Positions 1 to 64,000 of a stretch of DNA of 64,000 bases are shown here, in pieces. The notes under the pieces were generated by a model. The model ran no database searches, had not been told where the DNA came from, and saw nothing but the letters and a program-made list of their open reading frames with translations. Position 1 is the stretch's first letter, and every line of letters starts with the position of its first letter. The position numbers and the translations under genes were made by a program. This DNA is from Sphingobacteriaceae bacterium (GTDB taxonomy: Bacteria > Bacteroidota > Bacteroidia > B-17B0 > Aurantibacillaceae): assembly GCA_947480015.1 (NCBI GenBank), contig CANKBS010000005.1:62001-126000 (forward strand). Reading direction: 5' to 3'.

Positions 1-1587
1 GCCTTTAGTAAGCATGGAGTTTTGTACATAAATTCCATCAGAGGTGGTAAAGCCAACCCGGTAACCATTATTTTTTACAATGTGTGCTATTAAACGCGTG
101 GTGGTAGTTTTACCATTGGTGCCTGTAATGGCAATGATGGGAATGCGACAATTTTTTCCCGGAGGATAAAGCATGTCGATAACCGGAGCCGCCACATTAC
201 GGGGCAAGCCATTGGCAGGCGCTAAATGCATGCGGAAACCCGGAGCGGCATTCACTTCTAAAACAACGCCACCACTGGTTTCTAAAGGTTCGCTTAAATT
301 ATTGGCCATGATGTCGATGCCGCAAATATCCAAACCTATGACCCGTGAAATACGTTCACAGATAAAAATATTGGTTGGATGCATGGTGTCGGTTACATCG
401 GTGGAAGTGCCGCCGGTACTGAGATTAGCCGTACCTTTTAAGTAACACTGCTCACCTTTTTTTAATACCGTATCTAAACTATAATTTACTTTGGCCAGTT
501 GTTCTTCGGTTTCGCGATCGATGGTAATTTCAGTCAACACATTTTCGTGTCCGTAACCCCTACGCGGATCTTTATTTTCGAGATCGATTAATTGTCGAAT
601 GGTAGATGCACCATCGCCAATAACATGAGCGGGCTCACGCAGGGCAGCAGCTATAAAGCGGTGATTAATCACCAACACTCTGAAATCGTATCCGGTAATA
701 AATTTTTCGACAATAATTTTACGTGAATATTTTTTGGCGTGATGAAAAGCAGCCATGGCTTCTTCTTCGGTTTTTACATTAATGGAAGCACCCTTACCAT
801 GATTACCATCCAAAGGTTTAAACACCAAAGGAAATTTAATGGAAGCAATGGCTTGTTTCACCTCTTCTTCATACATGATGCATAGGCCTTTGGCAACGGG
901 AATGGCCGCATCCTGTAACATGCGTTTGGTTTCATCTTTATTACTGGCCAAATCAACGGCTATACTCGACGTACGGTTGGTCATGGTAGCTCTGAAGCGC
1001 ACCTGATTTTTTCCGTAACCCAATTGCACCAACGATTCGCTGTTTAAGCGGATATAAGGAATATTACGGGCTACCGCTTCATCCACAATGGATCCGGTAC
1101 TTGGTCCGAAACGGTCATGTTCACGCATTTTGCGCATGGTGCGGATATCTTCTGTAAGATCATAAGGTTTTGAATCAACCAGTGCCTGGGCAATATTTAC
1201 CGAGGCTTTAGCGGCATACACCCCCACATTGCCTTCCATATAAGAAAACACAACATTGTAAACGCCTTTGGTACCGGTGCCGCGGGTGCGGCCGTAGCCC
1301 ACTTCCATACCGGCAAGGGTTTGTAGTTCAAGCGCAATGTGTTCAATTACATGTCCCATCCAGGTGCCTTCTTCCACACGTTCAAAAAAACCACCTTCGT
1401 GATCTTTTGAGCAGCGGTGACTAGCCATAGTGGGGAAGAGGCCTTCCAAGCGACCTAGAAATCCCGGAATTTTATTGGTGGGTAATTCCTCCAGTTCCTG
1501 AAGATCTAATTTCATTACTATGAGTTTCTTGCGGTAATTAGACCAGTAATTGGGCCCTCTCAGGGTTTTTATCTCTACTATTTGCAT
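1..1587 (-). CDS. cphA: Cyanophycin synthetase, N-terminal 529 residues (cut by window edge)
   Basis: ATP-dependent, template-independent polymerisation of aspartate and arginine into the storage polymer cyanophycin, in the cytoplasm. The reading frame is open from the ATG at 1587 to base 1, so the C-terminal part is outside the window (CphA1 enzymes are usually about 870-900 residues). Seen here: an N-terminal domain starting MQIVEIKTLRGPNYWS, an ATP-grasp region around residues 160-420 with a FPLVFKPLDGNHGKGASI stretch, and the start of the Mur-ligase-like domain with the P-loop GTNGKTTT at about 489-496. That order (CphA N-domain, ATP-grasp, Mur ligase) is diagnostic. It is divergent from cphB with about 145 bp between the starts. 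Confidence 0.95.
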   Translation of the reverse strand, partial: MQIVEIKTLRGPNYWSNYRKKLIVMKLDLQELEELPTNKIPGFLGRLEGLFPTMASHRCSKDHEGGFFERVEEGTWMGHVIEHIALELQTLAGMEVGYGRTRGTGTKGVYNVVFSYMEGNVGVYAAKASVNIAQALVDSKPYDLTEDIRTMRKMREHDRFGPSTGSIVDEAVARNIPYIRLNSESLVQLGYGKNQVRFRATMTNRTSSIAVDLASNKDETKRMLQDAAIPVAKGLCIMYEEEVKQAIASIKFPLVFKPLDGNHGKGASINVKTEEEAMAAFHHAKKYSRKIIVEKFITGYDFRVLVINHRFIAAALREPAHVIGDGASTIRQLIDLENKDPRRGYGHENVLTEITIDRETEEQLAKVNYSLDTVLKKGEQCYLKGTANLSTGGTSTDVTDTMHPTNIFICERISRVIGLDICGIDIMANNLSEPLETSGGVVLEVNAAPGFRMHLAPANGLPRNVAAPVIDMLYPPGKNCRIPIIAITGTNGKTTTTRLIAHIVKNNGYRVGFTTSDGIYVQNSMLTKG

Positions 1588-1731
1588 GGCGAAGGGGATT
1601 TGAATTTGGTTGAATTTAGGATTTGTTTTTAATTTAAACAAGGTTCTGTTTAAAATAACGTAATAAGTGAAGGCAGATAAGCACGCTCATCTCGATAATT
1701 AAGGTAGTTTTGTCCGGACATATTAAAAACA

Positions 1732-2610
1732 ATGATGGCACCTAAAGGGAAGTTAATAATAATAGGCGGATCGGTTGATAAAGGAAGTTATACAAAAGCG
1801 CCTGAAAATTTACCTCCGGATCTACGATTTTTTGAAAAAGGCATTTTGCGTCGTATCAGTGATGAGTCGGCTAAAGGCAAGTTATCGCGCGTTGAAATTA
1901 TCACAACCGCCAGCAGCATTCCGAAAGAAGTGGGTGAAGAATACATTGAAGCTTTTAAACAATTAGGTATTTTAAATGTGGGCGTTTTAGATGCCCGTAC
2001 CCGCGAAGAAGCCAATTCGGCCGAACATTTGGAACGTTTAAAAAACGCCGATATCGTGATGTTTACCGGTGGTGATCAATTACGCCTCACTTCAATTTTT
2101 GGCGGAACCGCCTTTCACCATTTGTTGCTCGATCGTTATGAGAACGACCACTTTGTAATTTCGGGAACATCTGCCGGTGCGGCAGCCAGCTCCAATAACA
2201 TGATCTACCAAGGAAGTAGCTCGGAAGCTTTACTGAAAGGTGAAGTAAAAATTACCGGTGGCTTGGGTTTTATAAATAATGTGATCGTTGATACACACTT
2301 TGTGCAACGCGGACGAATAGGACGTTTGTTATATGCCTGCGCCTCAAATCCCATCAATTTGGGTATTGGTCTGGGTGAAGATACCGGCTTATTAATTACC
2401 GAGGGACACATGATGGAAGCCATAGGATCGGGATTTGTGATTTTAGTAGATGGTACCAACATGCGTGATACCAATATTACCGATGTAAAAATGGGTGAGC
2501 CCGTTTCCATCGAAAATTTAGCGGTGCATGTGTTGGCCTTTGGCGATCATTTTGATCTGAAGACCAAAAAAATGACCTTACATCCCATTGTGAATTCGAG
2601 TGCGGATTAA
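1732..2610 (+). CDS. cphB: Cyanophycinase (serine peptidase family S51)
   Basis: Exo-acting hydrolase that degrades cyanophycin to beta-Asp-Arg dipeptides. The 292-residue protein has the S51 nucleophile motif GTSAGA with Ser at about 147, preceded by the FTGGDQ loop (111-116), and the DTHFVQRGRIGRL segment (187-199) typical of cyanophycinases. The start is ATG ATG at 1732; a -7-like box TAGTTTTG lies at 1705-1712, about 20 bases upstream, so this start fits the promoter. It faces away from cphA, so the two may be controlled from one intergenic region. Length and motifs match the family well; peptidase E-like alternatives are shorter (about 230 residues). Confidence 0.94.
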   Translation: MMAPKGKLIIIGGSVDKGSYTKAPENLPPDLRFFEKGILRRISDESAKGKLSRVEIITTASSIPKEVGEEYIEAFKQLGILNVGVLDARTREEANSAEHLERLKNADIVMFTGGDQLRLTSIFGGTAFHHLLLDRYENDHFVISGTSAGAAASSNNMIYQGSSSEALLKGEVKITGGLGFINNVIVDTHFVQRGRIGRLLYACASNPINLGIGLGEDTGLLITEGHMMEAIGSGFVILVDGTNMRDTNITDVKMGEPVSIENLAVHVLAFGDHFDLKTKKMTLHPIVNSSAD

Positions 2611-2809
2611 TTAGCCTTGAAAATTCTGAAGAACTCATGCTGCTTACTTTCCGGCGATTAACTAATAACTTTGCGACGTTTGTAATGTAATAGAAGTCTT
2701 CAGGATAAACTGGAAGCTATAATATATTTAGACAGACCCAAGACTAATGTATTATCAAATTGCGATTGTTAAAAAATGTTAACTCTCTTGCATATTTAAC
2801 AAAAATAAT

Positions 2810-2843
2810 TTTGTAATAGGGGGGGGGGGGTATTGTATGTTTG
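2810..2843 (+). promoter_or_regulatory. Promoter with 12-G tract between -33 and -7 boxes
   Basis: TTTG at 2810-2813 and TATGTTTG at 2836-2843 match the Bacteroidota primary sigma factor boxes (TTTG and TAnnTTTG). The 22-base spacer contains an uninterrupted run of 12 G at 2819-2830. The window's clearest other promoters have 19-base spacers, so loss of about three G would restore that spacing. The -7 box ends 25 bases before the ATG at 2869. Phase variation by slippage is inferred. Confidence 0.6.
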
Positions 2844-2868
2844 ACCCATCATTCTTAATCCCACTCCC

Positions 2869-4785
2869 ATGAAAAATTCAAAAGCAATCTTATTTGCTTT
2901 GCTGACCATTATGGTATTACAAAGCAAAGCCCAATGGTACGGCCAATTAAGCTATACCCACGATTCAACCATTTTATGCGCTGCAAGACGAACGACGGTA
3001 AATGCCGGTTATGTTATGGCCGGTTATAGGGGTGTGAGACAAGCTGGAAATTTTTCACCTGATTTCGTAGTAGATAAAACAGATCCGTATGGCGCATTTC
3101 CCGGCCCGACAGATTTTTCTGGCGAATACCAAATCATTCAAAATGGCTGCAGTGTCTCTGGCCCTGTAAATAATAGTTATGGTGTTGATATACTTGAAAC
3201 AAATAATGTTGCTTACAATGAGGCCTATGCAATTGCGGCCGCATTTAAGAACGGAGTTTTTTTTGCGACACTTGATCCACAAGGGAATTTTTCCAGATCT
3301 TTTTTTTGGGACTTTCCAGTTATCCCAGACCCAATGTTCTTCAAACGACCCGCTATTCGCGAATCAAAAATTCCGGGTTATTATTATATCTGTGGGGCTT
3401 ATCGTTACGACTCGGCTTATGTGATGAAAGTGAATGCAAATACAAGTCCAATTACTCCGGTTTGGAGTAATTTTTATTCCTCTCACGATATGCAGCCACG
3501 CGATCTTATAGAATCGCCCTACACTGGTGATGAGCTCATCGTTGTTGGTCGTGCTACTGCCTCGCCTACCTCAACAACTGCTGAAGATGCATTTTTCTTA
3601 CGATTAAGTGCCTATAATGGCTCAGTTTTAAGTTACAGTGTTTATAATAAACAATTCGACAGTGATGAAGGTTTTGCCTGTATTGAAACGGCCACCTGCA
3701 CCTTTGGTGGCAGCAATGGATATGTATTAGGCGGCTGGTGCAATTTTGCTACGCATACTTATACGAACCCATGTACCTTAACTTACGAGCATAATCGCAG
3801 TTTCAGCCAGTGGATGTGTAAACTCGATCAAACAGGAACGGTAATGTGGTCTTCATTAATTGAACCCTATGCTGCTTCCAGTTACACTGCATATGGACCA
3901 TGGCCGGGTTGTGCGCAAGCAACCGGTTCTTTTGCCGGTGCACCCGGCGCTGAAATAAGCAGGGTTTATGAACGGTACAATAACAATACAAACGCCTTTG
4001 AATATTACGGCACAGCCGAACAGTATTTAGCACCTTCGCCAACTGCGCCCGGTTACGCAAATATCGAAAATCTCGCGGTTTTTAAATTGGATGAAAGTGG
4101 CTCAACGGGAACACTCAGCCCAAATGAATTTCATTACCTAACGGCCAGAGTACCCCATTTTATTTCAAGTCATGCTCAGATAACGGGGATAGAGACCAAT
4201 GGGTCGAGTGGTGATGACGGTATACAAGTTTTCGGTACACGAAGTAGCGCTGGGAACAGAGAACATTATTTTGTAAAAGCTTATTTTAATGGTATGTCGG
4301 GTTGCAAGGATACTACGATTAACATTGATAATATTTATCCGGGCCCCGATAGTGTCGCTGCGCCGGGGGTTACAGTGAATACATTTAATTATATTTGCCA
4401 AAATGCGATTTCATTAAATGTTAATATTCTCACTGCAACAACCAGTGTAGCTTGTTATGCGAGTTCATTAAGTAATGGCAGTAATGCAAGGAATTCAATG
4501 ACAACAAATGTGATTAACTACAATAATGAAAATAACATTATACTTTATCCAAATCCAACAAATAATAAGCTTGTAATTGACAAAAAGGGCTTAGGTAGTA
4601 ATAAACCAATATATGCGACACTCACTGATAATTTGGGCCGAAAAATTAAAACATTTTATTGGGCAAATGCCGGTGAAAATGAAATAGAACTTAAGGCCTT
4701 GGATCTTAATAGTGGAATTTATTTTTTAAATGTTTTAACAGAAGATGGAACTGTGCATTTCAAAATTATTTATAACGCAGAATAA
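2869..4785 (+). CDS. Secreted protein with T9SS type A C-terminal sorting domain
   Basis: Function of the bulk of this 638-residue protein is not recognised. It has a Sec signal peptide (residues 1-22, ending SKAQ) and a C-terminal type A sorting domain from about residue 558 (the ILYPNPTNNKLVID motif, then GIYFLNVLTEDG and a basic, hydrophobic tail). It should therefore cross the outer membrane by T9SS and be surface-attached or released. The middle is rich in Gly, Ser, Thr, Tyr and Asn and has scattered Cys. The next gene, also a T9SS cargo, follows after 40 bp and may be co-transcribed. It lies behind the poly-G promoter. Confidence 0.85.
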   Translation: MKNSKAILFALLTIMVLQSKAQWYGQLSYTHDSTILCAARRTTVNAGYVMAGYRGVRQAGNFSPDFVVDKTDPYGAFPGPTDFSGEYQIIQNGCSVSGPVNNSYGVDILETNNVAYNEAYAIAAAFKNGVFFATLDPQGNFSRSFFWDFPVIPDPMFFKRPAIRESKIPGYYYICGAYRYDSAYVMKVNANTSPITPVWSNFYSSHDMQPRDLIESPYTGDELIVVGRATASPTSTTAEDAFFLRLSAYNGSVLSYSVYNKQFDSDEGFACIETATCTFGGSNGYVLGGWCNFATHTYTNPCTLTYEHNRSFSQWMCKLDQTGTVMWSSLIEPYAASSYTAYGPWPGCAQATGSFAGAPGAEISRVYERYNNNTNAFEYYGTAEQYLAPSPTAPGYANIENLAVFKLDESGSTGTLSPNEFHYLTARVPHFISSHAQITGIETNGSSGDDGIQVFGTRSSAGNREHYFVKAYFNGMSGCKDTTINIDNIYPGPDSVAAPGVTVNTFNYICQNAISLNVNILTATTSVACYASSLSNGSNARNSMTTNVINYNNENNIILYPNPTNNKLVIDKKGLGSNKPIYATLTDNLGRKIKTFYWANAGENEIELKALDLNSGIYFLNVLTEDGTVHFKIIYNAE

Positions 4786-4825
4786 AATTATACTATTTAT
4801 TTCCTTAACTTAGGTAAAAGAGATC

Positions 4826-6727
4826 ATGGATAAAAGAAAAATATTTTTCCTTATAATACTTAATATAGCCTTACTTGTTCATGCTCAAAAAGAAAACAGC
4901 GTTTGGCATTTTGGCTGCGATGCCGGCCTTGATTTTAATACAAATCCGCCTATCGTTTTAACAGGCACCATGTGTACTTTAAATGGTTGCTCCAGTATTG
5001 CTGATGCCAATGGTAATTTGCTTTTTTACACCGATGGTGTTAAAATCTGGAATCAAAGCCACCAATTAATGGCCAATGGCACTGGTTTATATGGCAATAG
5101 TAGTATATTTCCTGCTTTAATAGTCAAGCGGCCTAATTCAAGCAACCTTTATTACGTGTTTACAATGCATGCATTTGGTGGCGGTTTAACAAATGGAAAA
5201 GGTTTTTGTTATTCAATTGTAGATATGAGTATGGCTGCCGGTATGGGTTCGGTTACAGTTAAGAATTCCCTCATCTGGATGCCTCCAACGCAAACTACTT
5301 CCAATCAATTGACCGGAACTAAACATTGTAACGGCACTGATTATTGGATTGTTACTCATGGCATTTTAAGTACTGATTTCAGGTCATATCTTTTAACCGC
5401 AACTGGTGTAAACACTACCGGCGTGGTTACTTTACAAGGAGACACAAATCACGGTGGAGGTAGTGCTATTAAAATTTCGCCCAACGGCAAAAAAATTGCG
5501 GTGGTCATAAATAATGGGGGAACAACAGGTGCTATTGCCGTACATGATTTTGACAATAGTACAGGGGTGGTTTCATCGAATTCGATGGCATTAACGGGAT
5601 TAAGTGTTACACCTTATGGTCTGGAATTTTCGCCGGATGGTACCAAGTTATATGGTACAAGTCAATCGGCTAATCCATTGCAGAGTGCAAATATTTATCA
5701 ATGGGATCTCTGTGCTGGAAATACTAATGCTGTCAACGCTTCAATGCAAATATTGACGGGGCCAACAGGCACTTTAAATGGTGTTCCAAATATGGGCCAG
5801 GTTCAACTTGCTTCAAATGGTAAGATTTATGCGGCACGATTTGGACAGAATAGTTTAGCCGTAATCAATTCGCCAAATAATGCGGGTGTTAGTGCAAATC
5901 CTGTTATTCCTGGCCAATTTCTCTACCCAAATGGCTCTCAAGCTGGCTTGCCAAATCAAATCACCAGCCGTTTAAGAAATATAGGTAGTGTTTATACCAC
6001 AACCTTAAAATGTCAACAGGTGCAATTTTCTGCGCCAAGTCATGCACAACCTGGTGGCTGCGCAGCGACCAATTATCCTTTATTATCTTCTGTTTGGAAT
6101 TTTGGTGATCCGCTTTCGGGTAATTCAAATACGTCTACTGTTTTAAATCCGGGACATGTGTATACAGATACTGGCTCTTACATAGCCAAGCTTATTTTAA
6201 ATTATGCTTGTGTTTCCGACACATTTAAACAAGTGGTACATGTAAGTATTCCTAATCCTAATTTCAGTGTTTCAGGCCATACCGTTATTTGCAAAGGCGA
6301 GTCGGTAACATTCAGTGCCAGCGCCGCAAACAGCTATAGCTATAGTTGGAGTGGAAGTGCTTCGGGCCCAAGTATCAACGTAAACCCAATTGTAAATTCA
6401 GCCTATTTGGTTACAGCAACTAACTCACTTAATTGTACAGCAACTAAAACGGTCCAGTTAACCGTAAATAAATGTCTAGGTATTAAAGATGAAGTGCTTG
6501 ATGATGTAGCCATTTATCCCAATCCAACCACATCTAATTTATTTATCGAAACACTCAAACCTTTAAGTGTTCAAGTATACAACCAGTTAGGACAAATCAT
6601 AATAGAGCAGAACATTATTGAAACAAAAACAGAGCTTGATCTGAGCAATTTATCAAAAGGTCTTTATTTTATTAAAGTAACCGACAGCAACAGAAGCTTT
6701 ATAAAACGAATCGTAAAGTTAGATTGA
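4826..6727 (+). CDS. Secreted PKD-domain protein with T9SS type A sorting domain
   Basis: A 633-residue exported protein: signal peptide at 1-21 (ending VHAQ); a propeller-like N-terminal region to about residue 390 with repeated ISPNGKKIAV / FSPDGTKLYG blades; a PKD-like domain around 400-480 (VWNFGDPLSG...YTDTGSYIAKL); an Ig/PKD-like domain around 485-555; and a type A sorting domain from about 560 (VAIYPNPTTSNLFIE...GLYFIKV). It probably acts at or beyond the cell surface; ligand or substrate is unknown. It follows the preceding T9SS cargo by 40 bp on the same strand, so the poly-G promoter may control both. Confidence 0.85.
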   Translation: MDKRKIFFLIILNIALLVHAQKENSVWHFGCDAGLDFNTNPPIVLTGTMCTLNGCSSIADANGNLLFYTDGVKIWNQSHQLMANGTGLYGNSSIFPALIVKRPNSSNLYYVFTMHAFGGGLTNGKGFCYSIVDMSMAAGMGSVTVKNSLIWMPPTQTTSNQLTGTKHCNGTDYWIVTHGILSTDFRSYLLTATGVNTTGVVTLQGDTNHGGGSAIKISPNGKKIAVVINNGGTTGAIAVHDFDNSTGVVSSNSMALTGLSVTPYGLEFSPDGTKLYGTSQSANPLQSANIYQWDLCAGNTNAVNASMQILTGPTGTLNGVPNMGQVQLASNGKIYAARFGQNSLAVINSPNNAGVSANPVIPGQFLYPNGSQAGLPNQITSRLRNIGSVYTTTLKCQQVQFSAPSHAQPGGCAATNYPLLSSVWNFGDPLSGNSNTSTVLNPGHVYTDTGSYIAKLILNYACVSDTFKQVVHVSIPNPNFSVSGHTVICKGESVTFSASAANSYSYSWSGSASGPSINVNPIVNSAYLVTATNSLNCTATKTVQLTVNKCLGIKDEVLDDVAIYPNPTTSNLFIETLKPLSVQVYNQLGQIIIEQNIIETKTELDLSNLSKGLYFIKVTDSNRSFIKRIVKLD

Positions 6728-7190
6728 TTTTTTTTAACTGACAGTAAATTAGTTTGCAATATATTTTTCAAAGTTTCATGATTAAAAATTCGAATGAAAT
6801 TGTCGAAGCAAAATCAGGACCATAAATTGCCTATTAATTAACTTTCATTCTGTGTTTCTAAATTCATTTTCAAATTTGTTGTTGATATAGTAAGCTTTTT
6901 TAAGAATACAATATTAGACCCTAAAAATACCATAGAAGTAAATAGTGTTTGTAATAATGTATGAACTCAAATTTATTTCACTATTTATAGGCATTTCAGG
7001 CCATAATGATAATTACACGGTTTGACACCCTATCCCTAGCGCTCATTGAATTTTAAACCCTTTGTTAATCTGTTTATTTTAGTTTTTATAAAATTAAAAT
7101 CTAAATCATATTTTGATTAAAGAATCATTTTCCTGCAAATTAAAACTCTTTTTTTACAACTCTTTATTCATCTAGCTGAGGTTCGATTAA
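6728..7190. other. AT-rich intergenic region between convergent genes
   Basis: No supported gene. It holds AT-rich sequence without a convincing coding frame, and near 7028 a short fragment identical to the end of the hairpin element at 43.8 kb. Confidence 0.5.
7028..7045 (+). repeat. Remnant of modular hairpin element (18 bp end)
   Basis: The 18 bases CCCTATCCCTAGCGCTCA are identical to the reverse complement of 43825-43842, the end of the large hairpin element at 43.8 kb. An ATTTTAAA tract follows within a few bases in both places. The rest of the element is absent, so this looks like a deletion remnant. Confidence 0.55.
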
Positions 7191-8123
7191 TTAATTTCTG
7201 TAAATTCCAATAATGGCATTTTCGCCCTGGCTGATCGAAGCCCGGTACATGCCTTCTGAGTTAAAGGGTAATTCAATGTGACCATTTTTATCAATAGCAA
7301 TTAATCCGCCTTCGCCTCCAATTTTCACCAATTTATCCATCACTACCAGGTCGCAGGCTTGTTTTAAACTCAGACCTTTGTATTCCATTAAACAAGAAAT
7401 GTCATAAGCCACCACTGAGCGGATAAAAAATTCACCATGTCCGGTGCAGGATATAGCACAAGTAGTATTATTAGCATAGGTACCGGCTCCAATAATGGGT
7501 GTATCGCCCACGCGTCCGTTTTTTTTGTTGGTCATGCCCCCGGTGCTGGTGCCTGCAGCCAGATTGCCTGCTGTATCCAAAGCAACGGCTCCCACCGTGC
7601 CGAATTTTTTATCTTCGGGCAAGGTGTGATCCATGATTATGGTATCGCTTTTAAGAGCCTGTTGCAGCTGGTCGTATCGCATTTGTACAAAAAAGTAATC
7701 ATCGGGCATAAGGGCAATATTCTGACTTTTGGCAAAAGCAAGGGCTCCGGCTCCGGTCATAAACACATGTTCCGATTTTTCCATAATGCTGCGGGCCAGT
7801 GAAATGGGATTTTTTATGTTGGAAACACCGGCAACGGCTCCGGCACTTAAGTCTTTGCCGTTCATTAAAGAGGCATCCAATTCATTTTTGCCTTCATGGG
7901 TAAATACGGCCCCTTTTCCGGCATTGAACAAAGGGTTATCTTCGAGGCTGCGAATGGCTTGTTCAACAGCATCCAGACTGGCACCACCATTTTTAAGGAT
8001 GGTTTCACCGGCCAATAAGGCTTCTTTTAAAGCGCTGGTATAAGCAAGTTCTTTTTCGGGACTCATGGCCGACCGTACAATGGTTCCGGCGCCTCCGTGT
8101 ATGGCAATGGCGTATTTTTTCAT
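7191..8123 (-). CDS. Isoaspartyl peptidase / L-asparaginase (Ntn-hydrolase, family T2)
   Basis: Hydrolyses beta-aspartyl dipeptides, and often asparagine, after self-cleavage before a threonine. The motif GTVGAVALD, with the new N-terminal Thr at about residue 176 from the chosen start, and GTSTGGMTNKKNGRVGD, GAGTYA and GEFFIR are characteristic. I chose ATG at 8123 (MKKYAIAIHGGAG), because the longer frame begins with TTG and adds only six unconserved residues. Beta-Asp-Arg released by cyanophycinase is a plausible substrate given cphA/cphB nearby, completing cyanophycin breakdown to Asp and Arg. That link is inferred from context; general isoaspartyl repair is the alternative. Confidence 0.92.
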   Translation of the reverse strand: MKKYAIAIHGGAGTIVRSAMSPEKELAYTSALKEALLAGETILKNGGASLDAVEQAIRSLEDNPLFNAGKGAVFTHEGKNELDASLMNGKDLSAGAVAGVSNIKNPISLARSIMEKSEHVFMTGAGALAFAKSQNIALMPDDYFFVQMRYDQLQQALKSDTIIMDHTLPEDKKFGTVGAVALDTAGNLAAGTSTGGMTNKKNGRVGDTPIIGAGTYANNTTCAISCTGHGEFFIRSVVAYDISCLMEYKGLSLKQACDLVVMDKLVKIGGEGGLIAIDKNGHIELPFNSEGMYRASISQGENAIIGIYRN

Positions 8124-8303
8124 TTGGCTTAAAGATATCAAAAAGATTGGCAGAACTCACTAAAACTAAGCAATAGCCTCATAAAAACACCACCTAAATT
8201 AAAGCAGCAGCTCCTATTTAAACCATTTTTAGGTGGGGGGTGCGAACAAAATAATTTTACGGATATCATAAAATTTTTCTATATTTGACCTTCTGAATTC
8301 GGG

Positions 8304-9236
8304 ATGTTAAATACTAATAAACTTGTTATACTTTTTCTTTGCACGCTGTGGTCACCATTTATTACAATGGCACAAAAAGGATACCGCATTGAATATGGGG
8401 TATCAACCGGCGTTTCAAATTATTTAGGTGAAATAGGTGGTCGTGAAAAAACCGGCAGGCCTTTTGTATCGGATCTTAAACTGGCAAAAACCCGTTGGAA
8501 TGAAACTGTTTTCTTTAAGTATAAGTTTCATGAAATGTTTGCTGCCAAATTATCTTTAAATTATTCGCGCATTGAAGGTGACGATAAATTGTCTACTAAT
8601 CCTGGTCGTCGTTACAGAAACTTGAGTTTTAGGAATGATATTTATGATATTGAGTCGACTTTACAATGGTTGATTTTTGATTCTAAAAAACCGGTAGGTT
8701 TATACGCGCGTAGCAATGTGTATTTAGCAGCTTATTTATTCGCAGGAATCGGCGCTTTTCATCATAATCCAAAAACACTTTATCAAGGGTCGTGGGTTGA
8801 TTTGCAGCCAATTAAAACCGAAGGTGTAACGTATTCGCGTTGGGGTATGTGTGTGCCGGTTGGCATTGGATTTTATGCTACCATTAACAAACGACTACGT
8901 ACACACCGTTTCGGTTTTGAGATTAATTGGCGTTATACCAATACCGATTATTTGGATGATATCTCCACGACGTTTAAAAATCCGGCCGAATTGCCAAGTG
9001 CAACCGCCGTGGCCTTATCTAATCGTAATGTGGAAGTAACCAAACAACCGGAAGGATTTGCAGGTAATTATGGATGGAAAGGTGCTGATTTGAATGGTGA
9101 TCCAATTAACCAGGCGCCACGTGGTAATCCTAACAACAACGATTCTTATATATCATTTAATGTTTCTTACAGTACTGTTATTAAAACACGTTATCACAGA
9201 AGCAAAGGACGTAAAGTCCGTTCCGTATATTTTTAA
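8304..9236 (+). CDS. DUF6089 / PorG-like outer membrane protein
   Basis: The 310-residue protein has a signal peptide (1-23, ending TMAQ) followed by GYRIEYGVSTGVSNYLGEIGG, the typical opening of DUF6089 proteins, and then alternating amphipathic strands of a beta-barrel. PorG, the outer membrane T9SS component linked to the PorK/PorN ring, belongs to this family, and this genome uses T9SS. However, DUF6089 has several paralogues per genome and I cannot tell which this is. A -7 box TATATTTG lies at 8280-8287, 17 bases before ATG. A strong hairpin terminator follows the stop. Confidence 0.75.
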   Translation: MLNTNKLVILFLCTLWSPFITMAQKGYRIEYGVSTGVSNYLGEIGGREKTGRPFVSDLKLAKTRWNETVFFKYKFHEMFAAKLSLNYSRIEGDDKLSTNPGRRYRNLSFRNDIYDIESTLQWLIFDSKKPVGLYARSNVYLAAYLFAGIGAFHHNPKTLYQGSWVDLQPIKTEGVTYSRWGMCVPVGIGFYATINKRLRTHRFGFEINWRYTNTDYLDDISTTFKNPAELPSATAVALSNRNVEVTKQPEGFAGNYGWKGADLNGDPINQAPRGNPNNNDSYISFNVSYSTVIKTRYHRSKGRKVRSVYF

Positions 9237-9259
9237 ACAACATGAAGCCTAAGACATAA

Positions 9260-9290
9260 AAAAAGCCGGATCTTAAAGAGCCGGCTTTTT
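9260..9290. terminator. Bidirectional Rho-independent terminator
   Basis: A perfect 10-bp stem (AAAAAGCCGG / CCGGCTTTTT, 9260-9269 and 9281-9290) with an 11-base loop lies between convergent genes, the PorG-like gene and osmC. Flanking A and T runs allow it to work in both directions. Confidence 0.9.
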
Positions 9291-9308
9291 GTTTTTAAAT
9301 AAGTTGAT

Positions 9309-9728
9309 TTATGCTTCCAGCTTTGCTTCTACCGTAATGGTGGCATTATATAATTTTGAAATCGGGCAGTTTTCTTTGGCGTGCGCCACAAGTTCGTTAA
9401 ATTTTTCGATACTAATGCCCGGCACTTTGGCTACCACAGTTAAGTGTGATTCGGTGATTTGACCGGCTGCCGCATCCAAATTAATATCGCAACGGGTATC
9501 GATATTGGTGGGAGGAAAACCTGCGCCGCTTAAATTAAAACTCAACTTCATGCTAAAACAACCGGCGTGCGCTGCTGCTACTAATTCTTCGGGATTAGTA
9601 CCGATGCCACTCTCAAAGCGTGAGCTAAAGGAGTACTGTGCGTTGTTTAATACGGTACTTTGTGTAGAAAGAGTTCCTTTTCCTTCTTTACCGGTTCCTT
9701 GCCAATTGGCATTTGCAAATCTTTTCAT
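9309..9728 (-). CDS. OsmC-family peroxiredoxin
   Basis: Thiol-dependent reductase of organic hydroperoxides in the cytoplasm. The 139-residue protein carries the two catalytic cysteines in the family motifs: AAAHAGCFSMKLS (Cys57) and KENCPISKL (Cys121). Length matches OsmC (about 140). It is monocistronic, ending at the bidirectional terminator shared with the PorG-like gene. OsmC and Ohr subtypes are hard to separate by eye; the AAHAGCF signature favours OsmC. Confidence 0.92.
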   Translation of the reverse strand: MKRFANANWQGTGKEGKGTLSTQSTVLNNAQYSFSSRFESGIGTNPEELVAAAHAGCFSMKLSFNLSGAGFPPTNIDTRCDINLDAAAGQITESHLTVVAKVPGISIEKFNELVAHAKENCPISKLYNATITVEAKLEA

Positions 9729-9933
9729 AAGCGTGTTTTAAGGTTTAATAGTTGATGGTCTAATTGATAATGACATTCCGATTTTTGAATGTTGAGGGCA
9801 AAGGTAAGGAATAATTGAGATTTTAACTGTTAACCGTCATTGTTCAAAATTATTCTCTTAAAGGCGCAATTTTAACAAGGCAACATACAATTCATGCCTA
9901 TCTTTAATCTATCAATCCATTAAATTACGTTGT

Positions 9934-10365
9934 ATGGAAGATCTAAAAAACCCCAATCGGGTAAAGCAAGAAATTGCAAGACGCGTAGAAGAAAAAATTC
10001 AAAGAGAGGAAAATTTTTTGAAGAACTACGACCGCGTATTAAATCACTATATTTTAAATGAATGTCGAAAACCGGGCGATGCCTCTCATGAACACAGGGC
10101 GCATCGCATGATTGGCGACGAACTGATTGAGTTGCGACTGGATACTCTTAATGGAGAAGCCGATGGTATTAAAGTGTTTTTCGAAAAACAAAAAGTGCCC
10201 ATGTATATTTGGTTTAGTCCGAACGTAACCGCCGAAAAAATTGTATTTAAAATTGTATGTCATGGCCGAACAGCCATTGAACAGTATTTGCTGGAAGAAA
10301 TTACAGAAGGTTTTTTACTGGGCATGATTACCGTTAAATACATGAGTCAGTTTAATTACGCTTAG
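9934..10365 (+). CDS. Conserved-looking hypothetical protein, 143 residues
   Basis: Not recognised. It has no signal peptide or membrane segment. The N-terminal third is highly charged and probably helical (EIARRVEEKIQREENFLKNYDRVLNHY), and the rest looks like a mixed alpha/beta fold with the strand-like VPMYIWFSPN. It is likely cytoplasmic. The start ATG at 9934 is the only good choice. It stands alone between divergent osmC and convergent aldo/keto reductase (8 bp apart at the 3' ends). Codon use resembles its neighbours, which supports a real gene. Confidence 0.7.
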   Translation: MEDLKNPNRVKQEIARRVEEKIQREENFLKNYDRVLNHYILNECRKPGDASHEHRAHRMIGDELIELRLDTLNGEADGIKVFFEKQKVPMYIWFSPNVTAEKIVFKIVCHGRTAIEQYLLEEITEGFLLGMITVKYMSQFNYA

Positions 10366-10373
10366 CTAATCTC

Positions 10374-11318
10374 TTATTCTGAAGCAGCCTGAAGCTGTGC
10401 TAAATCGCCGTCATCTAATTTTAAATTAGCAGATAACACCAGTTCTTTTAACTGATCACGGCTGGTTGCACTAACTATAGGCGCTGTAATGGCTTGTTGG
10501 GCCATTAGCCAAGTAAGGGCTACAGTTGCGGCTTTGCTTTTATGTTTTGCTGCCAAATCATCCAAGGCATCTAAGATTTTAAAGCCTTTCGTGTTGAGGT
10601 AGCGATTGGCCCCAGAACCCCGAATACTTTTGTTGCTATCTTTTTCGCTGCGGTATTTTCCGCTTAAAAAACCGGAGGCTAAAGAATAATAAGGAATAAC
10701 TCCTAATTTGTTGTGCAGGCAAACCGATTCAAGTTCACCTTCAAATAAAGCCCGTTCGCATAAATTGTAGTGCGGTTGCAAGCATTCGTAGCGGGGCAAA
10801 TTAAATTTTTTACTGGCATCCAACGCATCCTGTAAACGCTTTGTCGTAAAATTAGAAGCCCCAATAAAACGTACTTTTCCTTCTTTAATCAGTTGTTGGT
10901 ATGCATCAAGGGTCTCTTCCACCGGTGTTTTTTCATCGTCCTTATGACTCTGGTAAAGATCGATGTAATCTGTTTGCAAACGGGTTAAGGAATCTTCAAC
11001 CGCTTTTAAAATGTATTTTTTAGTCAGACCGATTTTCCCACCACCCATATCCATGCCTACTTTGGTGGCAATTACCAATTGGTTGCGATTGCCGCGTTTT
11101 TTCATCCATTTGCCAAGAATAGTTTCCGATTCGCCACCTTGGCCTGTGGCCCAGCGACAATAAACATCCGCGGTATCGATAAAATTAAAATCGGCCGAAA
11201 CAAAGGCATCCAGCAGTTCATGCGATTTCTTTTCGTCAATGGTCCAGCCCAATACATTGCCACCAAAGGCGAGGGGACTAACCAAAAGATTTGATTGGCC
11301 TAGTTGTCTTTTTTGCAT
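10374..11318 (-). CDS. Aldo/keto reductase
   Basis: NAD(P)H-dependent oxidoreductase with a TIM-barrel fold, cytoplasmic. The 314-residue protein shows the catalytic aspartate-tyrosine region (NFIDTADVYCRW, about 46-57), the lysine in VIATKVG (about 83), the histidine in YIDLYQSHKDD (about 127) and the GASNF motif (about 158). The C-terminal segment ending APIVSATSRDQLKEL is the usual cofactor-binding region. It resembles the AKR11/YajO-like group, whose physiological substrates are mostly unknown. It stands alone, and the upstream side is repeat-containing intergenic DNA. Confidence 0.92.
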   Translation of the reverse strand: MQKRQLGQSNLLVSPLAFGGNVLGWTIDEKKSHELLDAFVSADFNFIDTADVYCRWATGQGGESETILGKWMKKRGNRNQLVIATKVGMDMGGGKIGLTKKYILKAVEDSLTRLQTDYIDLYQSHKDDEKTPVEETLDAYQQLIKEGKVRFIGASNFTTKRLQDALDASKKFNLPRYECLQPHYNLCERALFEGELESVCLHNKLGVIPYYSLASGFLSGKYRSEKDSNKSIRGSGANRYLNTKGFKILDALDDLAAKHKSKAATVALTWLMAQQAITAPIVSATSRDQLKELVLSANLKLDDGDLAQLQAASE

Positions 11319-11389
11319 GCGATAAATGTAGGGCGATTTGATGGAATAAAAAATGGTGGGGATAGTAAGGGATCATAAATTCGCTTCAG

Positions 11390-11770
11390 AAATATGTCGT
11401 CTAAAGAAGAGACGCTGATTCCACGATTTTTTTTAAACTAAGGAGTGACGTTAAGTTTGAGTTTCGTTAAATAAAGATCTGCGAAATTTTTTGCCGAAGG
11501 CATGTGCTATATTTTTTTCTTTCTGTGGAATCTGTGGAATCTGTGCAATCTGCGTCAAAAGTGGGTAAAGGAGATTTCGTTGAAGCAGGCGCTGAAGGAG
11601 AGACGCTGATTTCACCTATTTGGCGGAACTATATGCATCAAAGGATGTCTGCGGCATAATTACGCTGATCTGTGCGTCTAAAGTTGGCCGCTGATTCCAC
11701 GGATTTTTTTAAACTTAGAAGTGACGTTAAATCTGAGTTTCACTAAACACAGATCCGCGAAATAAGAACC
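11390..11770. repeat. Dispersed CTGATCTGTG-type repeat cluster
   Basis: No gene in this 530-base gap. Two direct copies of about 74 bases (11414-11487 and 11690-11763) start GCTGATTCCACG and end GATC(T/C)GCGAAA. Between them are TCTGTGGAATCTGTG tandem words and a 43-base segment (11641-11683) whose reverse complement recurs with few changes at about 48339-48382. Such word-like repeats are common in Bacteroidota intergenic DNA; their role is unknown. Confidence 0.65.
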
Positions 11771-11849
11771 CGGAATTGTTAATACTACAATTTGTAGCAA
11801 AGCTTCACTATTAAATGTAGTAGTTTTGTTGTAAGAAAAAACCAATCAC

Positions 11850-12200
11850 ATGAAAACACTCAGCAAAATAGAAAGTTATTTTAAAATGATAGAAGGCATT
11901 CGTTACGATAACCCAAACGGTGGGGCTTATGCTTATGTGCAATATCTGGCTTATTCGAGGGAATTGCTGAGACTATTAAAAGCATTTAAAAAAATGGATC
12001 GTCACATTGAAAAACTGGAGGGGGTGAATTGGTTATTTAATGAATATCTGGCTGTAAAATTTTCGCCGCGTCAGAAATCGATTTTCGAGACTAAGCTCAG
12101 TGAAGTAAAAGAAACCTTTGATGCCATTCGTTATACGATTGCTCAATTGGAAAGAGAGTATCCGGTATCAGGCGTGTTGATTCACAAGGCTGCGGCCTAG
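11850..12200 (+). CDS. Hypothetical helical protein, 116 residues
   Basis: Not recognised. The sequence is predicted to be almost entirely alpha-helical, with Leu and charged residues in heptad-like spacing (LLRLLKAFKKMDRHIEKLEG), suggesting a small helical bundle. There is no signal peptide or membrane segment. A -7 box TAGTTTTG lies at 11821-11828, 21 bases before the ATG, which supports the start. The next gene (12300) follows on the same strand after 99 bp and may be co-transcribed. Confidence 0.65.
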   Translation: MKTLSKIESYFKMIEGIRYDNPNGGAYAYVQYLAYSRELLRLLKAFKKMDRHIEKLEGVNWLFNEYLAVKFSPRQKSIFETKLSEVKETFDAIRYTIAQLEREYPVSGVLIHKAAA

Positions 12201-12299
12201 TTCTACTAATCGGCGTGCAAGGAACCCAATACAGATTCTAAATTAGAATTTTTTTGATTGGGTGGTTTATGAATTTGTAAAATCATAATTTATCATATC

Positions 12300-12887
12300 A
12301 TGGAAGCTCAATTGGGTTTATTTGAGGAGGAAGTCATTCCTCTGGTTAAGAAAAAGGTGATCGAGTACTTTTTGGTGATCAAGCCTGACCGGCATTTAAT
12401 GGATTTAATTACAAACAGTAAGCAGTCTGCAGGTTGCATTGTGCCTTTATCGCGGGAGAATCGCTGGTTACCGCCGCATCTTTCATTAATCCGAATGCAT
12501 GTGCGCCTGGATAGTGATGAGGCCATGATTCATTTGGTTTCTGAGGCTTTAAAAGAGGTTACTAGATTCAAAATTACACTTAGGGGTTTACAGGTTTATA
12601 ATCATGCCCGGGAGCTCAGTTCACTGGTGCTTGGTGTAGGCAATCCCGGACAAGTAGAGGCCTTGTATACTTCTTTAGCTCAGAAATTTAAGTTAAAACC
12701 AACCGCTTATGTTCCGCATATACCAATTTTAAAAACGCTGAATAAAAAGGATCTGGCAGCTTTATATAATTTTATGCCGCAGTTTGATCACCGAGGTTCG
12801 TTTTTATGTGATAAAGTTTTGTTGCTGAAAAAGTCCGGCGAGGAAGGGTCGCGTTACAGACTATTACATGAGGTGGCATTAAAGTAA
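12300..12887 (+). CDS. 2H phosphoesterase / 2'-5' RNA ligase-like protein
   Basis: A 195-residue cytoplasmic protein resembling the 2H superfamily (LigT-like), whose members cleave or join 2'-5' or cyclic phosphodiester bonds using two H-x-T/S motifs. The first motif is seen as PPHLSLIR (His60, Ser62). The second, VPHIPILK, has His140 but Pro142 where Thr or Ser is expected, so activity may be reduced or changed. Overall length and the spacing of 80 residues between the histidines fit the family. The substrate cannot be inferred. Confidence 0.7.
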   Translation: MEAQLGLFEEEVIPLVKKKVIEYFLVIKPDRHLMDLITNSKQSAGCIVPLSRENRWLPPHLSLIRMHVRLDSDEAMIHLVSEALKEVTRFKITLRGLQVYNHARELSSLVLGVGNPGQVEALYTSLAQKFKLKPTAYVPHIPILKTLNKKDLAALYNFMPQFDHRGSFLCDKVLLLKKSGEEGSRYRLLHEVALK

Positions 12888-12963
12888 TTGTAATTTTAAA
12901 TGTTGTCAGATGGCTTACTGACTGTGGTCGATATAATTAAACGACCACACAACCTGTTTCCAC

Positions 12964-14199
12964 TTAGTGACTTTTATTTTTTTCTTCTATCCAGAGCGCC
13001 ATATAACGTGTACTTTGCAAGGTATGGTGCATAAGCATGGCGCCGGTAAAATTAGCAGTACGATGGGCTTGAAGATTCGATTGAATAAGGGTTATAAGAT
13101 CGATGAGTTCTTTTTCATGAACGGTATTTGTAAAATTATCTTGAAGAATTCTAAATCCGTTTTTTTGTGCTTGCTGCCAGTCTGCTTGAGATTGATATAA
13201 ATGGACTGCGGCCTCTGCAAATGCCTGACTTGTGTTTTTAACAGCACCACCCCACGGAAGATCGTTTTGCATGGCTTCAGCACCTATGGCAGTTGTTATG
13301 CTTGGAGTACCGGCCAGCATGGCATCCACCAATTTGCCTTTAATACCTGCACCAAAGCGTAGTGGGGCTAAACAGAGTCGCGCTTGTTGCATGACGGTTT
13401 GCACTGTTTCAGCACGGCCTTTAATTATAAATCCTTCTTTAGCATTAGTTAATTCAAAAACCTTTTGACTAGGGTATGCTCCGTAATTGTGCAATTCGGC
13501 TTTGGGTAATTGTTTACGAATGCGTGGCCAAATATCTGTTTTGAGATACACAAGAGCATCCCAGTTAGGTTCGTGTAAAAAATTACCAATGCTGATAAAA
13601 TGTTGGCGGGCATCAAAAGGAGCTAAAGCCTTTTTTTGTTCTACGGAAATATCTTCCACTATAAAAGGTAAGTAGTGTAAAATGGAGGCATCCATATTAA
13701 GCTGCTCCTTCACTACTTTCATTTCAAAGCTTGAAATAATGAGACTAAGATCGCAGCGATACATACTGGCAAGTTCACGTTTGGCTATGTCGGATTGAAG
13801 ATCGCCGGGTAATACGTTGCGTTTTTCTTTCAAGGCCGTTTGTCGGGCCGCTCGCAAAAAGTGGAGGTCCTCGGTGTCGAGTATTCTTACGGCATTTGGA
13901 CAGACAGCTGCGACCCTCCAGCCAAATTGTTCTTCGCTGGTAAAACGATCAAACAGTACCAGCTGCGGTGCGTGTTCTTTCATAAAAACGTCGAAGCTGC
14001 TATTATTCAAGGTAATGTTAAACGAAGTAATGCCTAATTTATGAAGATCGTCACTAAATTGGGATGTATTGGCAGTACTGGCAAATGAAACCGTATATCC
14101 GGCTTTTAAAAAGACGCTGATCAGGCGCATCATGCGGCTTCCGGCAGCTGACGAAGCAGATTCGGGCCAAACTTTACCAATAATTAAGATTGATTTCAT
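12964..14199 (-). CDS. Glycosyltransferase, GT4-like (GT-B fold)
   Basis: A 411-residue cytoplasmic or peripheral membrane sugar transferase. The N-terminal Rossmann half starts KSILIIGKVWPESASSAAGSRM, and the C-terminal half carries ISIGNFLHEPNWDALVYL, the FIIKGRA segment and the nucleotide-sugar loop LAPLRFGAGIKGKLVDAMLAGTPSI, with the Lys-Glu/Asp region typical of GT-B enzymes. The donor and acceptor are unknown. There are no other polysaccharide genes beside it, so it may act alone. The start ATG is at 14199. Confidence 0.85.
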   Translation of the reverse strand: MKSILIIGKVWPESASSAAGSRMMRLISVFLKAGYTVSFASTANTSQFSDDLHKLGITSFNITLNNSSFDVFMKEHAPQLVLFDRFTSEEQFGWRVAAVCPNAVRILDTEDLHFLRAARQTALKEKRNVLPGDLQSDIAKRELASMYRCDLSLIISSFEMKVVKEQLNMDASILHYLPFIVEDISVEQKKALAPFDARQHFISIGNFLHEPNWDALVYLKTDIWPRIRKQLPKAELHNYGAYPSQKVFELTNAKEGFIIKGRAETVQTVMQQARLCLAPLRFGAGIKGKLVDAMLAGTPSITTAIGAEAMQNDLPWGGAVKNTSQAFAEAAVHLYQSQADWQQAQKNGFRILQDNFTNTVHEKELIDLITLIQSNLQAHRTANFTGAMLMHHTLQSTRYMALWIEEKNKSH

Positions 14200-14452
14200 T
14201 GTGCTAAAGGTAATTATTTAAAAAGAATGGGAATAAAAGGGATTTTGTTTGTTCAGCATGAATCACCTGTATGTGGCTACACCTCCACTGATAACAAGAG
14301 TTTACAATTAAGCAGGGATAAAAACGATGCAAGCCAAATCGATTAAACTCCAAAAATCTTACATATGAAATGCATGAGCCTATTATGAGAAGGGTGGCAG
14401 TTAAAATCTAACGAAATTTGTCTCAGATTATTAACCAATAAAAATAAAAATC

Positions 14453-14599
14453 ATGTTACACTTATTTTCAAAATCAAATCAAATTGAAACCGACGAAGAC
14501 TATCAAGTATCAGAGAACACCATTCTTCTAAAAATATCATTAGGACTTTTAACAGCTATTGTAACTATTTGTCTCTTTGTATTAATCTATCATGTTTAA
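14453..14599 (+). CDS. Small single-pass membrane protein, 48 residues
   Basis: ATG at 14453 opens a 48-codon frame: an N-terminal polar, acidic segment (about 24 residues) and one hydrophobic helix (about residues 25-46, LLKISLGLLTAIVTICLFVL). Its codon use and 58-bp spacing to the next gene suggest it is real and may be co-transcribed with it. No function recognised. Confidence 0.5.
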   Translation: MLHLFSKSNQIETDEDYQVSENTILLKISLGLLTAIVTICLFVLIYHV

Positions 14600-14657
14600 A
14601 AGGGATTAACCATCCCAGTAAGTACACTCAAAAAAATAACCCTTAAAACCGAAACAA

Positions 14658-15227
14658 ATGAAAATCTCCTCAACTAAGTTTAATAAAACAGGTGCAGCAA
14701 GCATCACCAGTAATCGTTTAAAATTTCAAGTAATCCTTTTTCTTGGATTTATATTATCAGCTACTTCCATTCAAGCCGGCCATGGTCGCCGTTTAAAATT
14801 TGATTCTACTTCATGTTTATTAATAGAAGGGAAAATTTTAAATGCCGATCAAGGCATTGATGAGTCATGTGTGGTTGAATTGATCTTAAATAACTCTACT
14901 GTTGATTCGGTTTTATTAAAAAACGGAAAAAGTAATTTCAAATTTGTGTTGAGTAAAAATAAAAATTATGCCATCCGCATTTCAAAAAGAGGTTTTGTGA
15001 GTAAACTCCTTAGCATAGACACCCGCATGTTAAACGAAGAAGAAGTGATTTTTAAATTTGAGTTTGCAACCAAATTAGTAAAAGTTGAGTTTGCAAAAAA
15101 ATTAAATCAGGATGCTTTGGATTGGCCGGTGGCTCTCATAAATTTTGACGGTAAACATCAATGTTTTTCATACGACAGACAATATACCACCCAAATGAAA
15201 CGAAATTTGTATGCAAGTAATAATTAA
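14658..15227 (+). CDS. Exported protein with carboxypeptidase-regulatory-like fold, 189 residues
   Basis: Function not recognised. A late signal peptide or anchor (about residues 22-41, ending ATSIQAG) precedes a beta-rich domain (about 53-120) of the form LIEGKILNADQGIDESCVVELIL...YAIRISKRGFVSKLLSID, which resembles the CarboxypepD-regulatory-like/transthyretin-like domains common in Bacteroidota envelope proteins. The tail is basic and ends MKRNLYASNN. It probably sits in the periplasm or envelope. It follows a 48-residue membrane protein by 58 bp, and the next gene is convergent. Confidence 0.65.
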   Translation: MKISSTKFNKTGAASITSNRLKFQVILFLGFILSATSIQAGHGRRLKFDSTSCLLIEGKILNADQGIDESCVVELILNNSTVDSVLLKNGKSNFKFVLSKNKNYAIRISKRGFVSKLLSIDTRMLNEEEVIFKFEFATKLVKVEFAKKLNQDALDWPVALINFDGKHQCFSYDRQYTTQMKRNLYASNN

Positions 15228-15279
15228 TAGTTTGGGTGATTCAGCTTCGTGCGAAATAAATGAATCGGTACGCACGTAA

Positions 15280-17022
15280 TTATTCTTTTACAATCTTATA
15301 CGTTCTTTCGCTCGCTCCACTAGTCAATCGGAGGTAGTAAATACCCGCACTCAAGGCTTCCAAATCAAGTTCTGCATAATCGGATAGCTTTATTGAATTC
15401 AGATACTTACGACCCAAAATATCTGTAAGCGTTACAATGAAATTGTTTTCTGATGAACGAAGCGATTGAAGATACAAGTGTTTAGTAACCGGATTGGGAT
15501 ATATTTCAAAGCCGTCGGAAGGAGAGGAGGAAATGTTGTTCAATCCCGTTGTAGTAGTTGTCGTAGTAGTTAATACACTAGCCGTTCCGGCCTTAGCAGC
15601 CAATACCTGCATATAATTGAGATTCACAAAATCATTAATGAAATTATGAACCGTGTCAGTTCCGAATGCGAGTTGACCGTAGCTAAAATAACCGCTGATG
15701 TATACATTGTCGGAAGCGTCCACACTAATCCCATTAATGGCATCATCGTAAGAGGTGCCTTTGGTATCGGCGGCAATGACGTTTCCATTGGCGTCGCATT
15801 TTGTGTAAAACAAATCGGACCGTCCGGGAGCGGTGTTGGTAAAATTACTGAGGCCAAGCAAAATGGAACTCCCTTTAAAAAAACCACCTAAATAGGTATT
15901 GCCATTATAACTCATGCTATTTGCCGCGTCATCGCCATCAGAACCAATTGCCTTTGCCCAGAGTAAATTACCGTTGTTGGAATACTTGGCGTAAAAAATA
16001 TCGTTTGTAAAGCCAAGTGGATCGGCGTTAATTAAAGATGTGGATTCAATAGTTACGTTTGCACCATTAAAAGTACCACCTACCAATACATTTCCGGTAT
16101 TATCACAAACCACAGCGCTTCCTTTTAAAGAACCCGTGGTGCTGCCCGAAGTTTTTGCCCAGAGGGGATTTCCCAAAAGATCGAGTTTTGCCGTGAACAA
16201 TTCAGATTGTGCGCCTGTTTTCGTAAGCGTGTCCTGCCCAAAGGGAAGACTAGGACTATCAAAACTGCCGGTAATGATGATTCCTCCCTGACCATCGGCT
16301 GCGATGCCCGTGATACGATCATTGCCACTGCCACCAAATGAACGTCCCCAACTAATGACCGAATTGTCATTTATTTTTACCACAAAGGCTTCTTCAGTAG
16401 TAGGGTAAGGGTTAACCAAATTACACACATTCATAAGCAGATCATGCGTCAGGTAATAACCGGCAATGTAAACGCCGCCTGAGCCTGTGGTACAAATGCT
16501 CAGCGATTTAACATGGGTGTATTCTGCAGCTGTTCTCGCCCATAAAAAGTAACCGGTTTGAGAATATTTCACAACAAAAAAATTACTGACACCTGAATTG
16601 TAGCTGATGCCATAATCGTTGGCTAAATTCTGACCGTCAAAATTTCCGGTGAGATAAATGTATTGCTTGTCATCTACCACTATGGCTGTTGGTCGGTCGC
16701 TTCCCCAGCCATGCAAATTCTTTATCCATTGGGCCTTACCCATCGGATTAAATTTCACCAGAAAAACGTCTTCATTGTTAAACATACAGTTGTTAACCGG
16801 AATGTTGTCAAAATACATTGTCATACATCTGAAATAACCGGCCACATATACATTGCCTGCTTTGTCGCTGGTAACGCAGATGCCTTGCGAAGCGGTGCAG
16901 TCGGTTGTTTTACCCCACAACCAATCTTTTGAGGGCGTGGCGGGGTTATTCGTGTTAATTTGCGCTTTAGTGGTGTGCAGTAAAACCAAAAGAAGAATGC
17001 TGACAAAAAACGAATTTCTCAT
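15280..17022 (-). CDS. SBBP-repeat beta-propeller protein with T9SS type A sorting domain
   Basis: A 580-residue secreted protein. The signal peptide (1-20, ending TKAQ) is followed by about seven to eight SBBP blades, each with a core such as VYVAGYF, IYLTGNFDG, VYIAGYY, IIITGSFD, VLVGGTFNG, TYLGGFFKG and VYISGYF, forming a beta-propeller. A Thr-rich linker (about 490-500) leads to a type A sorting domain from about 508 (FEIYPNPVTKHLYL...AGIYYLRLTSG). It should be exported by T9SS and displayed or released; the ligand is unknown. Propeller repeats can mispair, so copy number may vary between strains. Confidence 0.9.
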   Translation of the reverse strand: MRNSFFVSILLLVLLHTTKAQINTNNPATPSKDWLWGKTTDCTASQGICVTSDKAGNVYVAGYFRCMTMYFDNIPVNNCMFNNEDVFLVKFNPMGKAQWIKNLHGWGSDRPTAIVVDDKQYIYLTGNFDGQNLANDYGISYNSGVSNFFVVKYSQTGYFLWARTAAEYTHVKSLSICTTGSGGVYIAGYYLTHDLLMNVCNLVNPYPTTEEAFVVKINDNSVISWGRSFGGSGNDRITGIAADGQGGIIITGSFDSPSLPFGQDTLTKTGAQSELFTAKLDLLGNPLWAKTSGSTTGSLKGSAVVCDNTGNVLVGGTFNGANVTIESTSLINADPLGFTNDIFYAKYSNNGNLLWAKAIGSDGDDAANSMSYNGNTYLGGFFKGSSILLGLSNFTNTAPGRSDLFYTKCDANGNVIAADTKGTSYDDAINGISVDASDNVYISGYFSYGQLAFGTDTVHNFINDFVNLNYMQVLAAKAGTASVLTTTTTTTTGLNNISSSPSDGFEIYPNPVTKHLYLQSLRSSENNFIVTLTDILGRKYLNSIKLSDYAELDLEALSAGIYYLRLTSGASERTYKIVKE

Positions 17023-17243
17023 ATGATGGGATTTAGGTGAATAAACATACGCGAATGAAAGTATAAAAAATACCCGTATGGTGTTTAACTCAGATGTTAA
17101 AAATGGGAAAGACTAAAGCTCGGATGGAATTGGGTTTACTGTGGTAAGGAATGAAATAAATGACAAATAAAGCCTTAAAAGTATATGCCAGCTAAAATCA
17201 AGTGTTTTTTGGTCGTCACAATTCGACGCGATAAGGCGAAAAA

Positions 17244-17987
17244 TTAGTCGAGGCTTACTACTGATTGACCGGCAAGGTGTTCGGAAGATTGGTTGTTTAA
17301 AGAAGTTGATTTTTTAAGAAGTGTATTATAAAACACCAAACTATTTTCAAATCCCGCGCTGTATAATTTATGGATTTTGGTTCCGGGAAAAAGCTGCTGA
17401 AGGCGTTTAAGCAATACTGCCACTTCTTTTTTATGAAGTGGGTCCTCGGTCATCTTATTATAAATAAGGCAGGAATGTGTGTTGGAAATACGCTTTAAAT
17501 TGCTGAGGTATTCGGGAGAAGAAAAAATAGCAGGCACATTGGCTTCAATAAATAAATCGGAAATAATGAGGTCGTATTTGTTTTCGGTAGTTCTGGCAAA
17601 GTCAAAAGCATCGGCGTGAATAATTTCTAATGAATGAAATTGATCCATATTAAAATGTTTGCGGGCCAATTCGATTACCACCTCGTCTTTTTCAACGGCA
17701 GTAATTGAACCGGTGAATTGATACTTATCGATTAATAGTTTAATGTTTGATCCGGCACCCATTCCTAAAATCAGTACCGATTTAAACTCATACTGACTGA
17801 TTCTTGTTTTTTGGAAGAGCGCATCAAACAATTTGTGCATCCCACCGAATGAATAATTCACGTTTTCGGCATTGAGCAGTAATTTACCTTTGTAGTGTTG
17901 TACTTCTAAATAGGCATTCAGACTTCCTTTTCTTTTTTCGATGGTGATTGGAATGAAGTAACTGAGTAGTTTTTTTAGTTGGTTCAT
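17244..17987 (-). CDS. Spermidine synthase-like methyltransferase-fold protein
   Basis: A 247-residue cytoplasmic protein with an S-adenosylmethionine/Rossmann-type nucleotide loop (VLILGMGAGSNIKLL, about 70-84), an acidic strand end (ITAVEKDEVVIELA, about 95-108) and YDLIISDLFI (about 138-147), the arrangement seen in spermidine synthase-like proteins. True SpeE active-site residues (the GGGDG loop, for example) are not conserved, so polyamine synthesis is unlikely to be certain; a methyltransferase or an orphan SpeE-like enzyme are alternatives. It is monocistronic. Confidence 0.7.
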   Translation of the reverse strand: MNQLKKLLSYFIPITIEKRKGSLNAYLEVQHYKGKLLLNAENVNYSFGGMHKLFDALFQKTRISQYEFKSVLILGMGAGSNIKLLIDKYQFTGSITAVEKDEVVIELARKHFNMDQFHSLEIIHADAFDFARTTENKYDLIISDLFIEANVPAIFSSPEYLSNLKRISNTHSCLIYNKMTEDPLHKKEVAVLLKRLQQLFPGTKIHKLYSAGFENSLVFYNTLLKKSTSLNNQSSEHLAGQSVVSLD

Positions 17988-18135
17988 GGCCGGTACTTTT
18001 TTTAATTTTTAGAAGAGTACCAGTACTTATGATTTATCCGGCCTTCGTGAATTTACTCATAAATTTAGACTCTGGAAGAATTAAAAAGAATGACCTAGAA
18101 CATGCAAATAGCGTGATTTATACAGGTAATAATAC

Positions 18136-18149
18136 GTGACATAAGTCAC
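18136..18149. promoter_or_regulatory. Palindromic operator candidate (GTGAC-N4-GTCAC)
   Basis: A perfect 5-4-5 inverted repeat, GTGACATAAGTCAC, lies 60 bases upstream of the Crp/Fnr regulator start. The spacing is that of Fnr/Crp-family sites, so autoregulation is plausible. It is a single site, with no binding data. Confidence 0.45.
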
Positions 18150-18209
18150 TTATTGGTTTTTTATGACATTTAAACTTAGTTTTACACAATTGCTATAAAA
18201 GCGTCTACC

Positions 18210-18914
18210 ATGCAAAGTATTGATTTTCCCTTCGACAACTACAATTTTAAAAGTGATTCCATTCTCACAGATTTACCAAAAGAGGATCTCGCTTTGTTAA
18301 GAAAGAACATGGTAACACATACCTATAAAAAAGGAGAAATTTTATTCAGAGAAGGAAGTTTTCCAACCGGTATTTATTTTATTAAAAAAGGTAAAATAAA
18401 AAAATATAAAACCGATAAAGAAGGCCGTGAACAAATATTTTATCTCTGCAAGAGCGGAGAGTTTTTAGGCTATCACGCGTTACTTTGCGACGAATTTTAT
18501 ACAGATACGGCAAGCACCTTAGAGGAGTGTGCCATTTCTTTTATTCCAAAAGATGATTTTTTATTATCAGTGGCTTCATCTTCCATTTTATCGAATCGGT
18601 TGTTGAAATGTATGAGTCACGAATTTGGGGCTTTGGTGAATATATTAACGATGTTTGCCCAGCGCAGTGTAAGAGAACGATTAGCTTTGTGTTTATTGGT
18701 GATTCGTGATAAATTCAAAAAGCCTGACCAGGGAAATAAACCCGTTGAAATAAATCTTACACGTCAAGATTTAGCTAAAATGGTTGGTACGGCTCGAGAA
18801 ACACTCACCCGCTTACTGGCTGATTTTAAAACCGAAGGCTTGATTGCAAGCGAAGGCAGAAAAATAATACTCAAAAAACCCTTGGTCCTATCAAAAATCG
18901 CTAACATCAGTTAG
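18210..18914 (+). CDS. Crp/Fnr-family transcriptional regulator
   Basis: A 234-residue DNA-binding regulator: an N-terminal cNMP-binding-type beta-barrel (about 20-130, with KGEILFREGSFPTGIYFIKKGKIKKYK and EFLGYHALL) and a C-terminal winged helix (about 150-225) with recognition helix LTRQDLAKMVGTARETLTRLL. There is no N-terminal cysteine cluster for an Fe-S centre, so it is not a classical Fnr; the effector is unknown. A palindrome of matching geometry sits just upstream (18136-18149), suggesting autoregulation. A clear terminator follows. Confidence 0.93.
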   Translation: MQSIDFPFDNYNFKSDSILTDLPKEDLALLRKNMVTHTYKKGEILFREGSFPTGIYFIKKGKIKKYKTDKEGREQIFYLCKSGEFLGYHALLCDEFYTDTASTLEECAISFIPKDDFLLSVASSSILSNRLLKCMSHEFGALVNILTMFAQRSVRERLALCLLVIRDKFKKPDQGNKPVEINLTRQDLAKMVGTARETLTRLLADFKTEGLIASEGRKIILKKPLVLSKIANIS

Positions 18915-18961
18915 GGAATGGCTTGAAGGATGTAATCAGATTGTATAATTATTAAGTTCAC

Positions 18962-18997
18962 AAGAGGCTAAGTCATTGGACGAGCCTCTTTTTTTAC
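18962..18997 (+). terminator. Rho-independent terminator of crp/fnr-like gene
   Basis: An 8-bp stem (AAGAGGCT / AGCCTCTT, 18962-18969 and 18983-18990) with a 13-base loop is followed by a run of T, about 50 bases after the stop codon. Confidence 0.85.
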
Positions 18998-19476
18998 TAG
19001 GTTTTAACCTATGCGCGTAAAAGAAGTCATTGGTGAAACAACAGCAATTGATGCTAAGGTTTTTTTACTGGTAAAGAAGCATAGCTGTGTAAATTTATTC
19101 AAGCTTGCCCTAAAGTGTTTTCTTCTCTGTGACTTCCACAGCAAAATTTGAGCGTATCGGCAAATGCCCAAAAAGGGTTTTAACCTCAGAACCACCGGTT
19201 AATGGAGCGTTTACAACAGGACACTTTTAAAGAACCTTTTACAGTATTCTTACCCGGCAACGTTGCAGCCTTTCTTCAGACATTCTGTCGCATCCTTTTT
19301 TTTATCCAATACCTAATGATCTTAATGATACGCAGAGATAATGGCGCCGTGCTTGTAAAACCACGATAAACAGTGGGCCTTAAGGCTTATAAATAAAAGC
19401 CCTAAAAATTTCAAATAAAAGTATACGGCACTAAGAAAAAAAAAAGCATAAGTTGAATTAGCTCAACCAAATAGAA
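18998..19476. other. Intergenic region with AGGTTTTAACCT palindromes
   Basis: I see no supportable gene. The palindrome AGGTTTTAACCT occurs at 18999-19010, a near copy at 19175-19186, and an imperfect form at 20151-20163, flanking the small barrel gene. Short fragments of apparently coding sequence (for example 19013-19150 and 19202-19369) lack support and may be decayed gene remains. Confidence 0.35.
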
Positions 19477-19983
19477 TTAAAGCTTATAGCTTAAACCTAA
19501 AGTAAGATATGAAATGCCATAACCTAATTCGCCAAAGATGGCTACCAGATCATCCATGTGATAAGCGGCTCTGGCTCCAACCATAATATTACTCCAACGG
19601 TACTTATAATAATAGTTTCCATAAGCTCCATTATAATAATAGCTGTCGTCAAACTGGGCATTCGACGTTTGAAATCCGAAATACCCACCAACACCTACAT
19701 AACCGGGTCCGATTTTATTTGAGAGGGCTTGTTCATAAGAAAGGCTAATAGCAGGAGTGGCGTGATAAGACCAGCCAGAGCCTTTGTAGGCTCTATAATA
19801 ATTAAAGCCTCCAAAGCCAACGCCAAGATTTAGGATCTTTGTAGTGCCGTCAAAACATTTGGAGTCATCGGAGGACACCTTGGTGTTTTTTTGGTTGTTC
19901 GTTTTTTTATCCAATTGCGCATGTGCCGTATTTAGCGCTAAAGCTATGGATAGCAGACTAATAAAGAGTTTGTGTGTTTTCAT
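19477..19983 (-). CDS. Small outer membrane beta-barrel protein, 168 residues
   Basis: Signal peptide at 1-22 (ending AHAQ), a short charged linker with a Cys, then alternating strands rich in Tyr, Gly and aromatic residues (ILNLGVGFGGFNYY, AISLSYEQAL, YVGVGGYFGF, IMVGARAAYHM, IFGELGYGISYLTLGLSYKL) ending in an outer membrane barrel C-terminus. It probably forms an eight-stranded barrel. Function unknown. The upstream region contains the AGGTTTTAACCT-type palindromes. Confidence 0.75.
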   Translation of the reverse strand: MKTHKLFISLLSIALALNTAHAQLDKKTNNQKNTKVSSDDSKCFDGTTKILNLGVGFGGFNYYRAYKGSGWSYHATPAISLSYEQALSNKIGPGYVGVGGYFGFQTSNAQFDDSYYYNGAYGNYYYKYRWSNIMVGARAAYHMDDLVAIFGELGYGISYLTLGLSYKL

Positions 19984-20188
19984 GTTTTGCTTTTTGGTTA
20001 TTTAATAATGGTTTAACAATACTATGACCGTCAAAGAAGGTTCAACCCCCAAAAGAAAAAAAGAAAAAGGTGTTTAAACCTACGTTTCAACTTAAGAACT
20101 AGTAAATCAAAAATACGAAATAAAATCTATTTGTGTAAAAATAGTTAAACAGGTTTTTAACCTCCCTGTGAATTCTATTTCGGATAAT

Positions 20189-20219
20189 TTTGTCCTGATA
20201 TATTATTTACATAACTTTG
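20189..20219 (+). promoter_or_regulatory. Consensus promoter for the MbnP/MbnH-like operon
   Basis: TTTG (20189-20192), a 19-base spacer and TAACTTTG (20212-20219) exactly match the Bacteroidota promoter TTTG-N19-TAnnTTTG. Transcription should begin near 20226, which rules out the upstream candidate start at 20168 and favours ATG at 20261. Confidence 0.8.
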
Positions 20220-20260
20220 ATAGCATGACGATTTTTTTAAGACCTTTTATTTCAGTAAGC

Positions 20261-21004
20261 ATGGCCCGCAGTTTCACTTATCTTGTTTGTTTTTTGTTGG
20301 TTTTTACCGGGTGTAAAAAAGACAAAAAAAGCGAAAACCCAATTCCGGATTCTCCTGTTGAGAATAGCTTAACAGTGCATCTCTCTTATTTGGTCGATGC
20401 TAATCCACTTCATTTCGAGCAAACCGAATATATTTCGGCAGCCAATTATCCGTATTCTGTTTCGAAATTAAATTATTACCTCTCGCAGTTGAGCCTAATT
20501 AAATCTGACAGTTCTTTGCTTGTGCTTAAAAATTACCATTATGCCGATGCGGCAATTCCTGAAACCAATACGTTTCAATTAGGTTCTATTCCTGCGGGTC
20601 ATTATGTGGGATTTACTTGTAACATCGGACTCGATTCCAACCAAAATAAAAGCAATAGTCTGGCAGCCACTAACGACAATATTAACATGCAGTGGCCCGA
20701 GCCCATGGGTGGCGGTTATCACTTTTTAAAACTTGAAGGTTATTTTACCGACAGTACGAAAACCTACGGCTATGCCATGCATTTGGGCACTAAGGCCTGT
20801 TTAGTAAAAATAAAATTGCTAAAAGCATTGGTGGTTAAGGAAAGTGGAAATACAGATTTAAAATTAAGTATGGATCTTGCCGAGTGGTTTAAAAACCCAA
20901 ACACCTTTGATTTTGTAAAAGATGGTAATTACATTATGGGGAACGCTATAGCTATGAAAAAAGTTACTGATAACGGTAAAGATGTTTTTAAACTACTGCC
21001 ATGA
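20261..21004 (+). CDS. MbnP-like lipoprotein
   Basis: Resembles the MbnP family, periplasmic or surface proteins first seen beside methanobactin genes, whose partner MbnH oxidises one tryptophan. From ATG at 20261 the protein is 247 residues: a lipoprotein signal ending VFTGCKKDKK (Cys at about 18) and then the family core with SVSKLNYYLSQLSLIK, the TFQLGSIPAGHYVGFTCNIGLD segment and MQWPEPMGGGYHFLKLEGYF, which carries the conserved Trp. I reject the longer start because it lies upstream of the promoter. It overlaps the diheme protein gene by 4 bp (ATGA), indicating an operon. Confidence 0.8.
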   Translation: MARSFTYLVCFLLVFTGCKKDKKSENPIPDSPVENSLTVHLSYLVDANPLHFEQTEYISAANYPYSVSKLNYYLSQLSLIKSDSSLLVLKNYHYADAAIPETNTFQLGSIPAGHYVGFTCNIGLDSNQNKSNSLAATNDNINMQWPEPMGGGYHFLKLEGYFTDSTKTYGYAMHLGTKACLVKIKLLKALVVKESGNTDLKLSMDLAEWFKNPNTFDFVKDGNYIMGNAIAMKKVTDNGKDVFKLLP

Positions 21005-22062
21005 AAAAAATAATTTCTAGTCTTATCGTTTTAAGTGTTTTGGCAGCATGCACCAAGCATAGTACCACTCTTGCGAGTTATCAAAACACCGCAACTACCT
21101 TAAGCGTCCCTAAAAAATTTCCTACACCAGTCATTCCTTCCGATAACCCGCTTACGGTGGAGGGTATTATATTAGGACGTTATTTGTATTACGATAATAT
21201 TCTTTCAACGAATGGTAGAAGTTGTTCCTCATGTCACATGCCTGAAAATTCATTTTCATTGCCTATATTCATCACTTCAAAAGGTGAACATGTTTCTGTT
21301 CCGGCTCATGTCAATCTGGCTTGGGATCCTGATTATACATGGAATGGATCTGTAACGAAAATGGATATTGTGGGTCTGGCTGACTTTGGTCCGGCGTTTT
21401 TTAATACTAACATGTCGGAATTAACTTCAAAATTAAAAGCACATCCAAAATACCCTTCACTTTTTAAGCAGGCTTATGATATAGATGATATTGGAAAATT
21501 ATCGCCTGATGAACTGCAACTGAAAATAGTGTATGCTATTTCTCAATTTCTGCGAACACTCATATCCTCCGATTCTAAATTTGATAAATGGATGCGGCAT
21601 GAAACCATGTTTACAGACGAAGAGATGCTAGGCTACGAAATTTTTTTCAGCGAAAAAGGCGATTGTTTTCATTGCCACGATTATCCGCTTATGACCAGTA
21701 ATACGTTTAATAACACTGGTTTGGATTCCATACACAGCGGGCAGAATCTGGGCCGCTATTTAGTTACAGGAGCTGAGAGTGACAAGGGGAAATTTTCGGC
21801 ACCTACCTTACGAAACATTGCCTACACTGCACCTTACATGCATGATGGCAGATTTAAAACATTGGAGGAAGTGATAGATTTTTACAATTCGGGCGTGCAT
21901 TGGACCTCACCAAACATCGATCCCATCATGACCAAATCATTTAAGAAATATGGTTTAAGTTTATCGCCCGTGCAAAAAAGTAATTTGCTGCAGTTTTTAA
22001 AAACCTTGAGCGATACCACATTTTTAAATAACAAAGCCTTTAAAAAACCACTTGATTTATAA
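21001..22062 (+). CDS. Diheme cytochrome c peroxidase / MbnH (MauG)-like lipoprotein
   Basis: A 353-residue diheme protein with a lipoprotein signal (lipobox LAAC, Cys17) and two CxxCH haem sites: CSSCH at about 75-79 and CFHCH at about 222-226. Overall length and the spacing of the sites match bacterial cytochrome c peroxidase/MauG proteins. Pairing with an MbnP-like gene by a 4-bp overlap favours the MbnH branch, whose members use high-valent diheme to oxidise a Trp of MbnP. General peroxidase activity is the alternative. No methanobactin precursor gene is visible in this window. It should face the periplasm. Confidence 0.88.
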   Translation: MKKIISSLIVLSVLAACTKHSTTLASYQNTATTLSVPKKFPTPVIPSDNPLTVEGIILGRYLYYDNILSTNGRSCSSCHMPENSFSLPIFITSKGEHVSVPAHVNLAWDPDYTWNGSVTKMDIVGLADFGPAFFNTNMSELTSKLKAHPKYPSLFKQAYDIDDIGKLSPDELQLKIVYAISQFLRTLISSDSKFDKWMRHETMFTDEEMLGYEIFFSEKGDCFHCHDYPLMTSNTFNNTGLDSIHSGQNLGRYLVTGAESDKGKFSAPTLRNIAYTAPYMHDGRFKTLEEVIDFYNSGVHWTSPNIDPIMTKSFKKYGLSLSPVQKSNLLQFLKTLSDTTFLNNKAFKKPLDL

Positions 22063-22170
22063 CAAAGCCTAATTTTCTAGGATTCTGTGATGTGAAGTTA
22101 TTCAAACTAATTATTCGTAAATTTTTTCGAAGCACTTGTGAGTGAATAAAAAAATGCTTTAAATTAGACC

Positions 22171-22938
22171 ATGCGTCAATTTGTGGTACTTTTTATACTC
22201 GTCTGTACTCTTTATGCACAACCGGCTTTTGCATGGGGAATCAAGGGGCATCGACTTATTGCGCTCATTGCAAAAAGTCAGTTAAGCGATACTGTGATTG
22301 AAAATGTGGATTATTATCTGAAGGGCATGTCTTGGGAAGATGCGGCTTGTTGGATGGAGAAAGCGGAAGCGAATCCGGCTTATGATTACATGAAACCCTG
22401 GCATTTTTTTATTTTAAAAGCCGATAACACCTTGGTTCAACCAAAGGATCAAAATCTAATTTTTAAATTGGAATTTTGTATTCGTATGTTGCAATTCAGG
22501 CAAATACAAACACTGGCTACCATGCATGAAATTTTAAAAACCGTATTTAACCTTATTGGTGATTTACATCAGCCGTTGCATTGTGGGAGCGCCGATGATA
22601 ACGCCGGGCAATATGTGAAACTGACCTATATGGGAAAGGAAACCACACTTCATCAACTTTGGGATGAAGCTATTATTGAGGAGAAAAAAATGGACATCTG
22701 GCATTGCTCCAAAGTTTTGGTAGGCATGAATCTCTCATCACGCAAACGCTTGGATCTTGAAAAATTTGAAATTGTTAACTGGATGAATGATACCAAAACG
22801 GTTTTACCCGAAGTGTATAAATTAAATGCTGGTAAAGCCGATCAGGCATATATCGATCACAGTGCTGCCGTTATTGAGACGCAGCTTGTTAAAGCGGGCT
22901 TGCGTTTAGCTGCCATCTTGAATAAGTATTTTCGATAA
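22171..22938 (+). CDS. S1/P1-family nuclease
   Basis: A secreted zinc-dependent single-strand nuclease. After the signal peptide (1-21, ending AFA) the mature protein begins with Trp22, as in P1 nuclease where the N-terminal Trp helps bind zinc; further ligands are in GIKGHRLI (His27), KPWHFF, LIGDLHQPLHC (about 129-139) and HQLWDEAII. It is 255 residues, the normal length. It is probably periplasmic or external and may serve phosphate or nucleotide scavenging. It starts 108 bases after the diheme gene, so it may be separately transcribed. Confidence 0.9.
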   Translation: MRQFVVLFILVCTLYAQPAFAWGIKGHRLIALIAKSQLSDTVIENVDYYLKGMSWEDAACWMEKAEANPAYDYMKPWHFFILKADNTLVQPKDQNLIFKLEFCIRMLQFRQIQTLATMHEILKTVFNLIGDLHQPLHCGSADDNAGQYVKLTYMGKETTLHQLWDEAIIEEKKMDIWHCSKVLVGMNLSSRKRLDLEKFEIVNWMNDTKTVLPEVYKLNAGKADQAYIDHSAAVIETQLVKAGLRLAAILNKYFR

Positions 22939-23038
22939 TATAAATCGTCATTAGTAGTTTTTTATTCGTACAGAACCCTCCTCAAAAAAAACTTTAACTT
23001 CAATGCAATTTTGAAACTCGTATTAAAGTAAATGCATT

Positions 23039-24406
23039 ATGAATTATCAAGAACTCATTGGCAAACAAGCGCAATTCTTCAACTCCAATCAAACTAAAGA
23101 TCTAGCCTTTCGGATAAAACATTTAAAGCAGTTAAAGGCCATTATTAAATCACGTGAAGGTCAAATCTATCAGGCTATCTCTGCCGATTTCAAAAAATCG
23201 GAATTCGATACCTACACCACCGAATTAATGATCTTGTATGCCGAAATAGATGAAGCTATTAAGCATCTGGTTCACTGGTCGCGTAATAAAAAGTTAGATA
23301 GCAACCTCGCCAGTTTTCCGGCAAGTTCCTTTATCCAACCTGAACCACTGGGCGTTTGTTTAATTATAGGCGCATGGAATTACCCTTTTTTATTATCCCT
23401 TGGTCCGGTTGTAGCAGCCATAGCTGCCGGTAATACGGTTATTTTAAAGCCCAGTGAAATAGCTGCGAACTGCGCTGATGAATTGGAAAAAATAGTGAAC
23501 ACTAATTTTTTAGCGGATTATTTTATGGTTGTAAAAGGAGGAGTTACTGAAACCACGGCATTGTTATCAGAAAAATTTAACAAGATATTTTTTACCGGTA
23601 GTGTGGCCACCGGAAAAATAATTTACGCAGCTGCCGCTAAACACCTAACACCTGTAACACTTGAATTAGGTGGTAAAAGTCCGGCTATTGTAATGGCCGA
23701 TGCTGATCTTAAGCTTACCGCTAAGCGCTTGGTATGGGCTAAATTTTTAAATGCGGGTCAAACCTGTATTGCACCTGATTATATAGTAGTGGAAGAAAAA
23801 GTGAAAAAGGAATTGTTGACTTATATAAAAGAATGGATTCAAGAATTTAAGTATGGTTTTGAAAATAATAACTACGTGCAAATTATTAATGAAAAAAACT
23901 TTCATCGCTTGACTTCACTCATAGATACCGGAAACATTTATTTCGGAGGCGAAACGGATCTCGTAAATCGTTATATAGCCCCAACCATACTCAGTGATGT
24001 TAACTTTGAAGATAAAGTCATGGAAGATGAACTATTCGGTCCTGTTTTACCGGTCATTTCTTTTACCGATTTAAATGTTCTGATAACGAAATTAAAGTCC
24101 TTACCTAAACCTTTAAGTTGTTATGCCTTTACAAAAAGCACCGCAATTAAAAACAAAATCCTCACTGAATTTTCTTTCGGAGGAGGTACCATCAACGATG
24201 CCTTATTACATATTTCTAATTTGTCATTACCTTTTGGAGGGGTTGGTAACAGTGGCATTGGATCATATCATGGCGAAGCAGGGTTTAAAACATTTTCCCA
24301 TTACAAATCCATAGTAAAGAAACCGTTTTGGTTGGATAACGTTTTAAGATATTCGCCCAACACGAAATCAAAACTAAAATGGATTAAACGAATCATAGGG
24401 TCCTAG
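23039..24406 (+). CDS. Aldehyde dehydrogenase family protein
   Basis: NAD(P)-dependent oxidation of aldehydes to acids. The 455-residue protein has the catalytic cysteine in FLNAGQTCIAPDY (Cys243), the general base in LELGGKSPAIV (Glu209), the Asn of GAWNYP (about 114) and FGGVGNSGIGSYHG near the C-terminus. The short length and C-terminal hydrophobic tail resemble class 3 / fatty aldehyde dehydrogenases (YwdH-like). It is monocistronic, cytoplasmic or membrane-associated. The substrate cannot be told. Confidence 0.93.
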   Translation: MNYQELIGKQAQFFNSNQTKDLAFRIKHLKQLKAIIKSREGQIYQAISADFKKSEFDTYTTELMILYAEIDEAIKHLVHWSRNKKLDSNLASFPASSFIQPEPLGVCLIIGAWNYPFLLSLGPVVAAIAAGNTVILKPSEIAANCADELEKIVNTNFLADYFMVVKGGVTETTALLSEKFNKIFFTGSVATGKIIYAAAAKHLTPVTLELGGKSPAIVMADADLKLTAKRLVWAKFLNAGQTCIAPDYIVVEEKVKKELLTYIKEWIQEFKYGFENNNYVQIINEKNFHRLTSLIDTGNIYFGGETDLVNRYIAPTILSDVNFEDKVMEDELFGPVLPVISFTDLNVLITKLKSLPKPLSCYAFTKSTAIKNKILTEFSFGGGTINDALLHISNLSLPFGGVGNSGIGSYHGEAGFKTFSHYKSIVKKPFWLDNVLRYSPNTKSKLKWIKRIIGS

Positions 24407-24590
24407 TAAAGTGTGCGTGTTTCAAACAATTGGCTCAACACATAAAATCAGACGTCTATTTCTACAATAATTGAAAAAAAATAACGACTATCATACGCCA
24501 GTGTGTTTCTGCCAAGGAGCATTCAGTTGTATTTTTTCAAAGACTGTTAATTAATTTTTATCTTACATAAAAAAGTTATACTTTGTGATG

Positions 24591-24664
24591 CTCTTTAAGG
24601 CCCGGGTTTAAAAAATTGTCTTCTAACTAAACACAATTCGACATTGACCCGGGTTTTTAAAGAG
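24591..24664. other. Nested hairpin upstream of TonB receptor gene
   Basis: CTCTTTAAGGCCCGGGT (24591-24607) pairs imperfectly with ACCCGGGTTTTTAAAGAG (24647-24664), and an inner 6-bp stem AATTGT/ACAATT (24614-24619 and 24633-24638) is nested in the loop. It sits about 150 bases before the TonB receptor start in an otherwise empty 400-base gap. It could terminate the aldehyde dehydrogenase transcript, but there is no adjoining T run; an RNA leader structure is the alternative. Confidence 0.5.
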
Positions 24665-24815
24665 TCAATAAACAGACATTTCGTTAAGGCATTTAAACCC
24701 AAAGCCCCTTTATCCTTCCACACAATAAATAAGATTACTAGTCGTTAAAAAATAAAAACTAAACGTGTCTGGTATTTTTGTATTTTAAATCATTAAAATA
24801 ACCTAATAAACTTCT

Positions 24816-27200
24816 ATGTTGCGATTACCCGTCACTTTCTTTTTAGTTTTACTTGTATGTGGACTAAAGTCGCAGAAACACACCATTTCGGGTTATGTGG
24901 GCGATAAAAAAAGTCAGGAAAAATTAATAGGGGCAGTTATTTATGACAGTCGAACGAAATTAGGGACGACTTCCAATGCCTACGGTTTTTTCAGCCTTAC
25001 CTTACCTTCCGATTCGGTGAAATTAGTAGCCTCCTATATTGGTTTTGCGTCGCAATACAAAGTTTTTTTCTTAGATAAGAATATGGCCATTAATATGGAC
25101 CTTATTCCTAATAACGAATTAAAGACCATTGAAATTGTGGCTGATGAGGCTGAACGCATTGAAGACCGTTCGCGGATGAGTACCATTAATATTCCCATTG
25201 AACAAATTAAAAAAGTACCGGCCTTGTTAGGTGAAGTAGACGTATTAAAAGTTTTACAACTTTTACCTGGTGTAAAATCGGGAGGTGAGGGCACCAGTGG
25301 TTTGTATGTGCGTGGGGGTGGACCAGATCAGAATTTAATTTTATTGGATGGGGCTCCCATTTATAATGCCTCCCACTTATTTGGTTTCTTTTCAACCTTT
25401 AATGCCGATGCGATTAAAAACGTAGAACTCACCAAAGGCGGATTCCCGGCGCGTTACGGAGGCAGGTTGTCGTCGGTTATTGATATTACCATGAAAGAAG
25501 GAAACATGCGTAAATACAATGTGGAAGGTTCTATTGGAATAGTGGCCAGTCGGATTTTAATTGAGGGACCAATTTGGAAAGACAAAACCTCTTTTATTTT
25601 TACAGCCCGTCGTACTTATATTGATAAGCTTACCAGGCCCATTGTTAGAGCTGCTACCAGAGGCGAAGGGGATGGAGGCTATTATTTTTATGATTTGAAT
25701 TTAAAAGTCAATCACAAGATTTCTGATCGCGACCGACTTTTTTTAAGTGCATACAAAGGCGGTGATAATTTTTCCATTGCCACAGGTTCATCACTCACCG
25801 GTGGAACCGGCTATTCCTATTATTTAAAATGGGGAAATATTTTGGGCTCAGCTCGCTGGAATCATGTGTTTAACAGCCGTTTGTTTTGCAATACCAATGC
25901 TACTTATACGCAATACCGTTTTGGTTTGGGCAATGGCATCACCGATTATGTAAACGACACCAAACAAAACACCGATTATTTTAGTGGGATTAAAGACTGG
26001 GCCTTTAAAGTTAATTTTGATTTTATGCCCAATCCCAATCATTATATTAAATACGGTTTAAATTATATTTACCACACCTTTGAACCGGGCGCCGAACATT
26101 ACAAAACACAGGGTTTTGAACCTAACAGCGATTCTACACGAGGAAATGCTAATATTTATGCACACGAATTAAATTTATATTTTGAAGATGACTGGAAAAT
26201 AAATTCACGATTAAAAATAAATTACGGTTTACACGCTGCCGGTTTTTTCGTGCAGGATAATTTTTACAAATCGCTACAGCCACGTTTTAGTGGAAGATAC
26301 TTGCTCCATAACAACTGGAGTTTAAAAGCTTCCTATGCGAGCATGATGCAATGCATCCATCTGCTTTCCAATTCCAATGTGGGTTTGCCAACCGACCTGT
26401 GGGTGCCCGCTACAAAACTAATCAGACCACAAACTTCTTATCAAGGTGCGGTTGGTATTGCTAAGAGTTTAAAAAATAATACCTACGAGTTTAGTACCGA
26501 AGCTTATTATAAAGTAATGAAGAACATCATTGATTATTTAGATGGTGCCGATTTTATTGGTGGCAGTGCCGACTGGGAAAAGAAAGTCGGGCAGGGTAAA
26601 GGTTGGAGTTATGGCGCGGAGTTTTTAATTCAGAAGAAAAAAGGGAAATACACCGGTTGGATAGGTTATACGCTATCATGGACTAACCGACAGATTAATA
26701 ATGTGAATGACGGAAAAGTGTATCCATATAAATACGATCGCCGCCATGACATTTCGGTGGTGAATATTTATAAAATATCAAATAAGGCTGATATTGCATT
26801 AACCTGGGTTTATGGCAGCGGCAATGCCATTAGTTTGCCACTGCAAAGTTATGCCACTGCCCCGGTGCCGGGAATTGACCCACAACTGGCCCAGTATTAT
26901 GGCAGTAAAAATAATTACCGCATGGCCGCTTATCACCGTATGGACATTAGTATTAACCGCCACAAGAAAAAGAAATGGGGTCGTGTGACCTGGAGTTTTG
27001 GTGCCTACAATGTATATAGCAGGCAAAATCCTTATTTTTTATATTTTAAAACGAATAACTTGGGTGTGACACAATTACGACAAGTGAGTTTGTTTCCGTT
27101 TATACCTACCGTGTCATATAGTTTTAAATTCGACTTTAAAAACTTTAAAGAAATATTTAAAGATGATGAAGAGTTGGAAGAATTTGAAAATCAACAATAA
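24816..27200 (+). CDS. TonB-dependent receptor with carboxypeptidase-regulatory-like domain
   Basis: A 794-residue outer membrane transporter. Signal peptide about 1-19; a regulatory-like domain at about 20-105 (HTISGYVGDKKSQEKLIGAVIYD); a plug with VPALLGEVDVLKVLQLLPGV, GLYVRGGGPDQNLILLDGAPIYNASHLFGFFSTFN (about 147-205) and an alternating beta-barrel to the C-terminus (VSYSFKFDFKNF). The ligand is unknown. It is followed within 5 bp by a DUF4249 lipoprotein, a common Bacteroidota pairing distinct from SusCD. A -7-like box TATTTTTG lies at 24773-24780, and a nested hairpin lies upstream. Confidence 0.93.
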   Translation: MLRLPVTFFLVLLVCGLKSQKHTISGYVGDKKSQEKLIGAVIYDSRTKLGTTSNAYGFFSLTLPSDSVKLVASYIGFASQYKVFFLDKNMAINMDLIPNNELKTIEIVADEAERIEDRSRMSTINIPIEQIKKVPALLGEVDVLKVLQLLPGVKSGGEGTSGLYVRGGGPDQNLILLDGAPIYNASHLFGFFSTFNADAIKNVELTKGGFPARYGGRLSSVIDITMKEGNMRKYNVEGSIGIVASRILIEGPIWKDKTSFIFTARRTYIDKLTRPIVRAATRGEGDGGYYFYDLNLKVNHKISDRDRLFLSAYKGGDNFSIATGSSLTGGTGYSYYLKWGNILGSARWNHVFNSRLFCNTNATYTQYRFGLGNGITDYVNDTKQNTDYFSGIKDWAFKVNFDFMPNPNHYIKYGLNYIYHTFEPGAEHYKTQGFEPNSDSTRGNANIYAHELNLYFEDDWKINSRLKINYGLHAAGFFVQDNFYKSLQPRFSGRYLLHNNWSLKASYASMMQCIHLLSNSNVGLPTDLWVPATKLIRPQTSYQGAVGIAKSLKNNTYEFSTEAYYKVMKNIIDYLDGADFIGGSADWEKKVGQGKGWSYGAEFLIQKKKGKYTGWIGYTLSWTNRQINNVNDGKVYPYKYDRRHDISVVNIYKISNKADIALTWVYGSGNAISLPLQSYATAPVPGIDPQLAQYYGSKNNYRMAAYHRMDISINRHKKKKWGRVTWSFGAYNVYSRQNPYFLYFKTNNLGVTQLRQVSLFPFIPTVSYSFKFDFKNFKEIFKDDEELEEFENQQ

Positions 27201-27204
27201 GAAG

Positions 27205-28128
27205 ATGAAAACAACGTTTTTTTCATATGGCGCTTTATTAGTTTTCATGACTGCTTTATTGAGTTGTGAAAAAGTAATTGAGCCAAAAAGTTTACCACAA
27301 CAGGATTCACGCCTGGTAGTAAACGCCTTGTTTTATGGGAATTCGACCGTTTATATAAATGTAAGCGCCAGCAAAAGCATTGTGAGTAATAAAGCTGTAA
27401 AATATATCGACAATGCTATTTGTGCTTTATACGACAATGGTGTGTTTGTCGAAAATTTGCTGAATTATAAAGGGGGAAATTATACCGGAAAAACACAAAT
27501 AAAGGAAGAGCATCGTTATGAGCTAACAGTAAGTGCCCCTGGTTATACAACCGTTAGCGCATCAACACAGATTCCTTCGGCCTTTTCATATACAAATCTT
27601 ACGCGTTATGATACCATTGATTCGGGTTTTAATTTGAGTGATTTTGCAGGTAAAACTAATCTCAATTGCAGCATTAAAATGAGGGGGACAGTGATTGATG
27701 ATAGTCAAGTTAAAAATCACTATTTAGTACAACCTTTTATAGTTGCCTTTGGCCCATACAATCAGCAATTGCCTATCAGTTTTAAACCATACATCAGTAG
27801 CATTGGCTCAACAAACGGAGGTTACAGCCTTGATCTGGATGATACAAAACCCGTAAATGGAAATCAGATTCCTTTTGATGTCGTAATTAATCATTATCAG
27901 GAAATTGACACAACGGATTTAAGGTCCTTGAAACTGTATTTATATTTTTATAGTATGAGTGATGAATATTATAAATACAGAACGGCGATCTCTAAACAAC
28001 AAACTACCGGTGTGAGTTTATTTTCGGAGCCTGTATTGGATTACAGCAATGTTACCAATGGTATGGGAATTATGGCCGGTGCCTCGCAGAGCTTTGTATT
28101 CGTGTATGAAAAACGGATCAAAAAGTAG
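27205..28128 (+). CDS. DUF4249 domain lipoprotein, partner of the TonB receptor
   Basis: The chosen ATG at 27205 (four bases after the receptor's stop) gives 307 residues starting MKTTFFSYGALLVF with a lipobox ALLSC (Cys about 20); the longer frame overlapping the receptor gene adds 14 unlikely residues. The domain pattern (RLVVNALFYGNSTVYINVSASKSI, beta-sandwich with long loops, ending MGIMAGASQSFVFVYE) matches DUF4249. Such proteins are typically encoded right after a TonB receptor and are thought to act with it at the outer surface. The substrate is unknown. Confidence 0.85.
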   Translation: MKTTFFSYGALLVFMTALLSCEKVIEPKSLPQQDSRLVVNALFYGNSTVYINVSASKSIVSNKAVKYIDNAICALYDNGVFVENLLNYKGGNYTGKTQIKEEHRYELTVSAPGYTTVSASTQIPSAFSYTNLTRYDTIDSGFNLSDFAGKTNLNCSIKMRGTVIDDSQVKNHYLVQPFIVAFGPYNQQLPISFKPYISSIGSTNGGYSLDLDDTKPVNGNQIPFDVVINHYQEIDTTDLRSLKLYLYFYSMSDEYYKYRTAISKQQTTGVSLFSEPVLDYSNVTNGMGIMAGASQSFVFVYEKRIKK

Positions 28129-28133
28129 GACGA

Positions 28134-28364
28134 TTAAAAAATGGAAGTGTCTTCAGGAAACTCATCCATCATACGGATGGCGTGTTGATTGCCGTGATTA
28201 CGAATGTGGCGGTGTAATTTAATGAGTTTATTAAACTGGGCATATAATTGTTCTCTACGGTAAATTAATCCTTCGGGCAGGGCTTCCCCTTTCGACGCAA
28301 TGAACCTGATTTCTGATATGACCACTAAAAATGCTTTTTGTGTGCTCAGCGACTCATCGCGCAT
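28134..28364 (-). CDS. Small hypothetical protein, 76 residues
   Basis: Not recognised. Starting at ATG 28364 (MRDESLSTQ; the longer frame uses TTG), it is soluble and helical, with no signal peptide. It is convergent with the DUF4249 gene, whose stop lies 5 bp away, and divergent from fic with a 270-base gap. It is AT-rich like the neighbourhood, with no motif seen. Possibly a small cytoplasmic regulator, but this is a guess. Confidence 0.5.
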   Translation of the reverse strand: MRDESLSTQKAFLVVISEIRFIASKGEALPEGLIYRREQLYAQFNKLIKLHRHIRNHGNQHAIRMMDEFPEDTSIF

Positions 28365-28530
28365 TTCATTCAATCTTTTCTATAGTTCATTGCCATAAAT
28401 TTAATCAATTATGACAAAGGTTGATAAATTAGTTTGGGTTTAGTGCATGTGATTGGATTATTTAGACCAATGCATAAAGATCTTTAAACCATGGTGTAAC
28501 GAGTCACCGTTTGAACAGAAAACAGGGATA

Positions 28531-28625
28531 TGTCCAAAGTTTAGCAAAAAACGGACACATGCCTTGTTTTGTCCATTTTAGGACATAACTTTGTTATATG
28601 TTCATTTTATGAGAAATATTGGACA
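28531..28625 (+). promoter_or_regulatory. fic promoter with cluster of TGTCC/GGACA half-sites
   Basis: The -33 TTG at 28564-28566 and the -7 box TAACTTTG at 28586-28593 are separated by exactly 19 bases. Five TGTCC/GGACA half-sites lie around it: 28531-28535, 28553-28557, 28570-28574, 28581-28585 and 28621-28625. The pair TGTCC-N6-GGACA (28570-28585) is a palindrome inside the spacer and would block polymerase if bound. The repressor is unknown; the Fic protein's own C-terminal winged helix is a candidate. Confidence 0.7.
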
Positions 28626-28634
28626 TGACAACAA

Positions 28635-29747
28635 ATGAAGAAATTCGATAGAAAACTACCCTACAATGATTTGCCGGATCTGCCACCCTCTGATATTATA
28701 TTCGATAAGGATGTTTTATTTAAATGGGGAATAGCTTCTAGGGCACTAGCTGAGCTGAACAGAAATATTATGCGAATGCCGAATCCAACGATGTTAGTTA
28801 ACACGATTACTTTGCAAGAGGCTCAAACGTCAACTGCCATTGAAAATATTTTCACCACAGATGATGAGTTGTATAAGGCAGTTTCAGACAATGTAAGAGA
28901 AGCCGCTACTGACACCGCGACGAAAGAGGTGTTAAGGTATCGCGAAGCATTATGGAAAGGATATAATACAATTAAGGACAAGCAAAAGCTTGAACAAACG
29001 AGCATCATTAAGGTGTTTCAACAAATAAAAAATACACGACAGGGCATTCGTCCTCCTCAGTCACAAGTTGTAATTAAAAGAGGTCAAAGTGAATTCCGGC
29101 CGGGTGAAATTATTTATACCCCACCGCGCGGACAGGGAATCATTGAAAATAAAATCAAAAATTTAATCGCGTTTTTAAATGATCATAAAAAATATCCGGT
29201 CGATCCACTTTTAAAAATGGTAATTGCTCATTACCAATTTGAAGCCATTCACCCATTTACAGATGGAAATGGTCGCGCAGGCAGAATTTTAAATTTACTT
29301 TATCTGGTTCAACAAGACTTATTATCACATCCTGTTTTATTTTTAAGTAAATACATTTTAAATCATAAGGATGACTACTTTGCTAATCTTGCCGGCGTTA
29401 CCACCCGGAAAGCCTGGAAACCCTGGTTAAATTATATGTTAACAGCAGTTGAAATCACCGCAAAGGAAACGAACCAGACCATTGATGAGATTTTAAGTCA
29501 AATGGATGCTACCTATTCGCATGCAAAAAAGAAACTCAAATGGTACAGCTTGGAACTGAATCAACTTTTATTTTCGCAGCCCTATATTAAACCTAAGAAA
29601 ATTGGACAGCTACTGGAAATAAGAAGCAGAACCACACTTACAAAATACATGCATGAATTAACCGCTCTTGGAATTTTATCCCCTCATCAGGAAGGAAAAG
29701 AGGTGTTTTACATTAACAACGATTTAATTCGGATTTTGAAGCCTTAA
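28635..29747 (+). CDS. Fic-family adenylyltransferase with C-terminal winged helix
   Basis: Fic proteins transfer AMP, or other phosphate-containing groups, to Ser/Thr/Tyr hydroxyls of target proteins. The 370-residue protein has the active-site motif HPFTDGNGRAGR (206-217) and an N-terminal inhibitory motif SxxxEN (S66-N71) that holds the enzyme off until relieved, the class II arrangement. A C-terminal domain (about 305-370, IGQLLEIRSRTTLTKYMHELTALGIL) looks like a winged helix, so it may also bind DNA. The palindromic half-sites upstream suggest autoregulation. No antitoxin gene is adjacent. The target is unknown. Confidence 0.92.
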   Translation: MKKFDRKLPYNDLPDLPPSDIIFDKDVLFKWGIASRALAELNRNIMRMPNPTMLVNTITLQEAQTSTAIENIFTTDDELYKAVSDNVREAATDTATKEVLRYREALWKGYNTIKDKQKLEQTSIIKVFQQIKNTRQGIRPPQSQVVIKRGQSEFRPGEIIYTPPRGQGIIENKIKNLIAFLNDHKKYPVDPLLKMVIAHYQFEAIHPFTDGNGRAGRILNLLYLVQQDLLSHPVLFLSKYILNHKDDYFANLAGVTTRKAWKPWLNYMLTAVEITAKETNQTIDEILSQMDATYSHAKKKLKWYSLELNQLLFSQPYIKPKKIGQLLEIRSRTTLTKYMHELTALGILSPHQEGKEVFYINNDLIRILKP

Positions 29748-29892
29748 TTTTTATTAAAAACAATTTTGTGAACATTTTCAGGAAGGCTCTGGCATAAATA
29801 GGAACTTCGCCGGATGCGTTTTTTCTGTTTTTGTTTATCCAAAATAAGATGGAAAACTGTGATTGGGTGTTGTTGTCATTTGAATTAATTTT

Positions 29893-30012
29893 GTTAACCG
29901 ATTAAACAATAAATTTTAATTCAGTTTGTATTTAAATGGTTTCATGAAGCCTACTAGCAGTGGGTTGCAGGCATTCGGTTAACAAACTTAGCCAAAACTC
30001 ATGTTAACCGAA
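29893..30012. repeat. Three copies of TGTTAACCGAA-type motif
   Basis: GTTAACCGA at 29893-29901 (plus strand), TTCGGTTAAC at 29974-29983 (reverse) and GTTAACCGAA at 30003-30012; the latter two form a perfect 10-bp inverted repeat with a 19-base spacing. They sit in an otherwise empty 380-base gap between fic and the tRNA. They could be operator sites; no gene for them is evident. Confidence 0.4.
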
Positions 30013-30076
30013 TTGTTGTAATTTTTGATGTATTTAGAAGGTGTTTTTTGTTATCTGCGGGAGGGTCAGAAACGAA

Positions 30077-30110
30077 AAAAGCCCCTAAATCGTGGGATTT
30101 AGGGGCTTTT
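30077..30110 (-). terminator. Terminator of tRNA-Arg
   Basis: A perfect 14-bp stem (AAAAGCCCCTAAAT / ATTTAGGGGCTTTT) with a 6-base loop, downstream of the minus-strand tRNA gene (24 bases past its 3' end). Reading on the minus strand, a T-rich tail follows. Confidence 0.85.
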
Positions 30111-30133
30111 GTTCTTTTTTGAATTTGTATTTG

Positions 30134-30207
30134 TGGTACCGTAGGGAGTCGAACCCCAAACCTCCTCATCCGTAGTGAGGTGCTCTATCCAGTTGAGCTA
30201 CGGAACC
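30134..30207 (-). tRNA. tRNA-Arg (anticodon ACG)
   Basis: The minus-strand sequence folds as a 74-base cloverleaf: acceptor GGTTCCG/CGGTACC, D arm with GCTC/GAGC, anticodon stem CCTCA/TGAGG with loop CTACGGA (anticodon ACG, reading CGU after inosine formation), variable loop AGGTT, and T arm TGGGG-TTCGACT-CCCTA. The discriminator is A and CCA is not encoded. The acceptor has one U-U mismatch at positions 4 and 69. Confidence 0.93.
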
Positions 30208-30324
30208 TTAAATTCAGGCTGCAAATATACGATTTTTTCCAAATATCAAGCAATTTTCCTAAAAAGTCCTTCAAAATATTTACTTACTTTGTTGCATTAA
30301 TACCATTATTGATCTTATTCTCCT

Positions 30325-31134
30325 ATGCAAAAACTAATAGAAGCCGCCTGGCAAGACCGAAGCCTGTTACAGGAAAAACACACTGTAAACGCCATTAATG
30401 AAGTGATCCAACAACTCGACCTGGGTCAGTTGCGGGTTGCCGAACCATTGCCTGACGGAAGCTGGCAGGTGAACGAATGGGTGAAAAAGGCGGTGATCCT
30501 TTATTTCCCCACCCGTAAAATGACCACCTTCGAAGTGGGACCCATGGAGTTTCACGATAAGATGGCCCTTAAAACCAATTATGCCGGTTTGGGTGTGCGT
30601 GTGGTGCCCGGTGCTATTGCGCGTTACGGCGCTTACATTGCAAGCGGTGTAATTATGATGCCGGGTTTTGTAAACATTGGTGCTTATGTTGATTCAGGAA
30701 CCATGGTAGATACCTGGGCAACGGTTGGCAGCTGCGCACAAATTGGCAAAAACGTGCACTTGAGCGGTGGTGTTGGCATTGGCGGGGTATTAGAGCCCGT
30801 GCAGGCTGCGCCGGTTATTATTGAAGATGATTGTTTTGTTGGTTCGCGTTGCATTGTTGTGGAAGGTGTGCGTGTTGGAAAAGAAGCGGTGTTGGGAGCA
30901 AATGTGGTATTAACACAATCAACCAAAATTATTGATGTGAGTGGTGCAACACCTATCGAGACCAAAGGCTATGTGCCCGAGCGTTCGGTGGTTATTCCGG
31001 GTTCGTATACTAAAAAATTTCCGGCAGGTGAATTTCAAGTGCCTTGCGCCCTGATCATCGGGAAACGTAAAGCTAGTACCGATCTTAAGACTTCATTAAA
31101 TGATGCTTTAAGAGAGCATAATGTAGCGGTGTAG
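30325..31134 (+). CDS. dapD: Tetrahydrodipicolinate N-succinyltransferase
   Basis: Succinyl-CoA-dependent acylation of tetrahydrodipicolinate in the lysine/diaminopimelate pathway, cytoplasmic. The 269-residue protein begins with the N-terminal helical domain (MQKLIEAAWQDRSLL) and then the left-handed beta-helix of hexapeptide repeats (VVPGAIARYGAYIASGVIMMPGFVNIGAYVD) and ends in the substrate-binding loop region (PERSVVIPGSYTKKF). Length and motifs match DapD closely. It sits alone, next to tRNA-Arg upstream; a hairpin element follows 66 bases after its stop. Confidence 0.96.
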   Translation: MQKLIEAAWQDRSLLQEKHTVNAINEVIQQLDLGQLRVAEPLPDGSWQVNEWVKKAVILYFPTRKMTTFEVGPMEFHDKMALKTNYAGLGVRVVPGAIARYGAYIASGVIMMPGFVNIGAYVDSGTMVDTWATVGSCAQIGKNVHLSGGVGIGGVLEPVQAAPVIIEDDCFVGSRCIVVEGVRVGKEAVLGANVVLTQSTKIIDVSGATPIETKGYVPERSVVIPGSYTKKFPAGEFQVPCALIIGKRKASTDLKTSLNDALREHNVAV

Positions 31135-31200
31135 TTTTTTTTGGAAAAAATTAAAGAAGATAAAAACTGCCTATTAATTTTTTCAAATTTTTATTATTTT

Positions 31201-31288
31201 GGGCGCCCGGGCGGGCCACTTTGGGCTCGGCTTTCGCCTCGGTTTCCGCCGAAGGAGCGGAGAACCAAGCCCGCCGTGTCCCTGGCGC
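31201..31288 (+). repeat. Modular hairpin element, compact copy A
   Basis: Starts GGGCGCC (31201-31207) and ends TCCCTGGCGC (31288). The end words GCGCC and GGCGC are complementary and can close the element. An internal stem pairs 31241-31249 with 31257-31266 (GGTTTCCGC/GCGGAGAACC). It lies in the dapD 3' region. It belongs to the same family as the copies at 32.8, 37.6, 43.8, 48.1 and 63.4 kb. Confidence 0.75.
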
Positions 31289-31565
31289 AAGTATCCATAA
31301 TCTTAGATTTTTATTTGTTTCATTTTAAATTTTGAAGCAACAATTTTTAGAAAAATAATTGGTCAAAAAAATTCACGCAAATTCCGGTGCAATTTTTTTT
31401 CTGAATTCAAAACGTGCTGGATTTCAATGCGCGAATTACTGAGGCCATGGACAGTAGTGGACATTATTCAGTTAATCATTCTAAAATACTGATTCACTAA
31501 GTATAAATTAAATATGTTTTATGATTCTAATATAAATTAATACCTTACCTAAATAAACCAAAATC

Positions 31566-32753
31566 ATGAGATCATTTAATATAGTTATTGCAAGTCTGTT
31601 GTTGCTTTGTCTTACAAATTCGTACAGCCAAAACAGAAGTATAAATTTTGATCACAGTGATTGGAAGTCCTTGCTGGCTAAAGCTAAGGAAACAAATAAA
31701 TTAGTATTTGTAGATTGTTATACCACCTGGTGCGGACCCTGCAAATGGATGGCCGCCAATGTATTTACCAACGATAGCATTGCCGATTTTTACAATGCCA
31801 ATTTTATTAATGCAAAAATAGATATGGAAAAAGGCGAGGGCCTTGAAATAGCCAAGCAATATGGCATTCAGGCTTATCCGACGTTTATTTATGTGAATGG
31901 TGATGGTACATTAATTTATAGACTCTGTGGATCGAGTCCGGTTAAGTATTTTTTAGAAGCTTCACAAAATGCCCAGGTGCCCGAAAAACAATTTGCCACA
32001 GCTGAGAAAAATTTCAACAAAGGTAACTGTAGTGGAGCACAAGCTATTCAATACCTAAGCACTTTGGAAGAGGCTTGTATGGAATCTGCCGGGCCTGCAA
32101 AATTATATTTTACTACGCAAAAAGAAAGCGATTACAGTTCAACAACAAATTGGAAAATACTATATTTCTTTGTGAGTGACTACGATTCGCCGCCATTACA
32201 ATACTTCGAAAAAAATCAAAGTCTTTTTTCAAAATTGTACACGGCCGATTCGGTCAACCAAAAACTAAAATCAGTTTACGCAAATGGCTTGTATAAGTGC
32301 ATTGAAAAATCAGACTTCGCTGCTTACGAAACACTCAAAACGAAATTAAAAAAATCAGGAGCCAAACATGTGGAGGAGCTTGTTGCGGAAACAGATTTGT
32401 ATCGTTATCGTAAAAATGCCGACTGGACGAATTATGCATTAACAGCTATTAGTTACGTTGAAAAATTTGTAGGGGATAATGCAGACAAGTTGAATAATTG
32501 CGCTTGGACATTTTATGAGCATGTAGATAACAAGGCGCAATTAGAAAAAGCCTGCAAATGGGCAAAGACTGCGAGTGAAAAAAGTAAGATGTATGCAGAA
32601 ACCGATACCTATGCAGCTTTGCTTTTTAAATCCGGAAAATTAGCAGAAGCCAAAACCCAAGCTCAATCAGCCATTGAACGCGCCAAAAAAGAAAATTCAG
32701 AGTTTGACGAAACGCAAAAGTTGTTGGATAAAATAAATGCGGCGATCAAATAG
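31566..32753 (+). CDS. Thioredoxin-domain protein, exported
   Basis: A 395-residue protein: signal peptide at 1-22 (ending SYSQ), a thioredoxin-like domain at about 28-140 with active site TTWCGPCKWM (Cys56, Cys59) and cis-Pro segment QAYPTFIYVN, then a C-terminal helical, TPR-like region (about 145-395). The type is that of the periplasmic thioredoxin_7/DUF255-like proteins of Bacteroidota, probably oxidoreductases or disulfide handlers acting on partner proteins bound by the helical part. It starts 277 bases after the hairpin element, with no clear operon partner. Confidence 0.85.
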   Translation: MRSFNIVIASLLLLCLTNSYSQNRSINFDHSDWKSLLAKAKETNKLVFVDCYTTWCGPCKWMAANVFTNDSIADFYNANFINAKIDMEKGEGLEIAKQYGIQAYPTFIYVNGDGTLIYRLCGSSPVKYFLEASQNAQVPEKQFATAEKNFNKGNCSGAQAIQYLSTLEEACMESAGPAKLYFTTQKESDYSSTTNWKILYFFVSDYDSPPLQYFEKNQSLFSKLYTADSVNQKLKSVYANGLYKCIEKSDFAAYETLKTKLKKSGAKHVEELVAETDLYRYRKNADWTNYALTAISYVEKFVGDNADKLNNCAWTFYEHVDNKAQLEKACKWAKTASEKSKMYAETDTYAALLFKSGKLAEAKTQAQSAIERAKKENSEFDETQKLLDKINAAIK

Positions 32754-32828
32754 AGTTTTGAAATTTTAAGTTCAAAAATAAAAACGCCAATAATTTTAGT
32801 ATAAGAATTTTCTAAGTAACGGATTTCT

Positions 32829-32971
32829 GCGCAATGGGATGTGCAGGGTTTAGTTCTTTTTTGCCGCTTGCCTCTTTAGCGGCAAAAAAAACCGCAGCGC
32901 AGCGGAGCCCGGAGCAGCCCGGTCACGAGCAGGCTTCAGGGAAAAATAGGAGGCCTGCTCGTGAGGCGCCC
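32829..32971 (-). repeat. Modular hairpin element, copy B
   Basis: Minus-strand orientation. Starts GGGCGCC (at 32971, read downwards) and ends near GCGC (32829-32832). A variable 12-bp stem (32923-32934 with 32953-32964, loop 18) and an 11-bp stem TTTTTTGCCGC/GCGGCAAAAAA (32857-32867 and 32879-32889) are perfect. It lies between the 3' ends of the thioredoxin gene and cmk, 24 bases from the cmk stop. Confidence 0.8.
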
Positions 32972-32994
32972 AAATGATAAAGTCAACTCTCAGA

Positions 32995-33711
32995 TTAATG
33001 ATGCGACTGTTCTTCGCGGGAAATAAACTGCAGATCGGCAATTAACTTTAATACAAACTCCAACTGCTCTTCGCGACTCAACTCCGAATTATCTAGAATC
33101 ACTGCATCATCAGCCTGGGTCAACGGACTCTCTTCGCGGCTAATATCGGCCATGTCGCGTTTTAATAAACTCATTTCAACTTCGTCGGTACTAAAATACT
33201 GACCCTTGCTACTGAATTCATCCTGCCTTCTTTTAGCCCTAACATCGGGATCGGCAATCATAAATAATTTTAACTCGGCTTTTGGAAACACATGCGTACC
33301 AATATCTCTGCCATCCATAACCACCGCCTTGCGTTTACCTAAGGCGCGCTGTGAAGCCACCATTTTTTCGCGCACTTCTTTGATGGCAGAAACTTTACTC
33401 ACCAGATTACTTACTTCCATGCCACGAATCTCATGCTCTACATTCACACCATTTAAAACCACGTCAGAATGATGGGTATGGCTATTGAGTTCAAAACTCA
33501 CATCAATGAGTGGCAACACGTTAATTAAGTCCTGCTGACGGATGTTCTGTGCCTCGTCAACCAGTTTGTTTTGTATGGCATACAGGGTTACCGCACGGTA
33601 CATGGCACCGGTATCGATGTAATTATAACCCAGTTTATGCGCCAGGGCTTTAGCCAGTGTGCTTTTGCCGCAACTGCTGTAACCGTCAATAGCTATGGTA
33701 ATCTTTTGCAT
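32995..33711 (-). CDS. cmk: Cytidylate kinase
   Basis: Phosphorylates CMP and dCMP with ATP, feeding nucleotide synthesis. The P-loop is IDGYSSCGKSTLAK (Walker A); the GAMYRAVTLYA and VMDGRDIGTHVFP motifs follow, with the DADVRAKRR-like DPDVRAKRR and the Arg-rich LID region. I chose ATG at 33711 (MQKITIAIDG), giving 238 residues as is typical; the longer frame from 33729 adds MSKFIP. Convergent with the thioredoxin gene across hairpin element B. Divergent from purA. Confidence 0.94.
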   Translation of the reverse strand: MQKITIAIDGYSSCGKSTLAKALAHKLGYNYIDTGAMYRAVTLYAIQNKLVDEAQNIRQQDLINVLPLIDVSFELNSHTHHSDVVLNGVNVEHEIRGMEVSNLVSKVSAIKEVREKMVASQRALGKRKAVVMDGRDIGTHVFPKAELKLFMIADPDVRAKRRQDEFSSKGQYFSTDEVEMSLLKRDMADISREESPLTQADDAVILDNSELSREEQLEFVLKLIADLQFISREEQSHH

Positions 33712-33879
33712 TGGGATAAATTTACTCATTTATATCTCAAAAAAAGGCCGGGCTCATAAATCCTGTTAAATACCTTGAAAGAAAGCCTCCCCTGTAAATT
33801 ATAATTTTAAAAAGTTATTAAAAAATGCCTGTAAACCTTGGCTTTTATAATAAATTTGTTCCTTAATTTTTATGAAACT

Positions 33880-35151
33880 ATGAGCAAAGCAGATGTATTG
33901 TTAGGGTTACAATGGGGCGATGAAGGAAAAGGTAAGATTGTTGACGTGCTCACCCCGAAGTACGATATTATTGCGCGTTTTCAAGGTGGTCCGAATGCCG
34001 GACACACGCTCGAATTCAACGGCATTAAGCACGTTTTGCATACCATACCAAGTGGGATTTTTCATCCAACGGCCATTAACATTGTCGGTAACGGTGTGGT
34101 CATTGATCCGGTTATTTTTAAAAAAGAGATCGACGCTTTACTAAAATTGGGTGTGGATGTAAAATCCAAACTCATCATCAGCAAGCGTGCGCATCTCATT
34201 TTACCATCGCATCGTTTATTGGATGCAGCCAGTGAAGCCGCCAAAGGAAAAAATAAAATCGGTTCTACTTTAAAAGGTATTGGTCCGACGTATATGGACA
34301 AAACCGGACGTAACGGTTTGCGTATTGGCGACATTGAAACCAAGGAATTCAGAGAGAAGTACGATGTATTGGTTGAGAAACATAAACAATTATTATCTTT
34401 TTATAATTTTGATTACAACCTGGCTGAATTAGAACCGGCTTGGTTTGAAGCCATTGAATCCTTAAAAAATTTACAATTTGTTGAAACCGAACATTACCTG
34501 AACACTGCCATGCAGGCAGGTAAAAAAGTATTGGCAGAAGGAGCTCAGGGAAGTTTACTGGATATTGATTTTGGTTCTTATCCTTTTGTAACCAGCAGCA
34601 ATACCATTTGTGCCGGGGCTTGCAACGGTTTGGGCATTCCTCCCAACAAGATCGGAAATGTGATCGGGATTTTTAAAGCCTATTGTACCCGCGTGGGTAG
34701 CGGACCATTTCCAACAGAACTGGATAATGCTACCGGTGAAAAAATGCGTCAGATCGGAAAAGAATTTGGCAGCACTACCGGCAGACCACGTCGTACCGGC
34801 TGGTTAGACATTCCTGCTTTAAAATACGCCGTTATGGTAAATGGAGTTACTGAATTAATGATGATGAAAGCCGATGTGTTGAGCGATTTTGAAGAAATTG
34901 AAATTTGCACACACTACGATTATAAAGGTGAGAAAATTGATTACCTGCCTTATAACATCGATCCTAATTATTTAAAACCCATTACTACCAAAGTAAAAGG
35001 CTGGAACGTTGATTTAACTGCTATTGACAGCAAAGAAAAATTACCCGCTGCTTTAATGGATTATATTCGTTTTATTGAGAAAGCGGTAAACACACCAATT
35101 TCAATCGTGTCGGTTGGTCCGGATAGAACCCAGACCATTCACATGAATTAA
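33880..35151 (+). CDS. purA: Adenylosuccinate synthetase
   Basis: GTP-dependent condensation of IMP with aspartate, the first step to AMP. The 423-residue protein from ATG at 33880 begins MSKADVLLGLQWGDEGKGKIVD, with the phosphate-binding WGDEGKGK loop; GGPNAGHTL, IGSTLKGIGPTYMDKTGR, LAEGAQGSLLDIDFGSYPFVTSS and STTGRPRRTGWLD follow. The longer frame starts at 33838, upstream of a -7 box TAAATTTG at 33851-33858 that would place transcription near 33865, so the shorter start is preferred. Next gene lgt is convergent 13 bp away. Confidence 0.97.
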   Translation: MSKADVLLGLQWGDEGKGKIVDVLTPKYDIIARFQGGPNAGHTLEFNGIKHVLHTIPSGIFHPTAINIVGNGVVIDPVIFKKEIDALLKLGVDVKSKLIISKRAHLILPSHRLLDAASEAAKGKNKIGSTLKGIGPTYMDKTGRNGLRIGDIETKEFREKYDVLVEKHKQLLSFYNFDYNLAELEPAWFEAIESLKNLQFVETEHYLNTAMQAGKKVLAEGAQGSLLDIDFGSYPFVTSSNTICAGACNGLGIPPNKIGNVIGIFKAYCTRVGSGPFPTELDNATGEKMRQIGKEFGSTTGRPRRTGWLDIPALKYAVMVNGVTELMMMKADVLSDFEEIEICTHYDYKGEKIDYLPYNIDPNYLKPITTKVKGWNVDLTAIDSKEKLPAALMDYIRFIEKAVNTPISIVSVGPDRTQTIHMN

Positions 35152-35164
35152 TAAGATCTTTTTA

Positions 35165-36022
35165 CTAAGAAATAGCTCCCGAATTATAAGCACCGGGTAC
35201 CATTTTGCGTGAACGCATCATCATGTAAATACCAACTGCTATAAAAGGCAGACTGAGTATTTGTCCCATGTTGATTGGCAAGTTACCTTCAAAAGCCACT
35301 TGATTTTCTTTTAAGAATTCATCGGCAAAGCGTTCCACAAATAAGAGCACACATAATAGTCCGAACATAAAACCCGGACCAACGGTATTGCGTTTGTTTT
35401 TCCAGAACCAGTACATAAATAGAAAAAGGAACAAACAATAAATAGCTTCGTAAAGTTGGGCGGGGTGACGTGGGTTTTGGTCTTCTTGGGTGAAGATAAA
35501 AGCCCAAGGCACATTGGTAACATGGCCGATTATTTCGCTGTTAATGAGATTACCCAAACGAATGAATAGTGCAGCTAGTGGCACCACCACAACCAAACGG
35601 TCGAAGAGCCAGAGCCAGCTTTCTTTGGTTTTACGGCAGTATAAAATCATGGCTGTGATAATACCCAAGGCACCACCGTGACTAGCCAAACCACCTTCGT
35701 ATACTTTTAAAATATTTAAGGGATGTGATAAATAACCTTCGTTCATGAGCATGCCCACTTCGTTGTATTCGTCGAACCAGGGTCCGTAAAAGAGGCAATG
35801 CCCCAAACGGGCGCCAATAATGGTCCCCAGAATGATATAGAGGGTGAGGGTATCGAGTTGAATGTCGGTACGACCTTCTTTGCGATAAATGCGGTTCATG
35901 ATAAAATGGCTGGCAATAAAGGCCATAGCCCACATCAAGCCATACCACCTCACCGGCCAGTTAATACCGGGGATGGTAAAAATTTCGGGGGAGGGGTTCC
36001 AGGTAATATAGTTCAATATCAT
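35165..36022 (-). CDS. lgt: Prolipoprotein diacylglyceryl transferase
   Basis: Inner membrane enzyme that adds diacylglycerol to the lipobox cysteine of prolipoproteins. The 285-residue protein has about seven membrane segments and the family signatures VYEGGLASHGGALG (about 107-120) and IRLGNLINSEIIGH (Arg and Asn-Glu region, about 154-167). It is convergent with purA. Upstream is low-complexity DNA shared with the purN start region. It services the many lipoproteins in this window. Confidence 0.96.
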   Translation of the reverse strand: MILNYITWNPSPEIFTIPGINWPVRWYGLMWAMAFIASHFIMNRIYRKEGRTDIQLDTLTLYIILGTIIGARLGHCLFYGPWFDEYNEVGMLMNEGYLSHPLNILKVYEGGLASHGGALGIITAMILYCRKTKESWLWLFDRLVVVVPLAALFIRLGNLINSEIIGHVTNVPWAFIFTQEDQNPRHPAQLYEAIYCLFLFLFMYWFWKNKRNTVGPGFMFGLLCVLLFVERFADEFLKENQVAFEGNLPINMGQILSLPFIAVGIYMMMRSRKMVPGAYNSGAIS

Positions 36023-36084
36023 AGACAGTAAATTTAATGAATTCTTTTGAAGGAAAGAATCTAAGCACTGTTTAACCCTGGACT

Positions 36085-36240
36085 CCTAGTTTTTAATGCT
36101 TAGTGTTTAGTTTTTAATGTTGAGTGCTTTTTTTTTAGTTGAGACAAATGGTTCTTGATTCTCGGTTCTCGCCTCTGTAATCTCTAATCTCTAATCTTTA
36201 ATTTTCAATCTACAATCTTTAATCTGCATTCTTGCCAATT
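36085..36240. repeat. Low-complexity TTAATCT/AATCTCT tract
   Basis: About 150 bases of degenerate short words (TTTTTAATG, TAATCTCTAATCTTTAATT, CAATCTACAATCTTTAATC) upstream of lgt and purN. It has no reading frame. It may be a slippage-prone region, or words related to the dispersed intergenic repeats. Confidence 0.55.
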
Positions 36241-36258
36241 AATATTTATTTTTGCGCC

Positions 36259-36822
36259 ATGATTAATGCAGCCATTTTTGCCAGCGGTGAAGGAACCAAT
36301 GCCGAGAATTTATTTAAGTATTTTGACAACGACCCGCGTATTAAATTTAAACTGGTTATTACCAACCGCGAAGATGCGGGTATAGTGGCCCGCGCCGAGA
36401 AATACAAAAAAAATGTGCAAATCGTAAGTAAGGCCGCACTCGAAAATTACAGCGATAAACTGATTGAGTTTTTGAAAGTAGAAAACATCGACCTGATCAT
36501 TCTGGCCGGATTTTTATTAAAAATGCCCGAAGCTTTTATAAAAGCATTTCCAAATCAGATTATCAATATTCATCCCTCTCTTTTACCAAAATACGGCGGC
36601 AAAGGCATGTATGGCATGCATGTGCATGAAGCGGTTGTTGCCAATAAAGAAGTTGAAAGCGGAATTACCATTCATTATGTGAATGAAGACTACGATAAAG
36701 GGAATATTATTATTCAGGAAAAATGTCAGCTTGACGTTAATGACACAGCCGAAAGTCTGTCTAAAAAAATCCGTCAATTGGAATTTGAGTTTTTACCTAA
36801 GGCAGTAGAGAAGTTTTTGTAA
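36259..36822 (+). CDS. purN: Phosphoribosylglycinamide formyltransferase
   Basis: Transfers a formyl group from 10-formyl-THF to GAR in purine synthesis. From ATG at 36259 (MINAAIFASGEGTNAEN) the protein is 187 residues. Seen are the NIHPSLLPKYGGKGMYGMHVHEAV catalytic segment with Asn and His of the active site, GITIHYVNEDYDKGNII with the catalytic Asp, and the final VEKFL. The frame upstream to 36232 adds nine unlikely residues and overlaps a possible -7 box TATTTTTG (36247-36254), implying a very short leader. Near purA but separated by convergent lgt. Confidence 0.93.
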   Translation: MINAAIFASGEGTNAENLFKYFDNDPRIKFKLVITNREDAGIVARAEKYKKNVQIVSKAALENYSDKLIEFLKVENIDLIILAGFLLKMPEAFIKAFPNQIINIHPSLLPKYGGKGMYGMHVHEAVVANKEVESGITIHYVNEDYDKGNIIIQEKCQLDVNDTAESLSKKIRQLEFEFLPKAVEKFL

Positions 36823-37018
36823 TTTTTCTATTTGATGCTTTAGATTTTCCACACAATTCAGAACGTAGTTTTTTCATTGAGGGAGGCAGAGCTAGGAGGG
36901 TATGTTTGCGTGAGGTTGTGGGCAACGCCAAAAAATCAAGACTGTTGATTTTCCCCTTTATTAGTCTTTTAGAAATACTGAATCACCTAGTGTTTTAGAA
37001 TCACGTTTATCAGTGAAC

Positions 37019-37356
37019 GTACTTTTGCCTTGATGCTTCGACAGGCTCAGCACAAGTGCAAAAAGTACCAAAAAATCAAGGCTTCAGAAATTATCGCGGA
37101 AATCTGCGAAGGCTTTGAGCCAGCGATTTGATCATACTCTTCCGCTTTCAAATTATTAGGGTGGCGGAAGAGTAGCAAATCGCTTACGCACAAGCCGGCA
37201 AAAAAAGCATGCTCAAACCTGCGTGTGCCTAAGTAACAATCTCACGCCTAGCTCGCTCAAGAGCCCACAGGGCTCTTGCCGTACACCCGCATTCAAAGCC
37301 TTCGCGATTTCCAAGCGAGAATTTCTGAGGCCGACCCGCGTGATGGGCTAGCGCGG
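37019..37356. repeat. Large modular hairpin element (copy G) with nested stems
   Basis: A 39-base arm at 37080-37118 is repeated inverted at 37293-37332 with few changes. Inside are AGCGATTTG/CAAATCGCT with ACTCTTCCGC/GCGGAAGAGT nested within it, and CAAGAGCC/GGGCTCTTG. A 5' hairpin (37019-37028 with 37058-37068) has TGCTTCGACAGGCTCAGCAC in its loop region. The end word GCTAGCGCGG resembles the end of copy F. No reading frame. Confidence 0.7.
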
Positions 37357-37384
37357 TAAGTTCAGCAATTTAGTTTCACAAAAA

Positions 37385-37436
37385 GATTTCCAAGTGAGAG
37401 TTTCTGAGGCCGGACCATGAGAGGTGCTAGCGCGGT
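37385..37436. repeat. Partial direct copy of element G end
   Basis: About 52 bases starting GATTTCCAAGTGAGAGTTTC and ending GCTAGCGCGG repeat 37305-37356 with about ten differences. The rest of the element is not repeated. Confidence 0.6.
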
Positions 37437-37582
37437 TTGGAAGTCACTTAAGACTAATTTAGATTTAATTCTCGAACTCGAAATTCTGATGCTAATTAGA
37501 ATAATGGGTGATTATTAATAATTCCTTTAATTGAAAGTTACTATACTTTTGAATTTAAGTAGATTCTAACATACGCATTTCT

Positions 37583-37724
37583 GCGCCATGGGATGTGAAG
37601 GGTTTAGTTCTTTTTTGCCGCTTGCCTCTTTAGCGGCAAAAAAAACCGAAACGAAGTGGAGCCCGGAGCAGCCCGGTCCCAATCAGGCTTCCGAAAAAAA
37701 GAAGAGCCTGATTGGGAGGCGCCC
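37583..37724 (-). repeat. Modular hairpin element, copy C
   Basis: Nearly the same as copy B outside the variable hairpin. Its variable stem pairs 37677-37688 with 37706-37717: TCCCAATCAGGC/GCCTGATTGGGA, with 12 of 12 pairs, while B has TCACGAGCAGGC/GCCTGCTCGTGA. Changes are compensated on both sides. The 11-bp stem 37611-37621/37633-37643 is identical to B. It lies 84 bases past the stop of the lipoprotein pseudogene. Confidence 0.8.
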
Positions 37725-37808
37725 AATACAAGAATAAAGCCAGAATAAATAGCAGGGCCCTTGAAGTAAAATTTTTTTAAATTTACCCAAAACCTTTCCA
37801 CTTCCGAA

Positions 37809-38168
37809 TTAATTACCCAAAGAAACGGTAAAAGTCTGGTGAGACTCATCCAGACTGATGCTGCGGTTATCGGTAGAGTGGGCGCTTTCAAAATTTAGAT
37901 GATAAGAATAACCGGATTCGGGATTTAAAGTAAAATTAAAATTACCGCTCTTATTGGTATACTGATGTTCTTTCTCCTGAGCAATACATCCCACACAAAC
38001 TCCCTTTTCAAATTCTAAACCGACATAAACCGAATCAAATGCGGTAAGTCCGATCTTATGTAACACTTGTCCGCTTATGTAAATAGTGCTCGGTTTGACC
38101 GAGGAGGCTGTTTTTTTCTCGCAGGCAAAGGCCAGTAAAATAAAAAGCAGTAAGGTGATTTATTTCAT
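37809..38168 (-). pseudogene. Lipoprotein gene with stop at codon 3
   Basis: The frame from ATG at 38168 reads Met-Lys-STOP and then continues open for 116 residues: ITLLLFILLAFACEKKTASS, a canonical lipoprotein signal with Cys, then a small beta-rich domain. One base change (TAA from AAA) explains the stop. An internal GTG at 38066 would give an 85-residue protein lacking the signal. It is downstream of the OmpA gene, 29 bases after its stop, probably one operon. It may be a recent pseudogene, or a sequence error. Confidence 0.6.
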
Positions 38169-38197
38169 GATTCAAATTTCTAGCTGATCAGAAAATT

Positions 38198-40222
38198 TTA
38201 CATTTCCAGAATCATAAATTCGGTACGACGGTTTTTAGCACGGCCTTCTTCGGTTTTATTATCAGCCAGTGGTCGGTTTGAGCCATAACCTTTGGCATTG
38301 ATGCGTTTACCGTCCACACCCATTTCTTCCAAAGTAGCTTTCACCGAAAAGGCACGGTTGGTACTTAAGGCATCGTTATCTTTTATAGCGCCCACATTAT
38401 CGGTATGACCCTGAATCTCTACCTTAATACCCGGGTTCTCTTTTAAATATTGCGCAAAATTTTCTAAAGTGGTTTTACTTTCTGTTTTCAGATCAGCACT
38501 ATTCGTTGCATAAAAAATATTGTTGATCACAAAACTGCTTCCTGCCTTGGCTTCCTGCACCTTAATTTCAATGTCTTTGGGTTCATCGCTAATAACAGGT
38601 AATTCTTTTACACTGATTATGGTGGTATTAAAAGCCACATTATCTTTTTTTACCGTCAGCATTAATTCCTTATCCTTTTTAACGGCAATCATAAAATTAC
38701 CGCTAGTGCTATCTACGGTGGCAAAAGACACCTGTTTTGTTTTTATGTCTTTTACTTCCAACATGCCGCCCGCAACCTGATTACCTGTGCTGTCTTTCAT
38801 GGAGCCCTTCATTAAGGTAATGGCTTGTGGACGGGCTTCAGCATATAAATCAAATCCATATAAGTCATAGCGTCCAATGCCCTTGCCTCTCACTTTGCCC
38901 TCATCGTAGCTGAAAAAATAGCCCGTTTTACTATCGCTGCTTACAAAAAAGCCTGAATCATCTTCAGTACCATTAATAGGCGAGCCAATATTTACGGGTT
39001 CATCCCATTCTCCTTTTTCATTTTTGCGCACATAAAAAATGTCGTAAGAACCAAAACCAAATTGCCCGTTGCTACTGAAATACAGGGTTTCACTATCACT
39101 GTGTATAAAAGGCGTTTTTTCATCGCCTTTGGTATTAATATTGGGACCCAAATTTTGTGGTACCGCCCATTGCCCGCTTTTTGGATCTTTTCGTGTTACA
39201 TACAAATCAATGCCACCATAACCACCCGGGCGGTCGCTGGCAAAATAAAGGGTGATGCCGTCGGAAGCTATGCTAGGCTGACTGTCCCAGTATTTTGAAT
39301 GGTTCACATTCGCACTTAATTTTCTGATCTCACTCCATTCCCCTTCGCGGTTATCGCTCACATAAATATCGCAATTGGGTTGTAAGCCGCCTTCTTCGTG
39401 CATCATGGCGAAATACAAACTGCGGTTATCGATGGAAATACTGCAACCACCCTGGTTATCATCGCTGGTATTAAAGGGTGCCGACATGGGTTCGCCGTTA
39501 TTAAATTTGCCGGTCTTATCACGCAGGGCAATCATAAACACTTCCTTTTCCTTATCTGACGCGGCCAAGCGATCAGCGTTTTGTAATGGCAATTTTCTAA
39601 CGAAGTAACAGGATTTATCATCGGGAGAAATATACGCCAGGTACTCATCACGTTCGGTTGAAACCCCCGGAATTACTTTAGGATTAAAAGGCATGTTCTT
39701 TTTTAAACCCACCGCTTTCTTCGCATCTTTCAACATCATTTTGGCATTATACATTTCGCCATCCCAGTCTTTGGCGAATTTTTTTTCATCATCATCTTTA
39801 AAGGCAATAAATTTAGGAAGGTACTTCACTGCCGAATCGTACATGTAACGTTCGTAAAAATCAAAACCAAGGTAATAGTAAGGTTCGCTGTGAATTTGCG
39901 GACAAAGACCAATGGCCTTGTAAAAAAATGGAAGCGTGGAAGTAAACGGTTTTTCTTCGAGCTTGCAACGGGCAGCCAGTTCAAGCCCTACCGCTAATAG
40001 GGCTTCCGGAAAATCGGGTTCTATTTCCAGACTTTTTTTCAGAAAATCCAAACGCTCTGGTTTTTTATATTTCTTTTTATCGATGCCTTTCTCATAAAGC
40101 GACATGGCTTTTTTAGAGATCTCTTCGTTGCAGAATTTTTTCGGACCCTTGTCATCTTCTTCCTGGGCACTAAAAGCCTGAAATAAAAAAACAAAAGAAA
40201 GGATGTATACTAATTTTGTCAT
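38198..40222 (-). CDS. OmpA-family protein with TPR and propeller (PorE-like architecture)
   Basis: A 674-residue envelope protein: signal peptide (1-19, ending AFSAQ), TPR-like helices at about 45-160, PD40/WD40-like beta-propeller blades at about 190-450 (SCYFVRKLP, RSLYFAMMHEEGG, ITLYFASDRPGGYGG, ETLYFSSNGQFGFGS), a carboxypeptidase-regulatory-like domain at about 470-545 and a peptidoglycan-binding OmpA C-terminal domain at about 560-674 (NPGIKVEIQGHTDNVG). T9SS protein PorE has this TPR-propeller-CRD-OmpA order and about this length, but the genomes of Bacteroidota often carry several such paralogues, and I see no lipobox Cys. So PorE itself is unproven. Confidence 0.85.
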   Translation of the reverse strand: MTKLVYILSFVFLFQAFSAQEEDDKGPKKFCNEEISKKAMSLYEKGIDKKKYKKPERLDFLKKSLEIEPDFPEALLAVGLELAARCKLEEKPFTSTLPFFYKAIGLCPQIHSEPYYYLGFDFYERYMYDSAVKYLPKFIAFKDDDEKKFAKDWDGEMYNAKMMLKDAKKAVGLKKNMPFNPKVIPGVSTERDEYLAYISPDDKSCYFVRKLPLQNADRLAASDKEKEVFMIALRDKTGKFNNGEPMSAPFNTSDDNQGGCSISIDNRSLYFAMMHEEGGLQPNCDIYVSDNREGEWSEIRKLSANVNHSKYWDSQPSIASDGITLYFASDRPGGYGGIDLYVTRKDPKSGQWAVPQNLGPNINTKGDEKTPFIHSDSETLYFSSNGQFGFGSYDIFYVRKNEKGEWDEPVNIGSPINGTEDDSGFFVSSDSKTGYFFSYDEGKVRGKGIGRYDLYGFDLYAEARPQAITLMKGSMKDSTGNQVAGGMLEVKDIKTKQVSFATVDSTSGNFMIAVKKDKELMLTVKKDNVAFNTTIISVKELPVISDEPKDIEIKVQEAKAGSSFVINNIFYATNSADLKTESKTTLENFAQYLKENPGIKVEIQGHTDNVGAIKDNDALSTNRAFSVKATLEEMGVDGKRINAKGYGSNRPLADNKTEEGRAKNRRTEFMILEM

Positions 40223-40369
40223 AGGTGTATACTAACAAATTTAATTAATAAGCCAATAACACTTAAGGCCAAATTAGGACTTTGTATACCTTCACTTGTT
40301 AAAAAGCCTTAATCTGGCTGGTTTTCAAATTAATTTCTATATTTAATCTATCACATAAAAACTAAATCC

Positions 40370-40819
40370 GTGAAAAAAGCCATGAAAATTGCCTCTTTTG
40401 TTCTTTTAGAAATTATTATTTGTTTAGGTGTTTTATTAAGCTATGTAAAAACCGCCCTCCCAAATTTGAGTGCACCCGAGATCGTAAACATTGAACCCTC
40501 GCGCGCCCGATTAGAGCGCAGAACTTATCGGGCTAATCATGCAGGCGTGAAACTGGCCGGTGGTGTTGAATTTCCGCTGCGTTCTGATCGTGTGGTGCCT
40601 TCGTCGAATTCTACACCTGATAAAGAAACCGGTATTGGCAAATGGACCGAAGAAGCCTTTGTGAAACGAATCCGCACTTATGCTGATTTAGCATATGTTT
40701 CGCACGATGCGGCCAAAAGGACTTTCACGACCTATATGTCCTGGCCCATTTATGGGAACACGGACAAAAATGATCTGAAAGCTATTTTTCCCTTATTTAA
40801 AAACAGCGAAGTCGTTTAA
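40370..40819 (+). CDS. Cytochrome c-like protein lacking the haem motif
   Basis: The C-terminal half (from about residue 58, HAGVKLAGGVEFPL, then SNSTPDKETGIGKWTEEAFVKRIRTYAD and MSWPIYGNTDKNDLKAIFPLFK) is typical of small Bacteroidota c-type cytochromes whose CxxCH haem site lies just upstream. Here no CxxCH occurs anywhere in 149 residues: the expected ANH-x-CxxCH segment is missing between RTYRANHAG and VKLAGG. A signal or anchor (about 6-24) is present. The start is GTG at 40370 or ATG at 40382. Probably a decaying gene or one that lost haem binding. Confidence 0.6.
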   Translation: MKKAMKIASFVLLEIIICLGVLLSYVKTALPNLSAPEIVNIEPSRARLERRTYRANHAGVKLAGGVEFPLRSDRVVPSSNSTPDKETGIGKWTEEAFVKRIRTYADLAYVSHDAAKRTFTTYMSWPIYGNTDKNDLKAIFPLFKNSEVV

Positions 40820-40885
40820 ACATAAGGTTGAAAAATTAACGAGATCATAATTGAATTTGATTTCTAACGCATTAAAAAACAAAGC

Positions 40886-41299
40886 ATGGAAACGAAACCA
40901 CCCCTACCGCCATTTAATTTAGAAACGGCAAAACAAAAAGTGCAAATGGCCGAAGATGCCTGGAATGCCAAAGATCCCGAGCGGGTATGTATGGCTTATA
41001 CCATCGATACCGAGTGGCGTAACCGTTCGGAATTCATTAACGGCAGAGAAGAAGTAAAAGATTTTCTGAAAAAGAAATGGGCCAAAGAACTGGATTACAA
41101 ACTTAAAAAAGAATTGTGGGCCTTTGCCGAAAATAGGATAGCCGTGCGTTTTGAATACGAGTGGCACGATGACAAAGGACAATGGTACCGGAGTTATGGC
41201 AATGAGAACTGGGAATTTAGTCCCCAAGGTTTAATGAAAAAACGTTATGCCAGCATTAACGATTTGCTTATTCAGGAGAGCGAACGCAGGTTTAAATGA
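40886..41299 (+). CDS. DUF1348 / NTF2-like (SnoaL-fold) protein
   Basis: A 137-residue cytoplasmic protein with a single cone-shaped NTF2-like fold. Family signatures [88 protein letters not shown] and YASINDL match DUF1348 very well. The function of the family is unknown. It lies among decaying genes, in the same direction as the haem-less cytochrome, 66 bp after it. Confidence 0.93.
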
Positions 41300-41379
41300 G
41301 GCAAATGTTATGAATTAAACAGCAGAATGGATACTAATCGTTATGACGTTTTAGAAAATAAATGGAAATTATGACCTTG

Positions 41380-41731
41380 ATGCATTTAAAAAAGATCCTT
41401 TAATTCCACTGGTTTTCATTAGCAGCCTGCATTTAACCAAACTAAAGAATTAATTTACTTGCGCATTCAGGAAAACACTTCTTCCTTTGGTGTATCGCCT
41501 GTTGAATCGTATATGAGCATTATTTATCCTGATCAAAGCACCAAATGGATTGATCTGGTAAAAGTAACGGGTGATAAAAATGGCGCCGAAACCAATGGGA
41601 AAACAATCCAAAAAGCAGTGAGTTTACTCGTTAATCAGGGATACGAAATTCAGTTCACCTCTGTTGGCGCCGATAATTATGTGTCTACAACGATTATTAT
41701 TTTGATTCGTCGTGCCGAAAAAGAAAAGTAA
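41380..41731 (+). pseudogene. Remnant of a small secreted protein with two frameshifts
   Basis: ATG at 41380 opens MHLKKIL then stop at 41401. In the next frame the signal peptide continues (LIPLVFISSL), and then a second shift near 41426-41434 leads into the open frame QTKELIYLRIQENTSSFGVSPVESYMS... to the stop at 41731. Together this reads as one short exported protein of about 115 residues, MKK-type signal plus a small domain ending IIILIRRAEKEK. The apparent TTG start at 41459 would cut off the signal. Two single-base losses near T- and A-rich runs would explain it. Confidence 0.5.
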
Positions 41732-41890
41732 TCGTAAGCCTATAATTATCTTTTAATTTTTCACACAGCTCGGTTACTTTGGGCATTGTGTTTTATTTAG
41801 GCGAAATGGCTAATAAAGCCGATTCTGAAAAGAAATAAGTCCGGCCAGCATTTAATTTTTCTACCTATCTTAGGTTAAACGAATTCTTAG

Positions 41891-42844
41891 ATGCGAAGCT
41901 TCATACCTCTTTTATGTTTGGTCATTTTCTTGTCTTGCGAAAATAAAAACAAGCAGCAAGAACCTAGTTCTGATTTCAGCGGAACAAGTCTACTAGTGCT
42001 TGGAACCCTTCAGGATGGGGGATCGCCGCATATTGGCTGTAATAATGATTGTTGCAAATCGCTTTTCCAAAATCCTGATCACGAGCGCAAGGTTGTTTCA
42101 CTTGGCATCATCGATCCGCAATCACAACAAACTTTTTTAATAGAAGCCGGTCCTGATTTACCGAGCCAGTTTAAAGAGCTGAAAGAAAAATCGGGTTTTA
42201 AAACCAGTGAAAATCCCGATGCGGTTTTTATCACCCATGCGCATATTGGTCATTATTCGGGTTTAATGTATCTGGGTCGCGAAGCCATGAATGCTAAAGC
42301 CCAGGTCGTATATAGCATGCCGCGTATGAAAAGTTTTCTCGAAACAAACGGACCCTGGAACCAATTGGTTCGTTTAAATAACATCCAATTAAGGACTTTA
42401 AAAGCCGATTCTGAAATTGTCTTATCTCCCCAACTAAAAATTAAAGCCTTTCTGGTGCCGCACCGCGACGAGTATTCAGAGACCGTTGGTTTTATCATCA
42501 GCGGACCAAACAAAAAAGCACTTTTTATTCCCGATATTGATAAATGGGAGAAGTGGGAAAGAGGTATTGTGGATGAAATTAAAAAAGTGGATTATGCGTT
42601 TATAGATGCTACTTTTTTTGATGCCAAAGAAATTCAAGGAAAAAATATCAAAGAGATTCCGCATCCTTTTGTGGTGGAAAGTATGGAGCTTTTTAAGGAC
42701 TTATCACCAAAGGAAAAAAACAAAATTTTCTTTATTCATTTTAATCACACCAATCCTTTATTAAGAAAAGAAAGTGTTGAAAGCAAAAGAGTAGAGGAGT
42801 CCGGCTTTCACACCGCGAAAATTCATCAGCAAGTTGTGCTTTAA
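41891..42844 (+). CDS. PqqB-like MBL-fold metallohydrolase, lipoprotein
   Basis: A 317-residue protein with a lipoprotein signal ending IFLSC (Cys16) and a metallo-beta-lactamase fold: LVLGTLQDGGSPHIGCNNDCCKS, the metal motif FITHAHIGHYSG (His116, His118, His121), EIVLSPQLKIKAFLVPHRDEYS and FIHFNHTNP near the C-terminus. These match PqqB-type proteins, which are usually in pyrroloquinoline quinone clusters, but no pqqA, C, D or E is nearby and PqqB lacks a lipoprotein signal. So it is probably an orphan envelope hydrolase; substrate unknown. Confidence 0.82.
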   Translation: MRSFIPLLCLVIFLSCENKNKQQEPSSDFSGTSLLVLGTLQDGGSPHIGCNNDCCKSLFQNPDHERKVVSLGIIDPQSQQTFLIEAGPDLPSQFKELKEKSGFKTSENPDAVFITHAHIGHYSGLMYLGREAMNAKAQVVYSMPRMKSFLETNGPWNQLVRLNNIQLRTLKADSEIVLSPQLKIKAFLVPHRDEYSETVGFIISGPNKKALFIPDIDKWEKWERGIVDEIKKVDYAFIDATFFDAKEIQGKNIKEIPHPFVVESMELFKDLSPKEKNKIFFIHFNHTNPLLRKESVESKRVEESGFHTAKIHQQVVL

Positions 42845-42955
42845 TGCATTTGTTTCTTTAATCCTCAACAGAATTAAAGAAAATTGAATGCTGCGATAAA
42901 TAGTCTGTGAGGATTTCAAAGTTTACATCTAAAGAATTCCTACAATCATCACAGA

Positions 42956-43116
42956 GTCATCCTGAGCCTGTCGGTCATCCTGAGCCTGTCGGTCATCCTG
43001 AGCCTGTCGAAGGATGGTATCTTGTAGTCATGGTTCGACAAGCTCACCATGACCAATTAGTGGTCATCCTGAGCCTGTCGGTCATCCTGAGCCTGTCGGT
43101 CATCCTGAGCCTGTCG
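42956..43116. repeat. Two 3x tandem arrays of an 18-bp unit with an inverted spacer
   Basis: The unit GTCATCCTGAGCCTGTCG is repeated exactly three times at 42956-43009 and three times at 43063-43116. Both arrays end in the word AAGGATG. The spacer between them contains GTTCGACAAGCTCACCATGAC, the reverse-oriented related form. A CTTCGACAGGCTCAGCAC word also occurs in the hairpin element at 37.0 kb. Single copies of this GTCATCCTGAGCCTGTCGAAGG word are widespread; tandem growth to three units twice is not. Confidence 0.85.
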
Positions 43117-43317
43117 AAGGATGATATGGATGATAATGACAGGTTTTCACCTTTTTCAAAGGCTTCTACTGTCTAAATCCGGTATAATCTTTTGTTTTTC
43201 AATTTTATTTCCTCTAATTTCAATTCAGAATTAGCGCTTGCACAAATTCGCTAAAGTCGTATTTCAATTTTTATGTTCTTTTCTCTGTAATTTTTGTAAC
43301 ATTTAAAACTTCAAAGC

Positions 43318-43716
43318 ATGAACAGAAATCTGATTTTTAAATTGTCCTTATTCGGACTAGCCATGGCTCTTGGTACCGTGTTTTTTATTTCATCAAAGAT
43401 TGAACCATTTTTTTGGTTGATCATTTTTATTCTCTGCGCCATGTTTGTGGCTAAGCAGGCCGATCGCAAGTATTTTCTGCACGGCTTCTACATCAGTTTG
43501 CTCAACTCGGTTTGGATCACCGCCATCCATGTGATCTTATTTAAATTCTACGTACAAAACCATCCCGAAGAAATGCAGATGATGACGACCATGCCACTGC
43601 CAACTCATCCCCGAATCATGATGCTCATCACCGGACCCATTGTAGGCGTCATCTCCGGCCTTGTGTTGGGTTTATTTTGTTGGTTGGCTTATTTAATGGT
43701 GAAGAAAACGCATTGA
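43318..43716 (+). CDS. Small integral membrane protein, 132 residues
   Basis: Four hydrophobic segments (about 7-26, 27-45, 56-78 and 106-128), with short polar loops and a Met-rich loop (EEMQMMTTMPLPTHPRIMM) before the last helix. It resembles DUF4199-like or similar Bacteroidota inner membrane proteins but I do not recognise the family. Start ATG at 43318 is preceded by an AT-rich region. It is convergent with the ABC transporter gene across hairpin element D. Confidence 0.65.
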   Translation: MNRNLIFKLSLFGLAMALGTVFFISSKIEPFFWLIIFILCAMFVAKQADRKYFLHGFYISLLNSVWITAIHVILFKFYVQNHPEEMQMMTTMPLPTHPRIMMLITGPIVGVISGLVLGLFCWLAYLMVKKTH

Positions 43717-43825
43717 GGTGAATTGTTATTTAGGTGAAGGAAAATCACTCCTTACTCAAAATTAGTGTGGTTTTAATTTATAAAAACTCAAATAAAAAGG
43801 ATTAGCGATGATTTTAAAATCCCTT

Positions 43826-43998
43826 GAGCGCTAGGGATAGGGTAGCAAGCCTGTGGCTTGATGAGCCAGCTTGTGTGACAGCTTTAGCTCTTTTTCAGCG
43901 GTTTTTTCTACCGCTGAAAAAAGCCGAGCAGGGCAGCAAGCCATTGGCTTGATGAGCCAGACTGTGCATAGAGCCCGGCGCAGCCCGCCCGAGCGCCC
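43826..43998 (-). repeat. Modular hairpin element, copy D
   Basis: Minus-strand orientation: starts GGGCGCT (at 43998), ends TATCCCTAGCGCTC (43826). The closing pair is GCGCT/AGCGC, compensated relative to GCGCC/GGCGC in other copies. The internal 12-bp stem pairs 43891-43902 with 43910-43921. Two CTGGCTCA modules each contain the stem CAAGCC/GGCTTG (43846-43851/43855-43860 and 43937-43942/43946-43951). It fills the gap between two convergent genes. Confidence 0.75.
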
Positions 43999-44027
43999 AA
44001 ATAAATAGAGTACTTTTTGTGGCGTGA

Positions 44028-45767
44028 CTAATTACTCTGCAGCTGACTTAAATGAAAATACTCTTTCCTTAGTGCCATCAACTCTTCGTGGGTACCCATC
44101 TCAATAATTTCACCTTCTTTTAAATACAAGATCAAATCGGCATGCTGAATACTGGAGATACGGTGAGAAATAATAATGCTGGTTTTATCCTGCATCTCAT
44201 TTTTTAAATTGCTTAAAATCAACTCTTCGGTTTCACTATCCACAGCGCTTAAACAATCGTCAAAAATTAAAAGTTGGGGTTTATTAATAATGGCTCTGGC
44301 AATGGAGATACGTTGTTTTTGTCCACCACTTAAGGTCACGCCGCGTTCGCCTACCATGGTTTCAAATTTATCGGCAAAGGCTACAATGTTATCATACACG
44401 CCCGCTTGTCTGGCTGCTTGTTCCACCGTGGCCCGGTCTACTTTATCATCAGCACTTCCAAAGGAAATATTATTGGCAATGGTATCGCTGAATAAAAAAA
44501 CTTCTTGCGGCACTACGCCACAATTTTTACGCAGTAAATGCAAATTATGGTCCTGAATTTTATTACCATCCACTAAAATTTCGCCCTGCGTGCTATCATA
44601 CTGACGGGTAATTAAATTAACAATGCTCGATTTGCCACTGCCCACTTGTCCCGTAATACCCAGACTCTGTCCGGCTTTTAGCTGAAAGGAAATATTTTTA
44701 AGGGCTTCAATATTATTTTCGGGATAAGTAAAACTTACTTTTTTAAATTCAATGCTGCCTTTGATCGGATAAATTTTAGCGTTCTCATTTTTGATGCGGG
44801 GCTTCACCTGTAAAAATTCATTCAGTCGTTCCTGCGATGCCGCGGCTCTTTGAATTAAAGAAGTTACCCAGCCTAAAGACGCGAAGGGCCAGGTTAGACG
44901 AAAGACGTACAAAATAAATTCGGTAATATTACCCGGATCAATTTTATGTTCGATGCTTAATTTGCCGCCATACCACACGGTTAATAAAACACTCAAGCCA
45001 ATCATCAATCCCATTACCGGGGCAAACAGCGATTCAATAGAAGCCAGTCGCAATGCGGTGCTTTTATAATCTTCATTCTTGCTGTTCATCTGCGATGAGA
45101 AAAAATTCTCGCGTGCATAAGCTTTAATGATACGAATAGCACTAAACGTTTCCTGGGCCTGGGTAGTGAGTCCGCTTAACTGCTGTTGCACCAAAGTGCT
45201 TTGTTTGCCAATCAAATCAGAAACTTTGTAAATAATAAATGAAAGAATGGGTAAAGGCAAAAACACCAAAAGCGTAAGGGTGGCATTTACCTGCAACATA
45301 AAAATTAAAATGGTTATCGTAGTTACTAAGGTATTTGCAACGTACATAATAGCTGGACCAGTATACATCCTTACCTTGCTCACATCTTCGCTAATACGGT
45401 TCATAAGGTCACCGGTGGTATTTTCCTTATAAAACTGGGTGTCTAAATTCTGATAATGTTGGTAGATCTCGTTTTTTTGATCGTACTCAATGTGCCGGCT
45501 CATTACAATAATGGTTTGGCGCATTAAAAACATAAAAAGTCCGCTTACCAGTGCCAATCCAATAATAGTCAAACCATACTGTATAAAAATGCCTGAATCG
45601 GCCGGAGCACCCTGATTAATGATTTCGAGAATCTTATTGGTGCCTTTGCGTACAATAACGCCTTGGTAAGTGCCAAAAATGGTGGAGAGGGAAACAAAGA
45701 GCAATCCACCTAAAAAATGCCATTTGTATTTAAAAAAATAGGGATTAAGAACTTTAAGGTGTTTCAC
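44028..45767 (-). CDS. ABC exporter half-transporter
   Basis: A 579-residue fusion of a six-helix membrane domain (about 1-310) and an ATPase domain (about 335-579) with Walker A GQVGSGKSS, signature LSGGQKQRISIARA, Walker B LLIFDDCLSAVD and H-loop ISHRISS. Half-transporters of this type dimerise to export lipids, drugs or peptides; the substrate is unknown, and it is not encoded with a partner. The start is GTG at 45767. Its 3' end meets hairpin element D. Confidence 0.93.
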   Translation of the reverse strand: MKHLKVLNPYFFKYKWHFLGGLLFVSLSTIFGTYQGVIVRKGTNKILEIINQGAPADSGIFIQYGLTIIGLALVSGLFMFLMRQTIIVMSRHIEYDQKNEIYQHYQNLDTQFYKENTTGDLMNRISEDVSKVRMYTGPAIMYVANTLVTTITILIFMLQVNATLTLLVFLPLPILSFIIYKVSDLIGKQSTLVQQQLSGLTTQAQETFSAIRIIKAYARENFFSSQMNSKNEDYKSTALRLASIESLFAPVMGLMIGLSVLLTVWYGGKLSIEHKIDPGNITEFILYVFRLTWPFASLGWVTSLIQRAAASQERLNEFLQVKPRIKNENAKIYPIKGSIEFKKVSFTYPENNIEALKNISFQLKAGQSLGITGQVGSGKSSIVNLITRQYDSTQGEILVDGNKIQDHNLHLLRKNCGVVPQEVFLFSDTIANNISFGSADDKVDRATVEQAARQAGVYDNIVAFADKFETMVGERGVTLSGGQKQRISIARAIINKPQLLIFDDCLSAVDSETEELILSNLKNEMQDKTSIIISHRISSIQHADLILYLKEGEIIEMGTHEELMALRKEYFHLSQLQSN

Positions 45768-45863
45768 TTGCTAAAGGTAGGGCTTTTTAGAAATTCAAAG
45801 CAATTCGTCAAATTTTTTTAGAAAAGATTCACAGAATTCTTGTTCACAGCGGGCATTATTTCC

Positions 45864-45894
45864 TTTGTATATTGTGCCAATTAGCCTAAATTTG
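45864..45894 (+). promoter_or_regulatory. Consensus promoter of the amino acid dehydrogenase gene
   Basis: TTTG (45864-45867), 19-base spacer, TAAATTTG (45887-45894): an exact match to the TTTG-N19-TAnnTTTG pattern. It ends 22 bases before the ATG at 45917 and argues against the TTG start at 45902. Confidence 0.8.
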
Positions 45895-45916
45895 CCAATC
45901 TTTGAACAAAACGATC

Positions 45917-47020
45917 ATGGAAGTAAAAACTTTAAGCAATTCTGATTTAATAAAAAATCCTGTTATCGGACAAATGAGTCTGCATAACCACGAACAAATT
46001 TTATTTTGCAACGATAATGCTACCGGCTTAAAGGCCATCATAGCTGTTCATAATACCGTATTGGGTCCTGCTTTAGGTGGTACCCGCATGTGGAATTACA
46101 ACAATGAAATGGAAGCTTTGAATGATGTATTGCGTTTATCGCGCGGTATGACTTACAAATCTTCTGTGGCAGGTTTAAACCTGGGTGGCGGAAAGGCTGT
46201 GATTATTGGCGATTCTAAAAAAATTAAAAACGAAGCTTTATTGCGTCGTTTTGGAAAATTTGTGGATGGCTTGGGTGGAAAATACATTACTGCTGAAGAC
46301 GTTGCCATGACCAGTCGCGACATGGAGATTATTAAAATGGAAACGGATTATGTGAGCGGCTTACCTGAAAACATGGGTGGTAGCGGCGATCCTAGTCCTG
46401 TTACCGCTTACGGTGTTTATGTAAGTATGAAAGCCAGCGCCAAAGAAGTTTGGGGTAACGACAGTTTAAACGGAAAAAAAGTATTGGTGCAAGGTATTGG
46501 TCACGTGGGCGAAGTGCTGGTGGATCATTTAACCAAAGAAGGCGCTAAAGTTTATATTCACGATATCAGCGAAGACCGTTTAAAAGCGGCGGCTGCAAAA
46601 TACAAAGCCGAAGTCGTTTCAGCCGATACCATGTTTGATCTGGATATTGATGTTTATGCTCCTTGTGCTTTGGGTGCAACTGTTAATGACGATACCTTGG
46701 CAAAATTAAAATGTAAAATTATTTGTGGTGCCGCTAACAACCAGTTGGCCGATGAAATTGTACATGGTGAAGTAGTAGGCAAACAAGGCATTTTATACGC
46801 ACCCGATTATGTGGTAAATGCCGGTGGAATTATTAATGTGTATTACGAATTGGAAGGTTATAACAGAGAACGTGCTATGACCCATGCCGAAAAAATTTAC
46901 GCCACCACTTACAATTTATTTCAGTTAGCTAAAAAAGAAGGCATCCCTACTTACATGGCAGCTAACCGTTTGGGCGAAGAGCGCATTGCCGCCATTGCTC
47001 GAATTAATGCAGTTCTTTAA
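45917..47020 (+). CDS. Glu/Leu/Phe/Val dehydrogenase
   Basis: NAD(P)-dependent oxidative deamination of an amino acid, most likely a branched-chain one. From ATG at 45917 the protein has 367 residues, beginning MEVKTLSNSDL. The catalytic lysine is in NLGGGKAVIIG, with GPALGGTRMW and SGDPSPVTAYGVY upstream of the Rossmann loop GIGHVGEVLVDHL, and ends MAANRLGEERIAAI. This size and the LNLGGGK motif fit leucine/phenylalanine dehydrogenase rather than the longer glutamate enzymes. Substrate is unproven. A nusB gene follows 96 bp downstream. Confidence 0.9.
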   Translation: MEVKTLSNSDLIKNPVIGQMSLHNHEQILFCNDNATGLKAIIAVHNTVLGPALGGTRMWNYNNEMEALNDVLRLSRGMTYKSSVAGLNLGGGKAVIIGDSKKIKNEALLRRFGKFVDGLGGKYITAEDVAMTSRDMEIIKMETDYVSGLPENMGGSGDPSPVTAYGVYVSMKASAKEVWGNDSLNGKKVLVQGIGHVGEVLVDHLTKEGAKVYIHDISEDRLKAAAAKYKAEVVSADTMFDLDIDVYAPCALGATVNDDTLAKLKCKIICGAANNQLADEIVHGEVVGKQGILYAPDYVVNAGGIINVYYELEGYNRERAMTHAEKIYATTYNLFQLAKKEGIPTYMAANRLGEERIAAIARINAVL

Positions 47021-47116
47021 ATAAAATAAATAAAGCGATCGGTTGTAGGAACAGATTTTTCATGACAGAAATTGGAATGAAGGGGAAATGAAAACCGAAA
47101 GCAAACAAAAATTACG

Positions 47117-48055
47117 ATGTTAAACAGAAGGTTTTTAAGAATAAAAGTGATGCAGGCCCTGTATGCCTATTTTCAACACGAAAAAGGTAATGTGGCACAT
47201 TTTGAGAAAGAGCTCTTTAAAAGTCTTGATAAAATTCACGATCTCTATTTGTCTATCCTTGCTCTGGTATGCGATTTGCACCATGTGGCTTTGCAGGTAA
47301 TGGATGAAAACAAGAACAAACATCGTCCCAATGCCGAAGATCTGGATCCGAATTTAAAATTCATTAATAATACGTTGTTAATGAGCTTAACCAATAATGC
47401 GGCTTTAAAAGATCAGATCGAAAGAAAAAAGATCTCCTGGCAAAATGATTTTGATGTGGTGCGTAAGCTCTTCATCGAGATTCGTGGCAGCGAAGCGTAC
47501 ATAAATTATTTAGCGCTTGAAAACCCGGGTGTGAACGAAGACCGCGATTTTATTCTTGAAGTCATTACCGAGTACTTAAGTGAGAATGAAGTGCTCATTT
47601 CTTTGTTTGAAGAAAAAAACATGCACTGGGCCGACGATACCTTTGTGGCCTTTAATTCAGTGATCCGTAATTTAGAAGATTTTAAAGGGGACTTTGTGAT
47701 GCAACCACTTTTAAAAGACGAAAAAGACGATCTTGATTTTATGAGTTTGTTATTCAATAAAACTATTTTGTATCATCAACAATTTAAGGAGATGATTGAC
47801 AAACACACGCAGAACTGGGAAATTGAGCGGATCGCTAATATGGACCTGTTGTTGATGGAAATGGCCTTGGCTGAGATCCTTTATATACCTAATGTACCGG
47901 TTAAGGCTTCTTTAAATGAGTATATTGACATTAGTAAGGAATACAGTACACCAAACAGCAAAACTTTTGTGAATGGGGTGCTTGATAAAATTATTGCGGA
48001 ATTAAAACGCGATAACAAGATCAACAAAACCGGCAGAGGTTTAAAAGAAAACTAA
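47117..48055 (+). CDS. nusB: Transcription antitermination factor NusB, long form
   Basis: RNA-binding factor of rRNA antitermination. The 312-residue protein is about twice the E. coli length (about 139), as usual in Bacteroidota: the N-terminal half (MLNRRFLRIKVMQALYAYFQ) carries the NusB-like helix, and the C-terminal half (about 205-300, TQNWEIERIANMDLLLMEMALAEILYIPNVPVKASLNEYIDISKEYSTPNSKTFVNGVLDKI) is the classical NusB domain. It is preceded by the amino acid dehydrogenase. A compact hairpin element E lies 42 bases after its stop. Confidence 0.95.
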   Translation: MLNRRFLRIKVMQALYAYFQHEKGNVAHFEKELFKSLDKIHDLYLSILALVCDLHHVALQVMDENKNKHRPNAEDLDPNLKFINNTLLMSLTNNAALKDQIERKKISWQNDFDVVRKLFIEIRGSEAYINYLALENPGVNEDRDFILEVITEYLSENEVLISLFEEKNMHWADDTFVAFNSVIRNLEDFKGDFVMQPLLKDEKDDLDFMSLLFNKTILYHQQFKEMIDKHTQNWEIERIANMDLLLMEMALAEILYIPNVPVKASLNEYIDISKEYSTPNSKTFVNGVLDKIIAELKRDNKINKTGRGLKEN

Positions 48056-48097
48056 TTTCATTTTTTTATTGGTAAGGTAAAATTTTCTTAAGTTTTT

Positions 48098-48196
48098 GGG
48101 CGCCCGGGCGGGCTGCTCCGGGCTCCACTTCGTTTCGGCTTTTTGGCCGCAAAGATGCAGGGGCCAAAAGAGCTAAACCCTTTACATCCCTGGCGC
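48098..48196 (+). repeat. Modular hairpin element, compact copy E
   Basis: Starts GGGCGCC, ends TCCCTGGCGC (48196). The internal stem TTTTGGCC/GGCCAAAA (48141-48148/48162-48169) replaces TTTTTTGCCGC of copies B and C with a compensated sequence. The remaining core GGGCTGCTCCGGGCTCC...GAGCTAAACCCT is shared with B and C. It follows nusB. Confidence 0.75.
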
Positions 48197-48299
48197 GATT
48201 TCGTATTTTAAAAATTTCAATATCTCATTATTTCTAAAACCAAATCAAGAAGATCAGGGTTATCAGTTGAATTTTTTTTGGCATTCGAATCTTCATTCA

Positions 48300-48540
48300 G
48301 ACTTGTCGATTTGTGTAATTGGTGTAATTCGTGTCTTCCTTTAGGCACACAGATCAGCGAAATTATGCCGCAGGCATCCTTTAGGCGAACAGATCAGCGG
48401 TATCCGCGGAATCAGCGCCTACTTTTATGCACACAGTTTTGTGTAATTCGTGCAATTTGTGTCTTCCTTTAGGCATACAGATCAGCGGTATCTGAGAAAT
48501 CAGCGTCTGTCTTTAGGCACACCGATAAATGCGTATCATT
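48300..48540. repeat. Dispersed CAGATCAGCG-type repeat cluster
   Basis: Degenerate tandem units of about 70-80 bases beginning CTTTAGGCACACAGATCAGCG at about 48339, 48381 and 48464. The segment around 48339-48382 (CAGATCAGCGAAATTATGCC) is matched by the reverse complement of 11641-11683. No gene in this region. Confidence 0.65.
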
Positions 48541-48564
48541 TCTGATTCGTTGTACTGAAAATTT

Positions 48565-49491
48565 TCAGTAAAACCTTCGTGAGAGCCCAAAATAGGGGAT
48601 AGGCACAGCTTTTACGTTTACTTGCAGACTGCCATTGCTGGCATTTAAAAACGTGTAACAACCAAAACTCCAGCAAACAAATTCATTGGCTACCAGTTTT
48701 AAGCCCACACCACCGAGGCCAACATCAACCTGAGGTAAGTACCATCCTTCCATGGTAAATGCCAATTGCCTGCTAAAACGGTTGCAATAAGCGGCATTTA
48801 CAAAGGGCATATTTACAAAAGGTGTGCGTTGAACGGTATTAAGTAAATCGGAATTTAAACCAAGAAGTCCACCGGCGATGGTGAAATTATTATTGCTGGT
48901 GCCATGGGTAATTTTTCCAAAAGCTCCGTAACCAAAAAAGCCTGAGCCTGAATTGCCCGAAGACATGTTGAAAGCCAGAAAGACGTTGCCTCCAACATAA
49001 TTTAAATCACCAACCTGATAAGCGCATTTCACCCCAAAAGTAAAAGGTAAAAACGCAAGGGTGTTGGCCGTAACGCCCCAGTTCTCGCTTAAGGCGTAAT
49101 CAATGGTTTCGAGTAAAAACCAATGACTGTTATAATTACCTTCTCCTTCCTTAAATAAAAAAGCAGACGTAGCAAAGAGGTAATTGTTAGCATGGTAATT
49201 TTCATCCAACATCACCTCTTCGTAGTTTTGCCTGCCGTTAAGAGCTCTGGCACTCATGATCTGATTTTTTTTAAGGGTGCTGCTTGTATGATTTTCTTTG
49301 TTCTCTACCGTGATTTCGTATTTGGTCTCATCTCTTACAAAGCCAGCGTAACTGCTGCCAACACTGGTTTTGATGATGTATTTAACACCGGCTTTGTATT
49401 GATGGATAAAACTAAGGGTATCGGGTGCCGACTGTGAAAAGAAAGTCTGCACCAGAAAAAACAAACCAAGTATGAGGACTATTTTTTTCAG
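48565..49491 (-). CDS. Secreted protein, probable outer membrane barrel, apparent CTG start
   Basis: About 308 residues. In frame the sequence CTG-AAA-AAA-ATA... at 49491 gives LKKIVLILGLFFLVQTFFSQ, a perfect signal peptide with a basic n-region where the initiator would normally be ATG; the next possible start (TTG at 49464) lacks the basic residues. So it appears to start with CTG, or ATG was mutated. The mature part is rich in Gly, Asn, Tyr and Phe and ends PIPYFGLSRRFY, as in outer membrane barrels. Function unknown. Upstream, prmC is on the same strand, 99 bases away. Confidence 0.65.
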   Translation of the reverse strand: MKKIVLILGLFFLVQTFFSQSAPDTLSFIHQYKAGVKYIIKTSVGSSYAGFVRDETKYEITVENKENHTSSTLKKNQIMSARALNGRQNYEEVMLDENYHANNYLFATSAFLFKEGEGNYNSHWFLLETIDYALSENWGVTANTLAFLPFTFGVKCAYQVGDLNYVGGNVFLAFNMSSGNSGSGFFGYGAFGKITHGTSNNNFTIAGGLLGLNSDLLNTVQRTPFVNMPFVNAAYCNRFSRQLAFTMEGWYLPQVDVGLGGVGLKLVANEFVCWSFGCYTFLNASNGSLQVNVKAVPIPYFGLSRRFY

Positions 49492-49590
49492 GAATTAATT
49501 TGTTGAATAAAGTTAGTATTTCCTTTTGAATGAAAATACAAAACCTAGGCTGGATGACTGATTTTAAGATTTTTTTACCTGGGAATCGCT

Positions 49591-50463
49591 TTAATTCCTA
49601 ATGCCTTTAAAGAAACGCTGTTTACCACTCATATCCTTCATTAATTCGCAGGTCACAAATAGTTGCGACTGTTCAGCGTAGGCCAAAACATCATCTGCGG
49701 TAAGTGGATTTAATTCAAAATACAATTTTCCGCCGCTGCTTAATTCCACTTTGCAAAGGTCAATTATTTTTTTGTAGAAAATAATTTCATCACCCTCCTC
49801 TACAAACAAGGCCAAATGCGGCTCGTGATCAATCACCTGTTTGGTCATGATGAGGGCTTCCTTCCTTTTAATATAAGGTGGATTACTCACGATACACTCA
49901 AAAGGGTGTTCTGTTTTTTTGACAAAGAATTTTGTATTCAACACATCGGCTTCAAAAAAATGAATGTCCGTATCATTTAAACGGGCATTTTCTTTGGCTA
50001 TAGCTAAGGCTTCTTTGCTGATGTCGCAGGCAGAGACCGTTGTGGCTTGTAAATTTTTTTTCAGGGCTACCGGAATGCAACCACTACCACAGCCAATGTC
50101 TAACAGACTGGCTGGCTTTGTACCTTCTTTTAAAATCAAATCTACCAGCTCTTCGGTTTCGGGTCGTGGTATTAGAACATGTGTATTGACCTTAAATTTT
50201 AAATGATAGAACCAGGCTTCGGCTAAAATATACTGTAAGGGGATGTTCTTTTTTAATTCCTTACAACAATCGTATAATTTCAGTAAATCCGATTGGTTAA
50301 TATGATCATTCGCTTTTTTAATGATTTCGGTTTTTGAAAAACCCAAATAATGATGCAGCGCAATGCTAATGATGGCTTCTATTTCATGGCGATCGTAAGT
50401 GTTTATTAATTCCGAATAATAAAAATCAAGAATGTCTTTTAGTTTGTTGCTGGCTACGCGCAT
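49591..50463 (-). CDS. prmC: Release factor glutamine methyltransferase
   Basis: Methylates the GGQ glutamine of class 1 release factors. The 290-residue protein has the N-terminal helical domain (about 1-90) and an S-adenosylmethionine domain with DIGCGSGCIPVAL (about 118-130) and the diagnostic NPPY motif in VSNPPYIKRKE (about 187-197). Starts with ATG at 50463. The subtilase gene upstream ends 2 bp before its start, so they are in one operon. Confidence 0.94.
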   Translation of the reverse strand: MRVASNKLKDILDFYYSELINTYDRHEIEAIISIALHHYLGFSKTEIIKKANDHINQSDLLKLYDCCKELKKNIPLQYILAEAWFYHLKFKVNTHVLIPRPETEELVDLILKEGTKPASLLDIGCGSGCIPVALKKNLQATTVSACDISKEALAIAKENARLNDTDIHFFEADVLNTKFFVKKTEHPFECIVSNPPYIKRKEALIMTKQVIDHEPHLALFVEEGDEIIFYKKIIDLCKVELSSGGKLYFELNPLTADDVLAYAEQSQLFVTCELMKDMSGKQRFFKGIRN

Positions 50464-50465
50464 AC

Positions 50466-52580
50466 TTAGTCTTTAATGAGTTTGAAAGCATAAGCACCTT
50501 CTTTATCCGATATGCTGATGAGTAAAAGTCCTTTTAAATTGCCATCCATTTTATCAGCATGAAGTTCATATGTGTTCGAATGTATGACATCTTCAAAAAC
50601 TAATTTTCCTTCAGAAGAAAATACTTTTATGTTGCCGTTCATTTCTTTATCAAAGTTTAAACGCACTTTATCATCAAAGGGATTAGGGAAATATTTCAGA
50701 CCCTCATTATTTTTGTTGACTGAAATATTCACTAAATTTTCTCCGCAAAGCATAGCGGCCTTGCCATCCAACTTGCCATATCCCCATTGATAATTTGGAA
50801 GCGTCGTACCGGTAAAAACATCCGAATAAGCACATTTGGTGATGGCTTCTTTAACCTGCCTGTTGGTAGCAGTTGGATTTTTTTGAAGATACAAGGCTGC
50901 GAGTCCCGCTAACACAGGCGACGAGGCCGAGGTGCCACCGCCCAGTATATGCAAACTGCCTTGTGCAACGGTAAGCGGACTATTCGCAATTTGACTGGCC
51001 ATCATGGCTAAAGGAATACAGGAGAAAACACTCTCCCCAGTGGCAGCAATGTCGGGTTTCTGGCGTCTATCGCGGGTTGGTCCGGAACTGCTGCTAAGGG
51101 CAATTTTACCAACGGTTATGCCGGTGTTGCGCAAGGTATCATGCACATCGTAATAACTATTTAGGTTAACATAATTGGCAACCGTTATGATCTCATCGCT
51201 GCACTGGTAACTGCTTACCATGGTATAAAAGGTATCGGCCTTTAAGTAATGGTTGATGTTAGGAAATTGCGTGGCCGTTGGTAAACCATTCGACACAAAG
51301 TCAAAATTCCAGGCGTGATGTAAACCACTGCCCTTAGTTTCTATCCGCCATTTCAAACCGAGTGTATCGGCCGTAATAAGAAAATACAATTCGTAGACAC
51401 CCGAAGCATTAATGCTGGCCGAGGTTTTAATAATGGCAATGTGATTACCGTTATGTTTTAGAGTATCGGTTTTAATGGAACTGAGGGCATAGTTATAATT
51501 TTTAAATCCAATTCTACCTAAATCAGAATAATTTGCACGATTAGCCCCCACCGAAAATTGCAGATTTTTAACTTGGAGTGTATCGCCGTAGCACCAGTAT
51601 TCCAGAGTATTTGTGTTGTTCGAGATCCAGGTAAAATTGGTGTCATTTGCTAATGGCTGTGTTTTAACATGGTATTTTTTATTGCCTGCATTGCCCGCTG
51701 CAGCTACCATCACGCGTCCCGCCACGTTTGTAATTTGATTCGCAATTAACTGAGCTTCCAAGTCGGTGGCATCGTGACTACCGTAATAATCTCCCACAGA
51801 AGCATTAATCACACAGGGCTTGCCAAGCAAGGTGGCTTTAATTAAAATGTATTGCACGGCATCGGCGGTAATGGGTCCGCTTTTATTAAAATCGAGTGCT
51901 ACTAAAATAATATCTGCTTTGGAGGCGCAACCCTCATGCGTATTATTGGCTGAAGCATTACCGGCGGCAATACCGGCCACGTGGGTACCATGCCCATAAA
52001 AAGGCAGGTCGCTATGTGTACACTGATTGGCGTTAATTTGTGTTTCGGTCCATTCGATGCCGTAATTAAAAGGTACTGGTACCGTAGAACCTGCCGTTGG
52101 AACCTGATCCCAAAGGAAACGAATGCGTGATTTGCCATTGGCATCTTTAAAATCGCCGTGATTAAAATCAATGCCCGTATCAATAAAACCAAGTATAATA
52201 CCTGAGCCGTCATAAGCCTGAGCAAGTGGCGCAGCGCCCTGTTTCACGGGTTTAATGCGGTTACGTTTTAGCATGGTGTCGTTAAGTGCACGCACGTGAG
52301 GTTGAATAAATTCAGCACGTAAAATAATTTTTTTATCGAGCAGAAGGGCCAGTATAGTTAGATTACAATGAATGGAAGCGATGTTACCGGCATAATAGTT
52401 CACGCGATAGGTGTGCTCACGTTGTTTGGAAAGGATGTTCGGGATATTTCCCTGAACCAATACATCGTAGTCATTTGAACCCTCCTGAATTTTGAATTTT
52501 AGCGCATTATTAAAACCTGAGCTTTGAGCGAAAAGCATTGTAGATGCTGAAAGTAGCAGAATCAGAAAAATAACACGCAT
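50466..52580 (-). CDS. Subtilisin-family serine peptidase with T9SS type A sorting domain
   Basis: A 704-residue secreted peptidase. Signal peptide 1-18 (ending LFAQ). Catalytic triad: Asp134 in GFIDTGIDFN, His200 in GHGTHVAGIAAG, Ser551 in GTSASSPVLAGLAAL. Between them (about 300-480) lies a large insert that is partly beta-rich, common in Bacteroidota S8 peptidases. The type A sorting domain begins at about 630 (KYFPNPFDDKVRLNF). It should be exported by T9SS and degrade external protein. The prmC gene begins 2 bp after its stop and shares its transcript. Confidence 0.94.
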   Translation of the reverse strand: MRVIFLILLLSASTMLFAQSSGFNNALKFKIQEGSNDYDVLVQGNIPNILSKQREHTYRVNYYAGNIASIHCNLTILALLLDKKIILRAEFIQPHVRALNDTMLKRNRIKPVKQGAAPLAQAYDGSGIILGFIDTGIDFNHGDFKDANGKSRIRFLWDQVPTAGSTVPVPFNYGIEWTETQINANQCTHSDLPFYGHGTHVAGIAAGNASANNTHEGCASKADIILVALDFNKSGPITADAVQYILIKATLLGKPCVINASVGDYYGSHDATDLEAQLIANQITNVAGRVMVAAAGNAGNKKYHVKTQPLANDTNFTWISNNTNTLEYWCYGDTLQVKNLQFSVGANRANYSDLGRIGFKNYNYALSSIKTDTLKHNGNHIAIIKTSASINASGVYELYFLITADTLGLKWRIETKGSGLHHAWNFDFVSNGLPTATQFPNINHYLKADTFYTMVSSYQCSDEIITVANYVNLNSYYDVHDTLRNTGITVGKIALSSSSGPTRDRRQKPDIAATGESVFSCIPLAMMASQIANSPLTVAQGSLHILGGGTSASSPVLAGLAALYLQKNPTATNRQVKEAITKCAYSDVFTGTTLPNYQWGYGKLDGKAAMLCGENLVNISVNKNNEGLKYFPNPFDDKVRLNFDKEMNGNIKVFSSEGKLVFEDVIHSNTYELHADKMDGNLKGLLLISISDKEGAYAFKLIKD

Positions 52581-52628
52581 GAAACTAATTTATGATTAAA
52601 ATTAAGTAAAAAAAGCGAAATTTGATCC

Positions 52629-53264
52629 ATGATTCCTAAAGCCCTTTTGTTCTTAGCTTTTTTACTTCTTAATATATTGGTCACGGCGCAAAATGATTCG
52701 GTGATGTACACTGTTGGCAACCGCTTACCCGATGGTGTGTATGTGAGTTACGAAGATTTCAGAAGAAACGCGGCCATTGTAAAAGAACAGATTATTTCAA
52801 AAGAAGATAAAGAACAATTGGAATTTGTTGGCAAGGTGTTAGCTACGGCAACCTTCTCTTATAATCAAAATGATATTTTGCATACGCTTGAATCGAAGCG
52901 ATGCTGGGGTTATGTTCAGAATAATACTTTTTATATTAATTACAAAGGTGACTTTTATCGCATACCGGTATTTGGTTTCATTTCCTATTTGGTAGCTTCT
53001 GTTACTGTTGTCAACAATGGTTTTTACGATCCCCGGTTTGGTTATATGGGTGCAACCACAACGAAAGAAATTCGTGAATTTGTGTTTAATTTTTATGATG
53101 GCGTGCTACTGGAATGCACTGCAGACAGAGCTGATGAACTCCTCAGTCGCGATAAAACCTTGTTTGAAGAATACAAAAAAATTCCCCGTCGTAGACAAAA
53201 AGAACAGATGTACCGCTACATCCGCAAATACAATGATTTGCATCCGGTTTATTTTTTGAAGTGA
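52629..53264 (+). CDS. Exported hypothetical protein, 211 residues
   Basis: Not recognised. Signal peptide at 1-20 (ending LVTAQ) and a mature region with several aromatic beta-like stretches (NTFYINYKGDFYRIPVFGFISYLVASVTVVNNGFYD) and a charged C-terminus (RRRQKEQMYRYIRKYNDLHPVYFLK). It probably stays in the periplasm or outer membrane. Divergent from the subtilase, whose start is 48 bp away; the two could share a regulator. No homologous family comes to mind. Confidence 0.6.
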   Translation: MIPKALLFLAFLLLNILVTAQNDSVMYTVGNRLPDGVYVSYEDFRRNAAIVKEQIISKEDKEQLEFVGKVLATATFSYNQNDILHTLESKRCWGYVQNNTFYINYKGDFYRIPVFGFISYLVASVTVVNNGFYDPRFGYMGATTTKEIREFVFNFYDGVLLECTADRADELLSRDKTLFEEYKKIPRRRQKEQMYRYIRKYNDLHPVYFLK

Positions 53265-53572
53265 CTTGGAGGCTCAGGAGACCTTGCTATTATAGAATTT
53301 TCTTTTAACGCCCTCTTTTAACAGTACACTCATTTAACCACTAAGTACACAAAGAAGGGCACAGAGTTCACATTGAATTTTTTTTCTCATTTAAAAAACT
53401 TAGTTTCATTGTAAATAAAATGTCATGAATTATTATAAGTCCTTTAACTCCCCATTTCGACTGATTTTTTGTTAAGGGGTTTTCAACAATAGGGTGCTGC
53501 TATAATTGACCCTTTTGGCTTTATTAGCAATTGTTTCAATCCAAAAAATTGTATCTTTAGGACTTCAAATTT
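53265..53572. other. Intergenic region with dispersed repeat word
   Basis: No gene. It holds AACCACTAAGTACACAAAG at 53336-53354 and GGGCACAGAG at 53358-53367, matched by the reverse-oriented copy near 63770-63815. A weak promoter for gatB is possible: TTG at 53531-53533 with TATCTTTA at 53552-53559 (18-base spacer). Confidence 0.45.
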
Positions 53573-55024
53573 ATGAGCGTTTACGATAAATATCAAACCG
53601 TAATTGGTTTAGAGTGCCACATACAATTGTTGACCAAAACAAAAATGTATAGCAGCGATGTGGCTGAATACGGCGGCCTTCCTAACACGCACGTGAGTGT
53701 AGTTACCTTAGGTCACCCCGGCACCCTACCTGTTGTGAATGAAAGAGCCATCGAATTTGCTGTTAAACTGGGTATTGCCGTTAATGCCAATATTCGTGAA
53801 GAGAACCAGTTTGCCCGCAAAAATTATTTTTATGCCGATCTTCCCAAAGGTTATCAAATTACACAGGATAAAACCCCCATCTGTACCGGTGGATATATCA
53901 CTTCCAAATTAAAAGACGGTTCGGAATTGCGTGTTAACCTTACCCGCATTCACATGGAAGAAGATGCCGGTAAAAGTTTACACGACATCGATCCTTTTGA
54001 AACCCTTATCGATCTTAACCGCGCAGGTACTCCTTTACTCGAAATTGTAACCGAACCCGATCTCAGAAGCGGTGAAGAAGCTTATTCTTATCTCACCGAA
54101 GTGCGTAAACTGGTGCGTTACCTCGAGATTTGCGATGGTAACATGGAAGAAGGTTCTTTACGTTGTGATGCCAATATTTCGGTGATGCTCAACGGCGCCA
54201 AAGAATTTGGTAAAAAAGTGGAAGTTAAAAACATGAACTCCTTCCGCAACGTACAACGTGCTATCGATTTTGAAATCAAACGTCAAATCGACCTGTTGGA
54301 AGCCGGAGAAAGTATTGCCGGTGAAACCCGTAGTTTCGATGCGGTGAAGGATCTAACCTTCTCAATGCGCAGCAAAGAAAGCGCCAACGATTACCGTTAT
54401 TTTCCCGAACCTGATCTGCAACCGGTGTTTGTAAGCCAAGATTATATCAATGGTCTGAAAGCTCTTATGCCAACCTTACCTGCGGCTTTATTCAAAACTT
54501 ATACAACACAATACAAACTCAGCGATTACGACGCTACGCAAATTATCGATTCCAAAGAAGTAGCGGCCTATTTTAATGAGCTGGTAAAACACACGACTAA
54601 TTTTAAGTCTGCAGCCAATTGGCTGATGGGACCGGTAAAATCCTATCTCAATGAAAGGGCATTAAATTTTTCTGATTTTAAATTATCTCCACAAAAAGTG
54701 GCTGAACTCATCGCTCTTATTGATTCCGGTAAAGTGAGTAACTCGGCAGCGAATCAAAGTATTTTTCCTGAACTCATTGCGCATCCTGAAAAAACAGCCG
54801 AAAATATTGCCATTGCACTTGATCTTATTCAAAACAGCGACAGCAACGCTTTACAAAGTTTAGTAACCGAAGCCTTGAGTAAATTTCCTGAAAAGGTTAT
54901 AGAATATAAAAACGGAAAAGTGGGTCTGCTTGGCATGTTTGTGGGTGAAGTGATGAAACTCAGCAAAGGCAAAGCCGATCCGAAAATATTAAATCAATTA
55001 GTAAAAGAAACCTTAGAGAAATAA
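53573..55024 (+). CDS. gatB: Asp-tRNA(Asn)/Glu-tRNA(Gln) amidotransferase subunit B
   Basis: Transamidation of misacylated Glu-tRNA(Gln) or Asp-tRNA(Asn) using ammonia from GatA; a 483-residue subunit of the GatCAB complex. The family opening VIGLECHIQLLTKTKMYSSD, FYADLPKGYQITQDKTPICTGG, RIHMEEDAGKSLHD, TPLLEIVTEPDLRSGEEAYSYL and the YqeY-like C-terminal domain (to KGKADPKILNQLVKE) are clear. The following gene starts 7 bp after its stop, so the run continues. Confidence 0.97.
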   Translation: MSVYDKYQTVIGLECHIQLLTKTKMYSSDVAEYGGLPNTHVSVVTLGHPGTLPVVNERAIEFAVKLGIAVNANIREENQFARKNYFYADLPKGYQITQDKTPICTGGYITSKLKDGSELRVNLTRIHMEEDAGKSLHDIDPFETLIDLNRAGTPLLEIVTEPDLRSGEEAYSYLTEVRKLVRYLEICDGNMEEGSLRCDANISVMLNGAKEFGKKVEVKNMNSFRNVQRAIDFEIKRQIDLLEAGESIAGETRSFDAVKDLTFSMRSKESANDYRYFPEPDLQPVFVSQDYINGLKALMPTLPAALFKTYTTQYKLSDYDATQIIDSKEVAAYFNELVKHTTNFKSAANWLMGPVKSYLNERALNFSDFKLSPQKVAELIALIDSGKVSNSAANQSIFPELIAHPEKTAENIAIALDLIQNSDSNALQSLVTEALSKFPEKVIEYKNGKVGLLGMFVGEVMKLSKGKADPKILNQLVKETLEK

Positions 55025-55031
55025 TATCACC

Positions 55032-56156
55032 ATGTATAAATCCATCATTTGTATTGCCGGTTTGGCGCTTTTAAGTTCATGTGGCAACGGTAAAAAAAAT
55101 ACCGGCTTCGAGTTAAAAGGAAATTTTTCAAACAGCAAAGGCGAAACTATTTTTCTTGAAAAACTGGGCACGGCACAACCAATTATTGTGGATAGTACCG
55201 TAATGGAAGAGAACGGTGATTTTGAATTCAAAAACTACTCACCTAAAATTGGTTTCTACCGCATTAAGTTAAGTCCGCAAAACTTTGCCATGCTGGTATT
55301 AGACAGCGCCGACAAAGTTAACGTAACGGGGAATATTACCGATTTAAGCAACTCCTACAAAACAGAAGGCTCTGCCGAAACGGCATTATTTTTGGAATAT
55401 AATGAGATTTCAAAAAAACGCGATCTGCGTCTTGACTCACTCAACAAGGCTTTCCAACAAACCATGGAAGTGCATAAAATGGATGCCAAACGCATGGATT
55501 CGTTAAGTAAATTATTTGAAGGTCCGTATAACGCCATTGTAAATTCCACCAACTTAGTCATGATCGAAAAGATCAAAAAAAATGCTGACATGTATTCTTC
55601 CATTATAGCCATTCAGGCTTTGGAACCGGATAAATACCATGACGTATACCAAGCCTTAGACGCTTCACTCACAAAAAAATTCCCGCGCGATAACAACATT
55701 AAAATGTTTCACGATGTGGTTCAAAAAATGTTAGCTACCCGCGAAGGTAGTTTAGCACCGGATATTAACTTGCCAAGTCCTGATGGAAAAGAAATTGCAT
55801 TAAGTTCATTAAGAGGTAAGGTAGTCCTGATCGATTTTTGGGCCAGCTGGTGCGGGCCCTGCCGTAAGGAAATGCCGAATGTTGTGAAGGCTTATGCTAA
55901 ATACAAAACCAGAGGTTTTGAAATTTACGGAGTATCGCTCGATCAAGATAAAGACCGTTGGGTAGAAGCCATTGCCAAAGACGGCATTACCTGGCCGCAG
56001 GTAAGTGACCTCAAACACTGGAGCAGTGAAGGCGCCCGTTTATACAACGTACAAAGTATTCCTTATACTGTGTTGGTAGATAAAGAAGGCAAAATCATCG
56101 CGAAAAATCTTCGTGGTGCCGAATTGGAAAAGAAACTCGAAGAGGTATTAAATTAA
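55032..56156 (+). CDS. TlpA-like thioredoxin-fold lipoprotein (DUF4369)
   Basis: A 374-residue envelope protein: lipoprotein signal with lipobox LLSSC (Cys17), an N-terminal DUF4369-like domain (about 30-125), a helical linker (about 130-225) and a thioredoxin/AhpC-like domain at about 240-374 with active site ASWCGPCRKEMPNV. Such proteins are reductants of periplasmic thiols, often for cytochrome maturation or stress. The next gene overlaps its stop by one base (TAATG), showing tight coupling. Confidence 0.9.
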   Translation: MYKSIICIAGLALLSSCGNGKKNTGFELKGNFSNSKGETIFLEKLGTAQPIIVDSTVMEENGDFEFKNYSPKIGFYRIKLSPQNFAMLVLDSADKVNVTGNITDLSNSYKTEGSAETALFLEYNEISKKRDLRLDSLNKAFQQTMEVHKMDAKRMDSLSKLFEGPYNAIVNSTNLVMIEKIKKNADMYSSIIAIQALEPDKYHDVYQALDASLTKKFPRDNNIKMFHDVVQKMLATREGSLAPDINLPSPDGKEIALSSLRGKVVLIDFWASWCGPCRKEMPNVVKAYAKYKTRGFEIYGVSLDQDKDRWVEAIAKDGITWPQVSDLKHWSSEGARLYNVQSIPYTVLVDKEGKIIAKNLRGAELEKKLEEVLN

Positions 56157-59100
56157 TGGTGAAAAATATTCGGATTAAAAATAAGCGCTCTGGTTTTTTC
56201 TCGGCGCTTTTTTTTATTGTTTTAGGTGCCTGGGCTCAACAAACCTATTTCCAGCAGGAAGTAAATTATACCATGCGTGTGCGTTTGAATGATGAAAAGC
56301 ACAGCCTCTCTGCCTTCCAGGAGATTCAATACATTAATAATTCGTCGAGCACACTCGATTTTATTTATTTTCATTTATGGCCCAATGCCTATAAAAACAG
56401 CAGCACGGCACTTGGTAAACAATTATTGGCAAGCGGTAAAACCGATCTGTTTTTTTCCTTGCCCGAAGAACGCGGCTTTATTGATAGTCTGAACTTTAAA
56501 GTGAAAGGAAAAAGCATTCGCTGGGAATTAGATAAAGAGCATATCGATATTTGTAAATTGTTTTTGGATCAGGTTCTGAAACCCGGAGATAGCATCACTA
56601 TCAGCACGCCGTTTTATGTAAAAATCCCCGATGCTAAATTTTCACGTCTCGGTCATACGGGTCAGGCTTACTTTATGACGCAATGGTACCCAAAGCCTGC
56701 GGTGTTTGATAATAGCGGCTGGCATCAAATGCCATACCTCGATCAGGGTGAGTTTTATTCGGAGTTTGGAAGTTTTGATGTGAGCATTAGTCTGCCTGCC
56801 AATTACCTGGTAGCTGCTACCGGCGATCGTATGGATCCAGACGAGGAAGATAGTTTTTTAAATCGCAAGGTGGCCGAAACAATGGAGCGCATGGATAAAA
56901 AAGAGTATAATCAAAAGGACTTGACTTTTCCAATCTCTTCACAAAAAATAAAAACACTTCGTTTTGTGCAACACCGGGTGCATGACTTTGCCTGGTTTGC
57001 CGACAAACGTTTTAATGTCTTGCATGATCAAATTGAATTGCCTACATCGCGCCGTACCGTTGATACCTGGATCTTTTTTACGAATAAAAATTTTAATTTG
57101 TGGAAGGATGCCATTTCTTATGTGAACGAATCGACCTTGTTTTATTCGCATTTAAACGGCGATTATCCTTATAACCATGTAACGGCTATCGACGGTACCA
57201 TCATGGCCGGAGGCGGCATGGAATATCCCAATATTACCGTGATTGGGGATGCGAGTTCGGCTTTTGAATTGGATATGGTGATCACCCATGAAGTGGGGCA
57301 TAATTGGTTCTACGGCATATTAGGCTCTAATGAACGCGATTACCCCATGATGGACGAAGGCATTAATTCTTTTTACGAATTACGTTATGTAAGGGCGAAG
57401 TACCCTGAAAAAAAATTAACTGAATTTATTGGCCGCGACACAACATTTAAATTGTTTGGCGTGAATAAAATTCCGGTGTGGCGTTACCACGAACTTGGTT
57501 TTTTTACCCCGCTCAAAGCACGTAATGATCAGCCCCTTAACCTAAAGGCAGCTGATTATACCGAAGCTAATTATGGTTGCATTGTTTATAGTAAGTCGGC
57601 ACTCATTTTTGATTACCTCTGCGAATACATGGGCGAAAAAAGTTTTGACGACGCCATGAAATTTTATTTCGAACAGTATAAGTTCAAACATCCGCAACCA
57701 CAGGATCTTTTAAAAACCCTTGAATTTTTTAACGGAAAAAGTCTGGCCTGGTTTCAAAATAGTCTCATCAACAGTACCGATCACATCGATTACAAGATTA
57801 AGCGTGTAAAGAAAAATGATGACGGGACTTACTCCTTAAAAATTAAAAATAAAACCGGCACTTTGGCTCCATTTAATATTTACGGGTATAAAAACAATGT
57901 TCCTGTAGGACTCATCTGGTACGACGGTTTTGAAAAGACAAAGACACTGGGTTTTGTAGCTTCTGATGTGGATCGTTTAAAAATTGATGGCACCGATCAA
58001 ATGCCGGATATTAATCGTAAAAATAATTTTATCAGAAGCAAAGGACTCTTTAAAAAAGCAAAACCTTTACAGTTTAATTTCCTGACCAAATTTGAAAATC
58101 CGGCAAAATACCAAATCAACTATGTGCCTTTAATTGGTGCCAATGCGTATAACGGATTGATGCTGGGCGCCGCCATTCACAATTACAGTTTTTATCAGAA
58201 ACGTTTTGAGTACATGCTGGCCCCCATGTATGCATTTAACACCAATAGTCCGGTGGGTTATGCTGAATTTAACCTCAATCTTCATCCTGATCATATTTTT
58301 AAACACATCACCATTGGCGCCAAATTTAAATCCTTTGCCTACGATTATTCCAATGTGGGCTTGGTAGCCGGCAATACAAGCAAGATCAGTGATTTGTATG
58401 ACAAGTTTTATAAGATTACACCTTATATACAATGTGAACTAAAAAAGAAGGAGGCCAATAGTAACACCACCCAATTTATTACTTACAGCAATACGAATTT
58501 GTTTGTAGATAGTCTCGATGTAAGCTCTCTTATTTCCACAAGCAGTAAAGGTCCACGCACCAAAAACCATTTCTCCTTTGTGAATCAGTTAAATTACGAT
58601 TTATCAAACACGCGAAGCATCGATCCGTTTAAACTGCATGTTAATTTGCAACATACCATGAGTATGGCAAAGATTTCGGCTACCATTAATTATAAACTCA
58701 CGCTTAGTAAAAAGAGTTATGTAGAGTTGCGTTTCTTTGTCGGTACTTTTTTGGCGGGGAATGCGAATGAGCGTGGTTACTATGCCTACAGGGCCAATGG
58801 TTATAACGGTCCGCAGGATTACCTCTTTGAAACTAATTTTGTGGGAAGAAATCAAACCAGCGGCATTGGTTTTAATCAGTTCACCGAAAAAGACGGGGCT
58901 TTAAAAGTATGGACGCCCTTGGGGCAAACCGGACAATGGCTCACCTCATTGAATATTAAATCGCCAAAACTATTTAAGTTGCCAATAAAAGCTTTTGCCG
59001 ATGTGGTGGTGTGTGATGCTCGATCTTTGCTTACAGACAAAGTATTGTGGGATGCCGGTTTTAATATTGTTTTGTGGCAGGATATTATTGATGTTTATAT

Positions 59101-59233
59101 TCCTTTGCTTTATAATAATGATATACAAAAAACTTTGGAATTAAACAATGTGCAATTCCAGAACCGGATTCGCTTTACATTTAATATTCATAAATTAGTG
59201 CCGCATAGTATTTTACAAAATAATTTATTTTAA
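56156..59233 (+). CDS. M1-family metallopeptidase, secreted
   Basis: A 1025-residue zinc peptidase. Signal peptide about 1-27 (ending AWAQ). An N-terminal beta-sandwich precedes the catalytic domain, with substrate-binding GGGMEYP (about 350) and the zinc motif HEVGHNWFYG (about 378-387) with third ligand Glu at about 401 (MDEGINSF). The C-terminal half (about 600-1025) is an extra barrel-like, aromatic-rich region that is found in long Bacteroidota M1 peptidases. It is translationally coupled to the TlpA-like gene by a one-base overlap. Substrates are unknown. Confidence 0.9.
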   Translation: MVKNIRIKNKRSGFFSALFFIVLGAWAQQTYFQQEVNYTMRVRLNDEKHSLSAFQEIQYINNSSSTLDFIYFHLWPNAYKNSSTALGKQLLASGKTDLFFSLPEERGFIDSLNFKVKGKSIRWELDKEHIDICKLFLDQVLKPGDSITISTPFYVKIPDAKFSRLGHTGQAYFMTQWYPKPAVFDNSGWHQMPYLDQGEFYSEFGSFDVSISLPANYLVAATGDRMDPDEEDSFLNRKVAETMERMDKKEYNQKDLTFPISSQKIKTLRFVQHRVHDFAWFADKRFNVLHDQIELPTSRRTVDTWIFFTNKNFNLWKDAISYVNESTLFYSHLNGDYPYNHVTAIDGTIMAGGGMEYPNITVIGDASSAFELDMVITHEVGHNWFYGILGSNERDYPMMDEGINSFYELRYVRAKYPEKKLTEFIGRDTTFKLFGVNKIPVWRYHELGFFTPLKARNDQPLNLKAADYTEANYGCIVYSKSALIFDYLCEYMGEKSFDDAMKFYFEQYKFKHPQPQDLLKTLEFFNGKSLAWFQNSLINSTDHIDYKIKRVKKNDDGTYSLKIKNKTGTLAPFNIYGYKNNVPVGLIWYDGFEKTKTLGFVASDVDRLKIDGTDQMPDINRKNNFIRSKGLFKKAKPLQFNFLTKFENPAKYQINYVPLIGANAYNGLMLGAAIHNYSFYQKRFEYMLAPMYAFNTNSPVGYAEFNLNLHPDHIFKHITIGAKFKSFAYDYSNVGLVAGNTSKISDLYDKFYKITPYIQCELKKKEANSNTTQFITYSNTNLFVDSLDVSSLISTSSKGPRTKNHFSFVNQLNYDLSNTRSIDPFKLHVNLQHTMSMAKISATINYKLTLSKKSYVELRFFVGTFLAGNANERGYYAYRANGYNGPQDYLFETNFVGRNQTSGIGFNQFTEKDGALKVWTPLGQTGQWLTSLNIKSPKLFKLPIKAFADVVVCDARSLLTDKVLWDAGFNIVLWQDIIDVYIPLLYNNDIQKTLELNNVQFQNRIRFTFNIHKLVPHSILQNNLF

Positions 59234-59241
59234 ATTTTTAA

Positions 59242-59994
59242 ATGTCCACTTCAAAAAAAATATATTTTGCTTCCGATTTTCATTTAGGAGTTCCGACACA
59301 TGCCAGCAGTTTGGTTCGCGAAAAGACCATTTGCCGTTGGCTCGACAGTATTAAAGGGGATGCCGCCGAAATTTATCTGGTGGGTGATATTTTTGATTTC
59401 TGGTACGAGTACACATACACGGTGCCTAAGGGAACCGTTAGATTGCTCGGAAAGATTGCTGAGATAACCGATTCGGGAATTCCCGTTCATTTTTTTGTTG
59501 GCAATCACGATCTGTGGATGAACGATTATTTTGAAGAGGAATTAAATGTGCGTGTGCATCACGAAGCAATTACCAAAACCTATAACGGTAAAAATTTATA
59601 CATTGGTCATGGCGATGGTTTGGGTCCGGGCGACAAGTCGTACAAGGTGTTACGCCGTATTTTTGCTAGTAAAACTTGTCAATGGTTATTTTCACGTTTG
59701 CATCCTAACTTAGCTTTTTACATTGCAAAAAAAAGCAGTAAACGCAGTCGGGTGATTACCGGTGATAGCGATGAGAAATTTTTAGGCGCTGAAAATGAAT
59801 GGTTGTTTTTATTCAGTCGTGAGTATCAGAAAACCCACCCCATAGATTATTTTGTATTTGGTCACAGGCATTTGCCTTTAGATCTGGATGTTGATGGTAA
59901 AGCCCGTTACATCAATCTGGGCGAGTGGATCCAGTATAATTCCTATGCTGTTTTTGACGGCGAAAAAATGGAACTTAAAACCTTCGAGAAATAG
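59242..59994 (+). CDS. UDP-2,3-diacylglucosamine diphosphatase, LpxH-like
   Basis: Calcineurin-type metallophosphatase of lipid A synthesis that cleaves UDP-2,3-diacylglucosamine to lipid X. The 250-residue protein shows the metal motifs FASDFHLG, GDIFDFWYEY, FVGNHDLWM, IGHGDGLGPGD and FGHRHLPLD in the canonical order. The peptidase gene ends 8 bp upstream; it is the fourth gene in the gatB run. Its 3' end meets the AI-2E transporter gene 4 bp away on the other strand. Bacteroidota commonly have LpxH rather than LpxI. Confidence 0.9.
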   Translation: MSTSKKIYFASDFHLGVPTHASSLVREKTICRWLDSIKGDAAEIYLVGDIFDFWYEYTYTVPKGTVRLLGKIAEITDSGIPVHFFVGNHDLWMNDYFEEELNVRVHHEAITKTYNGKNLYIGHGDGLGPGDKSYKVLRRIFASKTCQWLFSRLHPNLAFYIAKKSSKRSRVITGDSDEKFLGAENEWLFLFSREYQKTHPIDYFVFGHRHLPLDLDVDGKARYINLGEWIQYNSYAVFDGEKMELKTFEK

Positions 59995-59998
59995 GAAA

Positions 59999-61084
59999 TT
60001 ATTTTTTCTTACGAAAAGTCTTCTGGTAAAGAAAAGGCACACCAATTTCCAACACCGCTTGTTTATCAGGCTTAGGCGCAGGATGATGGCCGTATTTAGA
60101 ATTATATATTTTTAAGAGTATAATAAAATACGAAATTAAAAGTGGACCAAAAATTAATCCCGGTACACCCATATAATTTAAGCCCATAATAACGCCCAAC
60201 ACGGTTACAACAGGATGCACATCGGCCATGCGTTTGGCCAGCACAAAACGAATCACATTATCGGCACTGCCCATAATTAGCGCACTCCAGGCCAATACCG
60301 CAAATCCCTGCCAAGTATTACCGCCTGCAAAAAGAAAAATACATACCGGTACCCAAATAATGCCGGTGCCAACAATTGGAATAATAGAAGCAAAGCCGGT
60401 TAAAATGCCCCAGAAAGAAGCTTCGGGTACATCACACAACCAATACATAAAAAAAGCACTTAGTCCTTGCACCACAGCTATTAACGGAATACCAATGGCA
60501 TTGCTGAATGTTTGCGACTTTAGTTCAGTAGCAAATAAATAGAGGCGTCTTTTATCAAACGGTAACGTAAGAATCAGCATGGCTTCCATGCGGTTAAAAC
60601 TCATGAGCAAAAAGTACATCAAAAAATACATCATGCCTATGGATGAAAAGAGTGAGAGGCCCATGTTGAGTAAGCCCGGAACTATTGCGGCCATGCGTGA
60701 TTGGATCTCGGAAATATTTTTATCGGTAAGAAATTTTACATTCATATGACTTTGCAGCTGAATGAGGTAATTCATAATAATTTCGGGCTGTCCAATTAAC
60801 CCCGACACTTTATTAAACAACAAACTTGAAAACGATAAAATGGGAAGCATGATGATGAAAAAAGAAATGAGTACAATCAAAAGTGCGGCACGGCTTTTTT
60901 TCCACTTTTTCTTGTGTACTAAAAACTCCATCCAGGGTTTAAAAAGCACGTAAAAAACCAGACTTCCTAAAAAAGCCGTAAAAAACTCGCTCATCGAATA
61001 GAGTAATAAGAGCGCAAAAACAACCATCACAAATAAAAAAAAGGATTTATTGATCTTATTACCGCTAAGTTGTCCGCTATCCAT
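59999..61084 (-). CDS. AI-2E family transporter
   Basis: A 361-residue inner membrane permease with about eight membrane segments in the family arrangement: two N-terminal helices (about 13-40, 61-85), a large loop (about 90-140), and a C-terminal cluster with IPLIAVVQGLSAFFMYWLC and FASIIPIVGTGIIWVPVCIFLF. The AI-2E/UPF0118 family is named after quorum-signal export, but most members are uncharacterised and some move ions, so the substrate is open. Stop is 4 bp from that of lpxH. Confidence 0.9.
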   Translation of the reverse strand: MDSGQLSGNKINKSFFLFVMVVFALLLLYSMSEFFTAFLGSLVFYVLFKPWMEFLVHKKKWKKSRAALLIVLISFFIIMLPILSFSSLLFNKVSGLIGQPEIIMNYLIQLQSHMNVKFLTDKNISEIQSRMAAIVPGLLNMGLSLFSSIGMMYFLMYFLLMSFNRMEAMLILTLPFDKRRLYLFATELKSQTFSNAIGIPLIAVVQGLSAFFMYWLCDVPEASFWGILTGFASIIPIVGTGIIWVPVCIFLFAGGNTWQGFAVLAWSALIMGSADNVIRFVLAKRMADVHPVVTVLGVIMGLNYMGVPGLIFGPLLISYFIILLKIYNSKYGHHPAPKPDKQAVLEIGVPFLYQKTFRKKK

Positions 61085-61151
61085 AAATGTGACTTGACTT
61101 CTGGTTTAATTTTTAGTAATTTTAATTAAAATATTTCAATATCAAGGTAAC

Positions 61152-61382
61152 ATGAATCACAAATCGAAGTTAATTTTTGTTTTTGCAGCAGGTGCCGCTA
61201 TTGGTGCCGGAATTATGGCCTTATTGGGTACCGAAAAAGGAAAACAATTCAGAGAAAAAGCCAAAGGAAAATTTTCTGAATTAAAAGATGAATTAACCGA
61301 TAATGTGGAAGACCTTGAAAAAGATCTGAGCGATGCTTTGGGTAAATTTGGTAAAAAGGCCAATCCAGAAACAAAATCCTGA
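61152..61382 (+). CDS. YtxH-domain protein, 76 residues
   Basis: One N-terminal membrane helix (about 7-25, LIFVFAAGAAIGAGIMALL with GTEKGKQFREKAKGK following) and a charged coiled tail. This pattern (G-A-rich helix then GTEKGKQFREK) is the YtxH family, small anchored proteins seen in stress regulons. It is divergent from the AI-2E transporter and starts a three-gene run with tight spacing (13 bp, then an 8-base overlap). Its biochemical role is unknown. Confidence 0.85.
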   Translation: MNHKSKLIFVFAAGAAIGAGIMALLGTEKGKQFREKAKGKFSELKDELTDNVEDLEKDLSDALGKFGKKANPETKS

Positions 61383-61395
61383 TTAAAAAAAAATT

Positions 61396-61782
61396 ATGGA
61401 AGACAAGGAAACAGATTTTTTTGGGGACACACATACGCTCTTAACCGACTATGTAGATGACCGGATGTTATTATTAAAAATTCAGGCGGCCGAAAAATCT
61501 GGCAAGCTCATCTCCACACTGGTAACCATGGCCGTTGTAGCCATTTTTTGTTTTATGATCCTTGTTTTTTTAAGTTTAATGGGTGGGTATTATTTTGCTG
61601 AACTCACCGGCAGTAAGGTCATAGGATTCGGCATCATTGCGGCTAGTTATGTTTTTGTACTGCTTGTTTTTTTACTCCTTAACCGATCGGTAGTTTCAAA
61701 ACGCATCAACAACATGGTGATTCGTATTTTCTTCGAACAATCGGCCTCAGAAGCCGAATTAAATGATTTTGACAATGACTAA
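61396..61782 (+). CDS. Holin-superfamily-III-like membrane protein
   Basis: A 128-residue protein with a polar N-terminal region (MEDKETDFFGDTHTLLTDYVDDRMLLLKIQAAEKSGKL), two membrane helices (about 42-63 and 74-97) and a short tail. This layout matches the phage_holin_3_6-type (DUF) family of bacterial stress proteins rather than true phage holins. It is the second gene of a three-gene run with YtxH and a basic 88-frame gene. It probably works in the inner membrane with them. Confidence 0.8.
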   Translation: MEDKETDFFGDTHTLLTDYVDDRMLLLKIQAAEKSGKLISTLVTMAVVAIFCFMILVFLSLMGGYYFAELTGSKVIGFGIIAASYVFVLLVFLLLNRSVVSKRINNMVIRIFFEQSASEAELNDFDND

Positions 61783-62029
61783 GCGCCTCATAACAATCAC
61801 CAATGCAGAAGAACTCGAACGTGAAGAGCGTCGTGTTATTAAACGCCTTAAAAAACAAGAAGCAGAATTGGCTGTTCGTATCAAACAATTGCCTGAAGAG
61901 GTCATAACCGTGGGTGTGGTTAAATTAGTTAGTGGAATTGTAGAAGGTGGGGCTTTAAAATCAGTGATAATTATCATTAAAAAAATCGGAACATCTATTT
62001 TCAGTTCCATCTTAAAAGACCAGATTTAG
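61775..62029 (+). CDS. Small protein with helical N-terminus, 84 residues
   Basis: Third gene of the run. The ATG at 61775 overlaps the holin-like gene's stop by 8 bases (ATGACTAA), a typical coupled arrangement; the longer frame from 61763 adds four residues. The N-terminal half is charged and helical (ITNAEELEREERRVIKRLKKQEAEL), the C-terminal half is hydrophobic and may lie in a membrane (VVKLVSGIVEGGALKSVIIIIKKI). Function not recognised, but it probably belongs with YtxH and the holin-like protein. Confidence 0.7.
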   Translation: MTKRLITITNAEELEREERRVIKRLKKQEAELAVRIKQLPEEVITVGVVKLVSGIVEGGALKSVIIIIKKIGTSIFSSILKDQI

Positions 62030-62148
62030 CCTATTTTAGAGGCTTTGACGCTAATTTGTTAAATCCTATATTAAAGTTGTGTTATTATTCGGGTAAAATT
62101 TGCCAATTCAAAAATAATGTAGTTATTTGTTACTCTAACTAAATCATT

Positions 62149-63216
62149 ATGACAAGTACTGTGGATATTCACATTGAGAAGACAAAAAAGAGCCGTGTCT
62201 CTGAACACGACATCAATAACGTTCCTTTTGGAAAATGCTTTAGCGATCACATGTTTGTGGCTGAGTATTCTGATGGCAAGTGGCAGAAGGCATACATCAC
62301 GCCCTATGCCGATGTGCCCATGAGTTACGCCATGAGCGCCCTGCACTATGGTCAGGCTATTTTTGAAGGCATGAAGGCTTACAAAAACGATAAAGGTGAA
62401 GTGTCCTTATTCCGTCCAATTGAGAACTTTAAACGCATGAATAAATCGGCTATCCGTATGGCAATGCCTGAGATTCCCGAAGAAATTTACATGAATGGTC
62501 TAATGGAGTTAATCCGTTTAGATTCAGCTTGGGTGCCATCAAGCGAAACCGGAAGCCTTTATATCCGGCCCTTTTTAATTGCTACCGATGAAGCCATTGG
62601 TGTTAAAATTTCTGACACTTATAAATTTGTGATCATTACCTGTCCTGCCGGTAAATACTACAGCGAACCCATTAAAGTATTGGTAGAAACCAATTTTTAC
62701 CGCGCTGTGAAAGGCGGCGTAGGCTTTGTAAAGGCAGCCGGAAACTATGGCAGAAGCTTGTATCCGACAAAATTAGCACAACAAAAAGGCTATCAACAAG
62801 TAATTTGGACCGATAGCGAAACACAAAAATACTTTGAAGAAAGCGGTACCATGAACGTGATGTTTGTGATCGGCGATACCTTGTTAACCCCTGGTTTAAG
62901 TGATACCATTTTGGATGGCGTGACCCGCAACTCTGTGTTGGCCTTGGCCCGCGAATGGGGCATGAAGGTGGAAGAACGCAAAGTAAGTATTGTGGAAGTA
63001 TTTGAAGCCATCGATAAAGGAACCTTAAAAGAAGTGTTTGGTTGTGGCACCGCCGCTACCATCGCACAAATTATCGGCATTGGTTATAACGGAAAAGATT
63101 ATGCCCTGCCTCCGGTTTCTGAACGTAAATTCTCAACGCGTGTTGACGATACCTTGCGCAATATCAGAAAAGGAAAAGTAGAAGATACCCTCCACTGGAT
63201 GATGAAAGTATCTTAA
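62149..63216 (+). CDS. ilvE: Branched-chain amino acid aminotransferase
   Basis: Pyridoxal-phosphate transaminase for Leu, Ile and Val. The 355-residue protein is the BCAT type II form: SYAMSALHYGQAIFEGMKAYK (about 63-83), the PLP lysine in VKAAGNYGRSLYPTKLAQQKGY (about 200) and the GCGTAATIAQIIGIGYNGKDY segment near the end. It is cytoplasmic. Together with the Leu-type dehydrogenase at 45.9 kb it points to active branched-chain amino acid interconversion. A strong terminator follows. Confidence 0.96.
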   Translation: MTSTVDIHIEKTKKSRVSEHDINNVPFGKCFSDHMFVAEYSDGKWQKAYITPYADVPMSYAMSALHYGQAIFEGMKAYKNDKGEVSLFRPIENFKRMNKSAIRMAMPEIPEEIYMNGLMELIRLDSAWVPSSETGSLYIRPFLIATDEAIGVKISDTYKFVIITCPAGKYYSEPIKVLVETNFYRAVKGGVGFVKAAGNYGRSLYPTKLAQQKGYQQVIWTDSETQKYFEESGTMNVMFVIGDTLLTPGLSDTILDGVTRNSVLALAREWGMKVEERKVSIVEVFEAIDKGTLKEVFGCGTAATIAQIIGIGYNGKDYALPPVSERKFSTRVDDTLRNIRKGKVEDTLHWMMKVS

Positions 63217-63236
63217 TTTTTAAATTTATTATAGTT

Positions 63237-63268
63237 AAGCCGACTCTTTCAGGGTCGGCTTTTTTTTG
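63237..63268 (+). terminator. Rho-independent terminator of ilvE
   Basis: An 8-bp stem (AAGCCGAC/GTCGGCTT, 63237-63244 and 63254-63261), 9-base loop, then a T run, 20 bases after the ilvE stop. Confidence 0.9.
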
Positions 63269-63363
63269 TCAGTTTTTAAAAACGTCTAGTAGTTCTTTCT
63301 TTGGATTAGTCGGAAATTTTGGCAATATAGAGAATTCTGTACACGATTTCTTTTTGACTTTTT

Positions 63364-63641
63364 GGGCGCCTCCCCCTGAAGCAGAAAGGCTTTGGGTAAT
63401 TTTGGATAACCTTTCGCTTCAGGGGGCCCTGCAACCGCACAATCTGGCTCAAAAGTTCACCGAACTTTTGCCCTGCTGTATCCCGCTTGCCCTAACTAAG
63501 AGCGGGTAATTTGCTGCGGTGTCTTTGCCCTAAGGGTCAAAGCCACGCACCAGCCGGCTCAAAAGTTTACAAAACTTTTGCCCTGCCCAAAACCCGCTCT
63601 AAGTCAGGTCTTCACGGGGATGCCGCTCCGGTCAGTGGCGC
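63364..63641 (+). repeat. Modular hairpin element, large copy F
   Basis: 278 bases. Starts GGGCGCC and ends with GGCGC (63641), so the ends can pair. The first variable stem pairs 63372-63389 with 63410-63426 (about 17 bp with one bulge). Two CTGGCTCA-type modules carry the stems AAAAGTT/AACTTTT (63451-63457/63463-63469) and AAAAGTTT/AAACTTTT (63461... 63561-63568/63572-63579). Further stems: CCCGCT/AGCGGG and CTTTG-CCC/GGG-CAAAG-like. It follows ilvE. Confidence 0.7.
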
Positions 63642-63769
63642 GGTTTTCAGAATTTACATATAAAAATATCTTCGAATAGAATTTCAATTTCTAAATTTTT
63701 CCAATTAGTAAAAAAAATAAATTAAAATTCAGATTATGATTCTTTCTCTGCATATTTATTATTGATTCC

Positions 63770-63815
63770 TTTCTTTGTGCTCTCTGTGCCAAACTTTGTG
63801 CTCATTGTGGTTAAA
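63770..63815 (-). repeat. Dispersed CACTAAG/CACAAAG repeat word
   Basis: Reads, on the minus strand, TTTAACCACAATGAGCACAAAG followed by GGCACAGAGAGCAC. The same word set (AACCACTAAGTACACAAAG...GGCACAGAG) is at 53334-53375 on the plus strand. Typical of Bacteroidota intergenic DNA. Confidence 0.55.
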
Positions 63816-63890
63816 ACGTCCACTACAAAAACGGCTCTAAAATTTCCTAATTACAAAACGAAATGTACCTTTAAGAACTAGTAATTTTTA

Positions 63891-64000
63891 ATGAAATTCA
63901 TAAAAGAACATAGCCTCTTCAGCATTATTTTTTTAGTTACTGCTATTTTACGCTTGTTTTTTTTATTTGATTACCAATTCACTTACGACGAACTCAGCGG
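63891..64000 (+). CDS. Membrane glycosyltransferase (GT39-like), N-terminal fragment
   Basis: Only 36 residues are inside the window: MKFIKEHSLFSIIFLVTAIL then a membrane helix and LRLFFLFDYQFTYDELS, the first helix and conserved D-E segment of family 39-type dolichyl/lipid-phosphate sugar transferases that add sugars at the outer face of the inner membrane. The rest lies beyond the edge, so the assignment rests on the FTYDELS motif. Confidence 0.6.
   Translation, partial: MKFIKEHSLFSIIFLVTAILRLFFLFDYQFTYDELS

Follow-up and report, generated by a model that had tools for sequence, protein, structure and literature searches.

The window, the whole 64-kb stretch of DNA that we analysed, belongs to a genome of 3.77 Mb in 66 contigs (G000) and contains several copies of a hairpin repeat in the gaps between its genes. 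This hairpin-repeat family is real. Twenty window proteins were scanned, and the neighbours of the element include core genes (dapD-like, cmk, purA, lgt, a formyltransferase, and a NusB-like gene). The features of the window are as follows.

31135..32994, no strand assigned: dapD-cmk stretch, with a thioredoxin-domain gene (31566-32753) between copies A and B
31201..31288, plus strand: copy A, short form with a diverged core (GGGCCACTTTGGGCTC) and a whole-length model match
32829..32971, minus strand: copy B, long first hairpin; head at 32965-32971, core at 32905-32920, tail GCGC at 32829
37583..37724, minus strand: copy C, long first hairpin; 85% identity to copy B over 159 nt
43826..43998, minus strand: copy D, additional hairpin modules within internal loops; partial model match at 43881-43941
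48098..48196, plus strand: copy E, short form with an exact core and a whole-length model match
63364..63428, plus strand: copy F of the preliminary description, head and first hairpin only; incomplete element without a model match

The preliminary description counted six copies in the window. Five are complete (31201, 32829, 37583, 43826, and 48098), and for these the observation was sound. At 63364, the GGGCGCC head and first hairpin are followed by other hairpin modules, and the core and the GGCGC tail were looked for there and not found, nor was there a model match. The shared core reported for most copies, GGGCTGCTCCGGGCTC, is exact in three window copies, with one mismatch in 43826 and four in 31201, and both orientations do occur (A and E on the plus strand; B, C, and D on the minus strand). 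Model R1 gave a full-length match to four of the five complete copies and matched part of 43826; its match to 32829 and 37583 bypasses the long first hairpin and the true head. What the description underestimated is the extent of the family, a structured repeat found across phyla. A second hairpin module, GCTGGCTCA-stem-TGCCCTGC with a variable stem, was seen as one to three insertions inside element loops, with sites at 43826-43998 and 63428-63586 of the window and at loci L014, L016, and L025. Other intergenic repeat families (TTTCCAAGCGAGAATTTCTGAGGCC type, CTGAGCCTGTCGAAG, and GCCTTGATTTTTTGGTACTTTT) often lie downstream of the element (window 37306-37357 and 37385-37436; loci L007, L014, L017, and L085).

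The repeat has a size of 90-170 nt, with 78-218 nt in the copies that we read. From 5' to 3', the front part consists of GGGCGnn, an optional variable hairpin, GGGCTGC-TCC-GGGCT, and a small hairpin, and the rear part of a variable hairpin (with a T-run and an A-run in G000) and ..CCC-..CRCAT-CCC-T-nnCGC. Some copies, such as 43826, have further hairpin modules in internal loops. In the proposed fold, the terminal GGGCGnn would pair with nnCGC and the inner stem GGG-C-TG with CA-T-CCC, and one or more hairpins of variable sequence would branch off the inner stem.

We evaluated this pairing in 122 distinct copies, selected by anchors that leave open whether the tested bases pair. At the ends of the element, the two variable pairs were Watson-Crick in 97% and 95% of the copies, against means of 47% and 36% (maxima 60% and 48%) in the shuffled control. 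The first two inner pairs reached 98% and 93% (83% and 75% when shuffled), and the third showed no excess over chance in the 122 copies (61%; shuffled 53%, maximum 61%). In 39 of 55 distinct copies, the arms of the first hairpin pair over at least seven bases; swapping arms between copies lowers this to 6.4%. The tested copies are kin, hence these pairing counts do not represent independent events. The main pair types recur across different phyla. The compensated stems described from the window thus stand up, and selection on the structure of the element is strongly supported.

The 16-base core with up to two mismatches occurs at 47 sites in G000, and the reversed pattern, used as a control, at none. 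A covariance model built from 13 short copies of G000 and relatives found 45 places in G000 at E <=0.01 (150 of 1402 candidates scored), and merging of the two lists gave a total of about 66 copies. The two bases preceding GGGCG are T in all of 39 G000 copies. Within G000 subfamilies, similarity in the upstream flank beside the head ends after about 30 nt and similarity downstream extends at least 150 nt beyond the GGCGC tail. The collected copies provide a ready covariance model with which to annotate the intergenic DNA of many Bacteroidota genomes.

Complete copies with the covarying ends GGGCGnn...nnCGC were found in Bacteroidota, Spirochaetota, Planctomycetota, Fibrobacterota, and proteobacterial plasmids. 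A tail-pattern scan of named genomes gave at least 117 stretches, many of which are chance matches. Among the matches listed, complete copies come under titles with the names Chryseobacterium, Chitinophaga, Sphingobacteriaceae, Cyclobacteriaceae, Shiella, Moheibacter, Treponema, Leptospiraceae, Kuenenia, Fuerstiella, Tautonia, Rhodopirellula, Fibrobacterota, Chitinivibrionales, and others; many carrier records are metagenome bins, and single cases may be contamination. The tail pattern was present in 22 of 247 genomes of the class, and 14 of these 22 have a head (exact or one-off) together with the core in a fetched locus (a fifteenth candidate, G232, was chance-like and dropped; the sole locus of G061 has no head). 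A first class-wide model search, with 16 candidates scored per genome, matched eight of the 247. In Flavobacterium and Pedobacter, GGGCGTT repeats of a similar kind are common. Two phage queries gave no match, and viral contigs gave 12 pattern stretches, including one complete element (L412).

Relatives of G000 revealed larger units. G099, from another family of the same class, has 195 tail matches; 40 elements were read on the stretches fetched from it, and 26 of them are in close pairs. The neighbour pairs no more than 900 nt apart number 13, each of them tail-to-tail with a near-fixed spacing of 252-346 nt. When ten doublets were aligned, all ten started with GGGCG and nine ended with CGCCC, and the sequences outside were unrelated save for T-/A-rich edges. 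Twelve copies were found in G129 and 11 were examined (one lies at a contig edge), of which seven have an inverted, diverged partner opposite them at a distance of about 110 nt and four are single. In these two genomes, the element forms one of the two ends of a longer unit. Pairing in G000 is loose: the 13 neighbour pairs less than 6 kb apart, taken from 15 contigs listed by hand, comprise six tail-to-tail, six direct, and one head-to-head. An autonomous parent element was considered and rejected; the adjacent tail-to-tail G000 copies examined flank ordinary, unrelated genes.

The element is also present at some orthologous sites and absent from others. One G099 doublet (489 nt between outer ends) lies within a 605-nt gap between aligned blocks; the blocks adjoin directly in G129, and 83 nt separate them in G061. 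The next gap holds a doublet in G099, an element tail in the G061 sequence shown, and none in the G129 sequence shown. Such differences could also be explained by loss. The intergenic sequence at the sites in these three genomes is too diverged to resolve a base-exact empty site or a target duplication. In G000, the gap between dapD and cmk is convergent and 1860 nt long. It was fetched from 15 of 39 other genomes searched, and 14 congeners were counted after exclusion of G401, where it is rearranged. The congener gaps measure 29-1678 nt (29-86 nt in five), several hold other genes that differ by species, and none of the 14 contains an element (GGGCG test) or the thioredoxin-domain gene of G000 (tblastn). 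Given these varied lengths, other genes, and lack of the element, the dapD-cmk gap is an insertion hotspot, and copies A and B are specific to G000 among the genomes examined.

We read the family as a non-autonomous mobile hairpin element that acts as folded single-stranded DNA and is moved in trans by an enzyme, a reading to which we give an even chance. The best reading of its behaviour is that of a large REP/REPIN. The doublets of near-fixed spacing, their sharp outer ends, and the presence or absence at orthologous sites agree with the general idea, raised in the preliminary description, of a hairpin substrate mobilised in trans. Once single-stranded, the strand complementary to the GGGCG orientation would most likely fold and be recognised by its shape, and single-stranded DNA would be the active form. 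Copying or movement in trans would involve either single elements or tail-to-tail doublets, the latter bounded by TTT then GGGCG at one end and by CGCCC then AAA at the other, and the element would persist at gene 3' ends, where it would do least harm. A trans-acting enzyme presumably exists, and our searches for a mobilising enzyme of the hairpin element found none.

Folding calculations bear on the choice of strand. Under DNA parameters, 107 of the 122 copies fold better on the strand complementary to GGGCG and 13 on the other, with two ties (34 to 4 in G000 and 73 to 9 in other genomes), and RNA parameters likewise point to the complementary strand (94 to 28). One shuffle per copy leans toward it as well (77 to 43), so the preference is partly one of composition. 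For 32829 and 37583, the minimum-energy fold of the complementary strand gives the proposed branches (z -5.0 and -5.3), the other strand reaching z -4.0 and -4.8. The two short copies fold weakly on either strand (z -1.4 and -2.1; -1.1 and -1.3), and single mismatches inside stems gave no strand call (eight G-T versus ten A-C).

Placement was scored for 66 copies from G000 and relatives, and a simple ORF rule identified the neighbours on both sides for 61 of them. Convergent gaps hold 26 of these, tandem gaps 33, and divergent gaps two. Convergent and divergent gaps are about equally numerous in a genome, so 26 against two is a strong avoidance of divergent gaps. The earlier statement that copies always lie past a 3' end and never between divergent starts was nearly right, the two divergent cases being the exception. 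This placement presumably reflects selection against promoter damage. No family was shared at more than four loci among 519 neighbour ORFs.

The same placement would suit a structured RNA in 3' untranslated regions (a terminator, a 3'-end stabiliser, or a small RNA) that has spread through its usefulness. The conserved base pairing, the position 3' of genes, and the strand preference under RNA parameters are consistent with such an RNA. In some G000 copies a small hairpin precedes a T-run, as in an intrinsic terminator, and four of the 29 terminator-like sites found between 30000 and 49000 (18.4 expected) fall inside elements. However, the copies in tandem gaps are 12 sense and 21 antisense, which speaks against the general sense-RNA or terminator role that had been proposed; a sense bias apparent by eye in the window alone vanished in this larger sample. 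The T-run is absent from most other taxa, and doublets with sharp outer ends would be unnecessary for an RNA. Rfam was searched with the window at the gathering score and with 8 and 10 loci at E <=5 and <=1, and nothing above cut-off lay over an element; the one overlap was at chance level (L052, 20.3 bits of 100, E 2.2). On this balance, we consider an RNA role unlikely. The preliminary description had not recognised the family and had named a catalogued match as grounds for refutation; Rfam, as described, gave none above cut-off. A literature search conducted mostly outside subscription journals likewise yielded no description in which we recognised the element, and PMC2267715 contains none of six taxon names looked for in it. 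Near one element, a histidine-leader match was noted at L018 1784-1886 on the minus strand (33.8 bits, below the cut-off of 49).

A second alternative is an attC-like site of a tyrosine recombinase, part of an integron-like system that would be intact in Planctomycetes and survive as scattered relics elsewhere. Like attC, the element would have a folded single strand, variable loops, and conserved arms, and its complementary strand folds better, just as attC recombines through its bottom strand (PMC8352920). In G267 (9.2 Mb), a single 127-kb contig carries four of the five tail matches, all past and in line with a tyrosine recombinase gene; this same-strand series, on G267:C9, has no counterpart in G000. 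Comparable same-strand cases occur in G268, G269, and G270, all four genomes having been chosen via element loci. The integron idea seemed strong until 28 recombinase loci fetched regardless of elements were checked: at one (L428), an element follows on the same strand after about 170 nt, and none lies near the other 27. Three second recombinase contigs of the same planctomycete genomes are also without an element. The recombinase clade is absent from the Bacteroidota carriers searched (best 24-36% identity), and against the integron-integrase model TIGR02249 (cut-off 265) three planctomycete recombinases reach 52-66 bits. The ends of attC run AAC...GTT (R box order RYYYAAC ... GTTRRRY), whereas those of the element run in the opposite order, GTT...AAC (GGGCGTT ... 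AACGC by inspection). Unlike attC, the element is accompanied by no integron integrase and by no cassette arrays in Bacteroidota, and the G000 copies sit in unrelated gaps rather than in arrays. The link between element and recombinase in Planctomycetes is a real but partial association, and we regard an attC-like origin of the family as improbable.

Several observations were made at these planctomycete loci. The tyrosine recombinase clade, far under the integron-integrase cut-off, is represented at L126, L148, L214, L249, L250, L263, and L428. At G267:C9 39718-88864 (L280-L283) there is another hairpin repeat, CACGGCGTCAAGG...CCTTGACTTGCCGTG, in six copies; all share the strand of the elements, and none precedes the recombinase. 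Six of ten neighbour genes of planctomycete elements, chosen by eye, match PADLOC defence models, one of them weakly.

The element is present on conjugative plasmids. Matches to a pALIDE201 copy were found in 14 plasmid records, usually at two sites per record; 12 records match over most of the query and 11 are typed as conjugative. The plasmid copies belong to several Betaproteobacteria. On pALIDE201 and a Denitratisoma plasmid, the copies read share the strand of radC, kleA, and DUF932 near the MOBF relaxase region, and ssb is among the same-strand leading-region-type genes on the latter. The two copies of the pALIDE201 group would fit a leading-region single-strand element, a promoter or priming site of the Frpo/ssi kind, which would travel on conjugative DNA and leave the chromosomal copies as by-products. 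A planctomycete copy precedes an ORF that we take to be ArdC-like, and the leading-region-type genes would have the better-folding strand as their template. Similar to Frpo/ssi single-strand promoters (PMC11541004), the element is folded, oriented with genes, and placed beside leading-region-type genes on some conjugative plasmids; unlike them, it is mostly chromosomal and has promoter hexamers in none of six copies. These were plasmid and planctomycete copies, and neither strand contained a -35/-10 pair with up to two mismatches per hexamer and a spacing of 15-19. Chromosomal copies, of which G099 and G129 have about a hundred or more, would also be left unexplained, and it is doubtful that this explanation applies to the family.

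The best-known high-copy bacterial hairpin repeats are explained by Y1 transposases. As in REPIN/REP-RAYT systems (PMC3116915 and PMC6006769), the element forms short intergenic hairpin repeats in many copies with compensatory stem changes, and it occurs as singles and as inverted doublets of preferred spacing, strongly so in G099 and much more weakly in G000. It differs from them in being multi-branched and 78-218 nt long, where a REP has 20-40 nt, and in ending with GGGCG, where the REP foot is GTRG (same sources). Y1 (PF01797) matches were found in 13 of 23 carrier genomes; one of the 13 is G274, which has six of them alongside 42 tail matches. The other ten gave no match (G024, G016, G099, G129, G061, G230, G070, G244, G273 of the Leptospiraceae, and G275, a Treponema); these are drafts, G099 being 91% complete, and they include the three genomes of one genus with 27-195 tail matches, among them G099, which has the most copies. 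Since G099 is without a Y1 transposase, RAYTs cannot be the general mobiliser, and Y1 enzymes may still play a role in some lineages. PMC6006769 describes "atypical secondary structures" on the flanks of subclass 2.6 Y1 genes from Bacteroidetes, and some of these repeats could be the hairpin element. REPIN-like doublets notwithstanding, the mobilisation by a REP-type Y1 transposase suggested in the preliminary description is very unlikely, and we rejected it as a general explanation, given the Y1-free carriers and a sole G000 Y1 gene surrounded by a different repeat. That gene (L031, G000:C37:539-883) is not flanked by the hairpin element in G000. Its motif, YIQNQEEHH, fits the signature Y---Q--HH given for subclass 1.2 (PMC6006769), and it lies amid GCTCCGTAGGAGC-type hairpin repeats, which are probably its own REPs.

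Our preferred reading of a mobile hairpin element moved in trans shares features with MITEs, which are likewise non-autonomous and intergenic, with inverted ends as seen in the doublets. The ends of the element covary between subfamilies, whereas a MITE keeps one transposase site. No parent transposase was found in the stretches read, and no target duplication could be resolved in the diverged intergenic sequence. Taken more broadly, and tentatively, the copies on conjugative plasmids, at planctomycete recombinase loci, and on Bacteroidota and Spirochaetota chromosomes might possibly form a new class of single-stranded DNA element: the shape of one folded strand would be recognised, the element would spread between cells on conjugative DNA, and its amplification as REPIN-like doublets would be the work of an enzyme family distinct from both Y1 transposases and integron integrases. 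Roughly 195 tail matches occur in a Y1-free draft genome, the fold is conserved between phyla, and conjugative plasmids carry copies. The family raises the testable question of which enzyme spreads the element and whether that enzyme acts on folded single-stranded DNA.

Two further loci contained below-cut-off RNA matches. In a Treponema bin (L102 1712-1899), TD-1 and TD-2 matches lie 60-100 nt past an element, and in a Cyclobacteriaceae bin (L164 1364-2913) there are seven consecutive matches to Acido-Lenti-1 RNA.
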